A DNA stretch of 64,000 bases from Roseburia hominis A2-183 (GTDB taxonomy: Bacteria > Bacillota > Clostridia > Lachnospirales > Lachnospiraceae). The notes beneath the pieces were generated by a model, which was not told where the DNA came from, ran no database searches, and saw only the letters and a program-made list of their open reading frames with translations. Of the stretch, positions 1-64,000 are shown one piece after another. The first letter of the stretch is position 1; each line of letters starts with the position of its first letter. The DNA lies in assembly GCF_000225345.1 (NCBI RefSeq), contig NC_015977.1:2587501-2651500 (forward strand). The letters are read 5' to 3'. Both the position numbers and the translations under genes were made by a program.

Positions 1-1112
1 GAATACGCATAGGAACACCGGATGTATCCCTCGCCGCAGCTTCCAAAGGCATCTCCCGGTATCACCGCCACCTTCTGCTCCTGCAAAAGCCGGCTGCAGA
101 ATTCCATCGAGGTGAGCCCGATCTCTTTGATCGACGGGAACACATAGAACGCTCCCTCCGGCTCAACCACCTTAAGTCCCATCGCCCGGAATCCGTCCAC
201 CATCAGGTGACGTCTCTCGTCATACTCCTGGCGCATCACATCGATCTCCTCGTCCCGCACCGGACTCGTGAACGCTTCCAATGCCGCATACTGTGAAGTC
301 GTCCCCGCCGACATCGTCGTGAACTGATGGATCTTGTTCATATGGAAAATGACCTCCGCCGGCCCCGCCGCGATACCCATACGCCATCCGGTCATTGCAA
401 ACGCCTTTGAAAAACCGTTTAGAACCACGCAGCGCTCATACATATCCGGCAGCGCCGCGATCGACACATGCTTTCTGCCGTAGGTGAGCTCTGCATAGAT
501 CTCGTCCGTAATCACAAAGAGGTCATGGGCGAGCACCACCTCGCGGATCGCCTCCAGATCCGCCTTTTCCATGATGGCGCCCGTCGGGTTATTCGGAAAA
601 GAGATGAGAAGCACTTTTGTCCGCCCTGTGATCTTTTCCTCCAGTTCCTCCGCCGTCAGACGGAATCCGTTCTTCGCCTGCAGCGGAATCGATACCGGAA
701 TTCCCCCGCACAGCTCCACGCAGGGAACGTAGGACACATAGGCGGGTTCAACCACCAGCACTTCGTCTCCCGGATCCACCAGCGTACGCAGCGCCAGATC
801 AATCCCCTCGCTTGCACCCATTGTAATAAGGATCTCATCCGCCCGGTCATAGTGCAGATCGAACTTTTCCAGATACTCCGCTGCCGCCGCACGCAGCTCC
901 ACGGTACCGCGGTTGTCGGTGTACTTCGTCTCGGCGCGCCGGATGGAGGCGACCGCCGCCTCCCTGACATGCTCCGGCGTCTGGAAGTCCGGCTCCCCGA
1001 CGCCAAGAGACAGAGCCCCGTCCATGGTATTTGCAATATCGAAAAAATCCTTAATACCGGAATCCGGCATCTCCACAACAACTTTTGACAGATAAGATCT
1101 CTTTGTGCTCAT
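1..1112 (-). CDS. PLP-dependent aminotransferase, class I/II (partial, 3' end beyond window)
   Basis: About 370 N-terminal residues are visible, and the C-terminus runs off the left edge. The protein reads MSTKRSYLSKVV and continues with the class I/II aminotransferase landmarks: GVGEPDF near residue 37, SFPNNPTGA in the middle, and a PLP-binding lysine in FSKAFAMTGWR at about residue 236. The fold type I family transfers amino groups between amino acids and 2-oxo acids; aspartate or aromatic aminotransferase are the usual annotations, and the true substrate cannot be read from sequence. The ATG at 1112 is preceded by AAGGAGT. It is transcribed divergently from the crotonase gene, so the 160-bp gap carries both promoters. 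Confidence 0.9.
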   Translation of the reverse strand, partial: MSTKRSYLSKVVVEMPDSGIKDFFDIANTMDGALSLGVGEPDFQTPEHVREAAVASIRRAETKYTDNRGTVELRAAAAEYLEKFDLHYDRADEILITMGASEGIDLALRTLVDPGDEVLVVEPAYVSYVPCVELCGGIPVSIPLQAKNGFRLTAEELEEKITGRTKVLLISFPNNPTGAIMEKADLEAIREVVLAHDLFVITDEIYAELTYGRKHVSIAALPDMYERCVVLNGFSKAFAMTGWRMGIAAGPAEVIFHMNKIHQFTTMSAGTTSQYAALEAFTSPVRDEEIDVMRQEYDERRHLMVDGFRAMGLKVVEPEGAFYVFPSIKEIGLTSMEFCSRLLQEQKVAVIPGDAFGSCGEGYIRCSYAY

Positions 1113-1191
1113 ATGTATGACTCCTTAGTAACGTACTCATTTTAGGATTTATTATACCCCCTTTCTTTCCAAATGAAAATACTGTTTTCTA

Positions 1192-1220
1192 TTGACAAAT
1201 TTTAGAAAACGCTGTACTCT
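1192..1220 (+). promoter_or_regulatory. Candidate sigma-A promoter of the crotonase gene
   Basis: A perfect -35 TTGACA (1192-1197) is followed after 17 bp by TACTCT (1215-1220), a weak -10. An alternative -10 is TCTAAT at 1218-1223 with a long spacer. It lies 50-80 bp before the ATG at 1272. Confidence 0.4.
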
Positions 1221-1271
1221 AATATTAGTAATTTGTTAATTTTTTATCAAACTATTCAGGAGGGTTTTAGA

Positions 1272-2075
1272 ATGAGTGAATTTAACAATTTGAAATTGGA
1301 AATCGCTGACCAGACTGCTGTTCTTTCCATTTCCAGACCGGCAGCTCTTAACGCATTAAACAGTGAGACTCTTGACGAGTTAAACACGGCTCTGACTGAG
1401 ATCGAAGCTATGGACGATGTCAAGGTTGTCATCTTAACCGGCGGTCCGGACAAGAAGGGCAACGAGTTCAAGTCTTTCGTTGCAGGCGCTGATATCTCCG
1501 AGATGGTGAACTTCACCGCTCCGGAAGCAAGAGCATTCGGCATCAAGGCTTCTGTTCCATTTTTCAAGTTAATGAATATGCGTCAGGTTACCATCGCTGC
1601 TGTCAACGGTTTTGCTCTCGGCGGCGGATGTGAGATTGCTATGGCGTGTGATATCCGTATCGCATCCGACAATGCTGTTTTCGGACAGCCGGAGTGCGGT
1701 CTTGGTATTATCCCTGGATTCGGCGGTACCCAGAGACTTGCCCGTCTTGTTGGTATGGGACGTGCCAAAGAAATGATCTTTACCTGTGACAATATCGATG
1801 CCAACGAAGCATACCGCATCGGCCTTGTAAATAAGGTTGTCGCAAAAGAAGAACTGATGGCTACCGCAAAGGCTATGGCTGCAAAGATCATCTCCAAGGG
1901 AAGCTACGCAGTCTCCGTTGCCAAGGCAGCAATCAACAACGGCTACGACATGGACATCAAGAATGCCGTTGAGATGGAAGCAAACCTCTTTGGTGTTGTC
2001 AACGACACACATGACAAGAAAGAGGGAATGGGCGCATTCCTTGAGAAGAGAGCTGCCAATCTGACAGATTTCTAA
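1272..2075 (+). CDS. crt: Enoyl-CoA hydratase/isomerase (crotonase), probable 3-hydroxybutyryl-CoA dehydratase
   Basis: A 267-residue crotonase-fold protein that hydrates or dehydrates short acyl-CoA thioesters. The oxyanion-hole motif is AGADI near residue 71. The two catalytic glutamates expected from rat crotonase fall in GGGCE (E121) and GQPE (E141), followed by GIIPGFGGTQRL. The start is the ATG at 1272 because AGGAGGG sits 8 bp upstream; an in-frame upstream extension lacks a ribosome site. In butyrate producers crt usually sits with thl, hbd, bcd and etf genes. Here it is alone between an aminotransferase and proC, so its role in butyrate formation is an inference from sequence type only. 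Confidence 0.88.
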   Translation: MSEFNNLKLEIADQTAVLSISRPAALNALNSETLDELNTALTEIEAMDDVKVVILTGGPDKKGNEFKSFVAGADISEMVNFTAPEARAFGIKASVPFFKLMNMRQVTIAAVNGFALGGGCEIAMACDIRIASDNAVFGQPECGLGIIPGFGGTQRLARLVGMGRAKEMIFTCDNIDANEAYRIGLVNKVVAKEELMATAKAMAAKIISKGSYAVSVAKAAINNGYDMDIKNAVEMEANLFGVVNDTHDKKEGMGAFLEKRAANLTDF

Positions 2076-2134
2076 ACATCGTACACCAGGACTTGACGTT
2101 TGGTTCTAAAAACGCTACCATATTTTATAGAAAG

Positions 2135-2160
2135 ACAGCCGGCTATCTTTAGCCGGCTGT
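2135..2160 (+). terminator. Perfect 11-bp stem-loop between crt and proC
   Basis: ACAGCCGGCTA (2135-2145) pairs perfectly with 2150-2160 around a TCTT loop. The following bases are only partly T-rich (TCTGGT), so this is either the crt terminator or a leader hairpin of proC. A possible promoter TTGACG-17-TACCAT lies at 2093-2121, which would place the hairpin at the very 5' end of a proC transcript. Confidence 0.6.
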
Positions 2161-2201
2161 TCTGGTATCAGCATACAATACATAGAAAGGTGGTTTTTGA
2201 T

Positions 2202-3017
2202 ATGTTTGACAAAATCATTGGTTTCATCGGTGCCGGCAACATGGGCAGCGCCATGATCGGCGGCATCTTAAACGCCTCCCTGGTAACCACGGGGCAGGTA
2301 ATCGCCAGTGCACACTCCAAGGAGACACTCGACGCCATTCACAGCCGGTTTTCCATCGAGACGACACTCTCCAATGAGACGGTCGCCGAGCGCAGCGATA
2401 TTCTGTTTCTCGCCGTCAAGCCGAACAAATTTGATGAGGTGATTCCGCAGATTGCCCCGCATGTGAAGAGCAGCTGCATCATCGTCTCCATCGCTGCTGG
2501 CAAGACCATTGCTGCCATCGAAGAGGCGTTTGGCAAAGAGATCAAGCTCGTTCGCGCCATGCCAAACACACCTGCCCTCGTCGGCGAAGCGATGAGTGCC
2601 CTGTGTGTCAATGCACATGTCACCGAAGCCGAGCTTTCCGAAGTGCAGGCGATCTTCAACTCCTTTGGAAAAGCAGAAGTCGTACCGGAGAGCCTCATCG
2701 ACGCCGTTGTGGGCGTGTCCGGTTCCTCCCCTGCCTATGTCTATCTGTTTATCGAGGCAATGGCAGACGCTGCCGTTGCTGACGGCATGCCGCGGGCACA
2801 GGCTTACAAATTTGCCGCCCAGTCCGTCTACGGCGCAGCCAAAATGGTATTGGAGACCGGCAGGCACCCCGGCGAACTCAAAGACGCCGTGTGCTCTCCG
2901 GGCGGAACGACGATCGAGGCTGTCGCCGCATTGGAACGGGGCGGTCTGCGTGACACCGTAATCACTGCACAGCGCGCCTGCTCTAAAAAATCACACGACA
3001 TGAGCACAGCGAAATAA
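2202..3017 (+). CDS. proC: Pyrroline-5-carboxylate reductase
   Basis: A 271-residue cytoplasmic enzyme catalysing the last step of proline synthesis, NAD(P)H-dependent reduction of pyrroline-5-carboxylate. It starts MFDKIIGFIGAGNMGSAMIG, giving the Rossmann GxGxxG at residues 10-15. The conserved C-terminal P5CR signature is visible in VSGSSPAYVYLFIEAMADA and in the SPGGTTIEAV stretch. The ATG at 2202 follows AGAAAGGTGG. An in-frame upstream ORF extension of 34 residues crosses the 11-bp hairpin and has no family similarity, so it was excluded. The length is normal for ProC. Confidence 0.95.
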   Translation: MFDKIIGFIGAGNMGSAMIGGILNASLVTTGQVIASAHSKETLDAIHSRFSIETTLSNETVAERSDILFLAVKPNKFDEVIPQIAPHVKSSCIIVSIAAGKTIAAIEEAFGKEIKLVRAMPNTPALVGEAMSALCVNAHVTEAELSEVQAIFNSFGKAEVVPESLIDAVVGVSGSSPAYVYLFIEAMADAAVADGMPRAQAYKFAAQSVYGAAKMVLETGRHPGELKDAVCSPGGTTIEAVAALERGGLRDTVITAQRACSKKSHDMSTAK

Positions 3018-3044
3018 AAAAGCAATCACAGGAGGCAACGCATT

Positions 3045-4355
3045 ATGTGGGCATATGAAAGTGTATTTTATCAGATCTATCCGCTTGGGTTCTGCGGCGC
3101 ACCTTTTGAAAATGACGGGGTTCTCACCCACCGCATCCAAAAGGTAAACGACTGGATTCCTCATATTCAAAAGCTTGGCGCAAACGCCGTATATTTTTCA
3201 CCGCTCTTTGAATCGGACACCCACGGCTACAATACCAGAGATTACACAAAGATCGACACAAGACTTGGCACCAACGCGGATTTTAAGGAAGTGTGTGACA
3301 ACCTCCACGCCGCCGGCATCAAAGTCGTCTTAGACGGCGTCTTCAATCACGTCGGCCGCGGTTTCTGGGCATTCCAGGACGTTTTAGAGAAGAGATGGGA
3401 CTCTCCCTACAAGGACTGGTTTCATATCAGTTTTGACGGGAATTCCAATTATAACGACGGGCTGTGGTATGAGGGCTGGGAAGGGAATTATGATCTCGTA
3501 AAGCTGAATCTGCACAACGAGGATGTCATCGCACACCTCTTTTCCTGCATCAAGGGCTGGATAGATGAGTTTGACATCGACGGACTGCGGCTGGATGTGG
3601 CTTACTGCCTCGACCATGATTTTATCCGAAGGCTGCGCGCCTACTGTGACACCTTAAAGCCAGATTTCTTCCTGGTCGGCGAGGTCGTACACGGCGATTA
3701 CAACCAGATCATGAACGACACCATGCTGCACTCCGTAACAAACTATGAGTGCTACAAAGGACTGTATTCCAGTTTTAACTCCATGAACATGTTCGAGATC
3801 AATCACTCTCTGCTGCGCCAGTTCGGCCCGGACAACTGGACTCTGTACAAGGGAAAGCACCTGCTCTCCTTCGTCGACAACCATGACGTCACCCGTGTGG
3901 CAAGCATCCTCTCAAACGAGGCGCACCTTCCGTTAATCTATGCCATGCAGTTCGGCATGCCGGGCATTCCATGCGTGTACTACGGAAGTGAATGGGGTGC
4001 CAAAGCGCGAAAAGAGGACGGCGATCCCGCATTGCGCGCCTGCTTTGACGCACCGGAATGGACCACGCTCACGGATTTCATCAGCCGCCTTGTCGCCGCG
4101 AAAAAGTCTTCCGAGGCGTTAAACTACGGCGATTTCCGCTCTGTCCTGCTCACGAATAAGCAGTCCATCTTTGAGCGGAAAAGCGCCAATGAGCGTGTGC
4201 TAGTCGCCATCAACGCAGATTCCGAAAGCTTCACGGCGCATTTCGACGCAAGCTGCGGCACAGCTGTTGACCTGCTCACCGGGGAGACGCACGACTTTGG
4301 AGGTGGCAGTACGCTCCCGCCTTACTCTGCAGCCTTCTGGAAGATGGAACACTGA
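3045..4355 (+). CDS. Alpha-amylase family protein (GH13), cyclomaltodextrinase/neopullulanase-like
   Basis: A 436-residue GH13 (beta/alpha)8 hydrolase without a signal peptide, so probably cytoplasmic and acting on imported malto-oligosaccharides. All four conserved regions are present: region I DGVFNHVG (about 97-104), region II GLRLDVA with the nucleophile Asp184, region III VGEVVHGD with the acid/base Glu213, and region IV VDNHD with Asp281. It begins directly with the barrel and lacks the N-terminal domain of typical neopullulanases. A strong AGGAGG precedes the ATG. The gene is 27 bp downstream of proC and may be cotranscribed. Its 3' end abuts the large palindromic element at 4364. Confidence 0.9.
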   Translation: MWAYESVFYQIYPLGFCGAPFENDGVLTHRIQKVNDWIPHIQKLGANAVYFSPLFESDTHGYNTRDYTKIDTRLGTNADFKEVCDNLHAAGIKVVLDGVFNHVGRGFWAFQDVLEKRWDSPYKDWFHISFDGNSNYNDGLWYEGWEGNYDLVKLNLHNEDVIAHLFSCIKGWIDEFDIDGLRLDVAYCLDHDFIRRLRAYCDTLKPDFFLVGEVVHGDYNQIMNDTMLHSVTNYECYKGLYSSFNSMNMFEINHSLLRQFGPDNWTLYKGKHLLSFVDNHDVTRVASILSNEAHLPLIYAMQFGMPGIPCVYYGSEWGAKARKEDGDPALRACFDAPEWTTLTDFISRLVAAKKSSEALNYGDFRSVLLTNKQSIFERKSANERVLVAINADSESFTAHFDASCGTAVDLLTGETHDFGGGSTLPPYSAAFWKMEH

Positions 4356-4363
4356 GACAGAAG

Positions 4364-4813
4364 ACTGACAGATCAAAGGGACTGACACAGAGGCAGCCGG
4401 CTTATCATAACGGGCTTGCAGGTGTCTGGTTCCAAAATGCAACAGGCGGCGGTAAATCTTTGAAGCAAAATTCGAGTATTTCTTCCATGCCGCACTTTGC
4501 ATCACATTCTGTGTCTCTTGCCACGCTTTGACACTCCGCAGGATGTGTCCGACAAACCGCAGACAATGAGCGGATTCCCTGGTGACGCAAGGGACACACG
4601 AGAATCCTAAAATTGTCTGCAGGTTGCGGACACATCCTGCGGAGTGTTCAAAGCTTGGAAAGACACAGATCATCGCAGATGCGAAGCGCGGCGTGGTTAG
4701 AAATGCCGGATTTTGCGGTCAGATTTACCGCCGCCTGTTGCATTTGGAACTTATCCCTGCAAGTGCTCCTATCATAAACTTACTGCCTCTGTGTCAGCCC
4801 TTTCTCTGTCAGT
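4364..4813. repeat. Large near-palindromic intergenic element A (about 450 bp)
   Basis: The whole gap between the convergent GH13 and HtrA genes is one imperfect inverted repeat centred near 4590. Segments such as CTGACACAGAGGCAG (4382 on), ATGCAACAGGCGGCGGTAAA (4437 on) and CTCCGCAGGATGTGTCCG (4534 on) recur as reverse complements at 4796-4782, 4742-4723 and 4644-4627. The outer ends ACTGACAGA (4364-4372) and TCTGTCAGT (4805-4813) also pair, the latter covering the HtrA stop codon. No gene is credible inside. It is homologous to element B at 39518-40114, in inverted orientation. I do not recognise a named family. Confidence 0.85.
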
Positions 4814-6377
4814 TCTTCTTTCCCAGTGTGACAGAGAGCGTCTGCTCTTCATACTGTCCGTTGGAAGATCTCTGGATGGTGACATCCACGGTCGTTCCTG
4901 CTTTGTAATACTGAAGTTTAGAGGACAGATCCTCCATCGAGGAGACATCCTTGCCGTCAAATGCGGTAATAATATCGCCCTTCTGAATTCCAGCCTGCTC
5001 TGCGGCGGAGTTCTCTTTTACCTGTGCTACATAGACACCGGTCGGCATATTGTAGGTTTTTGCCACATCGCTTGTGACATCGACGCCGCTGATACCAAGA
5101 TATGCACTGTCTGCCTCATCTACCTTTTCCTTCGTAATCAGGTCCTCAATGATCGGCATTGCTGTGCTGATCGGGATCGCATAACCGATTCCCTCAACAC
5201 TTGTGTCTGCATATTTTACAGAGTTGATACCGATGACCTCGCCTGCTGCATTGAGCAGTGCACCGCCACTGTTACCAGGGTTGATCGCTGCACTGGTCTG
5301 GATCAGTTCTGCGGTGTAATTTGTGTTGCTGTTGGAATCGGATACGGTTACCTCACGGTTCAATGCGCTGATGACACCGGTTGTCACAGACTGACCATAG
5401 CCGAGTGCATTACCGATGGCGATCGCTGCCTGTCCGGCTTTCAGATCATCCGAATTGCCAAGTGTTGCAACTTTGATTGTATTTAATGTGTCAGAATCGA
5501 TGCTGCTTAACGCAACGCGGATAACTGCAAGATCTGTGGAAGGATCGGTACCCTTGATCTCCGCGCTGACGGTTGTGTTGTCACTGAATGCGACTGTGAG
5601 GCTGTCTGCACCCTCCACCACATGATTGTTGGTCGCAATGTAAAGATTGTCTGCATCCTGGCTCACGATAATACCGGAACCGCAGCTTGTGCTCTGCTGT
5701 GTCTGTGTTCCGCCGAAAAAGCTCTGATACTGGGATTCGCTCACATTCGTGATCGATACGATAGAAGGCATTACCGCTTCCACGATGTCAGAGACATCGG
5801 ATGCCACATAGCTGGATGATGCGCCGGTCGCCTCAATCTTGGTGTTGGAATCGGACTGTGTCAGCACGCTGCCTGTGGCTGCCACCGTGGAATCCGAGTC
5901 TCCGAAAATCTGACCCGATGCGAGATGTACGCCCTCGAACACCGTTCCGGATACCAGCCCGAAGACAAGTGCCAGTGCCGCACATTTTGCAAGCTTCATA
6001 CCAAAGCCGCCCGGCTTTCTCTCTCTCTTTTCTCTTCTCTTCTTTTCCTTCTTGCCGGAAGGATTCTGACCGTACGCCGCATTCCCGGCTCCCTGGCTCT
6101 GGTAGAACTGTTGCTGATAACCGCCGTTCTGGTAGGTTCCTCCGTTCTGGCCGTATGCACTGTTATTCTGTGTGCCGCTCTGGTAGGTTCCTCCGTTCTG
6201 GTAAGTTCCTCCGTTCTGGTAGGTTCCTCCGTTCTGACCGTATGCGCTGCCATTCTGGTAAGCTCCGTTTGCGCTGTATGCTCCATTGTTCTGCGATGTG
6301 CCGTTCTGATTCGTTCCGTTATTATATGAATAGAAGGAATCGGAAGACTGGTTATGATTACATTCATTGTTATCCAT
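4809..6377 (-). CDS. htrA: Membrane-anchored HtrA/DegP-type serine protease with PDZ domain
   Basis: A 522-residue cell-envelope quality-control protease. An N-terminal cytoplasmic region of about 105 residues is extremely Asn/Gln/Gly/Tyr-rich, with repeats of TYQNGG. A basic stretch (KKEKKRREKRERK) and one transmembrane helix (about 125-147) follow. The extracytoplasmic trypsin-like domain carries the triad His near 252 (NNHVVEG), Asp near 282 (STDLAVI) and Ser near 370 (NPGNSGG). One C-terminal PDZ domain follows (GVYVAQV, AGIQKGDII). The ATG at 6377 was chosen because AAAGGAGC precedes it; an upstream in-frame ATG lacks a ribosome site. The stop lies inside the palindromic element. Confidence 0.93.
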   Translation of the reverse strand: MDNNECNHNQSSDSFYSYNNGTNQNGTSQNNGAYSANGAYQNGSAYGQNGGTYQNGGTYQNGGTYQSGTQNNSAYGQNGGTYQNGGYQQQFYQSQGAGNAAYGQNPSGKKEKKRREKRERKPGGFGMKLAKCAALALVFGLVSGTVFEGVHLASGQIFGDSDSTVAATGSVLTQSDSNTKIEATGASSSYVASDVSDIVEAVMPSIVSITNVSESQYQSFFGGTQTQQSTSCGSGIIVSQDADNLYIATNNHVVEGADSLTVAFSDNTTVSAEIKGTDPSTDLAVIRVALSSIDSDTLNTIKVATLGNSDDLKAGQAAIAIGNALGYGQSVTTGVISALNREVTVSDSNSNTNYTAELIQTSAAINPGNSGGALLNAAGEVIGINSVKYADTSVEGIGYAIPISTAMPIIEDLITKEKVDEADSAYLGISGVDVTSDVAKTYNMPTGVYVAQVKENSAAEQAGIQKGDIITAFDGKDVSSMEDLSSKLQYYKAGTTVDVTIQRSSNGQYEEQTLSVTLGKKN

Positions 6378-6524
6378 AATAATTGCTCCTTTCCCTGACA
6401 ACTCTTTGTTCTGTTCCAGTGAGTATTTCTTTTTCTCTCTCACTTTCTATGATGCAGTTTACAGGGAAAATGTGATGTAATTGTGACGAAAGTATCAAAA
6501 AAGTATGTTTCTGTTCTTTTCTGT

Positions 6525-7883
6525 CTAAAAAAGGACCTGCCACACCAGATTCCAAACGCCCGCCACGAGCAGTCCCACATAGAATCCATTTCTCCAGCGC
6601 TTCTTTTTCAGGGAAAATGCAAGTGTCAAAATAATAAACAGATATAAAAGATCCGTCAGATAATAAACACGCGCACCGGACGCATACATCGTCGGAGAGC
6701 AATACATAATCGCCTCACTCGCGATTCCCGCAAGATAGGCGAGCATCAGCGTGATGTGCTTTTTTGACACGCGCCATAAAAACGGCAGGGTGAAAAGCAG
6801 CGCCGCAGCCCACCAGATCATCGCAAGGATCACTTCCCGCGTCATCACCGCCATGGACGGCACCTGGTACACGCACGCTTCAATATTGATATACTGCATC
6901 CCCATATCCGATAACAGATCAAAGCCTGCATAAGGAAGCAGTGCTGCCAGGGTAAAGACCGCCGCGATCCCAAGAGCGATCCAGTCTCTCTTTTTCTTCT
7001 GCTCCTGCTGCAGCAGAAGAAGGATTCCCACAACCCAGATGCCGCATAAAAACAGTTTGTTCTCATTTGCAAACGATGACAGCAGCCAGTGTATCGTGAT
7101 GAACACATGCTGTCCGAAAGGCATCGTCTCGTATTCCGGCATCCAGTTTGCAATCTCACTTGCCACACGGATCTCATTGCCGGGAGCCGAGAACAGAATC
7201 ACAAACGCTACCGCTGTCGTAAGTGTCTGAACCAGAAGAAGCGGATGCACTTTTTTATGGCGAAGGAACAGTGCGACAACCGCCAACACCTCAAACGTCA
7301 GCAAAACAGCGCTCATCTGCTCGATGGACATCGTTCCTGCCACCGCGCACGGTATGCTGATCAGAAAATATTTCTTATTCAGCGCAGGCTCTTCCCCCGG
7401 CTTTGCGAACACTGCGTCCGCAAAAGGCATCAGCGCCCAGATTCCGCAGGTAAAACACCAGGTATAGAAGATGGAACCATTCACCCAGACCGCCGCATAG
7501 CCGACAGTCATAATGTTCATGAGAAAATAGCCGCCCACTGCCGCTGCGCAGGGTCCGATCGCTTCCTCACTGTGTACACCAATCCCTGCCGCCTTTTCTG
7601 ACAAGCGCAGCACCCCCACCGGCAGAAGCACCAGCATCACGGCATTTACCACACGCCAGAAGCCGAGCCCTAGCCGGAACGCAAGATACACAAACGCCTC
7701 TCCCGACATTCTTCCCACCCAGGTCTGATAGCGCCAGGACAGATACTCTCCAAATCCCATACTGTTCGTATACTGATAAAAAAAGGCATCGTCGCCATCC
7801 GAATAGCTGCCCTGACTTACCACCAGAAGTGCCCCGATCAGCATCAATGCCCAAAAAATCCACACTTTATATTTTTTACTCAT
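6525..7883 (-). CDS. Polytopic membrane protein, DUF6056-like, in polysaccharide locus
   Basis: A 452-residue integral membrane protein with about 11-12 hydrophobic helices and a conserved-looking extracytoplasmic loop after the first helix (SYSDGDDAFFYQY and WRYQTWVGR). It resembles DUF6056/GT-C-like proteins common near Firmicute polysaccharide genes. This is recognition by pattern, not a search result. Such proteins may transfer sugars from polyprenyl phosphate or act as polymerases; the function here is unproven. The start at 7883 follows AGAGGG. It lies 68 bp downstream of a GtrB-like GT2, and that pairing of a polyprenyl-sugar synthase with a multi-membrane transferase would fit side-chain glycosylation. 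Confidence 0.7.
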   Translation of the reverse strand: MSKKYKVWIFWALMLIGALLVVSQGSYSDGDDAFFYQYTNSMGFGEYLSWRYQTWVGRMSGEAFVYLAFRLGLGFWRVVNAVMLVLLPVGVLRLSEKAAGIGVHSEEAIGPCAAAVGGYFLMNIMTVGYAAVWVNGSIFYTWCFTCGIWALMPFADAVFAKPGEEPALNKKYFLISIPCAVAGTMSIEQMSAVLLTFEVLAVVALFLRHKKVHPLLLVQTLTTAVAFVILFSAPGNEIRVASEIANWMPEYETMPFGQHVFITIHWLLSSFANENKLFLCGIWVVGILLLLQQEQKKKRDWIALGIAAVFTLAALLPYAGFDLLSDMGMQYINIEACVYQVPSMAVMTREVILAMIWWAAALLFTLPFLWRVSKKHITLMLAYLAGIASEAIMYCSPTMYASGARVYYLTDLLYLFIILTLAFSLKKKRWRNGFYVGLLVAGVWNLVWQVLF

Positions 7884-7951
7884 AAAACCCTCTATTCCAC
7901 AGATTCCATGCCCAAAAGAAATCACAACCGGTTATTCCGAAATCAAAACCG

Positions 7952-8932
7952 TTATTCCCTGCCGGGAGTGTCTTCCTGCTCTACTGCATCCAAAAGCACC
8001 GATTCAATCAGATATCTCGGACGCCGTTTCGTCTCCATATACGTCTTCCCGATATACTCTCCGATAATTCCAATCGCAAACAGCTGCAGACCGCCGAGCA
8101 CCCAGATGGAAATAATCACACTTGTCCACCCCGGTTCCACATTGCCGTTCGCGTAATCCACAAACGCCTTAATCAGCATTCCCAGGCTGACGAGGCACAC
8201 AAACAATCCGCCCATCGTAATCATGCGGATCGGCTTGACCGAGAGCGATGTCACTCCCTCCAGCGCAAATGCCACCATTTTTCCAAGCGGATATTTGCTC
8301 TCCCCCGCGAAACGCTCCCCGCGCTCATAGGTTACGGTCGTACTCTGATAGCCCACCATTGGAACAATTCCACGCAGAAACAGATTCACCTCTTCAAAAG
8401 ACAGGAGTCCTTTTGCGGCACGTCTGCTTAACAGCCGGTAATCCGCGTGATTGTACACGATCTCCGCCCCCAGGAAATGAAGCATCCGGTAAAAAAGCTG
8501 TGCCGTGTTGCGCTTAAAAAACGTGTCCTTCTGTCTGGAAGACCGCACGCCATAGACAATATCATTTCCCGCTTCATAGGCATCGATCATGCGGTCCATC
8601 GCATCCACATCGTCCTGCAGATCCGCATCCATGGAGACGATCATATCCGCATGTTCCGCCGCCACCGCAATCCCTGCCAGAAGCGCATTCTGATGTCCGC
8701 GGTTCCTGGATAAATTGACACCGGAAAATACGGAATTCTCCTCGTGAAGCTTCTGAATCATCTCCCACGTCGCGTCTTTCGATCCGTCATTCACAAACAG
8801 AATCCGGCTGTCCGCGTCGATTTTGCCGCCCTGACGTAATGTCTGCACTTTTTCCCGCAGTCTTTTGGATGTCTCCGGAAGTACCTCCTGCTCATTATAG
8901 CAGGGTACTACGATATATAGTATGTTACTCAT
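7952..8932 (-). CDS. GT2 glycosyltransferase, polyprenyl-phosphate sugar synthase (GtrB/DPM1-like)
   Basis: A 326-residue protein with an N-terminal GT2 domain (VVPCYNEQE at the start, DGSKD near 50, MDADLQDD as the metal-binding DxD near 100) and two C-terminal transmembrane helices. This is the layout of GtrB and dolichol-phosphate mannose synthases, which make undecaprenyl-phosphate-linked sugar at the inner face of the membrane. The sugar is not predictable. It starts 10 bp after the stop of the upstream GT2 (8943-9926), and is followed by the DUF6056-like membrane protein, so it probably supplies the lipid-linked donor to that protein. Confidence 0.88.
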   Translation of the reverse strand: MSNILYIVVPCYNEQEVLPETSKRLREKVQTLRQGGKIDADSRILFVNDGSKDATWEMIQKLHEENSVFSGVNLSRNRGHQNALLAGIAVAAEHADMIVSMDADLQDDVDAMDRMIDAYEAGNDIVYGVRSSRQKDTFFKRNTAQLFYRMLHFLGAEIVYNHADYRLLSRRAAKGLLSFEEVNLFLRGIVPMVGYQSTTVTYERGERFAGESKYPLGKMVAFALEGVTSLSVKPIRMITMGGLFVCLVSLGMLIKAFVDYANGNVEPGWTSVIISIWVLGGLQLFAIGIIGEYIGKTYMETKRRPRYLIESVLLDAVEQEDTPGRE

Positions 8933-8942
8933 TTTCTGCTCC

Positions 8943-9926
8943 CTACTTTTCTGACCATATCCGCTTCCAGTAATACGGACTCATGGTACACTTCAAGATC
9001 TGTCTTCTGCCAAGCTTCTGATAGCGTTTTCCCAGAAAATAGCCGGCGTACCTGCCGACACACTGCCACCCTAACTTCCAGATCAGATACGGCTTGTGAA
9101 TCTTACACAGATAACCCATCGTATTTTTCACCAGACGCATGCCCTCCGCCTCCGAGCTGACCTGCTCAAAGATCTCCGGATGTGCCGTCTGGGACACCGC
9201 CAGATCAAAATTGCGGTGAAACTGCTGCTTCACCGAATAGTTGTGCGAATGAACCACCTCGGCGTCCGCCGCATACGCAACCTTGTATCCTTCCTGCACT
9301 GCATGCGCCGCAAAAAACATATCCTCGTTAAAAATAACCGGCGATTCAAATCCGCCGAGCTGCTCAAACAGATCCCTGCGGTATGCAGCGCACACGTCCG
9401 AGCAGAAAAAAGTCTTAATGCCAAGCCGCGGTATGTCCTCACGGCTCTTGACGCATCCCTCATCGGGATAATTAAACTGTCTGGTATAGCGCTCGATGAT
9501 GCCGCAGTCCTCCCGCGGGAGCTGCCTTGCATACGCGACCGCAACCGCACCTTTGGCTGGAGTCCCCGGACCGTGCGCACCGGATGTGAGCGCATGCACC
9601 AGATGTTCCACCAGCCTTTCGTCTGCCGGCACCGCATCCTGTGTCATGAATATCAGAATATCCGCTTCGGAATACCCCGCTCCCATATTCCTGGCACCGC
9701 CGTGGTCAAAGTTCTCTCTGGTCATGTGAAAAATGCGGCTAGAAAACGGAAGCTCCTTCCGAATCTGTTCGATCGGATACTTCCGTACAGCCTCATTCCA
9801 CAGTGCTTCCTCGGTATTAACCAGAATAAGTTCATGTATAACAAAGGTCTGCTCCTGCAATTTTTGCAGGAGCAGACAAAAAGTGTCATCCGGTTTGTAA
9901 GTCGGAATTATGATATCTACACGCAT
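8943..9926 (-). CDS. GT2 glycosyltransferase, rhamnosyltransferase-like
   Basis: A 327-residue GT2-type enzyme with IIIPTYKPDD at the N-terminus, FDHGGARN near residue 65, and TQDAVPAD in the DxD position. The FDHGGARN pattern is typical of bacterial rhamnosyltransferases (RfbF/WbbL-like), so rhamnosyl transfer to a lipid-linked glycan is the likely role. The ATG at 9926 overlaps the stop of the LCP gene as TGATG, indicating translational coupling. Codons 17-27 contain a perfect 14-bp palindrome (9847-9877). No rhamnose synthesis genes are in the window. Confidence 0.85.
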   Translation of the reverse strand: MRVDIIIPTYKPDDTFCLLLQKLQEQTFVIHELILVNTEEALWNEAVRKYPIEQIRKELPFSSRIFHMTRENFDHGGARNMGAGYSEADILIFMTQDAVPADERLVEHLVHALTSGAHGPGTPAKGAVAVAYARQLPREDCGIIERYTRQFNYPDEGCVKSREDIPRLGIKTFFCSDVCAAYRRDLFEQLGGFESPVIFNEDMFFAAHAVQEGYKVAYAADAEVVHSHNYSVKQQFHRNFDLAVSQTAHPEIFEQVSSEAEGMRLVKNTMGYLCKIHKPYLIWKLGWQCVGRYAGYFLGKRYQKLGRRQILKCTMSPYYWKRIWSEK

Positions 9927-11104
9927 CAATAGCCATCTCCCTGGTGGAATCCGGTATCACTGATAATCTTTTCACTGTTGCTCTTTACCGTGTCTGTCGG
10001 CTCATATTCCGTATCATCGTACAGGAACTGATGCAGCTGAATGACGTTGGATTTCAGATCACACGGTACTACCACACTTCCCTTGGAACCGAGCGTGACC
10101 GTATTCTTCTCAAACGGGAATCCGGTCGTCTCGCCAAGGCTGTAATTGAATACCTGGGATGCAAGTGCAATCAGGTCGGTGTTACTGTAGCTTGTCTTAA
10201 TATCGCCGAATACCTCGTCAATCAGGCTGTTGATCGTCTTGAGATCGGCCTTCTGCGCCTTCTGGATCATCGCCGTGAGCACTGCTCTCTGACGCTCGGT
10301 ACGCTTATAGTCATCACCGGCCGTATAACGGATACGCGCGAATGCACATGCCTGTACACCATCCATTGTGTAGGTGCCGGCTCCCGGCAGATACTTGGAT
10401 TTCTTCTTGGTCAGCTTGGAGATCTCATCCATGTAGCCGTGCATCAGCACCGCTTCCTCATCGGTTACGGTCATCTCAACACCGCCGAGAAGATCCACAC
10501 ACTCTACCACCGCATTAAAGTCCACGGTCACATAATCCGTAATATTTAAATCAAGGTTCGTATTTAACATGGAGATCGCCTGCTCCGGTCCGCCGTTCGC
10601 ATAGGCTGCATTACATTTCCGGTAGGTGCTGTTGCCGATGTCGAGATAGGAATCTCTGTACACAGATACCAGCTTCACCTCATGTGTATCGTTGTTGATG
10701 CTCGCAATCATAATCACGTCGCTGTTACCCTTGGATAAGTTGCCGTTGGAACGGTTGTCCAGTCCGAACAGCGCTATCGTCGTATACCCCTTCATGATCT
10801 GCTGGGATTCTGAGGAAATTCCCTCGTTAACTTCCAGATCACTCTCATTGAAAGAAGTATCTTTCTGGATCTTGGAGAGCTTCACTACCGCAAACAATAC
10901 AACTGCCAGAAGCAGAAGTACCAGGATCTCAACCACAACGAGAATAATCTTCTTCTGACGCTTCTTCTTGCGGATCGCTGCCTTCTGTGCTTTTGTCAGC
11001 GGCTTCTTCTGCGGATGTCCGCTGCCGCCTGTCTGTGTCCGGTTGCTGCTGTGCGCCCCGTTGCTGCTATGTGCCCCATTTCTGCTGTTGCCACTACTAC
11101 TCAT
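9926..11104 (-). CDS. LytR-CpsA-Psr (LCP) family cell-wall glycopolymer ligase
   Basis: A 392-residue single-pass membrane protein. The N-terminus has SSNGAHSSNGAHSS-like repeats and a Lys/Arg-rich stretch, followed by one transmembrane helix (IILVVVEILVLLLLAVVLFAVV) and an extracytoplasmic LCP domain. Motifs seen are FGLDNRS, NSDVIMIASIN, VSVYRDSY and ARIRYTAGDDYKRTERQR, including the arginines that bind pyrophosphate of the lipid donor. LCP enzymes attach teichoic acids or capsular polysaccharides to peptidoglycan. Its position between the initiating phosphotransferase and the rhamnosyltransferase implies it anchors the polymer made by this locus. AGGAGA precedes the ATG. Confidence 0.93.
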   Translation of the reverse strand: MSSSGNSRNGAHSSNGAHSSNRTQTGGSGHPQKKPLTKAQKAAIRKKKRQKKIILVVVEILVLLLLAVVLFAVVKLSKIQKDTSFNESDLEVNEGISSESQQIMKGYTTIALFGLDNRSNGNLSKGNSDVIMIASINNDTHEVKLVSVYRDSYLDIGNSTYRKCNAAYANGGPEQAISMLNTNLDLNITDYVTVDFNAVVECVDLLGGVEMTVTDEEAVLMHGYMDEISKLTKKKSKYLPGAGTYTMDGVQACAFARIRYTAGDDYKRTERQRAVLTAMIQKAQKADLKTINSLIDEVFGDIKTSYSNTDLIALASQVFNYSLGETTGFPFEKNTVTLGSKGSVVVPCDLKSNVIQLHQFLYDDTEYEPTDTVKSNSEKIISDTGFHQGDGY

Positions 11105-11115
11105 AAATTTTTCTC

Positions 11116-12534
11116 CTAATATGCATTTTTATTGATAAATCCCTTGAAAACCGTGAGGAACAGAATCTTGACATCCAGCCCTAGTGTCCAGTTCTCGATG
11201 TAGTACAGATCATGCTCAATGCGCTTGCGGATCGACGTGTCTCCACGGTATCCGTTGACCTGAGCCCAGCCGGTCATTCCCGGACGCACCTGATGCTTGA
11301 TCATATATCTCGGGATCTCTTCCCGGAATTTCTCTACATACTGCGGACGCTCGGGTCTTGGTCCCACCAGACTCATATCGCCCTTCAGCACATTAAATAA
11401 CTGTGGGAATTCGTCCAGGCTTGTCTTGCGCAAGAACTTTCCGACTCCTGTGACACGCGGATCGTTCTTCTTCGTCCAGCCTTTCTGTTCTTCCTCCTCC
11501 GTCTGCACATACATGGTGCGGAACTTGTACATCTGAAACGGCTTATTGTGCAGCCCCACTCTCTCCTGTGCAAAGATCAGCGGTCCCTTCGATGTCGCCT
11601 TGACAAGGATTGCCGACAGCAGCATCACCGGTGAAAAGAGGATGATACACACAATCGATCCCACCACATCCATACAGCGCTTCACAAATGCGTTGAACGT
11701 GTTGGACAGCGGCACATAGCGGATATTGATCACGGGGAGACCCAGAAGATCCTCCGTGTAAGGTCTCGTAGGTATGATGTTGCCGTAATCCGGAATGAAC
11801 TTGGTGTGCACGCCGGACTTCTCACACTCCGCAACTATTTTTTCCAGCTTATAATATTCTTCCAGTCCGAGGGTGATTGCAATCTCATCGAGACTGTTCT
11901 GCGGCAGGATGTAGTTGAGATTACCAATACTGCCGATGACCTTCACTCCCTTATAGGAGATGCCTCTGGCAATATTGTCATCCAATACCCCTCGCACATT
12001 GTATCCCCACTGCGGATTCTGCTGAATTCTGTCGATATACTGCTCTGCCGCTCTTGAATAGCCGACGAGCAGAATGTGCTTTAAATTGTATCCCCTTCTG
12101 CGAATACTTCGCAGAAATCTGCGGATCAAAAGGCGGACAATCTCTTCCATCACAATATTGGTCACGTAGAAATAGAAAAGCATCTCCCGTGAAAAGTTGC
12201 GATACTGCGGATTGTAAGACGTCAGGGTAAAGAGAGCCGCAAACATCAGCAGCAGTCCAACCGTATTCGCCATCACAATGTTGGAAAACTCCAGCCGTCT
12301 CCCCTGCACGCGCTTGGACGTGTACAGATTGAACGCATAATACAACAAAATATACACCGGAACAATGAGCAGCAGCGCCCTCATATAGAACTCAAATGAG
12401 AGTACGCCGACTTCATGATCCAGAATACCGCTCAGGAACTTCAGCCACCATGCAAACACATACGATACGATGATAACCAAGGCATCGATCAGTACATGCA
12501 GCTTATTAAAGTACTGCTGATTGTCTTTTATCAT
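11116..12534 (-). CDS. Undecaprenyl-phosphate sugar phosphotransferase (WbaP/CpsE-type priming enzyme)
   Basis: A 472-residue polyprenyl glycosylphosphotransferase with four or five N-terminal transmembrane helices, a central NAD-binding-like domain (ILLVGYSRAAEQYI) and the C-terminal bacterial sugar transferase domain. The latter shows KRCMDVVGS, KFRTMYV, KTSLDEFPQ and LVGPRPERP. It starts repeat-unit synthesis by moving a sugar-1-phosphate (often glucose or galactose) onto undecaprenyl phosphate at the inner membrane face. It lies first in the unit running through the LCP and GT2 genes, with a promoter candidate at 12576-12604. The 137-bp upstream gap supports an independent transcription start. 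Confidence 0.93.
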   Translation of the reverse strand: MIKDNQQYFNKLHVLIDALVIIVSYVFAWWLKFLSGILDHEVGVLSFEFYMRALLLIVPVYILLYYAFNLYTSKRVQGRRLEFSNIVMANTVGLLLMFAALFTLTSYNPQYRNFSREMLFYFYVTNIVMEEIVRLLIRRFLRSIRRRGYNLKHILLVGYSRAAEQYIDRIQQNPQWGYNVRGVLDDNIARGISYKGVKVIGSIGNLNYILPQNSLDEIAITLGLEEYYKLEKIVAECEKSGVHTKFIPDYGNIIPTRPYTEDLLGLPVINIRYVPLSNTFNAFVKRCMDVVGSIVCIILFSPVMLLSAILVKATSKGPLIFAQERVGLHNKPFQMYKFRTMYVQTEEEEQKGWTKKNDPRVTGVGKFLRKTSLDEFPQLFNVLKGDMSLVGPRPERPQYVEKFREEIPRYMIKHQVRPGMTGWAQVNGYRGDTSIRKRIEHDLYYIENWTLGLDVKILFLTVFKGFINKNAY

Positions 12535-12575
12535 ATTGCTATCCTTTTGCGAATTCTAACTACCATATAACATCA

Positions 12576-12604
12576 ATGATACAATAATTTCCATAAAAGC
12601 ACAA
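12576..12604 (-). promoter_or_regulatory. Candidate sigma-A promoter of the priming phosphotransferase operon
   Basis: On the minus strand TTGTGC (12604-12599) is followed after 17 bp by TATCAT (12581-12576), about 42 bp before the ATG at 12534. The surrounding 137-bp gap is AT-rich and otherwise empty. Confidence 0.45.
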
Positions 12605-12671
12605 CGCCTTTTTCGCAAACATTCTGTAACATTTTCTTAATATTTTTTAAAGATTTGTTTGACGATCAAAT

Positions 12672-13634
12672 TTATCTTCCTGCCAGAATCCGGATCACAT
12701 TGCCCCACAAAGCCAGCTGTATGAGCGCGTAATTCCCCAGATTTTTCCATGAGAACCGCACTTTTTTGCATCCGCGGCACCCGGTAATCCCGGCACCGAT
12801 TCCCCTTAAATATTCTCCCGCAAACCCCTTTTTCAGGAAAAACAGACTCTTGATGAGAATACCTGAAAGGATCAGCGGCAGGTTGATCAGCAGCTGTAAA
12901 AATGGCATGTTCTTGTAGATCAGATACATCGAATTGCGCGCCGCGAGGAACACCTTTTTCTCATTATAACGTGTTCCTGTAGTAGCGCTCCCCACATGAT
13001 ACACCCGCGCTCCGGGCGCATAGCAGTTGATGTATCCGTGGATTTTTGCCCGATACCCCATATCGACATCCTCGAGATATGCAAAATGGCGCTCGTCAAA
13101 CGGCCCCATTTCACGCAGCAGCCCGGTGCGGTATATGACAGCGCCGCCGCAACAGGAAAACACACGGCACGGTCTGTTAAAATCCGCCAGCGGTTTTCCT
13201 TTTCCGCGCGCCACCGCCCATCCGAATGCCGTGTAATAGTCGCCGGCATTATCGATGCGCTCTCTGTCGTGATAATCAATCATCATTGCCCCCGCGGAAA
13301 AGATGCGGTCCGATTTTTTGATCGCAGCCAGCAGCTCCTCCACGAATTCCGGCAGAACCTCCGTGTCGTTGTTGAGCAGGATCACATACGGCGTATCCGC
13401 GCGCCGGATGCCCTCGTTCACCGCTCCGCAGAAGCCCGTATTCTCCTTTAGCGCAAGCATCGTAAGATCCAGGCTGGAGGTCACCTCTGTACTGCCGTCG
13501 TCCGATCCGTTGTCCACCACCAGAAGCTTAAAATCCGTGCAGGTCTGTCTCTCTAAGGTCTGTATACAATTTTCCAAAAGCTTCCTTCCGTTGTAATTCG
13601 GAATAATCACCGTAACTTCCGGCTGACTCGCCAT
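12672..13634 (-). CDS. GT2 glycosyltransferase (N-acetylglucosaminyl/rhamnosyl-type)
   Basis: A 320-residue GT2 enzyme with TVIIPNYNG at the N-terminus, VDNGSDDGS near 40, LLNNDTEV as the DxD-like site near 95, and a C-terminal hydrophobic segment that may associate with the membrane. The pattern matches the rhamnosyltransferase/WcaA-like GT2 group. The donor sugar is unknown. GGAGG lies 6 bp before the ATG. The gene lies 13 bp downstream of the tandem-GT2 gene, consistent with cotranscription. Confidence 0.85.
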   Translation of the reverse strand: MASQPEVTVIIPNYNGRKLLENCIQTLERQTCTDFKLLVVDNGSDDGSTEVTSSLDLTMLALKENTGFCGAVNEGIRRADTPYVILLNNDTEVLPEFVEELLAAIKKSDRIFSAGAMMIDYHDRERIDNAGDYYTAFGWAVARGKGKPLADFNRPCRVFSCCGGAVIYRTGLLREMGPFDERHFAYLEDVDMGYRAKIHGYINCYAPGARVYHVGSATTGTRYNEKKVFLAARNSMYLIYKNMPFLQLLINLPLILSGILIKSLFFLKKGFAGEYLRGIGAGITGCRGCKKVRFSWKNLGNYALIQLALWGNVIRILAGR

Positions 13635-13647
13635 GTAATACCTCCGC

Positions 13648-15555
13648 TTAATGATAATCTCTCAGCGCATAATTCGGATATACCGTTGAAAAGTTTGGAT
13701 TGTAGTAGGGATCACCGTTCTTTAAAATGCCGATCCAGTGATTCCGCATATATTCGATCTCCCGTCCGAAGCGCGCCACTTTTTCCGGGGAATCCTCGCT
13801 TCCGCGCGATTTGGATTCGTAGTGATAGGCTTCCACCCGCGGCTGGTACACCACAAGGTAACCCTCTTTGCGGACTTTCAGACAGAAGTCCACATCATTG
13901 AACGCCACGGCAAGCTTTTCCTCAAATCCGCCCACCGCCTCGTAGATACTCCGCTTTACCATCAGGCATGCCGCCGTGACCGCCGAGTAATCCATCGCAA
14001 GCGACGCCTTGTGCAGGTATCCGCTGCGCGCTCTCTGCAGTCCCATAAACATGTTCTGCCCGATGCCACGCGCATTGCCGCCGATTCCGACAACGATTCC
14101 CGCATGCTGCACGGTATCATCCGGATAATACAGCTTCGCTCCCACGACACCGACCTCCCTGCGCTGGCAGGTGCCAAGCATCTCTTCGAGCCAGTCTTCG
14201 GTAATCATCTCGATGTCATTGTTCATAAGCACCAGATATTCGCCCTTTGCATGAGAGACGCCGAAATTGTTAAGCGCCGAATAATTAAACCCTTCCTTCC
14301 AGACTGCCACGCAGATCCGCTGTCCGCCGGATAAGGTTCCCTCATAGCACACCGCTTCGCCCTCTTTCACCTCTTCGGATGTGATCGAGCGGTAAAAGTC
14401 AAATGTCTCCGGAGCGCTGTTATTCTCCACCACAATGACTTCATAATTTGCATAATGCGTTTTTTGAATGGCTGCAAGACATTTTTTTAACGTCTCCACT
14501 TCATCCCTGCTCGGTATCACGATCGAGACCAGCGGATTGCCGCTGTAAGGATAGCGCACCGTGTAAAAGCCCATATCCTTTGTCGCCGTCACTTCCCCCG
14601 CAATCCCCTGACGCTTCAGATGATCCTCGAGCGCGCGCCGTCCCGCATCCACCGCATACTGCTTGGAAAACGGGTTTTCCGACGTCGATTCCGTGTGACA
14701 GCGCCAGTGGTAGAGCACCCGCGGCACATGTCCGATGGCCTCTGCGCATTCCACGCAGCGCAGAAACAGGTCGTAATCCTGCGCACCGTCATACTCCTCA
14801 CGGATCATGCCGGCTTTCTCCAGAAGCGTTTTCCGCATCATGGTAAAGTGCGTGATATAGTTGTTGGATCGGAGCAGATCGATATTGATGTCTGGCTTAA
14901 AGTGCGGCTGGAAATGCGTTTTTCCATCCATGTCCACCTTGTCTTCATCCGTGTAGATCATGTCATACTGCGCACCGGCTTTGTGAAAACCGGTCGCGGC
15001 AACTCCGGTCTCATCCTTCGGTCCCCGCAGAATCAGATGCACGGTCTCATACAGTGCGTCCGGCGCCAGCAGATCGTCATGATCTAAAAGTGCAATCCAC
15101 TCCCCGTGCGCCATTGCAATCGCCGCATTGGTATTGCCGGCAATTCCAAGATTTTTTTCCAGTCTGCGGTAACAGATGCGTGCATCCTCTCCGGCACATT
15201 CCCGCACAACCGCCTCAAGACGCACCGCCTCTTCCTTCGGGCTTCCGTCTGCCAGACAGAGTTCCCAGTTTTCGTAGCTCTGCACCTGCACCGAACCGAT
15301 CATCTCCCGCAGGAATGTCTCATTGGTACAATAGAGCGGCACCACGATGCTGACGCGGGGTGCTCCCTTCCACGCAGCAGACTGCTTCCGCTGACGGCGC
15401 AGCGTCTCCTCCGTCGCCTTGTGATGCTCATACCATGGCTCATACGGCACATTTTCCGCTTCCATCTTCTCCTGCAGCCGGATGAAAAACTCCTTCACTC
15501 CGTAATGCTTCAGATAACGCACCCCTTTGATAACCTTCTGCACTGTAATCTTCAT
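13648..15555 (-). CDS. Two-domain GT2 glycosyltransferase
   Basis: A 635-residue protein with two successive GT2 domains. Domain 1 begins at VSIVVPLYCTNE (near residue 70) with LDHDDLLAPDA; domain 2 begins at VSIVIPSRDE (near 340) with LMNNDIEM, and ends with FNDVDFCLKVRKEGY. Such bifunctional enzymes can add two different linkages alternately, as polysaccharide synthases do. The start at 15555 (MKITVQKV) was chosen because the zinc-ribbon gene ends five bases upstream (TGAGCATATG). It is clearly paralogous to the 817-residue protein upstream, sharing the YHWRCHTES and AFNDVD segments. Confidence 0.88.
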   Translation of the reverse strand: MKITVQKVIKGVRYLKHYGVKEFFIRLQEKMEAENVPYEPWYEHHKATEETLRRQRKQSAAWKGAPRVSIVVPLYCTNETFLREMIGSVQVQSYENWELCLADGSPKEEAVRLEAVVRECAGEDARICYRRLEKNLGIAGNTNAAIAMAHGEWIALLDHDDLLAPDALYETVHLILRGPKDETGVAATGFHKAGAQYDMIYTDEDKVDMDGKTHFQPHFKPDINIDLLRSNNYITHFTMMRKTLLEKAGMIREEYDGAQDYDLFLRCVECAEAIGHVPRVLYHWRCHTESTSENPFSKQYAVDAGRRALEDHLKRQGIAGEVTATKDMGFYTVRYPYSGNPLVSIVIPSRDEVETLKKCLAAIQKTHYANYEVIVVENNSAPETFDFYRSITSEEVKEGEAVCYEGTLSGGQRICVAVWKEGFNYSALNNFGVSHAKGEYLVLMNNDIEMITEDWLEEMLGTCQRREVGVVGAKLYYPDDTVQHAGIVVGIGGNARGIGQNMFMGLQRARSGYLHKASLAMDYSAVTAACLMVKRSIYEAVGGFEEKLAVAFNDVDFCLKVRKEGYLVVYQPRVEAYHYESKSRGSEDSPEKVARFGREIEYMRNHWIGILKNGDPYYNPNFSTVYPNYALRDYH

Positions 15556-15559
15556 ATGC

Positions 15560-15757
15560 TCAATGCTTCTTCTGATGGATGTAAAGCCATCCATCGGAAT
15601 AATCTTTCCTTTCCTCTTCTGACATTTCCGTGTACTTACCGAAATCCATTTTTGCAAGAACCATCTGCGGCTCACTGCACTTGTAGCATTCCACATCCTT
15701 GCGTCTGGACACTACGCGCATCCAGCCGCAGGACGGACATATATATACCTTCATCAT
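15560..15757 (-). CDS. Small CxxC-CxxC zinc-ribbon protein between glycosyltransferase genes
   Basis: A 65-residue soluble protein starting MMKVYICPSCGWMRVVSRR. Two CxxC knuckles (CPSC and CYKC, 15-20 residues apart) form a probable zinc ribbon, followed by an acidic helix-prone stretch (EMSEEERKDYSDG). AGGAG precedes the first ATG by 11 bp. The stop codon almost touches the next ATG, so the two genes are translationally coupled. I do not recognise the family. Coding status is supported by the ribosome site, the exact fit between flanking genes and the paired cysteines. Its role in the glycan locus (regulator or scaffold of the glycosyltransferases) is unknown. Confidence 0.7.
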   Translation of the reverse strand: MMKVYICPSCGWMRVVSRRKDVECYKCSEPQMVLAKMDFGKYTEMSEEERKDYSDGWLYIHQKKH

Positions 15758-15834
15758 AGAACCGGAATCTCCTCTTTTCTGTCTCGTACCAGCTGTCTTT
15801 TTGTTTTATTCACCTGTTTTCGCCGTCCCCCGCG

Positions 15835-18288
15835 TTATCTGCGCAGCGAAAAATCAGAATTGTCCAGTGTCAGATTCGGATTGTAGTAGGGATCTCCCTG
15901 CTCAATCTGATCTCTCCAACGCGAAAGCAGAATCTCCACCTCGCCGTTAAAGCGCTCGACTTTTTCCGGGGAATCCTCATAGCCTCTCGACTTCGATTCG
16001 TAGTGGTGCATTTCCGCGTAGGGATCGTACACGACGAGCCATCCGTGCTTTCTTACTTTCAGGCAGTAGTCCACATCATTGAACGCCACGGCGAGTTCCT
16101 CGGTCATTCCCCCGACCGCCTCAAACGCCTCACGCTTCGTCATCATGCACGCTGCGGTAACCGCGGAATAATCCTGCGCGCACAGAATTCTGCCAAAATA
16201 TCCCGTATCGTATCTGGATTTTCCAATGAAAGCATGTCCCGCCGTGCCGCCAAAACCTAAAATCACACCGGCATGCTGGATCGTATCGTCCGCATATAAA
16301 AGCTTGGCACCTACAATTCCGACATCCTCTCTCATACAATATCCGAGCATCTCCCGGATACAGCCCCCATCGATCATCTCCGTATCATTGTTCAGCAGCA
16401 GGAAATAATCTCCCCTGCATGCCGCTGCGCCAAAATTATTGATCTTTGAGTAGTTAAAGCCGCCCTCGTAGTACACCACCTTGACATTTTCATGCCCCGC
16501 CTCAAGTTCCTTATAATAAGCAAACGTCTCCGGCTCGGTACTGTTATTTTCCACAATCACAACCTCAAAATTCCGGTAGTCGGATTTTGTAAAAATGGAA
16601 TCCAGACACAGCTTTAAATCCTCCGCGTGATCCTTGTTTGGTATGATAATAGATACCAGAGGTTCCTCTTTCCACTCGTAGACCGTGCGGTACATTCCGT
16701 AGAACGATGCATTTTCCACGCGCGCCGGTATTCCCAGTCTGCGGTAATGCTCCTCGATGGCGCGCCGTCCCGCCTCAAACGCATAGAGCTTGCTCTCCGG
16801 ATTGGAAGCGGTCGAGTCCATATGACAGCGCCAATGGTACAAAATCTTTGGCACATGATAAATCTTTTTGGCCTGCTCGCTGCATCTTAGGATAAAGTCC
16901 AGATCCTGCGCGCCGTCAAACGCGCTCTGGTAGCTCCCCGCACGTTCCGCCACATCTTTTCGCACCGCGAGCAGGTGGCAGATATAATTCACGCTGCACA
17001 GCAGATCCAGATCAAAGTCCGGTTTGAAATGCGGCTCAAAAAAGTGTCTGCCGTCCATGCTGACCTTGTCCTCATCGGAGTAGAGCATATCAATCGCGTC
17101 ATCCCTGCGGATCGCCGACGCAAATTCGTATAGCGCATTTTCCGGCACGAGATCGTCATGATCCACCGGTACAAGATAGTCTCCGGAAGCCATTGCAAAC
17201 GCGGCGTTCGTATTTTCCGCGATTCCTCCGTTCTCCGGCAGCACCTGATAGTGAATCCGCGCATCACGCCCGGCATACTCCTCCAGAATGGAGATCAGTG
17301 CTGCATCCTCTTCCCCGGATGCGGCAAGCGCCATACACAGCTCCCAGTTTCCGTAAGTCTGCGCCGTCACGGAATCAATCATCTCCCGCAGATACTGCGG
17401 CTTCGTCTTATAGAGCGGCACGACCAGCGAAAACAACGGTCCCGCATCAAACACATCCTCTCTCTGGCGCTGCAGTTCTTCCGGTGACGGGAGATACTTC
17501 GCCCGCCAGTTCTCATAGGTATTGCCCTCTTTGTGCATCAGCTTGTTCTTAATCTTATAAGCAGTTGCAGAGATTCCGTTGCGCTCCAGATAGCGGACGG
17601 TATCCCCGGCTTTTTCGATTACATACTGCAGCTTTGTGCCCTCGTCCCACTTCGTGAGTCTGGTTCTCGAATGCTTCTTCGCCCCCCGCATCTCCAGATA
17701 AAACGGACCACTCTGCCCTCCCGCTGCAGTTCCCTGCACCAGAAAGCCAGGCTTTGCCTCCTTATCACATTCCGGAAAAACAGAAAGAAGATCCTTGCGG
17801 TAATAGTGCTCCACCTTCTCGGAAATCGGCTGTCTGCTGCCGTCGAGAAGTTCAAGCTTGATATCCCCCGCCGACATGCACCAGCCAGTGACCGTAATCT
17901 GGCTCCCCTCCCTGTGACAGTTTTCCACGTAGTAGCTGACTTCATTCTCCAGTCTGCCAAGCTTTGCTGTCGAGATGGCATAAGATTTCTTATATTCTTC
18001 CCTGTAAGCAGCCATCAATGTCACCCGGCGGCCATTGCGCCAGTCCGGCGGAAGCTTTATGATGCCTACCACTTCCTCCTCGATCTCATTGATGCTGCGG
18101 ATATATTTCTGTCGGACCTCCGCACCGCGATTCACCTGTACCGTAAGCGGAAGCTCTCTGTTGTCCAGATATGCCTTGATGGAATGTTCCTTCGTACTCC
18201 CATCAAAAAACCACCCGACAAAGACCAGCGTGTCCTGTTCCTTCAGATGGAACCGCATCTTTTCCACAAAAAATTTATGTGTATCCAT
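15835..18288 (-). CDS. Tandem GT2 glycosyltransferase with N-terminal beta-sandwich-like region
   Basis: An 817-residue protein. Residues 1-200 contain two related beta-rich segments (TLVFVGWFFDG and SQITVTGWCMSAG) that look like non-catalytic carbohydrate-binding modules. Two GT2 domains follow: the first with LFSLVVPLYKTK and VDHDDLVPENA, the second with VSIIIPNKDH and LLNNDTEM, ending in AFNDVDYCLKVRKHGW. It is paralogous to the 635-residue enzyme downstream. The ATG at 18288 follows AGAGGA; an upstream in-frame extension was rejected for lack of a ribosome site. It is the first gene of this glycosyltransferase group, divergent from the MBL lipoprotein. Confidence 0.88.
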   Translation of the reverse strand: MDTHKFFVEKMRFHLKEQDTLVFVGWFFDGSTKEHSIKAYLDNRELPLTVQVNRGAEVRQKYIRSINEIEEEVVGIIKLPPDWRNGRRVTLMAAYREEYKKSYAISTAKLGRLENEVSYYVENCHREGSQITVTGWCMSAGDIKLELLDGSRQPISEKVEHYYRKDLLSVFPECDKEAKPGFLVQGTAAGGQSGPFYLEMRGAKKHSRTRLTKWDEGTKLQYVIEKAGDTVRYLERNGISATAYKIKNKLMHKEGNTYENWRAKYLPSPEELQRQREDVFDAGPLFSLVVPLYKTKPQYLREMIDSVTAQTYGNWELCMALAASGEEDAALISILEEYAGRDARIHYQVLPENGGIAENTNAAFAMASGDYLVPVDHDDLVPENALYEFASAIRRDDAIDMLYSDEDKVSMDGRHFFEPHFKPDFDLDLLCSVNYICHLLAVRKDVAERAGSYQSAFDGAQDLDFILRCSEQAKKIYHVPKILYHWRCHMDSTASNPESKLYAFEAGRRAIEEHYRRLGIPARVENASFYGMYRTVYEWKEEPLVSIIIPNKDHAEDLKLCLDSIFTKSDYRNFEVVIVENNSTEPETFAYYKELEAGHENVKVVYYEGGFNYSKINNFGAAACRGDYFLLLNNDTEMIDGGCIREMLGYCMREDVGIVGAKLLYADDTIQHAGVILGFGGTAGHAFIGKSRYDTGYFGRILCAQDYSAVTAACMMTKREAFEAVGGMTEELAVAFNDVDYCLKVRKHGWLVVYDPYAEMHHYESKSRGYEDSPEKVERFNGEVEILLSRWRDQIEQGDPYYNPNLTLDNSDFSLRR

Positions 18289-18386
18289 GGTCCGTCCTCT
18301 CTCGCCATTGACTCCTCGGTCAATCTCTTTGATTTCGTATTCCACTATAACAATTCCGACGTTTTGCGTCAAGTTGTTACCACGCC

Positions 18387-18415
18387 TTTACATTCCTTTT
18401 GTTCTCTGTTAATGT
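18387..18415 (+). promoter_or_regulatory. Candidate promoter of the MBL-fold lipoprotein gene
   Basis: TTTACA (18387-18392), a 17-bp spacer and TAATGT (18410-18415) lie 41 bp before the ATG at 18456, in the intergenic space shared with the divergent glycosyltransferase gene. Confidence 0.45.
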
Positions 18416-18455
18416 AGAATGCAAAGAATAAACCGATCAACTCAAAGGAGTCCTT

Positions 18456-19382
18456 ATGATGCGTTTTAAACACCTTTTTTCCACTGTCATTGTCGTTCTT
18501 TTTGCCGTAGTTCTCGCGGCATGCTCCCATCATACACTCGTGGAATCCAAAAAAGATTCCACCGGCTACACCCCCGATCCCGCCACGGAATATCTGGTGA
18601 CGCAATACGCGGATGCAACCGGTGTGCAGGGAACCTTTTACACCATCACGAACGATACCACCCTCATCATCATCGACGGGGGCTGGGCAGACAACGCCTC
18701 CGCCGTACGCGAGGTCATCGCCGCCCACGGGAACCATGTCAACGCCTGGATTCTCTCACATCCGCATCAGGATCACGCCGGCGCATTCAATCAGATCTAC
18801 GCCTCACCAGACGGCATCACGATCGACGCCGTCTACGACAACGGTTTTGACTATGACTTTATCGAAGCGGCCGGAGAGCCGTACGATGACATTACAGTGA
18901 TGGAGACCTACCACACGCTCACCCGGGATGCCTCCAACGTGACGCACCTGCACCGCGGCGACGTCCTCTCCATCTGCGGTCTGACGTTCTCCGTCCTAAA
19001 TGCCTATGACGACACGGTTCTGCAGAATGTCGGAGATGAGAAAGATTACCAGAACAATGCTTCCCTCCTCTTAAAAGTAAGCAGCGCAAACAGCAGCATG
19101 CTCTTTTGTTCGGACATCAAATACGATATGAATGATTCCCTGCTTGCCGCATGCAAAGACCAGCTCGCCTGCGATTACGTGCAGACCGGCCACCACGGAA
19201 ACTGGTCTTTCTCGGAGGAATTCTACGACGCAGCCGGCGCCTCCGTCTATTTTATCGACGCGCCTTCCTCCATCACCGACAACGCCGACTTTCCGGCGAG
19301 CACACTCAAATCCGACCTGCTCGCAAAAGGAAAGACGGTGCTTGATTTTAGCACCGCCCCGAATACTGTTACCTTGAAATGA
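18456..19382 (+). CDS. Metallo-beta-lactamase-fold lipoprotein (ComEC C-terminal-like)
   Basis: A 308-residue predicted lipoprotein. The signal peptide ends in the lipobox LAAC (Cys23). The mature domain has the MBL metal motif HPHQDHAG (His102, His104, Asp106, His107), GGWADN before it, CSDIKYD in the middle and TGHHGNWS near the C-terminus, the order found in the C-terminal domain of ComEC and in surface MBL hydrolases. It probably acts outside the membrane on a phosphodiester or nucleotide substrate; no evidence points to beta-lactam hydrolysis. AAAGGAG precedes the ATG. It is convergent with the BlaR1-like gene and separated from it by a terminator hairpin. Confidence 0.88.
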   Translation: MMRFKHLFSTVIVVLFAVVLAACSHHTLVESKKDSTGYTPDPATEYLVTQYADATGVQGTFYTITNDTTLIIIDGGWADNASAVREVIAAHGNHVNAWILSHPHQDHAGAFNQIYASPDGITIDAVYDNGFDYDFIEAAGEPYDDITVMETYHTLTRDASNVTHLHRGDVLSICGLTFSVLNAYDDTVLQNVGDEKDYQNNASLLLKVSSANSSMLFCSDIKYDMNDSLLAACKDQLACDYVQTGHHGNWSFSEEFYDAAGASVYFIDAPSSITDNADFPASTLKSDLLAKGKTVLDFSTAPNTVTLK

Positions 19383-19454
19383 TCTAATCATAATGTGAAA
19401 TGCACTGCAACCGTGGAATTATATCTAATCATGTAGTTTGTTTGTCTGAAAAGC

Positions 19455-19480
19455 AAGAGGCGGAATGCCTCTTCTTTTTT
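19455..19480 (+). terminator. Rho-independent terminator downstream of the MBL lipoprotein
   Basis: AAGAGGC (19455-19461), loop GGAAT, GCCTCTT (19467-19473), then CTTTTTT. The outer AAAAGC/GCTTTT stretches could extend pairing, so it may serve both converging genes. Confidence 0.75.
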
Positions 19481-19570
19481 ATTGCTTTTGTTGTCTTTAC
19501 CGCTTTCGCATCTTCCGATGCACCTCTTCCGATGCGCTGATCGCTATGCACTGATTGCGGTACGCTGATA

Positions 19571-20977
19571 CTAATCGAAGTAATAACTTCCCACCGCGTT
19601 AATCTGTGCGCTGCTCCTGTTCTGCACGAAGACGCGGTAATGTCCACTGCTCGTGATCGCAAAATCGTGAGACAGGCTGCCAGATCCCTCCACGTAGCGC
19701 GCATTGTTCAGTCCGTCCATAATGCCGATCCAGAACGTGCTGCTCGACGGTGACGCGGTTGCCGCCATATGGATCGTCTGTCCCTTGGTCACCCAGAACT
19801 GATTGCTCACCATACGTGTGCCCGGAGACACGCTCCAGTTAAAGGACGCCATCTCATTCGCGCTCAGCAGCGGGCTGATGACTTCAAGCTCCGGATACGC
19901 ATACTCCAAGGTATCGTAAGTGCGGTCCATCACACCTAAGATCTGCTGCTCCTCGAGCACGTTCTCCTCGCTGCCATCTGCCGTCACAGCCTCCACATTC
20001 TGGTAGATATCATCGTGTACGTCCGCAGCCTCGCTGCCCGCCGCATAGATCGGTGTCACACTCATCAGCACAAACGCCGCCGCAAAACACATACTTGCCA
20101 GTCTCGATGCTGCTTTTCCATTATATTTTCCCATATACTCAATTCTCCTTTCCAGTCTTCTCTGGTTCTCATAAAGCATAGAAAAAATATAATTCTCATC
20201 GGTCACAGGACTGTGCTTCACACTCTCTATAATCATTTCAAAATAACACCCTGCATCCATTTCATCGCTGATGGCTGCAATCGCACGTGCATCGCAGTAA
20301 ATCTCGCTCCACTCGTCCAACAGTGCCATCAGGTTCCCCGTCAGCGGGTTGATGTGGTGCACTGCAGTCACACACATACCGCATAATCTGATAAACGGGT
20401 CATGGCTCTTGTAATGCATCAGCTCGTGATGAAAGATCACGCTCAGATGCTTTCTGTCGTAGGCAATATCCGGAAGCACCACCCGGCACCGGAAAATACC
20501 GGCAAACATCGGACTGGTGATACGGTCATTCCGGTACAGACGGATGTTCGACCGGATGCCAAGCTTTTTCTTCACACGTGCGAACTCTTCCCGCACGGCT
20601 CCCTCTTCCTCCGGAATATCACGCATCTGAATCCGCTTCATCCCGCGAAGGCTGCCTGCAAACTCTGTGATTCCCTTTGCCATGAGGGCAAGCCAGCAGA
20701 CTGCAGCAAAGAACGCAAGAATCCATAAAAATCCCGTTAAAGAAAAATTGATCTGCCAGATACCTTCCTTCTGCAGATAACCGTGAATCGTCATCTGCAT
20801 CCATCCATAATCCAATGGAATCAGGTACAACAGGCAGACCAGAAAAAGCGTCAGATATACAAATTGCGGCTTCGTACAAAAGCGGCTGTTCATAAGCAGC
20901 CGCCAGAGTCCGTACGCTGCCGTTCCCGTGACAGAGGTAATTACCACTGCAAATAAAATCTGATTAGCTATGTTCAT
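19571..20977 (-). CDS. BlaR1/MecR1-family M56 membrane metallopeptidase sensor
   Basis: A 468-residue protein with three to four N-terminal transmembrane helices, an intracellular M56 peptidase domain with the zinc motif HELMH (residues 184-188), another helix near 305 and an extracytoplasmic C-terminal part of about 150 residues. In BlaR1/MecR1 the sensor domain is a penicillin-binding domain with SxxK; here the C-terminus is instead a beta-rich Ser/Thr-rich segment (WSVSPGTRM, YRVFVQN) with no such motif. It therefore probably senses something other than covalent beta-lactam acylation. Its start overlaps the 3' end of the BlaI-like gene by 14 bp, a typical coupled blaI-blaR1 pair. Confidence 0.88.
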   Translation of the reverse strand: MNIANQILFAVVITSVTGTAAYGLWRLLMNSRFCTKPQFVYLTLFLVCLLYLIPLDYGWMQMTIHGYLQKEGIWQINFSLTGFLWILAFFAAVCWLALMAKGITEFAGSLRGMKRIQMRDIPEEEGAVREEFARVKKKLGIRSNIRLYRNDRITSPMFAGIFRCRVVLPDIAYDRKHLSVIFHHELMHYKSHDPFIRLCGMCVTAVHHINPLTGNLMALLDEWSEIYCDARAIAAISDEMDAGCYFEMIIESVKHSPVTDENYIFSMLYENQRRLERRIEYMGKYNGKAASRLASMCFAAAFVLMSVTPIYAAGSEAADVHDDIYQNVEAVTADGSEENVLEEQQILGVMDRTYDTLEYAYPELEVISPLLSANEMASFNWSVSPGTRMVSNQFWVTKGQTIHMAATASPSSSTFWIGIMDGLNNARYVEGSGSLSHDFAITSSGHYRVFVQNRSSAQINAVGSYYFD

Positions 20978-21338
20978 TCAGCTTTTTCTTTAGTTTCTCG
21001 ATGTCCTTTGCATCCAGCATGTCATCACACAGACAGCATGCCAGTTCTCCGAGATCTCCCTTCGTAAAGAACTTTGCACTCTCTTCCATCGTCGCGCGCC
21101 AGAAGTCTTCCTTGCTGACAAGCGGCTGATAATAGCAGTATCTGCCCTTGCGGTACATATTCAGAAAGCCTTTCTTTACCAGACGGGATAAAAATGTGGA
21201 AACAGTCTGCGGCTTCCAGTTCTTGCCGTTCTCATGATTGACTCCATCCATGACTTCCTGCAATGCCAATTCTTCTGTAGAATCCCAAATGACCTTCATC
21301 ACGAGCTTTTCGCATGCTGAAATATCGTTCGTATCCAT
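20964..21338 (-). CDS. BlaI/MecI/CopY-family winged-helix repressor
   Basis: A 124-residue repressor with the BlaI N-terminal winged helix (EKLVMKVIWDS, then LQEVMDGVN, QTVSTFLSRLVKKGFL, RKGRYCYYQP) and a C-terminal dimerisation helix. In the family, the M56 partner cleaves the repressor and relieves repression of its own operon. The partner gene overlaps by 14 bp downstream. A promoter with GATAC half-sites lies just upstream, consistent with autoregulation. The target regulon beyond this operon is unknown; the neighbouring O-acyltransferase or MBL lipoprotein are possibilities by position only. Confidence 0.92.
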   Translation of the reverse strand: MDTNDISACEKLVMKVIWDSTEELALQEVMDGVNHENGKNWKPQTVSTFLSRLVKKGFLNMYRKGRYCYYQPLVSKEDFWRATMEESAKFFTKGDLGELACCLCDDMLDAKDIEKLKKKLNEHS

Positions 21339-21364
21339 AAAATCATTCCCCTTTCTACGGTTAT

Positions 21365-21418
21365 AGTATAAACCATATTCGTATCAAATTCAATCTTTTT
21401 TTCTGATACTTCCGTATC
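21365..21418 (-). promoter_or_regulatory. Promoter and candidate operator of the blaI-blaR1-like operon
   Basis: On the minus strand TTGAAT (21393-21388), a 17-bp spacer and TATACT (21370-21365) form a good promoter. The dyad GATAC-TTCC-GTATC lies at 21405-21418 and a further GATACGAATAT occurs within the spacer, so a repressor bound at these half-sites would block RNA polymerase. The promoter is seen; repressor binding is inferred. Confidence 0.55.
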
Positions 21419-21476
21419 TTTTCCATTTTTATCATAATTTTAGCAAAAAGGCAAGCATAACTTTACTGAAAACTGT

Positions 21477-22529
21477 CTATAGAAGCTTTTTTATATACGG
21501 AATCTTTTTTAAGACCGCTGTGACCGCCGCTCCCGTGAGGAAAATCAAACACTCATAAAAAAACACAGCGATCATCGGATTCATCCTTTCTGACAAGTTT
21601 CCATAGATTCCATAATAACTGTCCAGGAAAAAATCAGAAAGCAGATAAATGCCAAAAGAGCATCCGCCAAAAAATCCAACCACTTTCCAGAACCACTCAC
21701 TGGTTAGCACCGCCTCCATGCAGCGTCCCAGGTAAAAGAGTGTTGCCGCTGCTGTGACCACCGTAATGAATGTACGTTCGTCAAAAAACAGATACTGCTG
21801 TGGGTCAACCTGATATTCCCGGTAAGTGAGCAATACCTGCAGTAAAATATCCATGCCAAAGACCAGTACTGCTGCCAGCGCATATTCTTTTTTCACCGGC
21901 ACATAATTGTGAATATAATAGCCCAGGAAGAAAATTCCCACAAATTCCGAGAAAAACGGATCACAGAAATAAGAGGAAAACGCTGCTCCCGGCATATAGT
22001 GAATCACGATCGGCATCGTGCTCATAAACACTGCACAAACCAGAATCAGCAACTCATACTCCCTCTTTCCCATGTTCACAGAAAGTCTCTGGAACAATGG
22101 CAGCATCAGAAGTATTCCCAAATACAGATATAAGTACCAGTATGCATTGGTCACGTTTCTTTGCCAGATCAGTTTCAGATATTCAATCAGGTTGACCGAT
22201 CGGTCTGCTGTATACATACTCCACACATAGTAAAAAAATGAAAATATCAGAATATCCAGAAAAATATGCAGCATGCGTGACGACCATTTCCGGTATGTAT
22301 CCACATGCCCGAGCAGCAGGACGCCGGAGATCATCAAAAAGATCGGGACCGCCGTTTTACTGACAAAAAAGTAAGTAAGCGAAACCCACCATATTTTAGA
22401 ATCCGGCGTGCGCGACAGAAAAATCCCGCTGTTGGTATGATTGATGATTACACAGAAGCACGCGATGATGCGCAGCAGCTCCAGGTATACGATTTTCCTT
22501 TTCTTCTGTATCGTTTTTTCCAGACCCAT
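21477..22529 (-). CDS. Acyltransferase 3 family membrane O-acyltransferase
   Basis: A 350-residue polytopic protein with about ten helices and the N-terminal family features LELLRIIACFCVIINH (catalytic His in the first helix) and VPIFLMISGVLLLG. The family moves acetyl or other acyl groups from the cytoplasm to sugars of exopolysaccharides, O-antigens or peptidoglycan. The ATG at 22529 is preceded by a GAGAAAAG-type site. It lies 45 bp downstream of the GtrII-like gene, at the end of the long minus-strand run, which suggests it modifies the same glycan. Confidence 0.88.
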   Translation of the reverse strand: MGLEKTIQKKRKIVYLELLRIIACFCVIINHTNSGIFLSRTPDSKIWWVSLTYFFVSKTAVPIFLMISGVLLLGHVDTYRKWSSRMLHIFLDILIFSFFYYVWSMYTADRSVNLIEYLKLIWQRNVTNAYWYLYLYLGILLMLPLFQRLSVNMGKREYELLILVCAVFMSTMPIVIHYMPGAAFSSYFCDPFFSEFVGIFFLGYYIHNYVPVKKEYALAAVLVFGMDILLQVLLTYREYQVDPQQYLFFDERTFITVVTAAATLFYLGRCMEAVLTSEWFWKVVGFFGGCSFGIYLLSDFFLDSYYGIYGNLSERMNPMIAVFFYECLIFLTGAAVTAVLKKIPYIKKLL

Positions 22530-22573
22530 CTTTTCTCCTATTCTTATAATTTCTGTACAGATATGCCGGGCTG

Positions 22574-24163
22574 TTATGAATCCGTCAGTTTGACAACCAC
22601 CACACCGTCTATGATCCGAATCGCGCCATCATCCGGATAGCAGGGCATTTCCTTCACTTCCTCATTTTCCATCAACTCCTTGATCTCCTCATATCCGCAA
22701 AAACGCGGCGAAAAACCAAGATACTTGATGATGATGTAATTTCTGGAGTAAGCGCTGATATTGGAATCCAGCTTGCCACCAAGTCCAAACGTCCCGCTCA
22801 CAAGACTTCCCGTATTGTTGGTGTTATCATCGATCGTATTCCCAATGAGCGCCAGTGCCAGATCATCATTGTAGCCATCCAGGCTCTTGATCTGTGTCAC
22901 CATCGTCTGAAAATACGACATATCATGATACTTTGTATACTCAAGTGACATATAACATCCGTTGCCATACCAGATATACACTCCAATCATGATGACCGAT
23001 GTTACTGCCGCAATCCACTGCATTCCCTTCGCTGCAATCTGCTTTGTATCAAACGCCGCCTGATACCGGTCTGCCCAGATCACCATGAAGATCGTCACAA
23101 AAACAGCCGGGTATGCCATCAGTGTGTAGACCCATCCGTTTGGCGTCATCAGATAGATCAGATAAACCGCTACTGGAAATACCAGATAACCTAACACCAG
23201 AAATACTTTCTTGACCTTGCAGCCCTTCTGACCAAACAGAAGTCCCAGCGTACTTACGCCCAGTGCCGCCATAATAAGAAAATAACATTTTTTTACATAT
23301 TTGGTCGGGTTTAAGCACATGACATCGCCACGGAACAAATTGATAAAATCCCGATAACAGCTCTTTAATCCGTCAAGAAGATCTTTTACCGTCGTCTGTC
23401 CCATGGAATCCAGCCCCTGATAGGAAGTCATAGAGAGTCCCCACACATGGAGCAGCGTTTTATGAAGCACAAAATACAGGATCATGCCTGCCGCCAGAAC
23501 GATGACATAGCGGATCGCTGTAAAAAGGATATCCTTCCATTTCTTATCTTCCCCGGAAAACGCACAGAGCAGAATCATATTCATTACAAGAAGACTTGTC
23601 GTGTTCGCAAAATATGCCTGATAAATGCCAAGTGAACACGCGATCAGGACAACCGATACAATATTTAAAACGATCTTCCCCGAAAAACGCACCATAAGAA
23701 ACGCAGCCAGTACACTTAAGAATACAGAAAAAGCATAAAACGGTGCCGTATACATGAACAAAAACGTACTGGTAACAGCAGGAAAGGAAATAAAAAATCC
23801 ACCCACTGCTGCCGCCAGAAAGGTACTCTGCACACGGAACATCCCAGTGATGAGAGCCGCCGAAACGGCGAGGAACAGTACCGATATCATACCGTTGACC
23901 AGTGGCAGGGAATAATTTCCAAACTGTGCCCCAGTAAAATCTCCGATAATTTTCAAAAACCAGCGCCCGGATTCTGCTCCGGTTCCATAACCATTCGGCG
24001 TATTAATCAGTTCATCATAATTATAAAGTTTATTGGTAAACTGATATAAATGTGTCATCAACCCAATGATGACTGCACTGAAAAATGCAGACTTAACCGG
24101 TCTTGGAATTCTTGCAGAGATTTCCCTCACAAACCCATCCGGCGTACTGAATGCCACTTTCAT
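22574..24163 (-). CDS. GtrII-like membrane glucosyltransferase
   Basis: A 529-residue integral membrane protein with 10-12 helices. The loop after the first helix carries YNYDELINTP and GTGAESGRWF, matching the acidic and GRW motifs of the GtrII/Glucos_trans_II family. These enzymes transfer a sugar, usually glucose, from undecaprenyl phosphate to a polysaccharide on the outer membrane face. The gene overlaps gtrA by 4 bp (24160-24163). Together with the GtrA and GtrB homologues immediately upstream it makes a classical three-gene side-chain glucosylation cassette, here in a Gram-positive organism. Confidence 0.85.
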   Translation of the reverse strand: MKVAFSTPDGFVREISARIPRPVKSAFFSAVIIGLMTHLYQFTNKLYNYDELINTPNGYGTGAESGRWFLKIIGDFTGAQFGNYSLPLVNGMISVLFLAVSAALITGMFRVQSTFLAAAVGGFFISFPAVTSTFLFMYTAPFYAFSVFLSVLAAFLMVRFSGKIVLNIVSVVLIACSLGIYQAYFANTTSLLVMNMILLCAFSGEDKKWKDILFTAIRYVIVLAAGMILYFVLHKTLLHVWGLSMTSYQGLDSMGQTTVKDLLDGLKSCYRDFINLFRGDVMCLNPTKYVKKCYFLIMAALGVSTLGLLFGQKGCKVKKVFLVLGYLVFPVAVYLIYLMTPNGWVYTLMAYPAVFVTIFMVIWADRYQAAFDTKQIAAKGMQWIAAVTSVIMIGVYIWYGNGCYMSLEYTKYHDMSYFQTMVTQIKSLDGYNDDLALALIGNTIDDNTNNTGSLVSGTFGLGGKLDSNISAYSRNYIIIKYLGFSPRFCGYEEIKELMENEEVKEMPCYPDDGAIRIIDGVVVVKLTDS

Positions 24164-24588
24164 TTCTGTTCCTCCTTCTGTTTCTTAAAAATGACCAGCT
24201 TGCTGAGCACATAGTTGATGATGACAACCAGTACACTAGCAATAATCTTGATGACCGAATCATTAAAATGCATGACGGATACAAACAGTGCCATCATGCC
24301 GGTCTCTAAGACACCGGAGAGCACGCGCGCCGATACAAAGGTACCAAACTCATGGAGCATCGTTTTCTTGTCCCGCCCATAGGATTGAAACACATAGATT
24401 TTGTTGACCCAGAATGCAAAAATGACTGCGACAACCCAGGCGATGACATTGCTGATCAGATATTCAATACCCAAAAGCTTGGTGCACGCAAAATAGACGA
24501 TGTAGTTTACAACTGTCGTCATCCCGCCCCAGAACACATATGTGATGAGTTCACGGTATTTTTTCATCAGTTCTTTTATCCTATCCAT
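24160..24588 (-). CDS. GtrA-family lipid-linked sugar flippase
   Basis: A 142-residue protein with four transmembrane helices and the GtrA pattern YVFWGGMTTVVNYIVYF followed by FWVNKIYVF. The family is thought to flip undecaprenyl-phosphate-linked sugar across the membrane. The ATG at 24588 was chosen because the longer ORF starts inside the upstream GT gene; the ATG overlaps that gene's stop by 8 bp. The downstream GtrII-like transferase overlaps by 4 bp. Confidence 0.9.
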   Translation of the reverse strand: MDRIKELMKKYRELITYVFWGGMTTVVNYIVYFACTKLLGIEYLISNVIAWVVAVIFAFWVNKIYVFQSYGRDKKTMLHEFGTFVSARVLSGVLETGMMALFVSVMHFNDSVIKIIASVLVVIINYVLSKLVIFKKQKEEQK

Positions 24589-25522
24589 CCGTCTTATTTT
24601 CTCCCGTCTCTTCCTCCACGATATAACGCGGGCGATCCTTGACCTCATCATAGATCTTCGCAATATAGTACCCTATGATGCCTACTGCGATCATGAGGAT
24701 GCTGCTCGTAATAAGCTGGAGCATGATGACGGTTGTAAATCCTTCCAGCGAATCGTGCATGATAAACCGCACGAGCGTCTGGATCCCAATCACCAGTGCG
24801 AACAGGAAAAACAGAAAGCCGCTCCATGTCACTAACTGCAGCGGAACTGACGAAAAGGACGTGATATTCGTGACCGCATAGCGGATCAGCGATTTTACCG
24901 ACCACTTGGATTCTCCCTGCTGCCGCTCCTGCACCTCAAACTCCACCGATGTGCTTTTAAAGCCCACCCAGGAAGAAATCGCCCGGAAGAAAAACTGTTT
25001 TTCCGGCATCTTCAAGATGGCATCCACCACCTCTCTATCCATCAGCTTAAAATCCGAGGCATTGCGCATGTCGATCTTCGTCGCCGCACTGATGAGCGCA
25101 TAGAACATTCCTGCCGCCCATTTATGGAGAAAACTCTCCCTGCCACGCGAGAGTTTTACTCCCTCCACGACTTTGTAACCGTTCTCCCACAGGTGGTACA
25201 TCTCAATGATCTTCTCCGGCGGATGCTGCAGGTCACAGTCTATGATGACACATGCCGCACCTTTCGCGTAGGCAAGCCCTGCCATCATCGCTGACTCTTT
25301 TCCAAAATTCCTGGAAAAACAGATCCCCCTCACATATGGGTTGTCGTCCGAAGCCTTCCGGATCTTCTCCCAGGTTGCATCCCGGGATCCATCGTTGACA
25401 AAGACCAGCTCGTATACAATTTTTTCTTTTTCCAACAATCCTGCCACACACTTTGCGGTGATCGGAATCATCGCTTCCTCGTTGTAGGCAGGAATGATTA
25501 CTGATAACATTTTATCCTTCAA
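24581..25522 (-). CDS. GtrB-like bactoprenol-phosphate sugar synthase (GT2)
   Basis: A 313-residue protein with a GT2 domain (VIIPAYNEE at the start, NDGSRDATW near 45, IDCDLQHPPE as DxD near 95) and two C-terminal transmembrane helices. It should transfer a hexose, typically glucose, from a nucleotide sugar to undecaprenyl phosphate. It is the first member of the gtrB-gtrA-gtrII-like cassette, with overlapping stop and start codons. The upstream PLP-decarboxylase stop lies 3 bp before its start, so the cassette is in one operon with the fucose genes. Confidence 0.9.
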   Translation of the reverse strand: MKDKMLSVIIPAYNEEAMIPITAKCVAGLLEKEKIVYELVFVNDGSRDATWEKIRKASDDNPYVRGICFSRNFGKESAMMAGLAYAKGAACVIIDCDLQHPPEKIIEMYHLWENGYKVVEGVKLSRGRESFLHKWAAGMFYALISAATKIDMRNASDFKLMDREVVDAILKMPEKQFFFRAISSWVGFKSTSVEFEVQERQQGESKWSVKSLIRYAVTNITSFSSVPLQLVTWSGFLFFLFALVIGIQTLVRFIMHDSLEGFTTVIMLQLITSSILMIAVGIIGYYIAKIYDEVKDRPRYIVEEETGENKTDG

Positions 25523-25525
25523 CTT

Positions 25526-26683
25526 TTATCTATCCTCGTTTACCACGTAGACGCGCGGCGGCTGCAAGATGAACTCACTGTTGAATGCCATCGTGTAAGC
25601 CCCCGCATAGTGGAACACAAAAACATCCCCCGTCTCTATGCGTTTTTTCTCGATCAGTTTTAAAAAGCGGTCATTTTCCATGCAGGTACAGCCGCTGACG
25701 ATCTGTACTTCCTCCATCTGCCTGTCCCCGTCTCCCAGCCATTCATACGATGGAATCCTGCTGCTCATAAACGGATTGATATGGAGCAGGCTGCCGTCAA
25801 GCGTCACTGCACGTACCCCACGCACATCTCTGGTGCCGATGACACGGCTGATATAATTGACACACGTCGCAATCACGGATGCACCCGGCTCTAAGATCAG
25901 CGTCGTTTTTTCCGGCGAAAAACCTTTTCTCAGTTCTCCACAGATACACGCCGCGTACTCTTCCATCGTCGGCTTTCCGGTGACCTTCTGTCCGCCAAAA
26001 TAGCCGCCTCCCATATCCACATAACTTAAGGACAGTCCATATTCCTCCCGGATCTTCACCGCCATCCCCGCCAATGCCGCAAAAACACGGGTGCTTCTGG
26101 TCTTTGTGCTGGTGTGCAGATGGATGCCGTCAATGGCAATACCCGCCTCCTCAAGCTGGTCTATGGCACGCTTAAGATCACCATTTTCATAGCAGATGCC
26201 AAAACGACTGACCTCTGTACCAGCGGTTGTCTCATCCGGGCACTGTGCCTCCAGATCAAAATTGATCCGAAGTCCCACCTGTGTGTGTTCTGATGGAACA
26301 GCTCCGTTTCTTACCGTCTCACACAGCTGTTCTACTTCTGTGGGGTTATCCAGATTCAGGATTCCTCCCTGCTCATAGACTGTGAGCAGACGTTCCTGCT
26401 TGCACGGTCCATTGAATATGATCCGCTCCGCAGGCACCAGTTGTCTGGCCTGCTCGTATTCATTCACAGAAACCGTCTCAATATACCATCCCAGATGATC
26501 CGCGGCATAGCGCATCAGTGCCTCGTGATGGTTTGTCTTTACCGAGTAACCGTATGCCACATTTCCATCCCATGCTTTTTCAAACGGCTGCATCACAGCA
26601 TCACAATTTTCGTGAAACTGCTCAAGATTGATCTCATAGCAGGGTGTCACATAGGACTGTTGATATTTTCTTTCTTTTTCCAT
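25526..26683 (-). CDS. PLP-dependent decarboxylase, Orn/DAP/Arg group IV fold
   Basis: A 385-residue alanine-racemase-fold decarboxylase. The PLP lysine is Lys49 in GYSVKTN; HLHTSTK near 188, VDMGGGYFGG near 222 and EPGASV near 265 are the phosphate-binding loops; Cys334 and Asp338 in SGCTCMEND are the second active-site motif. The family includes diaminopimelate, ornithine and carboxynorspermidine decarboxylases. Absence of a lysine-synthesis context and direct linkage to an ATP-grasp gene (4-bp gap) suggest a dedicated role, possibly making an amine used to decorate the polysaccharide. That role is inference. Confidence 0.85.
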   Translation of the reverse strand: MEKERKYQQSYVTPCYEINLEQFHENCDAVMQPFEKAWDGNVAYGYSVKTNHHEALMRYAADHLGWYIETVSVNEYEQARQLVPAERIIFNGPCKQERLLTVYEQGGILNLDNPTEVEQLCETVRNGAVPSEHTQVGLRINFDLEAQCPDETTAGTEVSRFGICYENGDLKRAIDQLEEAGIAIDGIHLHTSTKTRSTRVFAALAGMAVKIREEYGLSLSYVDMGGGYFGGQKVTGKPTMEEYAACICGELRKGFSPEKTTLILEPGASVIATCVNYISRVIGTRDVRGVRAVTLDGSLLHINPFMSSRIPSYEWLGDGDRQMEEVQIVSGCTCMENDRFLKLIEKKRIETGDVFVFHYAGAYTMAFNSEFILQPPRVYVVNEDR

Positions 26684-26687
26684 ACTT

Positions 26688-27722
26688 TTACTTTCCGTCT
26701 TCTTTTACACACGATGTGATATCGATCATTCGGATATCCTTCTGTGCATAAAGACCTGTTTTCTTTACCACAAGTTCATCTGTAAGTGCCTCACCCGAAA
26801 GCCACTTTATAATCGCCTTCGGCAGATTAACGCCTGCCAGATGGGAAAACGGATATCCCCCGCCAAATCTCGCGTTGAGTTCAAGTACATAGACCGCATC
26901 TTCGGTCACAAACACATCCATATCCAGATTTCCGATATGTCCCAGCGCCTTGCCGACAGCAGTTCCTACCGATGCAATCCTCTCATCCGACAGCACTCTC
27001 GCACAGTCCGTCTCGCCCGAACGCATGGCGATCTTCTCACGCACGACCGTCAGCTGCCATGCTCCGTCCAGATCGTGGATCACATCCAGTCCGTGCTCCT
27101 GTCCATGGATCATCTCCTGGAACAGGACACATTCCTCCTCATCGAACGCTGATTCATACCGGAGATAGGAGCGGAAAATCTCCCGCGTGACCTTTTTGGT
27201 CAATACCTCGAGTTCCTCTGCATTCTCTGCCTGATAGATGGCGATCGATCCCATGCCCCAGCGCGGCTTGATGATGACCGGATAGGAAATCTCCCCCGCC
27301 TCCAGTGCAGCTTTCACATCCGAAAGATGCAGCCAGGTCTTCGGTGTCAGAAAACCGTTTTTCCTGCAGAACTGGTATGTCTCCCATTTATCGTTGCAGA
27401 TACGGATCACCTCCGGTGCGGACACAATCACCTTGATGCCTTCTTTTGCAAACTCTTCCCTGTGCTGTGCCAGCATATACAGATCCACGTCAAACAAGGA
27501 CAGTACCGCATCAATGTGGTTTTTTTTGCAGTAATCCAGCAAAAACGGAATATATGCCTCATCGTAAATCAGAGGGGTCACAACTGCATGATCTGCATAG
27601 TAAAAGCTCGGGGAAACCGGTGTGCTGTTTCCCACATGCACTTCCCCGATCCCCTCTAGTGCTTTCTTGAAGTATTCGACAAGATAACCGCGTCTTCCCG
27701 CGGATGTCAGTAATATATTCAT
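26688..27722 (-). CDS. ATP-grasp carboxylate-amine ligase-like protein
   Basis: A 344-residue protein with an N-terminal Rossmann-like domain (NILLTSAGRRGYLVEYF) and an ATP-grasp domain: YPVIIKPRWGMGSIAI near 155, the acidic GNLDMDVF and the metal-binding LELNARFGGGYPF near 295. The family couples ATP hydrolysis to joining a carboxylate with an amine or similar nucleophile. Four bases separate it from the PLP decarboxylase, suggesting that the amine product is its substrate, for example in amidation of a uronic acid or building an aminoacyl group. That link is inference; the fold assignment is secure. Confidence 0.83.
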   Translation of the reverse strand: MNILLTSAGRRGYLVEYFKKALEGIGEVHVGNSTPVSPSFYYADHAVVTPLIYDEAYIPFLLDYCKKNHIDAVLSLFDVDLYMLAQHREEFAKEGIKVIVSAPEVIRICNDKWETYQFCRKNGFLTPKTWLHLSDVKAALEAGEISYPVIIKPRWGMGSIAIYQAENAEELEVLTKKVTREIFRSYLRYESAFDEEECVLFQEMIHGQEHGLDVIHDLDGAWQLTVVREKIAMRSGETDCARVLSDERIASVGTAVGKALGHIGNLDMDVFVTEDAVYVLELNARFGGGYPFSHLAGVNLPKAIIKWLSGEALTDELVVKKTGLYAQKDIRMIDITSCVKEDGK

Positions 27723-27735
27723 CGCTCTGCCGTCC

Positions 27736-29076
27736 TTATCCTATAATCTCATCGTCCAAGGTACTCTTCTCGTCCGTACCGATCGACACCTCAATACAGC
27801 GCAGATCCGAACCCATAGCCTTGATTGCATGCCGTTTGCCGGCTGCAATGCTGACTGTCGCTCCTGCCATCAGATCTACTTCCACACCTTCTAAGATCAA
27901 TTTTCCCATTCCGGAGAGAACCGTGATTGTCTCTGTGTGGGACAGATGCCTGTGCTCCGGTGTCGTCTTGCCTGCAACAACCTTGATGCGCCTTGTCACA
28001 CTCTTAATGCCGTCATCCTCATCACTGTCGATCGTCTTGATCGTACCCCAGCGGCGCTCCTCATACTTTGAAGTGTCCGCAATGTTCGTCAGACAATCCT
28101 TGATATAGGAGCTCTGATGCTTGTCCGCCACCAGAATACCATCATGGGATGCTGCGATCACCATATTTTTCGCTCCCATCACAACCATCGGCACGCCGAG
28201 CACATTGATGGCATGGCTGTTCTCGCAGGTATCATCCCAGGTCACATCACCGATGCTGTTCTCCGGCATTTCCTCGGTCAGTGTATTCCATGTACCCAGA
28301 TCCTTCCACAGATCTGCATATTTAATCGCAACAATGCGCTCCCAGTGCTCTAACACCTCGTAGTCAAAACTTTTCTTCGGAAGCTTCTCATAATCAGTGA
28401 CCATCTGGTCATAATCCGTGCCAACACCATACTTTGTAAGCCAGCCGGCTGCCATGGATAACTGGAAACAAAACACACCACAGTTCCAGAGCGCCCCGTC
28501 TGCGACCAGTTTCTCCGCAGTTGCCTCATCCGGCTTCTCACGGAAGCCTTCGACCTTAAGCAGCTCCTGCCCACTCTTCTCCGGCACGATATAACCGTAT
28601 TTGGTTGATGGATACGTCGGCACACCGCCGAGCAGTCCAATCGTATTCTCTGTGGATGCAATATACTCTCCCAGACGCTTGATCCGGTCAAAAAACTCTC
28701 CTGTCGTGTACGGGTCGACCGGAAGAAATGCAACGACGTCATCCTCCTTCGCTCCCTTTTTAGACAAAAGATAAGCACAGGATAACATAACAGCCGGGAA
28801 AGTGTCACGGCGCATCGGCTCAACTGCCACCTCTGCAGCCCCGTCAAGCTGGCTCTCAATCAGCTCCACCTGTGCACTGCTCGCGCAGACGATCGTGTTG
28901 TCGGAAAGTCCCGCGGTCTTAAGCTGGCCAAACACACGCTGCAGCATCGAACACTTTTCTGCCGTCTCCTTTTGATTATCATGATTCATCAGCTTGATAT
29001 ACTGTTTGGAACATAAATCGTTGGACAATGGCCACAGACGCTTTCCGGAGCCGCCCGATAACAATACTATATACAT
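27736..29076 (-). CDS. manC: Mannose-1-phosphate guanylyltransferase
   Basis: A 446-residue cytoplasmic nucleotidyltransferase making GDP-mannose from GTP and mannose-1-phosphate. The N-terminal signature GGSGKRLWPLS is at residues 8-18, the second motif EGFREKP near 175 and NCGVF follow, and a C-terminal cupin stretch (TPEHRHLSHTETITVLSG) resembles the phosphomannose isomerase part of type II enzymes. It starts the GDP-L-fucose pathway completed by gmd and fcl immediately upstream. No phosphomannomutase gene is in the window. Confidence 0.92.
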   Translation of the reverse strand: MYIVLLSGGSGKRLWPLSNDLCSKQYIKLMNHDNQKETAEKCSMLQRVFGQLKTAGLSDNTIVCASSAQVELIESQLDGAAEVAVEPMRRDTFPAVMLSCAYLLSKKGAKEDDVVAFLPVDPYTTGEFFDRIKRLGEYIASTENTIGLLGGVPTYPSTKYGYIVPEKSGQELLKVEGFREKPDEATAEKLVADGALWNCGVFCFQLSMAAGWLTKYGVGTDYDQMVTDYEKLPKKSFDYEVLEHWERIVAIKYADLWKDLGTWNTLTEEMPENSIGDVTWDDTCENSHAINVLGVPMVVMGAKNMVIAASHDGILVADKHQSSYIKDCLTNIADTSKYEERRWGTIKTIDSDEDDGIKSVTRRIKVVAGKTTPEHRHLSHTETITVLSGMGKLILEGVEVDLMAGATVSIAAGKRHAIKAMGSDLRCIEVSIGTDEKSTLDDEIIG

Positions 29077-29089
29077 ATGGTTCTCCCCT

Positions 29090-30034
29090 CTAGCGCTCGG
29101 CTCTCATTGGATTATTCAGGAAATCATCGTATGCAAGGCGGATTCCATCCTCAAGCTCCGTCTTGTATTTCCAGCCGAGGCTCTCTAACTTGCTGACATC
29201 GAGAAGCTTTCTCGGTGTTCCGTCCGGCTTGCTCGGATCCCACTTGATCTCTCCGGTATAACCGATCACTTTTGCAACAAGCTCTGTGAGTTCTTTGATT
29301 GTAAGTTCTTTGCCGGTTCCAAGGTTGACCGTCTCATCACCACTGTAGTTGTTCATCAGGAATACACAAGCATCTGCAAGATCATCCACATACAAAAACT
29401 CACGCAGCGGCGTTCCGGTTCCCCAGCAGGTTACTTCTTTGGCTCCTGCCACCTTCGCCTCATGGAAACGGCGGATCAGCGCCGGAAGGACATGGCTGTG
29501 CTCCGGATGGTAGTTATCGTTCGGTCCGTAGAGGTTGGTCGGCATAACAGAAATATAATCGGTGCCGTACTGCTTATTCAAAAACTCACAATACTTTAAA
29601 CCGCTGATCTTTGCCAGTGCATATGCCTCGTTGGTCTTCTCCAGTTCTCCGGTCAGAAGACAGCTCTCCTTCATCGGCTGCGGGGCCATACGCGGGTAAA
29701 TGCAGGAAGATCCGAGAAACATCAGCTTCTTGCAGCCATTTTTCCATGCCTCATGGATCACGTTCATCTCCAGTGTCATATTCTCATACATAAAATCGGC
29801 AAGAGCTTCGCTGTTCGCCATGATACCGCCAACCTTTGCCGCTGCAAGGAAGACATACTCCGGCTTCTCTTTTGCAAAAAATTCCTCCACATCATCCTGG
29901 CGGCAGAGGTTCAACTCCTTGTGTGTCCGGGTAATGATGTTGTGATAGCCTTCCTTCTCAAGCTGGCGCACGATCGCCGAGCCAACCATTCCTCTGTGCC
30001 CTGCCACGTATATTTTTGCATCTTTTTCCATCAT
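29090..30034 (-). CDS. fcl: GDP-L-fucose synthase
   Basis: A 314-residue short-chain dehydrogenase/reductase family enzyme that epimerises and reduces GDP-4-keto-6-deoxymannose to GDP-L-fucose with NADPH. It shows AGHRGMVG near residue 11, the catalytic Ser in GSSCIYP near 109, and YxxxK (Tyr138, Lys142). The start at 30034 is the first of two tandem ATGs after AAGGAG; an 18-residue upstream extension was rejected because it crosses the intercistronic hairpin. It lies directly downstream of gmd and upstream of manC, forming a complete GDP-mannose to GDP-fucose module. Confidence 0.95.
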
Positions 30035-30060
30035 AATCTTTCTCTCCTTTTTACCACAAC

Positions 30061-30098
30061 TTGGCGTGCCCCGGCAGAATCCTGCCATGGCACGCCAA
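30061..30098 (-). other. Intercistronic hairpin between gmd and fcl
   Basis: TTGGCGTGCC (30061-30070) pairs with GGCACGCCAA (30089-30098), and GGCAG/CTGCC pair inside. There is no T tract on the minus strand after it, so it is more likely a processing or partial attenuation site between the two cotranscribed genes than a full terminator. Confidence 0.6.
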
Positions 30099-30122
30099 AT
30101 ACTGTATCGTCATACATTTGTT

Positions 30123-31157
30123 TTAGTTTTCTTTTGCCACAAGCTCCATGTCATGCTTTACCATGATCTTTACCAGCTCCTCGAATGTTGTCTTGGTCGG
30201 ATTCCAGCCAAGCTCGGTCTTTGCCTTGGTTGGATCTCCCCACAGGTTGACAACGTCCGTCGGGCGGTAGAACTCCTTGGATACCTCAATGACTACCTTG
30301 CCGGTTGCCTTGTCGATACCGACCTCATCCATGCCCTCTCCCTGGAACTCCAGTTCAATGCCAGCCTCGCGGAATGCATACTCACAGAATTCTCTTACGG
30401 AATGCTGTACACCGGTCGCGATCACGAAATCCTCCGGCTTCTCATGCTGTAAGATCAGCCACATGCACTCTACATAATCCTTTGCATAACCCCAGTCACG
30501 TAAGGAAGACAGATTGCCAAGATACAGCTTGTCCTGCTTGCCCTGCGCGATTCTTGCTGCAGCCAGAGAAATCTTTCTGGTAACAAATGTCTCACCGCGG
30601 CGCTCGGACTCATGATTGAACAAGATACCGCTGCAGCAGAACATGTTGTATGCTTCGCGGTACTCCTTTACGATCCAGTAGCCATACTGCTTTGCCACTG
30701 CATACGGGCTGTACGGGTGGAACGGTGTCGTCTCGCGCTGCGGAACTTCCTCTACCTTTCCGTATAACTCGGATGTGGATGCCTGATAGATACGGCAGGT
30801 CTTCTCCAGACCACAGAGACGGACTGCCTCTAAAACGCGGAGCACACCAGTTGCAACTACATCTGCCGTGTATTCCGGCACATCAAAGCTGACACCTACA
30901 TGGCTCTGTGCTGCCAGGTTGTAGATCTCATCCGGCTTAATCATGCCCACTAAGCGCATGATGCTCATGGAATCGGACAGATCGCCGTAGTGTACATGGA
31001 AGTTCGGGTTGCTCTCCAAATGGTCGATACGCTCTCTCTTCTCTGTGGAAGAACGGCGTACCATACCATGTACCTCATACCCCTTCTCTAACAAAAACTC
31101 TGCAAGGTAGCTTCCGTCCTGTCCGGTCACACCTGTGATCAATGCTTTTTTACTCAT
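30123..31157 (-). CDS. gmd: GDP-mannose 4,6-dehydratase
   Basis: A 344-residue extended SDR enzyme converting GDP-mannose to GDP-4-keto-6-deoxymannose. The NADP motif is GVTGQDGSY at residues 9-17. The catalytic elements are Thr/Glu in STSELYG (near 128-133) and Tyr152/Lys156 in YAVAK. The NHESERRG stretch that binds substrate is present near residue 183. AAGGAGAA precedes the ATG. It is the first gene of the fucose operon and is divergent from the AraC regulator across about 150 bp. Confidence 0.96.
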
Positions 31158-31251
31158 CTAGATTCTCCTTTTTCTTTGTTCTATGATTATTTTGCTAATA
31201 TGCGCGTTGAAAGCCGTTACTAAGAATAATCTAATCCACGTTTTTTTTCCA

Positions 31252-31280
31252 TTGAATATCTTGCCCAAAAATAGTATTAT
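31252..31280 (+). promoter_or_regulatory. Candidate promoter of the AraC-type regulator
   Basis: TTGAAT (31252-31257), a 17-bp spacer and TATTAT (31275-31280) lie 31 bp before the ATG at 31312. The region up to 31157 is shared with the divergent gmd gene and could hold regulator binding sites. Confidence 0.5.
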
Positions 31281-31311
31281 ATTGCTATACACAAAAATTA
31301 GGAGAATACAG

Positions 31312-32238
31312 ATGCGGGACTCTTTTTTTGAAAAATATAAGACCTCCGAGGTCACCAACACCAGACGTGTCATCAATACCCCTTCTTCTTTTATTAAAAG
31401 CAACTTTCTCTACATCCAGGAGGCCGGTTACTTAAAAAGTCTGCGGCCGCACTTAAGCCGGCGGAGCGGTCTCTCCTCCTACCTCTTTCTGATCGTACTC
31501 TCCGGCAGCGGCAGTGTCTCCTACCGGGATACCGCAGGCTCCCACCTTTTTCCTGCATCCGACAGCCCCCAGGACGCCAAACATCCTCTGACCCGCGTCG
31601 CTGCCCGTGCCGGCGACTGCTTTTTTTTAGATTGCAGTGGCGAATACACCCACATCAGCAGTGAGGCGGACCCCTGGGAGCTTCTGTGGATCCATTTTTA
31701 CGGTCCAAACGCAGCCGCATACTACAGCTGTTTCCGCGAGCAGCACGACTGGCATTTTAAAAGCAGCCACCTCGCAGAACTCACCTCCACAATCCAGAAC
31801 GTAATTACGCTGCATGAAGAAAAGACGGACGATGCCGACCTTCTGACTGCCGCACAGATCGTATCCATCCTCACCACCTTATGCACAGATGCGCCACGCG
31901 AGTCCGCCGATGACTCCCCGCTGTCCGTCAAGCTTAAGGATATTCTTCGCTATCTCAACGAACACTATACCGAAAATATCTCCCTCGATCAGCTTGCCGA
32001 CCAGTTCTATATCAGCAAGTACTATCTTTCCAGGGAGTTCAAAAAAGAATTCGGAACAACGATCATCCAGTATCTGCTGACAAAAAAAATCACCAATGCC
32101 AAAGAGCTGCTCCGTTACAGCAACGATTCCATTGAAACCATCGCACAGCACTGTGGCATTGATGACGCCAGTTACTTTAATAAAGTTTTTAAAAAAATCG
32201 AAGGATGCACCGCTTCAGAGTACCGCAGACGGTGGTAA
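31312..32238 (+). CDS. AraC-family transcriptional regulator
   Basis: A 308-residue regulator. The N-terminal part resembles an AraC cupin ligand-binding domain (GDCFFLDCSGEYTHIS, WELLWIHFYG). The C-terminal 100 residues contain the two helix-turn-helix motifs: ISLDQLADQFYISKYYLSREFKKEF and SIETIAQHCGIDDASYFNKVFKK can be read with the spacing typical for AraC. The ATG at 31312 follows AGGAGA. It is the only regulator inside the fucose region and is divergent from gmd, so control of the polysaccharide operon by a sugar signal is plausible. Its last 50 bp overlap the end of the convergent acyltransferase gene. Confidence 0.9.
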   Translation: MRDSFFEKYKTSEVTNTRRVINTPSSFIKSNFLYIQEAGYLKSLRPHLSRRSGLSSYLFLIVLSGSGSVSYRDTAGSHLFPASDSPQDAKHPLTRVAARAGDCFFLDCSGEYTHISSEADPWELLWIHFYGPNAAAYYSCFREQHDWHFKSSHLAELTSTIQNVITLHEEKTDDADLLTAAQIVSILTTLCTDAPRESADDSPLSVKLKDILRYLNEHYTENISLDQLADQFYISKYYLSREFKKEFGTTIIQYLLTKKITNAKELLRYSNDSIETIAQHCGIDDASYFNKVFKKIEGCTASEYRRRW

Positions 32239-33241
32239 GTCCCCGGTATTCCAGATCTGCAAGCTTTTCCTCTGCCCGCCCGAGCAGGAGTACACGCAGT
32301 TCATCGATCACGGTTCCCATGGCAAGCAGCAGGAAGCATACCCCAAAGAGGATCAGCTCATGCCAGTTGCTCTCCCTCCACGCCAGATAGTCGAACATGT
32401 ACGCCGTGACCACTCCGCGGAGCGTCCACTCCATCGTAAAGACCGCCGGAACATGCGTTGCCAGACGGTTGACCACCTTACTGCGAAAATGCAGATCCTT
32501 AAAAAGCAGGAACAGGCACACCGAAGCTGCGATCGTAAAGAGCGTATTGTCACGCGAAAACCGATTCTGCACCGTACCACTCACCACATACAGTGCCCCG
32601 TTTAATGCAATACAGACTGCCATGATGGCAACATACGCCGTGATGAGTTTTTTCCGGCTGTACACCTTTTTATCCTGATACAGGCGGATATACCGCCCGA
32701 TCAGGTACAACAGGGTCATATTGACGATTCCCTTTCCGCCATCCTGTGTGATATCGAAAAAGAGAAATGTCGTGATACCCGAAAAGATCACTAACATCAG
32801 CACAAGCATCCTGCGGAAGGTCTCCTTCTCCAGCTTTTCCACAAATTCGTTTAAGAACGGACTTAAAATCGCCAGTGCAAAGTAGCAGGTAAAATACCAG
32901 GAATTGCGGCCAATGACCGGAAGTACATAGGAGAGAATCTGTTCCATTCCATACTCTGCGGCATCTCCCCACGCAAAGCGCAGCGCAAGACCGGTCCAGC
33001 AGTAAAAGATCAGCATCAGATCCAGCTGCAGGAGTTTTTTAGGTTTGAACCGGATCCCGAAATATCCTGAAATCAGGATAAAGACCGGAACCCCGACATT
33101 TCCGATTGTCTCAATCACAATACACAGCCAGGCACTCAGCGAATTATTTACATAACTGCTCGCCCCATGCATCCAGAAGATCAGGAACAATCCGATGATG
33201 CGCAAAAGCTCCAGACCTGAATCTCTTTCCTTTTTCTCCAT
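32189..33241 (-). CDS. Acyltransferase 3-like membrane O-acyltransferase
   Basis: A 350-residue protein with about ten helices, starting with SGLELLRIIGLFLIFWMHG and continuing with VPVFILISGYFGIRF. It is paralogous to the plus-strand protein at 37752 (shared SGYFGIRF and DAGKGIVNMTLLYLIGRYIRL-like stretch). The family acetylates surface glycans; the acceptor is unknown. The start at 33241 follows GAGGAAGGT. The coding region overlaps the 3' end of the AraC gene tail-to-tail for 50 bp, so the two transcripts are complementary at their ends. Confidence 0.85.
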   Translation of the reverse strand: MEKKERDSGLELLRIIGLFLIFWMHGASSYVNNSLSAWLCIVIETIGNVGVPVFILISGYFGIRFKPKKLLQLDLMLIFYCWTGLALRFAWGDAAEYGMEQILSYVLPVIGRNSWYFTCYFALAILSPFLNEFVEKLEKETFRRMLVLMLVIFSGITTFLFFDITQDGGKGIVNMTLLYLIGRYIRLYQDKKVYSRKKLITAYVAIMAVCIALNGALYVVSGTVQNRFSRDNTLFTIAASVCLFLLFKDLHFRSKVVNRLATHVPAVFTMEWTLRGVVTAYMFDYLAWRESNWHELILFGVCFLLLAMGTVIDELRVLLLGRAEEKLADLEYRGLTTVCGTLKRCILRFF

Positions 33242-33242
33242 G

Positions 33243-34268
33243 CTACCTTCCTCTCTTCTTTTTGACCCACGACACACCCACACCAAACAGCAGGGAGCCG
33301 CAGACCGCTGCGCCAACGCGCACTGCTACATAAATCCACTCCGCCACTCCTGTCAGTTCCTGTACCGGGATGACATGCGACGCGATTACCTCAAACATCT
33401 CAAGACCGAACATATGCAGGCACATCAACTCGATCGTATGATTGCCAATGTATGCCAGACCGCTCCCTACCTTCGTGTGCCCGATCCATTTACAAAACCA
33501 GATACATAAGGTTGATCCGGTCAGCGAGATTACAAGAAAAAAAGGTACGCTGAAACTGTCAAACCGTCCATACTCGCGGATGGACATATTTAATCTGCCG
33601 TTGAATACAACCGTTCCCACATAGACTGCCAGTGTCACAAAAATCCACAGTAGATTCCATTTTCTCTCAAAAAACTCATATCTGCGCATCCACGCTCCCA
33701 CCAGCATGAGCAGTGCCGCAACCGGCACAATATCCATACTCCACGGAAGAAGAATGGGCAGTTCGTTTAATGCCATCGTCACGGCAACGAGCACGACCGA
33801 TGTGACCGCCATTGTCTTTGCACTTGCAAGGCACTTGTCTGCGATCAGATAAAACAGCAGGCAGGTCACAAAAAATGCAGTCAGATACCACATCGCTCCG
33901 TTGGCAATATCCAACAGATAGACATTCTCTGTGTGCGTTGCATTTTTGTACAAGCAGAACCTCGAATAAAAAATGCCAAACAGCGACTGTTTCATCTCTC
34001 CCATATCCCGGCGGATCAGGGCATACGCGCACCACAGCAGTGCACTGTAACCAAAATAAGGCACAAGAAGGCGTTTTGCCTTGCGCCGGATATTGTCCCC
34101 GTAACTCCGCCCAGGCTTATAAATATAGCCCGAGATGATGAAAAAGATCTGGATATAGTAAAAAATCAGAAAACTGCTGAGTCCGTGCGCATGTGAGATC
34201 ATGACCAACAGCAATGCCAGCCCCCGTGCCACATCCATGTATTGGTACTTTGCCTTCGCCTCTGTCAT
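33243..34268 (-). CDS. Acyltransferase 3 family protein (OafA/WecH-like)
   Basis: A 341-residue membrane protein with about ten helices, beginning YMDVARGLALLLVMISHAH with the conserved Arg and His, followed by IFFIISGYIYKPG. This is the acyltransferase 3 pattern of O-acetyltransferases for exopolysaccharides. The start is taken at 34268, where ATGA overlaps the stop of the WecG/TagA gene and AGGAGAG precedes it; the longer reading frame runs inside that gene. Its stop lies one base before the next acyltransferase start, so the two acyltransferases are translated as a pair. Confidence 0.87.
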   Translation of the reverse strand: MTEAKAKYQYMDVARGLALLLVMISHAHGLSSFLIFYYIQIFFIISGYIYKPGRSYGDNIRRKAKRLLVPYFGYSALLWCAYALIRRDMGEMKQSLFGIFYSRFCLYKNATHTENVYLLDIANGAMWYLTAFFVTCLLFYLIADKCLASAKTMAVTSVVLVAVTMALNELPILLPWSMDIVPVAALLMLVGAWMRRYEFFERKWNLLWIFVTLAVYVGTVVFNGRLNMSIREYGRFDSFSVPFFLVISLTGSTLCIWFCKWIGHTKVGSGLAYIGNHTIELMCLHMFGLEMFEVIASHVIPVQELTGVAEWIYVAVRVGAAVCGSLLFGVGVSWVKKKRGR

Positions 34269-35017
34269 GACTTTTTCTCTCCTCTGCTCTTCTTCCCCCT
34301 TCCAAGTGTCAGCCGCAGGAACTTGAAATTTGTCACAAAATAACGTTTGAACAGACGCTTGGGATCCTGCATCAGACGGTATAACCACTCTAAGCTCAAC
34401 TTCTGCATCCACATCGGCGCGCGCCGGATCGTCCCGGCATAGTAGTCAAATCCGGCTCCCACACCGACCATGACGCCCTGCGTCAATCCCTGGTGCTCAA
34501 ACATGTAACGCTCCTGCTTGGGTGCGCCAAGCCCGATCCAGATGATATCTGCTCCCGACGCATTCATTGCCTCCACCTGCGCCGCATCCTCCTCCTTCGT
34601 CAGAGGGCGGTACGGCGGCGACACCATTCCTGCAATCTTAAGATGTGGATATTCTTTGGGAAGCTTCTCACGCAGTGTCCCGATCGTCGCCTCGCTCCCC
34701 CCGTAAAAATAGTGAGTCAGCCCATTGTCTCTCGCGAACAGTTCTCCCATCAGATCCGGTCCGGTCACACGTTCCGCCTCCGGGAATCCGTGCTTTTTTG
34801 AATAAAGAGACAGCGGTTTTCCATCCGGCAGGGCAAATGCGGCACCATTCTGCACTTTGCGATAGCTTTCATCCTCATATGCCGTTACCGTCGTGTGCAC
34901 ATTCGAGACGCAGATATATTTCCCGCGCAGTTCCTCCATGTGTTCCTCTATATAGCGAACCGTCTCTTCCATCGTCGTGACGGCAATCTCTGTTCCTAAT
35001 ATCGTACACGTTTTCAT
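34265..35017 (-). CDS. WecG/TagA/CpsF-family glycosyltransferase (GT26)
   Basis: A 250-residue cytoplasmic glycosyltransferase with the family landmarks VSNVHTTV, FALPDGKPLSLYSK, ERVTGPDLM, WIGLGAPKQE and GVGAGFDYYAGTIRRAP. Members add the second sugar, often N-acetylmannosamine or its uronic acid, to a lipid-linked first sugar (as TagA in wall teichoic acid and WecG in enterobacterial common antigen). Its presence alongside a WbaP-like priming enzyme suggests more than one lipid-linked repeat unit, or a teichoic-acid-type linkage. It lies 4 bp after the fucosyltransferase-like gene and overlaps the acyltransferase start. Confidence 0.92.
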   Translation of the reverse strand: MKTCTILGTEIAVTTMEETVRYIEEHMEELRGKYICVSNVHTTVTAYEDESYRKVQNGAAFALPDGKPLSLYSKKHGFPEAERVTGPDLMGELFARDNGLTHYFYGGSEATIGTLREKLPKEYPHLKIAGMVSPPYRPLTKEEDAAQVEAMNASGADIIWIGLGAPKQERYMFEHQGLTQGVMVGVGAGFDYYAGTIRRAPMWMQKLSLEWLYRLMQDPKRLFKRYFVTNFKFLRLTLGRGKKSRGEKKS

Positions 35018-35021
35018 TTTC

Positions 35022-35846
35022 TCAATCCTTTATCATCATCTCTAGCGGAATATTTCCCATGATCGAAGGGATCAGGCTGAACGTACTCCGGTAGCTTCCT
35101 ATGATCCTGCTACACTTTGACAGACACAGCATATCCACCAGGGCATCCTGTATGCCCTCCCTGGAATCACGGTCAAGTACCTTATTCTCGTAGATTACCA
35201 GACGCTCTGCGGGAAATGCCTGCTTTAACTCGTCCATGACCCTGGCATCGTCCGTCGTCACATAAAAATTGGCATCCTTTTCCTCTATCTCGCGCTTCAT
35301 CCGATCGGTAAACAACTCCAGCGGGCTGTTTGCGATCGCATCTGTGTGGTCGGTACGGCGGATGTGTACCCCCACCGTCCGCTCCTTTGTGATCTGGGCA
35401 AACACTTCTCTGCCACGCGCTTCCACCGCAGCGGAAGGCGTTAAGAACCTGAAGCTGTCCGGCGTGATCTCGCACAGATTTGTGTAGGATTTGATGTAGA
35501 TCCGGGACGTTTTCGCAATCTCCTGTTCCACACGCGCAAATCCACCCTCTTTTTTCCAGACCTCTACCTCATCACACTCCACAAACCGGTCTGCGCTGCC
35601 ACGGTATTTTTTCTTGACGGCATTGCCGCGCAGTGTCCCGGCAAAATCCTGCTTCCATCCACTCTCACTGATATTGATCACCTTAACCCCATCAAACAGG
35701 AACAGCTCCTCTGACCGGATCTGGCAGCCTATCTCGCTCTTCCAGATGACAAGCAGCTCCCTTCCCAGCTTCTCCGCCAATTCATACGCTGAAGTCAGTG
35801 CCAGCAGGCGGTTTCCCAGTCCTGCACATGGTTCTATGATTATCAT
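35022..35846 (-). CDS. Probable fucosyltransferase (O-FucT/NodZ-type HxRR motif)
   Basis: A 274-residue soluble protein. It starts IIIEPCAGLGNRLLAL, an acceptor/donor loop typical of the fucosyltransferase superfamily, and contains VGVHIRRTDHTDA, equivalent to the HxRRxD GDP-fucose-binding motif of alpha-1,6-fucosyltransferases and NodZ. IGSYRSTFSLIPSIMG near the C-terminus matches the third family motif. GDP-L-fucose is made by gmd-fcl a few kilobases downstream, which supports the donor assignment. Linkage and acceptor are unknown. Confidence 0.75.
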   Translation of the reverse strand: MIIIEPCAGLGNRLLALTSAYELAEKLGRELLVIWKSEIGCQIRSEELFLFDGVKVINISESGWKQDFAGTLRGNAVKKKYRGSADRFVECDEVEVWKKEGGFARVEQEIAKTSRIYIKSYTNLCEITPDSFRFLTPSAAVEARGREVFAQITKERTVGVHIRRTDHTDAIANSPLELFTDRMKREIEEKDANFYVTTDDARVMDELKQAFPAERLVIYENKVLDRDSREGIQDALVDMLCLSKCSRIIGSYRSTFSLIPSIMGNIPLEMMIKD

Positions 35847-35867
35847 GTTCGTTCCATCCCCTCCGGT

Positions 35868-37625
35868 CTACTGGTTGTGGCGCTGTGTATCCACTGTCAC
35901 GCTACCATTTTCTACCTTATATACAATATTGCAGTTACGGATCGTGGACAGCCGGTGCGCAATAATCAGCATCGTCATCTTGCCCTGCAGGCTGTCGATT
36001 GCTTCCATAACAGCTGCCTCTGTCTCATTGTCAAGCGCAGAAGTTGCCTCGTCAAGCACCAGAACTTCCGGTCTGCGGTAAAGTGCACGCGCGATACCGA
36101 TTCTCTGTCTCTGTCCACCGGAAAGGCGCACACCCGCCTCACCGATGACGGTATCCAGACCTTCCTCCATCTCACGTACCAGATCGTCAAGCTGTGCCTG
36201 CTTTAATGCCTCCCAGATCCGCTCATCATCAATGTCCTCATTTGCACCAAATGCAATGTTATTGCGGATTGTATCATCAAGCATATAGATGGTCTGCGGG
36301 ATATAACCGATCTTGTCATGCCAGCTGCGCATTCCCTTCTGGATATCCACACCATCGGTCATGATGACACCCTTCTGCGGAGTCAGAACACCAAGGATCA
36401 GATCGACAAACGTGGTCTTTCCTGCTCCGGACGGTCCAATGAACGCCACCGACGCATTCTTCGGGATTGTAACATTCACATCGGAAAGCACCGGCTCCTC
36501 CACATTCGGATAAGTAAACTCCATATGTTCCACACGGATTTCCTTCTCCAGGGTTACCGGGATCTCCTCTGCTTTTCTTGCTTCCGCCTCGGCACGTGCC
36601 TCGCGGTGCGCCTCTATATCACGGTACTCATCACGGATCTTGTCGATCACGACGCCATTGTGGATAATGGACGCATAGTAGGAAGAAATTTTATTGACGG
36701 AAGGCAGCAGCTTGAATGCCGCCACTGCGAATACACCAAGCACTGCGATAAAGTGCGCATTGTTCGTGTTTCCCATCGCGATCTTGACAATAATCATTCC
36801 CATCAGACCTGCGATGGCAAGTGCCTCAATGATCGGCTTTGGCAGTGCACTTAAGAAAGAGTTCTGTTTGATAACATAAGTATAGATCTCATTCTGTTTC
36901 TCAAAATCACGCTCGAAAAACTCTTCGCGGTTTGCAATCTTAATCTCCTTGATACCGCCAAATGCCTGCTGCATGCACTTGATCATACTTGCAGAGTAGG
37001 TTCTTCTGTCATTTCCATAGCCTTCCAGTATTTTTTTGAGTCCTTTGGAGAGGATCAGCATCATGATCGCAAGGCTGGCTGCCACACCCAGCGTGATCGT
37101 CACATCCGTTACCATTAAAAAGATGACGATGATCGCGCTGACACAGAGTTCCGATGCCATCTGTAAGGCATTGAGCACCGCGGTATAGAACATCTCCGGA
37201 TCGGTATTGATATTGCGCATCAGCTCCGCACTGTTTAGATTCAGGAAAAAGGTATAATCCTGACCAATATAGTAGCGCATCAGCGTGTTCTGCATCTGCT
37301 TCTTGCCGTAATAGGAGAACTTATACTGCAGATTGTACATATACACCAGAAAAATATTTTTTAAAATATACACGGCAATAATCATCGCTGCAATGACAAT
37401 GATAAACTCATTGGTGTTCTTCATGCCAAGCGTATCATATGCCCACGCTGCGAACTTATTCTGCAGAAGCTGTTCCGGTGCGATCACCGCATTGATAAAC
37501 GGCAGAATTACCGTCACACCGAGCAATTCTACAAATGAGTCGATGAATATGATAAATGTCAGATATACAAGACTTCGTTTCTGTTTTTTGTCGAAAACCT
37601 CAAAGGCGCTTTTTAACTGATTCAT
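35868..37625 (-). CDS. ABC transporter, fused permease-ATPase (PglK/MsbA-type flippase)
   Basis: A 585-residue half-transporter with six N-terminal transmembrane helices and a C-terminal ATPase. Walker A GPSGAGKTT is near 397-405, the signature LSGGQ at 501-505 and Walker B VLVLDEA near 521-527. PglK-like proteins flip undecaprenyl-pyrophosphate oligosaccharides, and no Wzx-type flippase is visible in the window, so this is the best candidate for translocating the repeat unit. The ATG at 37625 follows AAAGGAGA. It is the first gene of the minus-strand run leading to the fucosyltransferase and acyltransferases. Confidence 0.9.
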   Translation of the reverse strand: MNQLKSAFEVFDKKQKRSLVYLTFIIFIDSFVELLGVTVILPFINAVIAPEQLLQNKFAAWAYDTLGMKNTNEFIIVIAAMIIAVYILKNIFLVYMYNLQYKFSYYGKKQMQNTLMRYYIGQDYTFFLNLNSAELMRNINTDPEMFYTAVLNALQMASELCVSAIIVIFLMVTDVTITLGVAASLAIMMLILSKGLKKILEGYGNDRRTYSASMIKCMQQAFGGIKEIKIANREEFFERDFEKQNEIYTYVIKQNSFLSALPKPIIEALAIAGLMGMIIVKIAMGNTNNAHFIAVLGVFAVAAFKLLPSVNKISSYYASIIHNGVVIDKIRDEYRDIEAHREARAEAEARKAEEIPVTLEKEIRVEHMEFTYPNVEEPVLSDVNVTIPKNASVAFIGPSGAGKTTFVDLILGVLTPQKGVIMTDGVDIQKGMRSWHDKIGYIPQTIYMLDDTIRNNIAFGANEDIDDERIWEALKQAQLDDLVREMEEGLDTVIGEAGVRLSGGQRQRIGIARALYRRPEVLVLDEATSALDNETEAAVMEAIDSLQGKMTMLIIAHRLSTIRNCNIVYKVENGSVTVDTQRHNQ

Positions 37626-37682
37626 AGTCTTCTCCTTTATCTTATAAAATACCAATCTTAATCATATTAAGAAAACAACAAC

Positions 37683-37711
37683 TTGTCAAATTATTTCTGG
37701 ATTGCTATAAT
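37683..37711 (+). promoter_or_regulatory. Sigma-A promoter of the plus-strand acyltransferase
   Basis: TTGTCA (37683-37688), a 17-bp spacer and a consensus TATAAT (37706-37711) stand 41 bp before the ATG at 37752. This is the best promoter match in the polysaccharide region. Confidence 0.7.
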
Positions 37712-37751
37712 GAATATTCAATAAAATAAATGAAGAAAGGGTATTTTCACC

Positions 37752-38816
37752 ATGCCAAAACAAAGAAATTCCAGCTTTGAGCTGATTCGTATCCTCTGCA
37801 TCTTTTTTGTTGTGTTCTGGCACAGCATCGGGCCTTATACAAATGATCTTTCCACGGGCAATTTAGTTGGCAGTTCCTTTGTCAACACATTAACAAACAA
37901 TACCAACCTGCTGTTCATGATGGTATCCGGATATTTTGGCATCCGGTTCAATCTGGAAAAGCTGATCAAGCTCGATATCGCCATTATCTTTTATGACCTG
38001 CTCCACCTTTTCCTCTTCGGAGAATTCGGAATCAAGAGTCTGATCATCGCATGTATGCCGATCACCTTCAAGAGCCACTGGTTCATTTCCTATTATTTTG
38101 TCATCACGATCCTTTCCAGCTTTTTGAATAAGATCCCGGAACAGCTTGACCGGAAATCTTTCCGCAATCTGATCCTGCTGTTACTGTTCCTGTTTTATGT
38201 GATCCCGACGGTCTTCTTCTACGAGATCATCGAAGATGCCGGAAAAGGTGTCGTATGTATGACGATTATGTATCTGATCGGCCGTTATATCCGCCTGCAC
38301 TTAAGCGATCTCTCTTTTTCACAAAAGAAACTTGCCGCCGTGTTCTTTTCGGTATCGATTCTTGCCACCGTGCTAAATATCATCCTTTCCTTAAAAAAAG
38401 GAGTATTTACCGGTATGTACTGTCGTGACAACTCCATTTTGATCGCTGTCACCGCCATCTCCTTCTTCCTGTTTTTCCGGGAGATGAATTTTTCCAGCAG
38501 GATCATCAACCACTTATCCGGTGATGTGGTCATCCTGTACTGTATCGAGGGGTACGCGCGGAAATTCTTCTGGCAGTACTTCGATCTTGCGCCGTACACC
38601 AAGAGTCCTTATTTCATCGGCATTGTATTCGTATTTGCCGTTGTCGTGTTCCTGTTCTGTATCCTGCTCAACGAGCTGCGCAGACTGCTCTTTGATCGCA
38701 TTGACGGTGCCCTCGCCGCACTGATCATGAAGCCGGTCAATGCCTGCACCCCGGCTCTCATAAACGGATACCGCCGTGCACATGATGGCATGGTACAGTT
38801 TCTCAGAAAAAAGTAA
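37752..38816 (+). CDS. Acyltransferase 3-like membrane O-acyltransferase
   Basis: A 354-residue polytopic membrane protein beginning SSFELIRILCIFFVVFWHS and followed by LLFMMVSGYFGIRFNLEKLIKLD. It is a paralogue of the minus-strand protein at 32189. Predicted activity is acetyl transfer to a surface glycan. The gene has its own strong promoter on the plus strand and is followed after 33 bp by a hexapeptide-repeat acetyltransferase, forming a two-gene O-acetylation unit separate from the main operon. Confidence 0.85.
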   Translation: MPKQRNSSFELIRILCIFFVVFWHSIGPYTNDLSTGNLVGSSFVNTLTNNTNLLFMMVSGYFGIRFNLEKLIKLDIAIIFYDLLHLFLFGEFGIKSLIIACMPITFKSHWFISYYFVITILSSFLNKIPEQLDRKSFRNLILLLLFLFYVIPTVFFYEIIEDAGKGVVCMTIMYLIGRYIRLHLSDLSFSQKKLAAVFFSVSILATVLNIILSLKKGVFTGMYCRDNSILIAVTAISFFLFFREMNFSSRIINHLSGDVVILYCIEGYARKFFWQYFDLAPYTKSPYFIGIVFVFAVVVFLFCILLNELRRLLFDRIDGALAALIMKPVNACTPALINGYRRAHDGMVQFLRKK

Positions 38817-38849
38817 CTCTTCCATTTGCATGAAAAAGGAGGGATTCCC

Positions 38850-39458
38850 ATGAACCTTCGCAGTATCTATAAAAAATACAAACGAAAAAAACAGCTTCAA
38901 ACCTTTGCTCCTTATTTTTCCATCTCACCGGACACGGTGCTCTGTGACAATTTCAACCTTGATCTGCGCGCACCACAGTCCGGGAAGACATACCTGACGA
39001 TCGGCGATGGCGGTGTCATCGACTCCTCCTTCGTCTTTGAGACAGAGACAGGAACCATTACCGTGGGCGACCGCGTACACATCGGAGGTGGCACACAGCT
39101 GATCTCCCGCAATCAGATCTCGATCGGCAATGATGTCATCATCGCATGGAACTGCACAATCTACGACCACAATTCCCACTCCACCCACTCTGCCGGACGC
39201 AGCATGGATGTGACCAGAGAGCATACCAATTTAAAGGAAGGCAGACCGGTACTTTTCGACAAGGACTGGTCGGTTGTGAGGGATGCTCCGATCATCATCG
39301 GGGATAAAGCCTGGATCGGTTTCGGTGTTACGATCTTAAAAGGCGTTACAATCGGCGAGGGTGCCGTCATCGGTGCCGGAAGTGTCGTCACACACGATAT
39401 TCCGCCCTATACCGTTGCCGCCGGGAATCCTGCCACCGTGATCCGTAAGACCGACTGA
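38850..39458 (+). CDS. Hexapeptide-repeat (left-handed beta-helix) O-acetyltransferase
   Basis: A 202-residue cytoplasmic acetyl-CoA-dependent acetyltransferase of the WcaF/NodL type. The C-terminal half has hexapeptide repeats ([IV]G-x4) such as IGDKAWIGFGVTILKGVTIG and IGAGSVVTHDIPPYTVAAGNPA. The catalytic His is probably in CTIYDHNSHSTH. The ATG at 38850 follows AAGGAGGG; an upstream in-frame ATG is inferior. It is cotranscribed with the preceding acyltransferase. Element B begins 60 bp downstream. Confidence 0.9.
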   Translation: MNLRSIYKKYKRKKQLQTFAPYFSISPDTVLCDNFNLDLRAPQSGKTYLTIGDGGVIDSSFVFETETGTITVGDRVHIGGGTQLISRNQISIGNDVIIAWNCTIYDHNSHSTHSAGRSMDVTREHTNLKEGRPVLFDKDWSVVRDAPIIIGDKAWIGFGVTILKGVTIGEGAVIGAGSVVTHDIPPYTVAAGNPATVIRKTD

Positions 39459-39517
39459 TCCCATATGGATCCCGTCCGACGATCTTCGCTCCATCGGACA
39501 CATTTTCCTGTAAAGCC

Positions 39518-40114
39518 AGAGGGGCTGTCGCACTAAGCATATCGTGTTTTGCTTTGATAAGTAATATTATTAGAAGCCCACACCATGGGATTTCAGATGG
39601 AATTCATCTGGAAATTCGGAGCGAAAAATGTGGAATTTCTAACCAGCCGAATGTTTGCATCTTCGATGATCCGTGTCTTTCCAAGTTTGGAGCACTCCGC
39701 GGGCCATGTCCGCATCCCGGAAGACAATTTGCAGGACTTTTGTGTGTCCCTTATTGGCACCTCTGAACAAAACATAACCGCGCGAAGCCGATGTCTGAGT
39801 CGGCATCTGCCATATTTTCAATAGCAGATGCCGGCGAGTTTCGGTTCGCGCGGTTTTATATTGTCTGTGAAGAGGTGCCATTAGGGACACCAGAAAGTCC
39901 GCCCATTGTCTCCGGTGTGTCGGACATGCACCCGTCGGATTGTCCAAACGTGGAAGAGACACGGAATCCGATGCAAACATTCCACTGGAAGAAATACTCA
40001 CATTTTTCTCCAACGAATATTCCATCTGCATTTCCACCTGAAATCCTCAAGTGTGTTTCTTATAATATTACTTATCACCCAAAAGAGATCTATGCTTATT
40101 GCGACAGTCCCTCT
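39518..40114. repeat. Large near-palindromic intergenic element B (about 597 bp)
   Basis: It fills the gap between the convergent acetyltransferase and fucosyltransferase-like genes. The ends AGAGGGGCTGTCGCA (39518 on) and TGCGACAGTCCCTCT (to 40114) pair, and pairing continues through GATAAGTAATATTAT (39556 on, with 40076-40062) to the centre near 39815, where GGCATCTGC and GCAGATGCC make the apical stem. The left arm shares TTTCTAACCA, GATGATC-GTGTCTTTCCAAG and AGACAATTT with the reverse complement of the right arm of element A. On the plus strand the right end is followed by TTTTTAA. Small reading frames inside are by-products of the palindrome. Confidence 0.85.
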
Positions 40115-40149
40115 TTTTAATGGCCCGGATTCCTGATCCAATCCGTTAT

Positions 40150-41277
40150 CTATAGCACGATATAACGCTCCAGTCCTTTGACCGAGCGCAGATACAAATC
40201 TACACAGGACTGGTTTGGTCCGATATGATAATCTGCTTTTTTGCACAACTCCACGATCGCGAGCAGCTTGATAAGATTCTTCCTGCGGAACTCCCAGTCC
40301 TGCCTGTTGAACGCTTCATTGTAATATCCGCGCTCTTCCTCCCCTGTCAACGTATATAACTCCCACTCCGGGCGCAGTTCCCGGATCTTCGTCACATTCG
40401 TGTAATCGTCCGTAAAGATAAAAAGCGGCTGACCGGACAGTCCCAGTGCCTCCACTTTTTCCACATAGCTTGCCGCATCCTTTAACTCCTTATACTCCAG
40501 GCATTTGTCGCCGCCGCGGATCTGCATGGAGACAAAATGTTCCGGCATATGGAGCTTTGAGATCAGTGCATCCATCTCCTTGCGCACATCCGGTTTCGGA
40601 CAGATCGCGATCTCCCCGAATTTTGAAAACTGAGAGGTGGCTGTTCCCTTCATCCCAAACAGTGGAAAATCCACCGGATGATACTTAAAATCATTATTGA
40701 TGCACATACACCAGATATCCTGTGTCAGATAGTCGGCACCCGTACGCCGTTTTAAGATTTTGGGCAAAAAGTATCCTTTATACCACAGGCGGTGGTGGCG
40801 CATCGTGCTCTTATAGTCTGTCGGGCGATAATTTGCGATATGATTCAGCTTATCGTGATTGATCGGGCAGAACGGCTCAAACAGTTCCTCCCATCCCATT
40901 CCTCCCGCTTTTGAGAAATTGGCATCATCAGCATAGATCTCAAAGCGGATATGATTTTCAAAGCAGAAAAGCATGTGCTCCATCATGCTGTCCAGCTCGG
41001 AAAAAAGACCTGCCCCAAATCCCACATGGAAGATCAGGCGTTTTTCGTAGGACTCATTAATCTTTCTATACTCTTTTTTTTTTAGCTCCGGGTCAGCCGG
41101 TTCCTGCTCCTGTCCGTACAATGTACGGATTCTCTCCCGGTTGATTGCCTCTATATCCGCTGCAAGTTCTTCCTCATTGCGGCGTGCGAGCATAAGCTCC
41201 GGCGCCTTTACCGGATGGCGCACCACCATGGCAAGTGCCAGAAAAAAGTTCTGAATTTTAATCAGCGTATTCTTCAT
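40150..41277 (-). CDS. Putative fucosyltransferase-like glycosyltransferase (GT23/NodZ-related motif)
   Basis: A 375-residue soluble protein without membrane segments. RLIFHVGFGAGLFSEL resembles the N-terminal loop of fucosyltransferases, and HFVSMQIRGGDKCLEYKEL resembles the HxRRxDK GDP-fucose-binding motif of alpha-1,6-fucosyltransferases. FIFTDDYTNV and HIGPNQSCVDLYLRS correspond to later family motifs. Assignment is by motif only; the second Arg of the motif is Gly here, so it could use another donor. The context, next to GDP-fucose synthesis and a GT11 enzyme, favours fucosyl transfer. Its stop lies 36 bp from element B. Confidence 0.6.
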   Translation of the reverse strand: MKNTLIKIQNFFLALAMVVRHPVKAPELMLARRNEEELAADIEAINRERIRTLYGQEQEPADPELKKKEYRKINESYEKRLIFHVGFGAGLFSELDSMMEHMLFCFENHIRFEIYADDANFSKAGGMGWEELFEPFCPINHDKLNHIANYRPTDYKSTMRHHRLWYKGYFLPKILKRRTGADYLTQDIWCMCINNDFKYHPVDFPLFGMKGTATSQFSKFGEIAICPKPDVRKEMDALISKLHMPEHFVSMQIRGGDKCLEYKELKDAASYVEKVEALGLSGQPLFIFTDDYTNVTKIRELRPEWELYTLTGEEERGYYNEAFNRQDWEFRRKNLIKLLAIVELCKKADYHIGPNQSCVDLYLRSVKGLERYIVL

Positions 41278-41297
41278 ATCCGTCTCATCCTCATTTT

Positions 41298-42788
41298 CTA
41301 ATATCGCATAAATGCATACCCGTCAGAAGCATTCATTCCTGCATTGTCTACCATTTCCTGTAATTCATTGTCGTATACCATAATATTGATCCCATTTTCC
41401 GCCGCATCACAGTTGATCCCCTCGATCGATACCTCCCGATACAGATAAGTATCATCCAGCATGGCGCTATACCGTTCTTCCGTGAGCACCGTCACACTCT
41501 TTCTTCCCAGATCCTGATAATAGACCTTATCTTCTGTGGTGTCTGCCGGAACGGTCATCTGAAGTTCTCCATCTTTCCATACCCACACAGTATCGGTGTC
41601 AGGATCCATTCCATACTTTTTCAGCATGGACTTTATAAGCGGCCATTTCTGACTACGATAGTCTCCTTTCGTCATCACACAGATCGTATAACGATCCGTG
41701 TTTGCAAAAAGCTTTTTAAAATAGGCGTTCGCATCGGTCGTCTTTTTCAAATCCACATTCTGGGCATGTTTTTCATAGTAACGGCTGTTTGCCTCCCAGG
41801 AATCATACCGCTTATCACCCCTGCGGTCACTGACCTTAAAATGTTTTGCAATATAATTACCCAGATAGCTTGTATATTTCTCACTTCCGTAATAATTCAA
41901 GTGACTGCTCTCCGCAAAATCCTTCTGCGGATCCAGACCGATCTGTTCAAACTGTCTGTTGAAATCCACAAAATCCACCTGATGCTCTGCCGCAATCTCT
42001 GCCACCTGATTATATAACATCTCATCCTCCTCGCCAACCTCCATATAGGGAGCAGCTACGAGAAGAAGCGGGATATCCTGCTCTTTTGCCAGGTCTATAA
42101 TCTCTTTCAGGTACTTTTCATTCTTTTTCTCCATCTTACCGGTTTCCGTCACCCATGTCACATCCGGGAGTCCCTCAAACACAGTCGTACTGATGGAATT
42201 AATGTTAAATCCCTTGTAATTTCTACCATTTGCATCTCCATGGTATGGCAGAAAATCATCTTCTTTTAATTCCTGGTACCTCGCATGGTACACCGGATAC
42301 CGCAGCAGATAATCGAGCTGTTCCTCCTCAGGCGCAAGGCTGACCTGCAGATTTTCCACATAATCATCGGAATGGCGCAGGCCAAACATGTTCATCGTCA
42401 TCCGCTCTGTCCCCTGGTACTCATCCTCCTCCATGACCCGGTAGACATCCACCACAACAAGCTGTGGTGTCTGGTATTTTAACGCCTCCTTCATGTAATA
42501 ATAAGTATTCCACAACGTCTGGTTCGATCCGGCAAGATCATATGCCGCCATCCCGTATTCATCCCACAAAATAGCCGGATTAATATTCGTATAGGTATGA
42601 CTGCTCCCGAGGCACAAGACGTCAACGGTATTCTCCTCCTGCTGATAGAACATCTCCGCCGGATAACAGCCATCTGTCGATTTAAAATGTAGCAGGCGGT
42701 AAGCCCCATAAAGCATCCCGGCTGCAAGACCGGCAAACAGCAGACAGGCTGCCGTACGTTTTATCATTTCTTTCATTGTTTTCCTCAT
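41298..42788 (-). CDS. SGNH/GDSL-like membrane-anchored acetyl-handling protein (AlgX/DltD-like)
   Basis: A 496-residue protein with one N-terminal transmembrane segment (residues 9-30). The extracytoplasmic domain starts with DVLCLGSSHTYTNINP, where GSSH carries the nucleophile serine of an SGNH fold, and SSHLNYYGSEKY near 320 supplies the C-terminal catalytic His block. Pairing with an MBOAT gene 8 bp upstream is the AlgI-AlgX or DltB-DltD arrangement, in which the MBOAT exports acyl groups and the SGNH partner places them on an extracellular polymer. A second ATG four codons in, behind GAGGAAA, is an equally possible start. Confidence 0.8.
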   Translation of the reverse strand: MRKTMKEMIKRTAACLLFAGLAAGMLYGAYRLLHFKSTDGCYPAEMFYQQEENTVDVLCLGSSHTYTNINPAILWDEYGMAAYDLAGSNQTLWNTYYYMKEALKYQTPQLVVVDVYRVMEEDEYQGTERMTMNMFGLRHSDDYVENLQVSLAPEEEQLDYLLRYPVYHARYQELKEDDFLPYHGDANGRNYKGFNINSISTTVFEGLPDVTWVTETGKMEKKNEKYLKEIIDLAKEQDIPLLLVAAPYMEVGEEDEMLYNQVAEIAAEHQVDFVDFNRQFEQIGLDPQKDFAESSHLNYYGSEKYTSYLGNYIAKHFKVSDRRGDKRYDSWEANSRYYEKHAQNVDLKKTTDANAYFKKLFANTDRYTICVMTKGDYRSQKWPLIKSMLKKYGMDPDTDTVWVWKDGELQMTVPADTTEDKVYYQDLGRKSVTVLTEERYSAMLDDTYLYREVSIEGINCDAAENGINIMVYDNELQEMVDNAGMNASDGYAFMRY

Positions 42789-42796
42789 GCTCTTCT

Positions 42797-44299
42797 TTAG
42801 AACTGAAAATATATAAACTGTGCCGCATCATAATCCGGACCGTATTTTCCATACACGACCACAAGAAGAATGAGCAACAGGCACACCAGCCACCGGAACC
42901 ATATATTCTGTTCCTGCAAAAACACATCCACGCGTCTGCCCAGCCGATAACGTACCAGGTCAACCAACAACAGAATGAACAGTGCAAAAAACAACACATT
43001 TGCTTCAAACTGCTCCAGTCCCATTGTATATAACGTCCCGTTAAAAAGCGCCCACGGGTTCACTCTTGTTGCAATCCGGCTTATATATACACACGCCTGT
43101 CCCAGATTGTCTGCCCTGAAAAAAATCCATGCAAATGTGGTCAGCACAAATGTAAACGCAATCTGTGTCAGTTTAAAACTGATACAATCTGTTCGGACGT
43201 CAAAGATCTCCACGATCTTCTTTCTTACCGGGCGAAGCAGATCCCCGATGATCTGATAGAGTCCGTGCAGTCCACCCCAGATCACATACGTCCATGCTGC
43301 GCCGTGCCAGAGTCCGCTTGCGAGGAAGGTAAGCATCAGGTTGCAGTATTTTCTCACTTTTCCCTTCCGGTTTCCGCCAAGAGGAATATAGAGATAATCC
43401 CGGAACCAGGTGCTCAGCGAAATATGCCATCTTCTCCAGAAATCTTTGATCGATGTCGCAAAATACGGCGTATTAAAATTCTCCATCAATGTGAAGCCCA
43501 TCACCTGTGCAGCCCCGATCGCAATCAGGGAGTAACTTCCAAAGTCACAATAAATCTGAATTGCAAACGCCACCGCCCCGGTAACCAGTTCCGCACTCCC
43601 CAGGCTGTAATAATGGTCAAATGCATAGTCCGCCACAATGGCGATCCGGTCTGCCAGCACCATTTTTAAGAAAAATCCATACAACATGAGTATGAGTCCG
43701 TTGACAATCCGATGATATTCAAATGTCTTTTTATAAGGCACTTCCCGGATCTGTTTCAGCAGATTTCCCGACCGCTCGATCGGTCCTGCAACCAGCTGTG
43801 GGAAAAATGATACAAACAGCGCATAGCGAAGCGGATTTTTTTCTGCCGCAATCTCTTTCCGGTAGACATCCACCAGATATCCGAGCGCCTGAAAGGTATA
43901 GAAGGAAATTCCCACCGGGAGCAGAACCTCCAGGCTGCTGGTCAACGGTTTTTTCTGAAAATGCTCCAGCACCACATTCAGGTTTGTAAGGAAAAAGTCA
44001 AAATATTTGCAAAAAAACAAAATGCCGAGATTGGAAAGGAAACCAACCGCGACGACCAGCTTTCCTGCCACGCTCCAGCCTTTTTCCTCATGTGTACCGG
44101 TCCACTCTACAAGAAGTCCACACACATAGGTAATCAGCGTTGAGGCTCCGATCAGCATCGCATACGACGCATTCCATGACATGTAAAAATAATAGCTTGC
44201 CACCAAAAGCCAGAGATAGCGCACTTTCTTTGGAATGATCCAGTAAATCAGCACTACTGCCGGAAAAAATACGAGAAAGTCAATTGAATTAAACTGCAT
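42797..44299 (-). CDS. MBOAT-family O-acyltransferase (AlgI/DltB-like)
   Basis: A 500-residue membrane protein with 10-12 helices. Family landmarks are SIDFLVFFP at the N-terminus, QLVAGPIER in the middle, DFWRRWHISLSTWFRDYLYI and LASGLWHGAAWTYVIWGG, the latter with the catalytic His. It moves acetyl groups across the membrane for glycan acetylation. The ATG at 44299 follows GGGGAG and lies inside the 3' end of the GT11 gene (11-bp overlap). With the SGNH partner downstream and the fucosyltransferase upstream it implies that the fucosylated glycan is O-acetylated outside the cell. Confidence 0.93.
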   Translation of the reverse strand: MQFNSIDFLVFFPAVVLIYWIIPKKVRYLWLLVASYYFYMSWNASYAMLIGASTLITYVCGLLVEWTGTHEEKGWSVAGKLVVAVGFLSNLGILFFCKYFDFFLTNLNVVLEHFQKKPLTSSLEVLLPVGISFYTFQALGYLVDVYRKEIAAEKNPLRYALFVSFFPQLVAGPIERSGNLLKQIREVPYKKTFEYHRIVNGLILMLYGFFLKMVLADRIAIVADYAFDHYYSLGSAELVTGAVAFAIQIYCDFGSYSLIAIGAAQVMGFTLMENFNTPYFATSIKDFWRRWHISLSTWFRDYLYIPLGGNRKGKVRKYCNLMLTFLASGLWHGAAWTYVIWGGLHGLYQIIGDLLRPVRKKIVEIFDVRTDCISFKLTQIAFTFVLTTFAWIFFRADNLGQACVYISRIATRVNPWALFNGTLYTMGLEQFEANVLFFALFILLLVDLVRYRLGRRVDVFLQEQNIWFRWLVCLLLILLVVVYGKYGPDYDAAQFIYFQF

Positions 44300-45137
44300 C
44301 GATCTCCCCTTTCTGACATGCGCCGCCATCCAGTACAATCCAGTCAGGCAATGCCATCTGCTCTACCCCGTGAAACTTCGGAACAATGACAATCCTTCCC
44401 GGCAGCGTGTTCAGATACGCTGCCCATGTAGAATAGGTACTGTTGGAAATGATCTGATTCTGGCATGCAGACATCAGAAAGAATTCATCAATATCCGACA
44501 GTGCTTCCCCAAACTCCGCAATATAGCGCATTCTGGCTTCTCCGTCATCCAGACATTCTTTCGCCTTCGGAAGATCATTCGTAAACACAATAAACGTCAC
44601 ATCCGGTTTTTCCTTCTGCATCCGTGCAATCGCCTGCTGAAAATACGCACGGTTCGGGCCACCAAGATCCCCTCCACGCACATGTAGTGCACAAGTCGGC
44701 GTCTGTGTGAATTGCTGCATGAGTTCTCTTACCGCATCCGTCTGCTCATATGCCGGTGTAAACATTTCGCGCAGATCATCCAGATATTCTTCAAAATACC
44801 CGAGGCACTGCCAATAGCCATGAAGATACCTGCCCCGCCGGGCTGGTACAAACACCCGCGCATCCACAGCATACATATCCCGTTCCCGGATCACATGATA
44901 CCGGATATCGCGCCGCAGGCGCTTGTAGAGCTTCTGCCAGAATGTGCGGTTCGGAAAGGATTCTTTTTCATCATACACCACGCGGAAATGATCCAGCTCA
45001 TAATCACGCAAGGTCGAATTATCACACTCCGATATATCCAGCCTGAGCTTTTCCCCGCTCCGTTTTGCCGCAGCATAGCCACAGGCATAGTTGTACATCT
45101 GGTTGCCCATGCCATCGCCGATCTTAACCGTTACCAA
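44289..45137 (-). CDS. Alpha-1,2-fucosyltransferase (GT11)
   Basis: A 282-residue enzyme transferring fucose from GDP-L-fucose to galactose, by family. It starts VTVKIGDGMGNQMYNYACG, the standard GT11 opening, and carries LHVRGGD near residue 156, FIVFTNDLPKAKECL near 190 and ISNSTYSTWAAYL near 236. No ATG fits: the coding similarity begins at a TTG (45137) with GGAGG eight bases before it, so TTG is taken as the start and the length matches FutC-type enzymes. The MBOAT gene overlaps its 3' end. GT11 activity would give an H-antigen-like terminus on the surface glycan. Confidence 0.88.
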   Translation of the reverse strand: MVTVKIGDGMGNQMYNYACGYAAAKRSGEKLRLDISECDNSTLRDYELDHFRVVYDEKESFPNRTFWQKLYKRLRRDIRYHVIRERDMYAVDARVFVPARRGRYLHGYWQCLGYFEEYLDDLREMFTPAYEQTDAVRELMQQFTQTPTCALHVRGGDLGGPNRAYFQQAIARMQKEKPDVTFIVFTNDLPKAKECLDDGEARMRYIAEFGEALSDIDEFFLMSACQNQIISNSTYSTWAAYLNTLPGRIVIVPKFHGVEQMALPDWIVLDGGACQKGEIDAV

Positions 45138-45222
45138 ATCATGATCCTCCCTGTTTCTCCTGTGTTTCCACGCTTGCATTCTTCCTGTAAATTCCCACAA
45201 CATCCGCCACCGGCAGATTCTT

Positions 45223-46329
45223 CTATCTGCCAAGAATAATGTCACAGATACGATCCACCTGGTCAATCCGAAGATCTGCATACAACGGAAGGGTCAGTAC
45301 CTTTTTCGACAGATCCAGCGCTACCGGTGTATCTCCCATATCAAACATGCCCTTATAGCATTCAAACGTGTTCGTCAGCGGATAAAAATATTTTCTTGCG
45401 TAGATCTCGTTGACCTTTAACAGCTCATAGATCTCGTCCCGACTCTTTCCAAATTCCTCCGGTTCAAAGATTACCGGATAATATGCATAGTTAGGCTTCA
45501 CGTCCTTTTGCGGTGCAGAAATCTTTAATCCATTTACACCGGACAGTCTCTCATTGTAATGCTCTACAACTGCCTTTCTCTTTGCAAGTTCTCTGTCAAT
45601 ATGGCGCAGATTGCATAATCCCATTGCCGCCTGGAACTCGTTCATCTTGGCATTCGCACCGACATCCTTGATAAGTTCCTCATCCCAGATACCGAAATTC
45701 TTAATGCCGAACAGCTTTTCCCGCAGACCATTCTCACTGCTGTTAAAGCAGACAGCACCACCCTCGATTGTATTGAACACCTTGGTCGCGTGGAAGCTGA
45801 AAATGGAGGCATTTCCAAAGGTTGCCACTCCTCGTCCCTTATATTCCTCGCCAAAAGTATGTGCCGCATCATAGATGACTTTCAGATTATGCTTTTTCGC
45901 GATCGCCTCGATTGCCTCGACATCGCAGAGATGCCCGTATACATGTACCGGAATGATGGCACTGGTTTTCTCTGTGATGAGCGCCTCGATCTTATTTACG
46001 TCAATCGTGTAGTCCTCCGGATTCACATCACAGAACACAGGTGTCAGTCCATTGCGGACGATCGCGTGCGTGGTCGATGCAAACGTGAACGGTGTTGTGA
46101 TAACTTCTCCGGTAAGTCCCATTGCCTGAATCAGAAGTTCCAGTGCCATGTGCCCGTTGGAAAACAGCAGAATATTTCTCACTTTTAGATATTCTGCCAG
46201 TTCCTCCTCCAATCTGTTATGCTTCTCCCCCATATTTGTCAGCCAGTGGCTTTCAAAAATACTCTTTATCTCGTCCACATACTCATCCAGTTCAGGCATG
46301 GATGAACGTGTCACCAAAATCTTCTCCAT
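45223..46329 (-). CDS. DegT/DnrJ/EryC1/StrS-type sugar aminotransferase
   Basis: A 368-residue PLP enzyme of the nucleotide-sugar aminotransferase family. The PLP lysine is Lys183 in FSFHATKVFN, preceded by DAAHTFG (Asp154). The closest pattern is the QdtB/FdtB or VioA type, which makes 3- or 4-amino-dideoxysugars on dTDP. The partner dehydratase, isomerase and N-acyltransferase are not in the window, so the precursor must come from elsewhere. It has its own promoter (46386-46415) and is the first gene of the unit containing GT11, MBOAT and SGNH genes. Confidence 0.9.
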   Translation of the reverse strand: MEKILVTRSSMPELDEYVDEIKSIFESHWLTNMGEKHNRLEEELAEYLKVRNILLFSNGHMALELLIQAMGLTGEVITTPFTFASTTHAIVRNGLTPVFCDVNPEDYTIDVNKIEALITEKTSAIIPVHVYGHLCDVEAIEAIAKKHNLKVIYDAAHTFGEEYKGRGVATFGNASIFSFHATKVFNTIEGGAVCFNSSENGLREKLFGIKNFGIWDEELIKDVGANAKMNEFQAAMGLCNLRHIDRELAKRKAVVEHYNERLSGVNGLKISAPQKDVKPNYAYYPVIFEPEEFGKSRDEIYELLKVNEIYARKYFYPLTNTFECYKGMFDMGDTPVALDLSKKVLTLPLYADLRIDQVDRICDIILGR

Positions 46330-46385
46330 ATCTACTCCATTCTACCGGATTTTCTCCGGTTTTCTTTCATCTGTGAAACACAATC

Positions 46386-46415
46386 ATCATACTCCAAACA
46401 CCGTTGTTTTGTCAA
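46386..46415 (-). promoter_or_regulatory. Sigma-A promoter of the aminotransferase-GT11-MBOAT operon
   Basis: On the minus strand TTGACA (46415-46410), an 18-bp spacer and TATGAT (46391-46386) lie about 57 bp upstream of the ATG at 46329. Its -35 box is only 18 bp from the -35 box of the divergent promoter at 46434. Confidence 0.7.
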
Positions 46416-46433
46416 CGAAGTCCACTTTTTCCC

Positions 46434-46461
46434 TTGACATTGCACACGCAGGATTTATAAT
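46434..46461 (+). promoter_or_regulatory. Sigma-A promoter of the GT-D gene
   Basis: Consensus TTGACA (46434-46439), a 16-bp spacer and consensus TATAAT (46456-46461), 41 bp before the ATG at 46503. Back-to-back with the aminotransferase promoter. Confidence 0.75.
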
Positions 46462-46502
46462 AAAAATTATTGCGTATTGACCACTTTCTATAAGGAGATT
46501 TC

Positions 46503-47444
46503 ATGAAACAGAGGGTTCTCTATTTATACTACTATTTGAAGCACATTCATCATAAACTCCGCGCCAGACGCACCGGAAGTTACAACGTTCTCGGATCTTT
46601 TCTGGGAATTCCGGCTCCGACAGACGAAGAAGCCAATGAGCTGATCAAGGACTTTATCAAAAGCGGCAAGCCATTTGCAATCTGTCGCCTTGGCAGCGCT
46701 GAGTTTTCAGAGTTGCAGCTCTACGACGAGCATGTCCTCTTCCACACGAACCGTCTTGGTAAGAGTAATATGTTTGAAACGTTTCACCACAGCACAGAGG
46801 AAGTCGGCCGCTGGTCGTCTCTGATCAAACGTGATAATCAGGATATCGATGTGATGGCTTACTTTGACGATCATCCTGCCGAAGAATACATTGTACGCAC
46901 CAGCTGTCCAAAAGATATGAAGCTGATCCGTCTCGGTCAGTTGGAACCATTGGCTTACAAAGAGCCCTGGACACTGGCTCTTGCCGGCAAAAAGGTTCTT
47001 CTCGTCAACCCATTCGTAGATACCATGTTGGAGCAGTACCCCCACATGGATCAGATCTTCCCGGATCGTATGGTTCTTCCACCTGACATCACATTCCGCA
47101 CATTCAAAGCCGTGTGGTTCACCGGACGCGGAGACGATTTTGACACATGGTTTGATGCTTTAAATTATATGTATGAGGAGATCATGAAGATCGATTTTGA
47201 TATTGCCCTGCTCAGCTGCAGTGCTTTCGGCTATAATCTGGCTCCGATGTTAAAACGCGCCGGCAAACAGGCCATTCAGATGGGGGGATCCATGCAGCTG
47301 CTCTTCGGGATCTGGGGATCGCGTTGGGATGACTACCCTCCCTACCTCCCTCTCAAAAATGAATATTGGGTTCGTCCACCAAAAGCAGAAGCTCCTAAGG
47401 ACAAAAAAGGACTGGAAGAACTGGACAATGCCTGCTACTGGTAA
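46503..47444 (+). CDS. GT-D-type glycosyltransferase (DUF1792-like)
   Basis: A 313-residue soluble protein. CRLGSAEFSE (61-70) occupies the place of the GT-D signature, where DUF1792 enzymes have a metal-binding DxE; here the first acidic residue is Ser65 while Glu67 remains. The C-terminal motif LLSCSAFGYNLAPMLKRAG followed by MGGSMQLLFGIWGSRW is characteristic of the group. Family members glucosylate or otherwise extend serine-rich adhesins and other glycans. AAGGAG precedes the ATG; consensus promoter upstream and a terminator downstream make it monocistronic. The acceptor is unknown. Confidence 0.75.
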   Translation: MKQRVLYLYYYLKHIHHKLRARRTGSYNVLGSFLGIPAPTDEEANELIKDFIKSGKPFAICRLGSAEFSELQLYDEHVLFHTNRLGKSNMFETFHHSTEEVGRWSSLIKRDNQDIDVMAYFDDHPAEEYIVRTSCPKDMKLIRLGQLEPLAYKEPWTLALAGKKVLLVNPFVDTMLEQYPHMDQIFPDRMVLPPDITFRTFKAVWFTGRGDDFDTWFDALNYMYEEIMKIDFDIALLSCSAFGYNLAPMLKRAGKQAIQMGGSMQLLFGIWGSRWDDYPPYLPLKNEYWVRPPKAEAPKDKKGLEELDNACYW

Positions 47445-47470
47445 CAGATAAGAAATCAATGGCAAAGATC

Positions 47471-47505
47471 AAAAAAAAGACACGCCCAAATGGACGTGTC
47501 TTTTT
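47471..47505. terminator. Bidirectional terminator
   Basis: GACACGCCC (47479-47487), loop AAAT, GGACGTGTC (47492-47500) with A8 on the left and T5 on the right, between the convergent GT-D and DUF3048 genes. Confidence 0.85.
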
Positions 47506-47519
47506 CTGTCACCTATGTT

Positions 47520-48617
47520 TTATTCAATTACCAGACTCTTCCAGTCATCCACCGGAACAAGTGCTATATACGTCTTACCGGTATTTAACTTGATCTCATT
47601 GCCATCTGCATCATAATAGCGTGTCGGGGAAGTCATGCTCGTCTTCTTCCAGGTAACCGGAATCGCCTCGCCATTCGTCACATAATATCCACCACCGGAT
47701 GTAATCACATCAAAAATCATATAACCATGTTCGTCATACTGTGTAAATCCTGCACTCTGAATCAGCAGATTCTTAAAGCAGAGCTGTGCATTATCATTGC
47801 CCGGATCCACATGCGCTTTGCCATACTCGGAATAATAATACAACTGATCATCTGCATCGTACTCCAGATAGGATCCATTATGCGGGAATGGAAGATCCAC
47901 GGTCTCTGCTGTGATCGCGTCTGCTGCATCCGAAAGATCCACCGGGTTGTCCTCATTTGCAAACTGATAGTGCTCACCCTCATAATAAGATGTATACTCT
48001 TTGGACACATCCGAATTACTGAAGTTCTTGTCCATATCACCGGAAACGATATACTCCGTATATTCTCTTGACTTTCCGTTGTTCACACGGGAAAATGTCC
48101 CACTGAAATGGTCGGAACACGGCTCTGCCAGATATTCATCAATATAGAATGGTCCTCCATCATGACAAATGATCGCATTCCATTCTGCTGCCAGAATAAT
48201 ATTCGTCGGGCGGACGCTTCGGATGCTTCCGATCTGATCCACGCTCTCGTAATCTTTAAACAGTGCCATAAATCTGGTAATACGACCATTCATTGTACTG
48301 TTCATCATCTCATATACGACATCTGCGTGCGATAATCCATAATGCGGTAACGCAATAGACTCATTATCCACCATGACCGCAATCGGACGCTGATCCTTCA
48401 AGGAATCATCGATCAGTTCATTCGTAAGTTCGCTCCGGTATTTGCCTCCCGGAAGCACTTCTTCCTCAGACTCAGTCTCTGCCTGTTCGGTCGTCTCTGC
48501 AATAACCTGCTCAGTCGATGTGTCCGCGCTGCTCTCCTGAGCATCCTTTCCACCACATGCCATAAGGTTGATAGAAACCGCAAACAATGTCAATAAGGTG
48601 ACTGCTCTTTTCTTCAC
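47520..48617 (-). CDS. DUF3048 (YerB-like) lipoprotein
   Basis: A 365-residue predicted lipoprotein. The signal peptide ends in LMAC; a Glu/Thr/Ser-rich linker (about 25-55) leads into the DUF3048 domain, with RPIAVMVDN, GLSHADVVYE, GSIRSVRPTN, CHDGGP and a C-terminal domain with GGYYVTNGEAIPVTW. The start is a GTG at 48617, spaced correctly from GAGAGG. The family is widespread in Firmicutes (B. subtilis YerB); its biochemical function is not established. It sits outside the glycan operons, after a terminator. Confidence 0.85.
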   Translation of the reverse strand: MKKRAVTLLTLFAVSINLMACGGKDAQESSADTSTEQVIAETTEQAETESEEEVLPGGKYRSELTNELIDDSLKDQRPIAVMVDNESIALPHYGLSHADVVYEMMNSTMNGRITRFMALFKDYESVDQIGSIRSVRPTNIILAAEWNAIICHDGGPFYIDEYLAEPCSDHFSGTFSRVNNGKSREYTEYIVSGDMDKNFSNSDVSKEYTSYYEGEHYQFANEDNPVDLSDAADAITAETVDLPFPHNGSYLEYDADDQLYYYSEYGKAHVDPGNDNAQLCFKNLLIQSAGFTQYDEHGYMIFDVITSGGGYYVTNGEAIPVTWKKTSMTSPTRYYDADGNEIKLNTGKTYIALVPVDDWKSLVIE

Positions 48618-48742
48618 AATGTATACCTCTCAATATCCTATTAATTAAGGGCTTTTCTAATTTCAAACTGCGCCCTTATTTTTATCATACCATACTTCAC
48701 CCGCGTATAAAAGTGTTTTTTGTGCACATTTCCTAAAACAGG

Positions 48743-49687
48743 CTATTTTATCCGTTTCACTTCGTCCATATTGCTCTCTGCGACAATATAATGCGGACGT
48801 TTTTTTACTTCGAGGTATGTTTTGGCAATGTATTGCCCCATAATTCCCATACAAAAAAGCTGTACACCGCCAATAAATGTAATGATACACGCTGTGGATG
48901 CCCATCCGGTCACGGGATCTCCAAAGACAAGCTTTCGTATAATAATAAAAATCACCGCCACAAAGGACAACACTGTCATGAACATTCCAAACCAGGATGC
49001 AAATGCCAATGGTGCCTGTGAAAAATTGATAATCCCATCAATCGCATACTTAAACAGCTTCCAGAAATTCCATTTCGTCTCGCCTGCCACCCGGTTCACA
49101 TTCTCATACGGCAGCCAGCATGTCCGAAATCCGATCCAGCCAAAAATCCCCTTGGAAAAACGGTTATACTCTCCCATCTCAACGATCGCATCTACCATCT
49201 CACGCCGCATCAGCCGAAAATCCCGTGCCCCATCCACGATATCCGCATCTGACACGCGGTTGATCATCCGGTAAAACAACCGGGCAAACCAGCTCCGAAT
49301 CGGCGGCTCTCCTTTTCTGGTCACACGGCAGGTTGCTACACTGTCATATTCACCTGTCAGAAGCTTGTCTAACATCTCCGGAAGAAGCGCCGGCGGATCC
49401 TGCATATCAGCATCCATCACTGCAACGTAGTCTCCGGTGACATTGCAAAATCCTGCATACATTGCCGCTTCCTTTCCGAAATTTCTGGAAAAGGAAAGGT
49501 ACTGCACACAGCCATCCTGCCCTGCCAGTTCCTTTAAGACAGCCAATGTCCGGTCTCTCGATCCGTCATTGATAAACACAAACTCATGCTCGCATGGCAT
49601 GGTTTCCAACACGTTCTTCGTCTCCCGATAAAAAATCGGCAATGCTTCCTCCTCATTATAGCAGGGGACTATCAGTGAAATCTTCAT
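48743..49687 (-). CDS. GtrB-like polyprenyl-phosphate sugar synthase (GT2)
   Basis: A 314-residue GT2 enzyme with VPCYNEEEA at the start, NDGSRDRTL near 40, MDADMQDPP as DxD near 93 and two C-terminal helices (AVIFIIIRKLVF; GVQLFCMGIMGQYIAKTY). It is related to the other GtrB-like proteins of the window and should make undecaprenyl-phosphate-linked hexose. No GtrA or polytopic transferase is adjacent, so its partner is elsewhere. The ATG at 49687 is preceded by AAGGAGA. Confidence 0.88.
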   Translation of the reverse strand: MKISLIVPCYNEEEALPIFYRETKNVLETMPCEHEFVFINDGSRDRTLAVLKELAGQDGCVQYLSFSRNFGKEAAMYAGFCNVTGDYVAVMDADMQDPPALLPEMLDKLLTGEYDSVATCRVTRKGEPPIRSWFARLFYRMINRVSDADIVDGARDFRLMRREMVDAIVEMGEYNRFSKGIFGWIGFRTCWLPYENVNRVAGETKWNFWKLFKYAIDGIINFSQAPLAFASWFGMFMTVLSFVAVIFIIIRKLVFGDPVTGWASTACIITFIGGVQLFCMGIMGQYIAKTYLEVKKRPHYIVAESNMDEVKRIK

Positions 49688-49799
49688 AGCATCTCCTTCT
49701 GTCGTAATACTTTTTATATTCTACAACATTCCGCTCCAAAATGCCACTTCTATTCACACCGCTTTCTGATATCATGAGGGTTTCCTCAAAAGCATATGC

Positions 49800-50051
49800 T
49801 TATAAGACGTAATCAGCTCCCAGTGCCACATAACAGGTCTTCAACCCTTTATGCTTCTTCTCCACATAATCCTGCCCGATCAGAAACCTTATGAAATCCT
49901 TCACATCCTGCTTTTCACACTTCACAGAAAATTCCTGCTCCAATGCCTCCCTGATCTCAGTCTCATTCATTGCATGATTACGATCCCACAAAATATTAAG
50001 GATCTGATTTGCAGTCTCCGGAAGTGTGTCTACCATTACGCATTCTATCAT
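49800..50051 (-). CDS. Small BlaI/CopY-like winged-helix protein
   Basis: An 83-residue protein with a winged-helix pattern: ANQILNILWDRNHAMNETEIREAL, then QDVKDFIRFLIGQDYVEKK. This resembles the DNA-binding half of BlaI/CopY repressors, but the C-terminal dimerisation helix is lacking. The start at 50051 was chosen because GGAAGAG stands five bases before it; the longer frame begins within that ribosome site. No M56 sensor is adjacent. It lies upstream of and on the other side of a 24-bp hairpin from the secreted-peptide gene. Role unknown. Confidence 0.6.
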   Translation of the reverse strand: MIECVMVDTLPETANQILNILWDRNHAMNETEIREALEQEFSVKCEKQDVKDFIRFLIGQDYVEKKHKGLKTCYVALGADYVL

Positions 50052-50106
50052 TTTATCTCTTCCTTTCATATGTGTGAAATTAGTTTATTTTACTCCCTTC
50101 GACAGG

Positions 50107-50162
50107 AAAAGACCATTCGATATGACGTAAATTTAAACTTACGTCATATCGAATGGTCTTTT
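50107..50162. terminator. Perfect 24-bp stem-loop with flanking A4/T4
   Basis: The sequence from 50107 to 50130 is the exact reverse complement of 50139-50162, with loop ATTTAAAC; A4 and T4 close the two sides. On the minus strand it would end transcription coming from the RNPP-like regulator gene (50350-51261), after passing antisense through the peptide gene. It could alternatively be a binding site for a dimeric regulator between the small winged-helix gene and the peptide gene. Confidence 0.7.
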
Positions 50163-50215
50163 GTCAAAACCTCTCCTAATATAGCAAAAAAAGCAACAGA
50201 AAAGGAGATTTGTTT

Positions 50216-50353
50216 ATGAAAAAAGCATTTATTATCACCACACTTGCACTCATCTTGTCCGCAGCCGCAGTACCAGGTATCGTCAATTCTTTTGGGGTAT
50301 CATCCGGCGTGACTTCATGCTTTATTTTCGAAGATATGGCTGAGGGATACTAA
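50216..50353 (+). CDS. 45-residue secreted peptide precursor, candidate pheromone
   Basis: A 45-codon gene with AAAAGGAGAT seven bases before the ATG. The first 20 residues (MKKAFIITTLALILSAAAVP) form a Sec signal peptide or small-pheromone leader: two lysines, a hydrophobic core and a small-residue cleavage region. The rest ends in GVTSCFIFEDMAEGY. Its stop codon overlaps the stop of the convergent HTH-TPR regulator gene by 3 bp (50350-50353). A short secreted peptide encoded beside an HTH-TPR regulator is the layout of PlcR/PapR and Rgg/SHP systems, where the processed C-terminal peptide is reimported and binds the regulator. Coding status is supported by the ribosome site and peptide architecture; function is inference. 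Confidence 0.65.
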   Translation: MKKAFIITTLALILSAAAVPGIVNSFGVSSGVTSCFIFEDMAEGY

Positions 50354-51261
50354 AATTCAATACCATAATTATTTTTACAGTAGTCAGCCGCTCTGCATGC
50401 TCTCTCATTCTGCTTCATCGTTTCAAACAGAACGACTGACTGCCTGAAATATTTGACTGCTTCACCCTTTTGACCAAGTTCTGCTAATGCACAGGCTTTA
50501 TTAAATAATAACCGAGGAAGAATAACCAAATTGCCATACTTAATGCAAAATTCTACTCCTTCTTCTGCAATATCATTTATTTCAATATATCTTTGTACTC
50601 TAGCCAGCCAGTTACTCAAATTATATAAAATGACAGGATATTTTGCCGTTTTCTGTTTACTGTCCATCATCTGCTCTTCCATATAATCCTTTAACCAGTA
50701 TTCTAGTTTCAATGCTTCCTCAATATTATTTTCTCTGGCATATTTCCTTGCTATTGCATTGATTATCATAATCTCATCAAATGTGAGCAGATTTTCCTTC
50801 ATCGGTGTCACACCGTCAAACTGAGGCAAAGTAACATGGATTGCCTTCATGAGCATTTCCATGATTTGATCCGGTTCTGCCCCTTTGTTCCACATCAATT
50901 CAGCCTTTGCAAAGTATAAATATTGTCTTTCCAAGTGTGATGTTTTCTTTGTCAGACCTTCTACTTTCTGAATCTGCTTTACCAATTCCTCAAAATTCCC
51001 ATCCGCAATGTTTCTTACCATTTCCTGGACACACTCATAGAGTTCCATCTCCTCTTTGCTCACGAAGATATTAAACACACTGTTCTCCATACCCAGGCGT
51101 TCCATTAACTTATCCAGTATATATCTGCCAGGTGTCTGCGCTCCATTTTCAATGCGCGACAGTGTTGCAGATGTACAAATTCCAAAGCTTACATCCTCCT
51201 GCGTGTAGCCCTTACGAAGCCTGATCTCTCTGATATAATCACCAATCACATATGTTGCCAT
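50350..51261 (-). CDS. RNPP-like regulator: XRE HTH plus TPR-like helical domain
   Basis: A 303-residue cytoplasmic protein. Residues 5-60 form a Cro/C1-type helix-turn-helix (IREIRLRKGYTQEDVSFGI, then ATLSRIENG). Residues 70-303 are helical and TPR-like, with repeats ending in LPRLLFNKACALAELGQKGEAVKYF. This is the architecture of PlcR, Rgg and related peptide-responsive regulators. The start is ATG 51261 with GGGTGG eight bases before; a GTG four codons earlier is less likely. A TATAAT-like -10 lies at 51323-51328. It overlaps the end of the convergent peptide gene, the strongest hint at its ligand. Confidence 0.85.
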   Translation of the reverse strand: MATYVIGDYIREIRLRKGYTQEDVSFGICTSATLSRIENGAQTPGRYILDKLMERLGMENSVFNIFVSKEEMELYECVQEMVRNIADGNFEELVKQIQKVEGLTKKTSHLERQYLYFAKAELMWNKGAEPDQIMEMLMKAIHVTLPQFDGVTPMKENLLTFDEIMIINAIARKYARENNIEEALKLEYWLKDYMEEQMMDSKQKTAKYPVILYNLSNWLARVQRYIEINDIAEEGVEFCIKYGNLVILPRLLFNKACALAELGQKGEAVKYFRQSVVLFETMKQNERACRAADYCKNNYGIEF

Positions 51262-51512
51262 AGCTTTTTCCACCCATCATTTGTTCTATCATTGCAGATT
51301 TTTGTGTATCCGTTTTCATTCTATTATAGTAGTTTTGTTTTGCACAAATACCACATGGCATTCCAAATTTCCTGCCTTGCAACAATTATGTTAACATATT
51401 TCTCTTTCCTTTTCCACTTTCTATTGCAGATTGCTAGACAGGCACATCCCAAAATTATTTTTGTAGATTTTATCGGTTGAAACTACCGATCAAGAATGAG
51501 ACAGATCTGTCT

Positions 51513-52180
51513 CTACATTTTAGACTGGAACTCTTCAATAGAATCCGCGCGTGCTGCAAGCTTAAGCCACGCCGCCAGAGTATCTTCCCGCTTTTCAGCT
51601 GCAATACACTCCCTTAATTCTTCCGGAACGCTTCCGAGTTCAGCTAATAACGCCACTATGTTCTGCGCTATTTTTGAAGCCGCGAGTGACTCTGCCATTG
51701 GCTTTGCCAGCGTTTCCGCCATCTCTTTTGCTCTCCGCTCCGCTTCCGAATGGCTATATTCCTCCATCGTCATATAGCCCGCCTCCAATTTTCGATCACG
51801 TTTTAAATATTCCACCCTCCGGTGGATCAGTTGAATCTCTTCATCGTTATGCATATTGGCAACTTCTTCGGTGCTTTGTTTCAAATATTCAAACAGGTGC
51901 AGCAACTGGGCAGATCCCTGCCAAAATCATTCTGCATCTCAACGTCATAGCTGACCTCCTCAGCATCCAGCGCATACACATCAAAGCGCACCGATTTGAA
52001 ATCGCTGTCGAGGAAGAGCGTATGCTCTGCGTGCGATCTGACCGCAGTGATCTTACGGTTCAAAGCGATCTCCAGCACATTCCGACAGATTTCCTCATCC
52101 TGTAGCGCCGCTGCAAACAAATATGCATTTGTCAAGTTCAATGTCTGAAAACATTCTCCCATACATGGGTACCTCCTCAT
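51513..52180 (-). pseudogene. Decayed PD-(D/E)XK nuclease-family transposase/Rpn-like gene
   Basis: Two fragments in different frames are remains of one gene. The N-terminal part (51881-52180) encodes LTNAYLFAAALQDEEICRNVLEIAL and RFDVYALDAEEVSYDVEMQNDF, which includes the D-(x)n-ExQ of the PD-(D/E)XK nuclease family common as multicopy genes in Lachnospiraceae. The C-terminal part (51513-51905) holds EEIQLIHRRVEYLKRDRKLE and a coiled Ala/Glu-rich tail. Roughly 100-150 central residues are missing and the frame changes near 51900, so an internal deletion inactivated it. Confidence 0.7.
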
Positions 52181-52322
52181 TGGGAAGTGCCTGTCTATGG
52201 GAGTATTATAAATCTCTTTTTCGTCAAATGTCTATTTGGTAAAATTATGAATTATTAAAACACACAGATCAGATTTCTTTTGACACTTTACTAATCAATA
52301 CAATATTTTTGGTAAATAATAC

Positions 52323-54878
52323 CTACTCCTCACAATAAATAGTATTTTCAAACTCATCGTCTCCTGCAAATTCTTTTTTCATAATATCATAATAAGGACT
52401 GTTAAAGTCCATTCGTATGATGGATTGTTTTCCTATTCTGCATAGCATTTGATAGAAAACTTTCATAGCCTTATAAATGTAGGAATCATTAGGTGAATAA
52501 ACCTCGCTCAGCATATCTCTCATTTCATTCAACTCCTTATTACTAAGTTTTACATGAAACTTTTCTACATATCTAACCTTTTCCAGCACATAAGAATCAA
52601 CAGAAAACAGTTTTGCTTTTTGAATATAATACTCCTTACTTTTGATCAGATCTAGCATCAACTTTTCGCCTTTTTCAAACAATTCCTTTGCTGTCTGGCT
52701 GTCGGATTGTACATTAGCATATTTAAGATAATTCCTTGCAATTGCATGCTGTATCTTAAAAGATTTCGGTTGTATCTTTTGGGATTTTTTCAAATGGCTC
52801 AGTGCTTTTGCATAATTATTCTCTCCCTGTTCATATAAGCCCAGTTGAAGCCAATAATAGCTGACCTTTGTATATTCCTGCTTAATCCCATAAAACAAAG
52901 TACCCAATTCCGATTTTTCCGACTTAAACTTTTCTCTTAACCTGGCCTCATTTAAAAGTGCTTGGAATACATTCATCCACACATCCTGTCTTCCTTCATA
53001 CACATAAGTCGACATATAAAGCAACAATTCCCGGATTGCAGGAAAAATTTTATCCCTGTTACTTTTCAAAACCGCATCCTGAAGCAGAGAGTTTCTTAAA
53101 GCAATTCCCTGATCATCATATTTAATATAATCTATCACCTTCAGGTTACTGATCCCGCCCTCCTCCGTCAGACGAATTACCCCCTGATAACGTCCTATAA
53201 ATAATTCGATCGGATAATATTCAATATCCAGATTATTAAATATTGCCACTTCCAGCAGCAATTTCATTTCTATCGGCGGAAGATCCGTTACAAACTTCAT
53301 TTCCTTATTTAATTTTCGCCGCATTTCCTTGCCATAAGTCAGATATACGATCAGATTCACAACACTCTGCTTCCTCTGAATCTCCCGATACAGCTCATTT
53401 GAATCATGGTCGAATTCGTACAAATCTCCCAGTGAATCCTTCTCTTCCAGTGTTTGTGCTATAATGGGCGCATCCTCTTTCCTGATTTTGTCTTTACATT
53501 CTAAATCACAAAAACAGTTCCCTTCCAGATAATATTTCTTTCTTGTATGATAATACGTTCTGGACGCACACAAAAAAACAATTTCTTTTTCTTCATAACT
53601 GTCTCTCAAAAATCTCTCAATGGTCTTATAATAAAAACTTGCATTATCTATAAGGATTGCATATTTTTCATAGCTACTTTCCATAATATAGTTGCGAAGT
53701 ACACTTCTCTCTAAAAATCTTCCCTTATATTCAAGTACCTCATATCCCATACTATGCAAATAATAGCCCAGCTGTTTTAAAAGTGTGCTTTTCCCCGAAA
53801 AAGAGCTTCCATACAGGCAAAAGCATTTTAGTGGATCTTTTTGACTCAAAATAATATCCAGACTCTTTTTCGCACTGTCTAACATCGTATTTTCAAATGT
53901 CCATCTGTCAAAAACATCCTGCCAGGTGCTATAATATCCCTGATATATATTACTCTCATATGGATTTTTAAAAATTTTTATATCATCCTGAAGCCGATAG
54001 ATCATAGCCCGGTTAAGTTCTAATCTGGCGCGCTCTGCTCTCTCCGGTGCATATTCCAGCTCCGATGCAAATTTTAAAAATTTCTCCGTAGTCCACGGAA
54101 TAATGGTCGCCCCCAACTCTGCCGCTTTTTGCTCCAACGCCAATTTGGGATACGGTTCTATAAAGAAAATACGGCTTTTCTTTCTCTTTATCTGCATATT
54201 TTCATAAAGCTGTAAATAGTACTCAATATCCGGTTCATCCAGTGAAGCTCCGATAAATATGACATCATTTGCAGAATATATTTCATTTGTAAATTCTACA
54301 AGACCGATATTCACTTTGCTTCCGATCAGATCATTATATTCCTTTTTACTGAATATGTAGCCATCCCCCGGTTTTCTTACACTGCCGTGTAATTTAATGA
54401 GCTCCATGTTTTCACTTTTGCGGGGAATATCTTTACTTGATGAAATACAACTGTACTCTTTGTCATTTTCTTCATATATATTTTCAACCAGATCATCAAT
54501 ATTTACCGTATAAATTCTCCTCCATGGATAATCCACCAGCAAATTGTGAAATCCAGTCTCATTTGGCAAGGCTCCCTTAAGGCGTCTTGTAAGATACTCT
54601 TCTCTTTTTGCTTTATTGTCCTTATCTAATGCATCAATACAGGAACACAATTCACGAAGATTATATTTTTCAACATCCTTATAATCTGCCTCACTGATTT
54701 TGTCTTTTACAAACTCCAATCGTAATTCATCAGCAAGCTCCGAGCCTGTGGGAAGCTTCCCTTTTTTGCAGAGGGCTTCCCGAGAAAAACCAGCACCCAA
54801 AAACAGCACTGGCATATTATTCTCCATGCAGTCCTTCAGATCTTTTATCGTAGTCTCTTCCACCATTGTTTTATCCAT
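52323..54878 (-). CDS. SIR2-STAND-TPR protein, Avs5-like predicted phage-defence NADase
   Basis: An 851-residue protein. Residues 20-290 form a SIR2-like domain with GAGFS (28-32), TVNIDD (124-129), LHGS (163-166) and IGASLDEPDIEYY (209-221), motifs of SIR2_2 NADases in bacterial defence. A P-loop follows: Walker A GSSFSGKST (357-365) and a Walker B-like YAILIDN (406-412). The C-terminal third is helical with TPR-like LGLYEQGENNYAKALSHLKKS near 705. The order effector, STAND NTPase, repeat sensor matches the Avs5 type. The usual mechanism in such systems is NAD depletion on phage recognition; activity here is predicted. A GTG three codons earlier is an alternative start. Strongly AT-rich compared with the glycan genes. 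Confidence 0.85.
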   Translation of the reverse strand: MDKTMVEETTIKDLKDCMENNMPVLFLGAGFSREALCKKGKLPTGSELADELRLEFVKDKISEADYKDVEKYNLRELCSCIDALDKDNKAKREEYLTRRLKGALPNETGFHNLLVDYPWRRIYTVNIDDLVENIYEENDKEYSCISSSKDIPRKSENMELIKLHGSVRKPGDGYIFSKKEYNDLIGSKVNIGLVEFTNEIYSANDVIFIGASLDEPDIEYYLQLYENMQIKRKKSRIFFIEPYPKLALEQKAAELGATIIPWTTEKFLKFASELEYAPERAERARLELNRAMIYRLQDDIKIFKNPYESNIYQGYYSTWQDVFDRWTFENTMLDSAKKSLDIILSQKDPLKCFCLYGSSFSGKSTLLKQLGYYLHSMGYEVLEYKGRFLERSVLRNYIMESSYEKYAILIDNASFYYKTIERFLRDSYEEKEIVFLCASRTYYHTRKKYYLEGNCFCDLECKDKIRKEDAPIIAQTLEEKDSLGDLYEFDHDSNELYREIQRKQSVVNLIVYLTYGKEMRRKLNKEMKFVTDLPPIEMKLLLEVAIFNNLDIEYYPIELFIGRYQGVIRLTEEGGISNLKVIDYIKYDDQGIALRNSLLQDAVLKSNRDKIFPAIRELLLYMSTYVYEGRQDVWMNVFQALLNEARLREKFKSEKSELGTLFYGIKQEYTKVSYYWLQLGLYEQGENNYAKALSHLKKSQKIQPKSFKIQHAIARNYLKYANVQSDSQTAKELFEKGEKLMLDLIKSKEYYIQKAKLFSVDSYVLEKVRYVEKFHVKLSNKELNEMRDMLSEVYSPNDSYIYKAMKVFYQMLCRIGKQSIIRMDFNSPYYDIMKKEFAGDDEFENTIYCEE

Positions 54879-54924
54879 CTTTTCCACTACCTTCTTTTCA
54901 ACATTATCGTCCTGTTTTCCATGT

Positions 54925-54957
54925 GATGTAGTTTATTTCATTATATTCTACTACATC
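54925..54957 (-). promoter_or_regulatory. Dyad-overlapped promoter of the SIR2-STAND gene
   Basis: GATGTAGT (54925-54932) and ACTACATC (54950-54957) form an inverted repeat. Exactly at its centre lies a minus-strand consensus -10 box TATAAT (54945-54940). The nearest -35-like TTGCAA is 21 bp upstream, so basal activity may be low. The layout suggests a repressor or activator controls the gene. Confidence 0.5.
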
Positions 54958-55216
54958 CATACATTTTTGCAAACCTTCGTATCTTATCATTTATAACATT
55001 TCATGTAATTTCCAATGTTTATTAAAATTTTTTAAGTCAATAATATACACGCCACAAAAAACACCTTTGTATACCCTATCGCATCTACTACTTCCGTTAT
55101 TATCAATGAAACTATTGGTCCTCCGAATATATTTTTCTATAAGCACTATTGCCCTTAGTACCAAAACCGCAGTTCTAAATCATTCATTCTCCTTTTCAAC
55201 GGCACACGAATTTCTC
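54958..55216. other. AT-rich intergenic stretch without visible gene
   Basis: About 260 bp between the SIR2 promoter and the stop of the membrane-protein gene. I see no open frame with a ribosome site, no clear hairpin terminator and no tRNA-like fold. Confidence 0.5.
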
Positions 55217-55807
55217 TTATAATTCCACATAGATCATTTTATTCATTATCAACATATTTTTTATCATTATTATCATAAAAATAACATATACCACATAAAA
55301 TAGTATTGGAAATATACTGTACAAAATATTTAATCCTGTAATGGATGTAAAATTTATTATCCATTTAAAATCTGATTTTCCAATTCCTAATATGTAGTCA
55401 AAAACGGGTGCAAAAACAAAAAACATCAATGATGTCCCATATGCTAACTTATAGTTACCTGCATACTTTTTAGATAATATATTCCATCCCGCAAAACCTG
55501 CATTCTTATATGCGTACAGACCTTGTTCCCGAATCATTTTTTCTAACCTAATCATGCAAAACCCTTGCCTTGCTATTACATAAGAATTATATGCATAAAA
55601 AAGTCCAAATAAAAAGGTTCCTATTGGCAAAAAATAACAAAATATAATGAACCAGAATTTTTCATTGTCTTCTGATTTCATGACTGCCAAGACCGCCCCA
55701 TAAAAAACAATGGTAAAATACAGGCTTTGATATAATCTATCAAAATACTTTTCTCCCACCTGCCCCAACATTTTATATTCTTCCATTAAAACTTGCATAA
55801 GATCCAT
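55217..55807 (-). CDS. Four-helix membrane protein of unknown function
   Basis: A 196-residue protein with four predicted transmembrane segments (about 28-48, 53-75, 122-142 and 158-188) separated by a cytoplasmic helix-rich loop. The N-terminal MDLMQVLMEEYKMLGQVGEKYF is amphipathic. I do not recognise the family. The start at 55807 is supported by GAGG six bases before; two upstream start codons in frame lack this. Location between a SIR2-STAND defence gene and an IS66 end, and similar AT-richness, make it a possible accessory of the defence island. It starts 35 bp from the IS end, so its transcription may originate within the IS. Confidence 0.6.
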   Translation of the reverse strand: MDLMQVLMEEYKMLGQVGEKYFDRLYQSLYFTIVFYGAVLAVMKSEDNEKFWFIIFCYFLPIGTFLFGLFYAYNSYVIARQGFCMIRLEKMIREQGLYAYKNAGFAGWNILSKKYAGNYKLAYGTSLMFFVFAPVFDYILGIGKSDFKWIINFTSITGLNILYSIFPILFYVVYVIFMIIMIKNMLIMNKMIYVEL

Positions 55808-55908
55808 TTTCATCCTCAAATCAACTTTTTCTTTTTATTATCGTAAACGCACCATAGTGGGTGCGGTCTTTTGATTAGCCGCTCCGAAGAGCGGCGTTAG
55901 TCAACGAA

Positions 55909-57257
55909 TTACTTTCTGCATTCTGCCGGCAGCTTGTCTGACCAAGGGAGCAGATCTTCACAGAAACTTACATCATGGTCTTCCATGTGCTTTGGTATCT
56001 CAGTTAAAAGATATTCGAAGTAATTGTAAGGCTTTAGGTTGTTTGACTTTGCTGTTTCTGCAATGCTGTAGATGATGGCACTAGCTTCTGCACCAGCTAT
56101 GGTGTCAATCATAACCCATTTTTTCTTGCCCACACAGAACGGTCGGATTGCCTGTTCCACGGAATTATTATCCATCGGTACTTCTCCATCTTCAAGGAAG
56201 GTTTTTAGATACTTTTCCTGATTGAGAGAATAGGTAAGTCCTTTTGCAGTTTTACTCTTAGGCGTTACAGACAATAGATTCTATTTGATCCACGTAAAAT
56301 AGGCATCAACCAGCGGTTTTACTGTTAGCTGGCAATGTTTTAGACGTTCTTCTATAGTCATTGATGCAAGTTTGTTTTCCTCGCGATAGATTGCCTGGAT
56401 CTGCTTTAATGCCAGATATGCGAGCGAACTTTTTCGCCTGTCCTTTGGCAAAGCCTTAACAGCTTCGTCGAATCGGCGCCTTGCATGGCTCCAGCAGCCG
56501 GCAATCCGTAGGTCTTCACGCTCTTTTTCAATGGTGTGATAGGCCTGATATCCATCCGTTACGCAGACACCTTTGAAATCTTTTAGAAATGCTCTTGGAT
56601 GGCTTGCATTACGAGAGGGTTGGTACTCATACAAAACGATCTGCTTATCCAGATACATCTTGTCGGTTCGGTACACCCACATGTAATGCTTACTTCCCTC
56701 CGTTCGGTTCTCTTTTGAAACCAAAACCGGGGTTTCATCTGCCTGAAGTACATGATAATCATATATTCTTTCATGCAGATAGTCGTAAAAGACGGAAAGA
56801 TATCGTTCGGCACAAAGTATGGTCCAGTGTGCCATGTCGGCACGGTCAATGTTCAGCCCCATTCGCCGAATTCACAGATAAGTTCTTCCTTTGTCATCCG
56901 GTGTTCTACAGGAATAACCGGAAGTCCTTGGATATCGGTAGCACGCTTTCCCTGGACTTTCCTGCCTCTGGGTTTTGTTGTTTCATTTTCTTCATACTCG
57001 GCAAGGCTTTCAACTGCCTCTGCTTCGTTGAAGTAAATGATATTGCCATCCACCTCTAAGAAACTGATCTGATTTTCAGTTTCTAGTTTCTCGGAGGATC
57101 TGCCAAAACGGTTGTGGTTCAAAACAGCGACCTGTTCCAGCAATAGCTGAAGCTTCTGATCAATATCGCGAAGCTGTGACTGCTGGGCAAGAAACAGCTG
57201 AACAAGCGTAGCCTTATCGAAATTATTCAGTTGTTCTTCTGTGTATTCCATCGCCAT
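55909..57257 (-). pseudogene. tnpC: IS66 transposase tnpC, inactivated
   Basis: The N-terminal part (56853-57257) has the IS66 coiled-coil start MAMEYTEEQLNNFDKATLVQL. It stops at ELICEFGE, where the frame changes and the next fragment opens at GLNIDRADMAHWTI; about 100-130 residues of the usual zinc-finger region are missing. The central fragment carries the catalytic Asp in LQADETPVLV and Asp in VTDGYQAY. A TAG stop at 56281-56283 interrupts the same frame, after which the C-terminal part (55909 on) supplies the catalytic Glu in NSVEQAIRPF and the IS66 C-terminal domain. A deletion, a frameshift and a nonsense mutation together make it nonfunctional. Confidence 0.9.
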
Positions 57258-57538
57258 AATGAACCTCATTTCTACAAGATTCATTATAGCGCATATGGTC
57301 TTAAATAGTGAATACCTCTCATTTCAGAGTTCGTCATAATGCCTATGGTTGTTTGACCCTACAAGCGGCTTAGACCCAGCATGATATCGAATCCTTTTGA
57401 AATGCTGGATATAAATTACAACTACATAAAAGCACAATAGCTCGCTTACAATACTGTTTTTGGGACTTGATGATGATGAAAAAACGGTAATTACACGACC
57501 ATTTTTCATGGCAAAAAATTCTACCTTTTGCACAATCA

Positions 57539-57916
57539 TCATGCCATATGTTCTGGAGGCTTGATTTCCCGAACTGCTTTCTTGGGAGCAATGGTCAGGC
57601 CTTCCCTCAGCCAGCGGAATTGTTGAATGGTTATAGCCCGGACTTCTGCTTCATTTCTAGGCCATACAAATTTCCCCTGCTCAAGGCGTTTGTATAAAAG
57701 CAGAAAACCATCTTTCTCCCAAACCAAGCCTTTGATGCGGTCCGACTTGCGACCACAGAAAAGATAGAGTGTATCTGGGACAAATGGACTGTTATCTGTC
57801 TTCGCATCAATGATTGATGCCAGAGTATCTATTCCAGATCTTAGATCCGTGTATCCACAAACAATGTAAACTTGTTTGAAGCACGTAGCATCATTCAACA
57901 TGGGCAAGCACCCCAA
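57539..57916 (-). CDS. tnpB: IS66 accessory protein TnpB
   Basis: A 125-residue IS66 Orf2 protein with the family pattern VYIVCGYTDLRSGIDTLASII, LYLFCGRKSDRIKGLVWEKDGFLLLYKRLEQGKFVWP and QFRWLREGLTI. Required with tnpA and tnpC for transposition. The reading frame is intact. It overlaps the 3' end of tnpA by 26 bp, as usual. Confidence 0.93.
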   Translation of the reverse strand: MGCLPMLNDATCFKQVYIVCGYTDLRSGIDTLASIIDAKTDNSPFVPDTLYLFCGRKSDRIKGLVWEKDGFLLLYKRLEQGKFVWPRNEAEVRAITIQQFRWLREGLTIAPKKAVREIKPPEHMA

Positions 57917-58274
57917 GTACCTTAGTCAGCAGCGTCTCTGAAGTTGCTTCCGTTACGCGAAGCGTCACTCCATGGGCATATAACTCAAGGCAAGAATTAT
58001 TATTCGAAGATACAGGCGAAATACCTGCCGGCTCTTCCATTAATGCTAACGGAACAGGAACCACTGCATGCTCTAACGTCTCTGCAGGCAATGCATCAAG
58101 GCAGGCAATTCTGACTTGCCTCATTCGATAATAATAGTTTGCCTTTGTGATAGAATTAAGTTTGCACCATTCATCAACGGACATGCCAGCAGGGCGATTC
58201 TTACAATCGTGAATCATTTGGACCCACTCGTTAAGCCGACAACTACGTGCAACCAATGCTGTTTGAGATTTCAT
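57891..58274 (-). CDS. tnpA: IS66 accessory protein TnpA
   Basis: A 127-residue IS66 Orf1 protein with an N-terminal HTH-like region (WVQMIHDCKNRPAGMSVDEW then NSITKANYYYRMRQVR) and a C-terminal beta-rich end (LELYAHGVTLRVTE). Intact frame. It is the first gene of the element. Confidence 0.9.
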   Translation of the reverse strand: MKSQTALVARSCRLNEWVQMIHDCKNRPAGMSVDEWCKLNSITKANYYYRMRQVRIACLDALPAETLEHAVVPVPLALMEEPAGISPVSSNNNSCLELYAHGVTLRVTEATSETLLTKVLGVLAHVE

Positions 58275-58390
58275 AGACTTCCTCCATCTGTCTCAAAAGT
58301 ATATCCTAAACTTTTTGGACTACACTTTTTTGACCGTCTTAATATTTTAGTCTATTTTCTCAAATTTGCTGCTAGCATTCTATGTATGGA

Positions 58391-61198
58391 CTATGGAGCA
58401 TTTACGATGGACGCCCTTGTCGCTCCCGTAAACATCCGTACGCCATTTTTTCCTGTCACATAGGTATGTACCGTATAGTTGCCACGACAGCTACCATGAT
58501 TTCTGATATTTACCTGGGTGGCATAACTTCCATCACTCTGCCGCCATGCCGTGTACCATATCAGATCACTCTGATCCGCCTTACTCCAAACCGGAATCTG
58601 GACTTTTTCCAGTCCGGAAGCCGATTCGATGCCATATAAAAATACATCAAATGTACCCGTCGTTCTGTTAAGATTTTTCACTTTTATCGACTGTACTGTT
58701 ACATTTGACACAGAAAAAGTCGTCGTGCCAAGAATGGTACGATTTCCTCCTGCGTCCTCGCCATACAAATGAACCTGATATTTTCCCTGCGTTCTGTGTG
58801 AAGCGATTGCAATTTCTTTTCTCCATGTTCCTACATATGCCTGATCCGCCTCATACCAATGTAGATCATCCTGTCCCCCAAGTTCACTCCACACTGCAAA
58901 ATATATCTTTTTGTACCCCATGCCTACCGCCACATTCCGGGCCGTGAGACTGCATTTCATCTCATCTGTTGACAGGACTGCCCGCATGCTGATCTGCGGT
59001 TTCTCTATCCTGACAGATGTTAATCCTGCAAATGTTTTAATATGTGTGCCCGATGTTACATAAACATGTATCTGATATAATGCATAATTGTAATTATGAT
59101 TCTTTAAATTTACCTGGGTGGCATAGCTTCCATCGCTTTGCCGCCATGCCATATACCATACGATATCGCTCTGATCGCTTTTACTCCATATTGGCAGCTG
59201 GACAGATTCTACGCCACAGTCTGCTTTGACTCCCTTTACAAACACATCAAATGTTCCTGCACTTGCATCTACGTTTTTCACCTCAATGCTTTGCACCGAT
59301 ACGGACTCTGTATGCTGAAATGCTGTTGCAACCATACAGGTGTTTGTTCCATTTTTTCTTCTCGTATATGCACTTACATAGTAAATTCCGTTCTCCCCAT
59401 GGTCCGCAACGGAAATTTCTGCCTGCCATTTTCCTGTCTGATCCGCAGACGCCGTATACCAGCGCAGATCATTTTGTCCATCGCTTTGTCCCCACACCGC
59501 AAACGATACGCCTGTAATATCACTGCTATATGCAGCCAGCCCCTCGAGTGTCAGCAGGTATCTTCCCGGTGCCATCGGCCGCACCGTTACTCCCGGTGAA
59601 GATACCGTAAATGTCGTACCACCAATATATCTTTTCTGGTTCTGCTGGTTCACAACATATGCATGGGCGTAATACATCCCTTCCGTCTTATGATTTGCAA
59701 CAGGTACATTCACTTCATAGCTGCCCTTTGTATCCGGAGCAGCTGTATACCAGATCAGATCATCCTGTCCGCCCTTGTCACTCCATACTGCAACCTGGAC
59801 TTCCTTTATTCCACCTGTTTCACTGACATTTTGTACCACAATGTGATATGCCGTCTCATTCATGACCGGAGTTGCCGTCACAGATGCGTACATCTGCGCC
59901 TTATCTGTAACTTTACAGGTAAGCTGACCGCTCCCGTATGTAACATTAAGGGCTTTGGTTCCCCAGTTTTCCTTTGACAGCTGATATGCCACCAGATTAT
60001 AGATAACATTATTATAATTATCCGGCATACTGCTTGTGACCGGCAGCACAAACTCTGTCTGACCATTGTTTATCTTCTGCCTGATCGTATCAATGAAGGG
60101 ATCCGACCACTGCCTGATCTCTCCTGTTTTTATAAAATAATTGTCTGCAAGCGCTGTCGACTCATAACCCGGCACCGCAGCTTTATGATCACTGTGAACA
60201 TAACTGATAATCTCATCTGTCAGGCCAAAATACATATGTTCATAAATCGTGCCCTTATAATCATCTCCCATGTCATCCCATGTACTGTCGACCTGATACC
60301 ATTCTCCATCCATCTTTACCGCGGTCCACACATGACCATTTCCCTCTATACGGCCTGTAGCAATACCGACTTTGTTTAACAACATACAATATGCCGAATG
60401 GTATGATTCACATGTTCCCTTTCCCCTCGCAAGCACGCCTTCCGGAGCACAATAGGTATACGAATAATCATAATTGGCATGATCAATGATCCAGTCATGC
60501 AGCCAGAGCGCCTTTTCAAAATCCGTTGTACATTCCGCCTCACATTGTGCAGTAACGTCGGACACAATCTGATCTACCGAAGGATAATTATCATCCTGTA
60601 TGTCAATCTTATATTCATAAAGTCCGGTATCCTTTGTCTCATAGGTGGACATATCAATCACACTGAACCTGATATAATAGATGCCCGATGCATAAAATGT
60701 AAACGTAAACTGGTTGCTGTCCCGATAACTGCCATTGGAACCATAGCTGACATCATAGACACTTTTCAATTCGGAATTGAATAAGGAATGAATCCGGTAT
60801 TTATACGTTCCACTCCCACCCCTGGCGTTCATTGTAAACGTGACCGGCGTTCCACATTTTATATCAGCCGGATACTCTATGGAAAGACTCAACGGTTCGG
60901 CTGTGTAAGGAGCAACCTCTTCTGTCTCTTCGATCGCTTCTGCCTCTTCAATCGCTTCTGTCCCTTCAATCGTTTCTGTCTCTTTGATCGATTCTGTTTC
61001 TTCTACATTCTCCGCTGTCTCATCCGATATCTCTGTTGTATCCCCTTCCTCTTCTGTCTCCAACTGCATCTCACTTTCTGACACCATCCCGCTATCAGGC
61101 AGAACCGGCATCTCCGCTGCGGCAACAGCCGCCGACTCATCAGACACCAGAAGAGCTATTAATAAAATGACACTCACAAATAATTTCTTTTTCTTCAT
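58391..61198 (-). CDS. Secreted transglutaminase-domain protein with GBS-Bsp-like repeats, C-terminus cut by IS66
   Basis: A 935-residue exported protein. A signal peptide (1-27) is followed by an acidic linker with repeats of ETEAIEE-type (45-95), a beta domain (100-200), a transglutaminase-like domain with Cys263 (GKGTCESYH), His289 (NGHVW) and Asp304 (QVDSTWDD), and five GBS-Bsp-like repeats from about 455 to the end (VAVWSDKGGQDDLIWY; IPVWSKADQSDLIWY). The last four codons and the TAG stop (58391-58405) belong to the right end of the IS66 element, so the gene is truncated inside or after its last repeat. GAGGGAAAG precedes the ATG. A role in wall remodelling or adhesion is inferred. Confidence 0.88.
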   Translation of the reverse strand: MKKKKLFVSVILLIALLVSDESAAVAAAEMPVLPDSGMVSESEMQLETEEEGDTTEISDETAENVEETESIKETETIEGTEAIEEAEAIEETEEVAPYTAEPLSLSIEYPADIKCGTPVTFTMNARGGSGTYKYRIHSLFNSELKSVYDVSYGSNGSYRDSNQFTFTFYASGIYYIRFSVIDMSTYETKDTGLYEYKIDIQDDNYPSVDQIVSDVTAQCEAECTTDFEKALWLHDWIIDHANYDYSYTYCAPEGVLARGKGTCESYHSAYCMLLNKVGIATGRIEGNGHVWTAVKMDGEWYQVDSTWDDMGDDYKGTIYEHMYFGLTDEIISYVHSDHKAAVPGYESTALADNYFIKTGEIRQWSDPFIDTIRQKINNGQTEFVLPVTSSMPDNYNNVIYNLVAYQLSKENWGTKALNVTYGSGQLTCKVTDKAQMYASVTATPVMNETAYHIVVQNVSETGGIKEVQVAVWSDKGGQDDLIWYTAAPDTKGSYEVNVPVANHKTEGMYYAHAYVVNQQNQKRYIGGTTFTVSSPGVTVRPMAPGRYLLTLEGLAAYSSDITGVSFAVWGQSDGQNDLRWYTASADQTGKWQAEISVADHGENGIYYVSAYTRRKNGTNTCMVATAFQHTESVSVQSIEVKNVDASAGTFDVFVKGVKADCGVESVQLPIWSKSDQSDIVWYMAWRQSDGSYATQVNLKNHNYNYALYQIHVYVTSGTHIKTFAGLTSVRIEKPQISMRAVLSTDEMKCSLTARNVAVGMGYKKIYFAVWSELGGQDDLHWYEADQAYVGTWRKEIAIASHRTQGKYQVHLYGEDAGGNRTILGTTTFSVSNVTVQSIKVKNLNRTTGTFDVFLYGIESASGLEKVQIPVWSKADQSDLIWYTAWRQSDGSYATQVNIRNHGSCRGNYTVHTYVTGKNGVRMFTGATRASIVNAP

Positions 61199-61314
61199 CT
61201 TTCCCTCATTTTCCCTGGCTAGAATTGTTAAATGGCTACTATGATCTAAATCTTAATATTATCTTAACATTTCTACCCCTATAAAGTCCATCCTTTCTGG
61301 TACTTTTGCATTAA

Positions 61315-61347
61315 AAAAGTCGATAGAGTCCTTCTCTATCGACTTTT
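61315..61347 (-). terminator. Rho-independent terminator overlapping end of the repeat-glucosaminidase gene
   Basis: AAAAGTCGATAGAG (61315-61328) pairs perfectly with CTCTATCGACTTTT (61334-61347); on the minus strand the stem is followed by a T run, three bases after the TAA at 61350-61352. Confidence 0.9.
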
Positions 61348-61349
61348 CT

Positions 61350-64000
61350 TTAATTCTGTTTTAATTTATTTACCATATCAACAATCTGATATCCATAATT
61401 ATTTGCTGTTGCCCAGCCTTTTCCGTATGGGTTCTGTTGTATTCCAAGCCATTCGACATATGGCGCTGTTCCTCTTGTCACGTACCGGAATCTGGAATCA
61501 ACACAGATATTATTCAAACTGTCTGTATTGGCGTATGCCTTTAAATGCTGTACCTGGGCACGGATTCCTGTTCTGACATCCGGATATGATTCCCCCCTCA
61601 CGCCAGGCCCCGTGCTCCCCATTCCTGCAAAATTATACTGTTCTATCTGAACATTTCCTCCATACCGCAAAAAGCCGGTTTCTTTCATTGCCTGACAGAA
61701 TGCAACCTCCGCTTTGATTCCTTCCGCCCGGCACTCCTCGATATAGATCTGGCAGAATGCCTGTATGGTCGATGCCTCTGTATTCTGGTAGAAAGACGGA
61801 TAAACTGCTTTTGTATTATAATAGTTTACCATCTGCTGTACCGTCACAGATGTCGAACCGCTGATGGGATGCAGCAGGTTTGTAACCTGAATCATGGAGC
61901 ATGTCACACGCCCTGCACATAATGCGATTCCATTATTGTCATATACATATGCGTCCGCATAATATGTTCCTGTATTATTGGAATGATTCCGCACATCTGC
62001 CCCAATGACGTAGCTTCCGTCACTGTTATGTGTCGCATCATACCAGACCAGATCCGACTGGTTTCCGGCTGACCATACTGCAACCTTTACCGAAGCAATT
62101 CCCGCCGGCGACGTTGCCCCAGACACTTTTACGCCAAAAGTTCCATCTGACTCATTATAATTTACAAGATTAACCGCAGAAGCGCTTGGTCCCTGTACGG
62201 TAAACTTAATGCTCGCCATCGGCACATAATTGTTCTGGCTGTCTATCGCATATGTATCCGCCTCATAAACGCCTGCTGTTTTATGATTGGAGAGTAGGAA
62301 GCTGTTCACCCATACACCAGAGGAGGTGTTGGATGCCTCATACCATCTGAGGTCATCCTGTCCGCCGGTCTCACTCCAGACAGCAAAATAAACTTTTTTT
62401 ACTCCTCCCTGCAATCCCACATTATTGGCTACCAGATTACAGTTTCTTCCATCCGCCTGTATTCCCACCTGCATGGTTGTTGTCGGAACATTGATTGTTG
62501 CAGAGGTCGACCCGGTAAATTTGTATACACCATTTCCTGCTGTCACATAAGTATGTATCGTATATTTTCCATAATTATAGCCATGATTCTTTATATTTAC
62601 CTGTGCAGCATAACTTCCATCGCTCTGTCTTGTCGCTGTATACCAGTAAATATCACTCTGATCTGCCTTGCTCCATACCGGAACCTGTACTTTGCTTACC
62701 CCCGATGGTGCTGTAATCCCCGACAGGAATACATCAAATGTTCCTGTTCCGTTATTCAGATTCTTTACCTGTATCTTCTGTACGGACATATAAGACACAT
62801 TAAACGTGGTATTTCCCATAAATACACGGTTACCATTCCGGTCTACTCCATACAGATGCACCTGATATACCCCTTCGCTCTTATGGCTGCTAATCGATAT
62901 ATCTGTTTTCCATGTGCCTTCTCTTGTTTTTGCTGCCTGGTACCAGATCAGATCATCCTGCCCGCCGGCCTCACTCCAGACTGCAAAATAAACTCCCTGT
63001 ACTCCACCTGCCAGAGCAACGTTTTCCGCTGTTATGCTGCTGGTTTTTTCATCGGATGACAGCACCGCCCGCACACTCGCACTTGGTAGATTTACCTGTA
63101 CCGATACGGCTCCTGTAAACTGATAAATTCCATTTCCTGCTGTCATTCCAGTCGCAACTGTATATTTTCCATAATTATAATCATGATTTTTCAGGTTTAC
63201 CTGAACTGCATACGTTCCATCGCTCTGTCTTGCCGCCGTATACCAGTAAATATCACTCTGGTCATCCTTACTCCATACCGGAACCTGCAATTTACTTACA
63301 CCGGATGGCGACTGGATTCCGGAAAAGAACACATCAAACGTTCCACTCGCCGGCAGCAGATTCTTTACCTGTATCGTCTGGATTTTTAAACTTGAAACCT
63401 GGAACGTGGTCGTTCCCAGTACCGTTCTCTTACCTGTACTGTCTTCACCATAAGCATGAACCTGATATGTCCCGGCCGTTTTATGGCTGCTAATCAAAAT
63501 ATCCCGATCCCACTTCCGATCAGAGCTTTTTTCTGCGGCATACCATACCAGATCATCCTGTCCGCCTTCTTCACTCCAGACTGCAAAATAAACCTTCTGC
63601 ACGCCTCCCGGCATCTGCACTCCGCTTGCTGACAGGCTGCATGTTTTTTCATCGGATGACAATACTGCACTGACTGTTGCCTGCAGTGGATAAATGGACG
63701 TACTTGTTGATCCTGTAAACTTATATACTCCGTTTCCAGCCGTCACATAGGTATGAATAGTATACTTACCATAGTTATAATCATGGTTTGAAATCTCCAC
63801 ATGCGCTATGTAAGTTCCATCTGCCTGCTTTGCCGCGGTATACCAGTGAATATCACTCTGGTCACTCTTACTCCATACCGGAACCTGTACCGTGTGAACC
63901 CCGGATGGTGAAACAAATCCGGATACCACAACATCAAAACTTCCATTGACCGCATCTACATTTTTTGCCTGAATTTTCTGGACACTGATGGAAGAAACAT
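61350..64000 (-). CDS. Secreted repeat protein with C-terminal glucosaminidase-like domain (partial, 5' end beyond window)
   Basis: The frame is open to the right edge, so at least 880 residues are visible and the N-terminus is missing. About seven GBS-Bsp-like repeats alternate between type 1 (YFAVWSEEGGQDDLVWY) and type 2 (VPVWSKSDQSDIHWY), each about 95-100 residues. After a junction near the SGSTSVTVQQMVNYY segment comes a roughly 150-residue mannosyl-glycoprotein endo-beta-N-acetylglucosaminidase-like domain (EGIKAEVAFCQAMKETGFL with the catalytic Glu, YNFAGMGS, VRTGIRAQVQHLKAYA). Probably a cell-wall hydrolase. It shares repeats with the transglutaminase protein 152 bp downstream. Confidence 0.88.
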   Translation of the reverse strand, partial: VSSISVQKIQAKNVDAVNGSFDVVVSGFVSPSGVHTVQVPVWSKSDQSDIHWYTAAKQADGTYIAHVEISNHDYNYGKYTIHTYVTAGNGVYKFTGSTSTSIYPLQATVSAVLSSDEKTCSLSASGVQMPGGVQKVYFAVWSEEGGQDDLVWYAAEKSSDRKWDRDILISSHKTAGTYQVHAYGEDSTGKRTVLGTTTFQVSSLKIQTIQVKNLLPASGTFDVFFSGIQSPSGVSKLQVPVWSKDDQSDIYWYTAARQSDGTYAVQVNLKNHDYNYGKYTVATGMTAGNGIYQFTGAVSVQVNLPSASVRAVLSSDEKTSSITAENVALAGGVQGVYFAVWSEAGGQDDLIWYQAAKTREGTWKTDISISSHKSEGVYQVHLYGVDRNGNRVFMGNTTFNVSYMSVQKIQVKNLNNGTGTFDVFLSGITAPSGVSKVQVPVWSKADQSDIYWYTATRQSDGSYAAQVNIKNHGYNYGKYTIHTYVTAGNGVYKFTGSTSATINVPTTTMQVGIQADGRNCNLVANNVGLQGGVKKVYFAVWSETGGQDDLRWYEASNTSSGVWVNSFLLSNHKTAGVYEADTYAIDSQNNYVPMASIKFTVQGPSASAVNLVNYNESDGTFGVKVSGATSPAGIASVKVAVWSAGNQSDLVWYDATHNSDGSYVIGADVRNHSNNTGTYYADAYVYDNNGIALCAGRVTCSMIQVTNLLHPISGSTSVTVQQMVNYYNTKAVYPSFYQNTEASTIQAFCQIYIEECRAEGIKAEVAFCQAMKETGFLRYGGNVQIEQYNFAGMGSTGPGVRGESYPDVRTGIRAQVQHLKAYANTDSLNNICVDSRFRYVTRGTAPYVEWLGIQQNPYGKGWATANNYGYQIVDMVNKLKQN

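Follow-up and report, generated by a model that had tools for sequence, protein, structure and literature searches.

PlcR-type pheromone genes run in the same direction as their receptor genes, and in the ComR/ComS system, in which comS is not convergent with comR, the -10 boxes of the peptide gene and of the target promoters are each directly preceded by a palindromic activator site. For the Bacillales systems, including PlcR, the pheromone is described as encoded immediately downstream of the receptor (PMC9765709), and the PlcR box as TATGNAN4TNCATA (PMC3519770). In group III Rgg/SHP systems, the peptide gene is convergent with the regulator gene and overlaps its 3′ end (PMC13361665), and SHPs are reported to escape recognition as Sec-exported peptides (PMC10075063). 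RNPP peptides act as activators on PlcR and NprR and as inhibitors on Rap and PrgX (PMC3601957), and the design rule of RRNPP_detector places a TPR receptor of 250–500 aa beside a small secreted propeptide (PMC10075063).

We analysed a stretch of 64,000 nucleotides (hereafter the window) of the Roseburia hominis A2-183 genome, which consists of one contig of 3,592,125 bases. As in PlcR/PapR of the Bacillus cereus group, the receptor found there combines an HTH with five TPRs, shares the fold over its whole length and has aligned groove asparagines, a small propeptide gene adjoins the receptor gene at its 3′ end, and a palindromic putative operator is present (Table 1). In contrast to PlcR/PapR, the peptide gene of the window is convergent with overlapping stops, and the TATG and CATA of its palindrome are 20 bp apart, not 8 as in the PlcR box. 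A peptide gene that converges on the regulator gene and overlaps its 3′ end is shared with the group III Rgg/SHP systems of streptococci, from which the window differs by a signal-like leader, a peptide type of 43–45 aa (49–52 in genus g76) and a receptor nearer PlcR than Rgg in fold. Compared to ComR/ComS of streptococci, the palindromic site before the -10 (here the putative operator) is similar, whereas the receptor sequence, the operator and the convergent peptide gene are different. The locus also resembles the candidate systems of RRNPP_detector, i.e., a TPR receptor of 250–500 aa beside a small propeptide. Altogether, we consider it very probable that this locus encodes an autoinducing RNPP-type (PlcR-like) peptide signalling circuit in Roseburia.

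Table 1. Positions in the window of the genes and sites at the peptide-regulator locus
Feature	Position	Strand	Remarks
Glycosyltransferase, family 2; follows the winged-helix gene	48743..49687	-	Syntenic in G020, G071
Winged-helix protein, 83 aa, Penicillinase_R-like	49800..50051	-	First gene after the second promoter; syntenic in G020, G071
-10 box TAAAAT, divergent promoter	50087..50092	-	20 bp from the other arm; 1 mismatch
Palindromic putative operator	50113..50156	.	Arms CCATTCGATATGACGTAA (50113–50130) and TTACGTCATATCGAATGG (50139–50156)
-10 box TAATAT, peptide promoter	50177..50182	+	20 bp from operator arm; 2 mismatches to TATAAT; geometry conserved
Propeptide ribosome binding site AAGGAG	50202..50207	+	Sequence
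Propeptide gene, 45 aa	50216..50353	+	MKKAFIITTLALILSAAAVPGIVNSFGVSSGVTSCFIFEDMAEGY; ATG 50216, stop TAA 50351–50353
HTH-TPR receptor/regulator, 303 aa, PlcR-like	50350..51261	-	Overlaps the convergent peptide gene by 4 bp

The regulator and its propeptide

The regulator matched HTH_3, TPR_2 and RNPP_C over the Pfam cut-off, its structure model is helical, and its size is inside the 250–500 aa range of RRNPP/RNPP receptors with an N-terminal HTH and a C-terminal TPR. PlcR was the closest solved structure both by sequence and by fold (Foldseek, VIA: PlcR top), while the ComR and Rgg2 structures matched as well (best E 2.3e-5 and 5.4e-5) but ranked below it; no Rgg-specific model was present among the Pfam and NCBIfam matches of the regulator. 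In addition, N168 and N214 of the regulator align opposite N159 and N201 of PlcR, which we take to be the asparagines of the peptide-receptor groove. The RNPP_C match and PlcR as the nearest structure thus bear out the RNPP-like regulator proposed in a preliminary description of this DNA, made from the sequence alone. The same description had noted a 45-codon gene with a good ribosome site and a signal-like N-terminus, whose stop overlaps that of a convergent XRE-TPR regulator, and both points were confirmed (Table 1).

The propeptide is laid out as a charged/hydrophobic leader, a spacer and a C-terminal segment, GVTSCFIFEDMAEGY, within which the candidate pheromone is located; the leader would act as an export signal and the C-terminus as the autoinducer. 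The 4-bp stop overlap was found in seven of the eight genus loci (the own locus included) and is 31 bp in the eighth; this recurrence indicates that the arrangement of the gene pair is not due to chance. Moreover, the peptide looks to be under purifying selection: for the only two close pairs among the loci compared, NG86 gave dN 0.046/dS 0.16 and dN 0.154/dS 1.05, rough estimates since these ORFs are short, and a ratio near 1, which was proposed to speak against the signalling pair, was seen in neither case.

Conservation of the pair and diversity of the peptides

The regulator (E 1e-30 or better) was identified in 8 of 61 other genomes of the genus, seven times at 46–64% identity and once, in G005, at 30%. 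A convergent ORF of 43–45 aa with an MKR or MKK leader and a ribosome site accompanies all seven orthologues at 46–64%, with C-termini including SCFIFPDLREGY, PCFILSDSAETL, AQYIFGDKAGGY and PCYYFEDENDAV, and no such ORF was found in G005. A sample of 397 genomes of the family yielded ten others with a relative of the regulator (29–41% identity): the peptide is present in G448 and G136, in G172 a perfect palindrome precedes a weaker candidate of 40 aa, an 18-aa ORF takes the peptide's place in G442 and G127 (MLYKSISFYDFLEIIWDC and MIFNSIIFFNFLEIMWDC), and none was seen at the regulator 3′ end in G261, G231, G450, G141 and G207, nor in G050, which belongs to another family (regulator 31%). SHP-like ORFs of 18 aa at the regulator 3′ end (loci L056/L108 and L057/L109) show strong ribosome sites and a common FLEI[IM]WDC end, beside regulators ~30% identical to that of the window. 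In the second genus, g76 (that of G448), five of six genomes carry six regulators, two of them already seen and four new, and a peptide of 49–52 residues stands beside five of the six (three of the four new ones).

Orthologous regulators thus keep the peptide next to them, as the preliminary description had expected of a real pair; to its question whether a small ORF always stands at the regulator 3′ end, the answer is yes at 46–64% identity, and below 38% the presence is patchy (3/9). On the negative side, at 38% identity or more the peptide is missing in 2 of 14 cases, and at 29–36% it is missing in six of nine, the remainder being two 18-aa ORFs and the weak 40-aa candidate. This conservation, the low dN/dS and the receptor family support the proposed RNPP-like peptide signalling pair, which is likely genuine. 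Also on the negative side, the regulator orthologue of G034 (L035/L060) contains one in-frame TAA, its peptide ORF being open and its palindrome present.

At a larger scale, a profile search of 5.8 billion proteins retrieved 96 related peptides (E up to 1) among 129 candidates, one cluster being listed with 1000 contigs, and sources label some relatives of both peptide and regulator as Roseburia. Within 34 sequences of 43 aa, the leader is near-fixed and residues 29–40 are variable (0.28 vs 1.07 bits); the peptides are 90% cluster representatives, so that diversity is inflated, and a GGY end was required as a filter, so that its invariance there is by construction. One member (P0139) displays an apparent tandem duplication of the C-terminal signal segment, a feature reported for other RRNPPA propeptides (PMC11343458), and P0123, a 62-aa protein, joins an unrelated N-terminus to this C-terminus, as a rearranged allele or an assembly artefact.

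On the receptor side, the largest cluster holds 39 of the 72 regulator relatives listed, with a mean identity of 97.8% and few variable TPR sites, mostly in outer helices; since this cluster is one receptor type and would not comprise the partners of every variable peptide, the variation of the outer helices tells neither way on co-diversification, and we dropped it as an argument against. The longest contigs of P0119, a receptor of this cluster, and of peptide P0204 are of equal size. Such coincidences between peptide and regulator clusters were observed five times vs 0.48 expected under shifts (120 of 460 regulators listed), which is suggestive of true pairs. Among the matches listed, the five tentative receptor-peptide pairs comprise receptors 58–81% identical and five different C-termini. 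They would fit a pherotype-type language in Roseburia and relatives, a tentative reading that we hold to be somewhat less probable than its negation: one receptor lineage, a near-fixed export leader, dozens of C-terminal signals and one palindromic switch for the own signal and a swappable neighbour locus (often surface-glycan, in other cases a PP2C phosphatase or Hint-domain protein) would together couple kin density to cell-surface and competition genes.

Bacteriocin-type peptides, too, can combine a fixed leader and a mature part that varies, and a family member from R. inulinivorans (P0184) was automatically named ‘Bacteriocin’ by its source. The peptide could accordingly be a small bacteriocin or membrane-active peptide, in which case the regulator would exert local control without sensing it. 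We judge this very unlikely, since (i) the full-length peptide profile matches once per genome, and only at the 3′ end of the RNPP-type receptor, in all eight regulator-bearing genomes of the genus, (ii) the groove asparagines of the receptor are kept and (iii) no immunity or export gene recurs on the divergent side, as inspected by eye on that side.

The palindrome and the proposed circuit

The preliminary description did not include the palindrome located between the peptide gene and the divergent winged-helix gene, which, from its sequence context, would be the operator of the regulator. It was found in all eight regulator-bearing loci of the genus, one arm in G064 having 4 mismatches, and a -10-like hexamer (≤2 mismatches) follows 15 of the 16 arms at 20 bp and the other at 18 bp. 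Searching half-sites with a spaced -10 in the eight genomes gave 15 distinct sites (11 at the locus and 4 elsewhere) and none for the reversed pattern; when the search was extended to 62 congeneric genomes, a single additional match appeared, in G024 (58% complete), and the reversed control gave one. As the pattern was derived from the same loci, its presence in the eight genomes is by construction, and the search is informative in the 53 of 54 other genomes without the motif and in the four sites elsewhere. Genes preceded by a half-site away from the locus encode a Hint-domain protein (G020 and G071), a PP2C phosphatase and the regulator itself (G064), and products of unknown role. Before the Hint-domain protein, possibly a competition effector, half-site and -10 are exact (L063 and L081), the Pfam scores being just below and just above the cut-off, respectively.

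A further point on the negative side is that without the -10, at up to 3 mismatches, the motif is hardly above background outside the locus (16 matches vs 14 for the reversed pattern). The spacing count omitted 10 of these 16 (2–3 mismatches), nine of which had sequence: six lie over open frames of at least 120 codons, one of them (L087) with a -10 at 2 mismatches, and three outside such frames (L085, L088 and L089) have a -10 at 19–20 bp with 1–2 mismatches. In the genome of the window, no operator other than the locus palindrome was found at up to 3 mismatches, and the target set there therefore rests on one site.

It should be noticed that a terminator scan picks up the palindrome in both directions, as a stem of 20 bp with T tracts on either strand, as expected if the palindrome were a bidirectional transcription terminator and no operator, the pair then being without the proposed shared switch; Rfam at the gathering threshold gave nothing at the locus. 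However, the palindrome precedes a pair of divergent genes, a conserved -10 box lies outside each arm, and at other sites single half-sites are found at almost the same distance from a -10, the second arm being missing (at least 8 of 18 mismatches at five unlinked sites). One of these half-sites stands before the regulator gene in G064, and the combination of half-site and -10 is almost restricted to genomes with the regulator, which makes a terminator highly improbable.

Starting from what the sequence itself carries, i.e., the pair, its conservation, the receptor family and a palindrome with fixed -10 spacing, we infer export, cleavage site, import, binding, activation rather than repression, and output, whereby export, re-import and positive feedback are modelled on PlcR, Rgg and ComR. 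The leader of the propeptide would carry it out of the cell, and a short piece from the C-terminal segment would be cut free and accumulate outside. This peptide would then be re-imported by an oligopeptide permease (three SBP_bac_5 genes of the own genome are candidates for such a link) and bind the TPR groove. The peptide-loaded regulator would in turn bind the palindrome, occupying the -35 position, and activate two back-to-back promoters, the first for the propeptide gene itself (a positive feedback) and the second for the divergent winged-helix gene, perhaps with the glycosyltransferase behind it.

In another reading, the two genes form a peptide-receptor pair in which the peptide inhibits the regulator, with Rap and PrgX as precedents within the RNPP group (PMC3601957), or acts inside the cell without export. 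Against inhibition, the putative operator takes up the -35 position, neither -10 box appears in a promoter scan requiring 4 of 6 at the -35, which fits activation, and the closest structure is the activator PlcR. Against intracellular action, the 12 other rows of the peptide profile search (E 0.009–0.084), limited to profile positions 1 to 18–33, are located at larger open frames, a pattern that a Sec signal might give. This reading therefore appears unlikely, and a quorum-sensing activator circuit seems well supported by the genomic evidence.

If true, cell-density signalling in Roseburia, an abundant butyrate-producing gut genus, would be directly testable with cheap synthetic peptides, the putative operator would provide a ready reporter, and the varied C-termini would predict which strains can hear each other. 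Our literature search, which covered papers without their supplements, found none linking RRNPP systems to Lachnospiraceae or Roseburia. The main text of the RRNPP_detector paper (PMC10075063) does not contain ‘Lachnospiraceae’, although an earlier listing of the pair in its supplementary tables is possible. The available text of PMC12700828 and PMC10518010 makes no mention of Roseburia or Lachno, and that of a comparative-genomics paper on Roseburia (PMC7478625) none of quorum, pheromone or signaling peptide; in the accessible text of one paper naming both Roseburia and RRNPP, the two stand in unrelated places. A single-protein search of genome contigs gave one poor match (27%).

Divergent genes and neighbouring elements

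The start of the winged-helix gene is more likely at 50051 (GGAAGAG ahead, and two orthologues also of 83 aa) than at 50069, and the glycosyltransferase behind it is possibly co-transcribed. On the divergent side, the window, G020 and G071 have the winged helix, then the family 2 glycosyltransferase and a DUF3048 lipoprotein; in G002, an FAD oxidoreductase is followed by glycosyltransferase and MBOAT-like genes; the first genes are, in G064, an unknown gene, then a glycosylphosphotransferase; in G034, a NERD-domain gene; and in G006 and G080, a gene read as TIR-like, with no Pfam match. The domain scan covered the genes of the window and most first divergent genes, those behind in other species being named by eye. 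A surface-glycan output is thus a possible one, as a trend and not a rule. In the window, a cluster of surface-glycan type extends over 42797–49687 (−), with MBOAT, family 11 and family 2 glycosyltransferases, a DegT aminotransferase and the DUF3048 lipoprotein.

Two targets had been proposed for the regulator, of which the winged-helix gene remains a candidate, as it shares the putative operator, and the SIR2 gene was rejected, as the 420 bp scanned at and upstream of its start held no half-site (closest sequence with 6 of 18 mismatches). The latter gene (52323–54887, −) encodes a defence-like protein of 854 aa with SIR2_2 and nSTAND NTPase5 and is not linked to the operator. Between it and the regulator, two overlapping ORFs in different frames (51513–52180, −), neither with a Pfam match, resemble one broken gene, presumably of Rpn/PD-(D/E)XK type. 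Further along, a large gene split over several frames (55909–58274, −) was taken, by eye, to be the remains of an IS66-like element.
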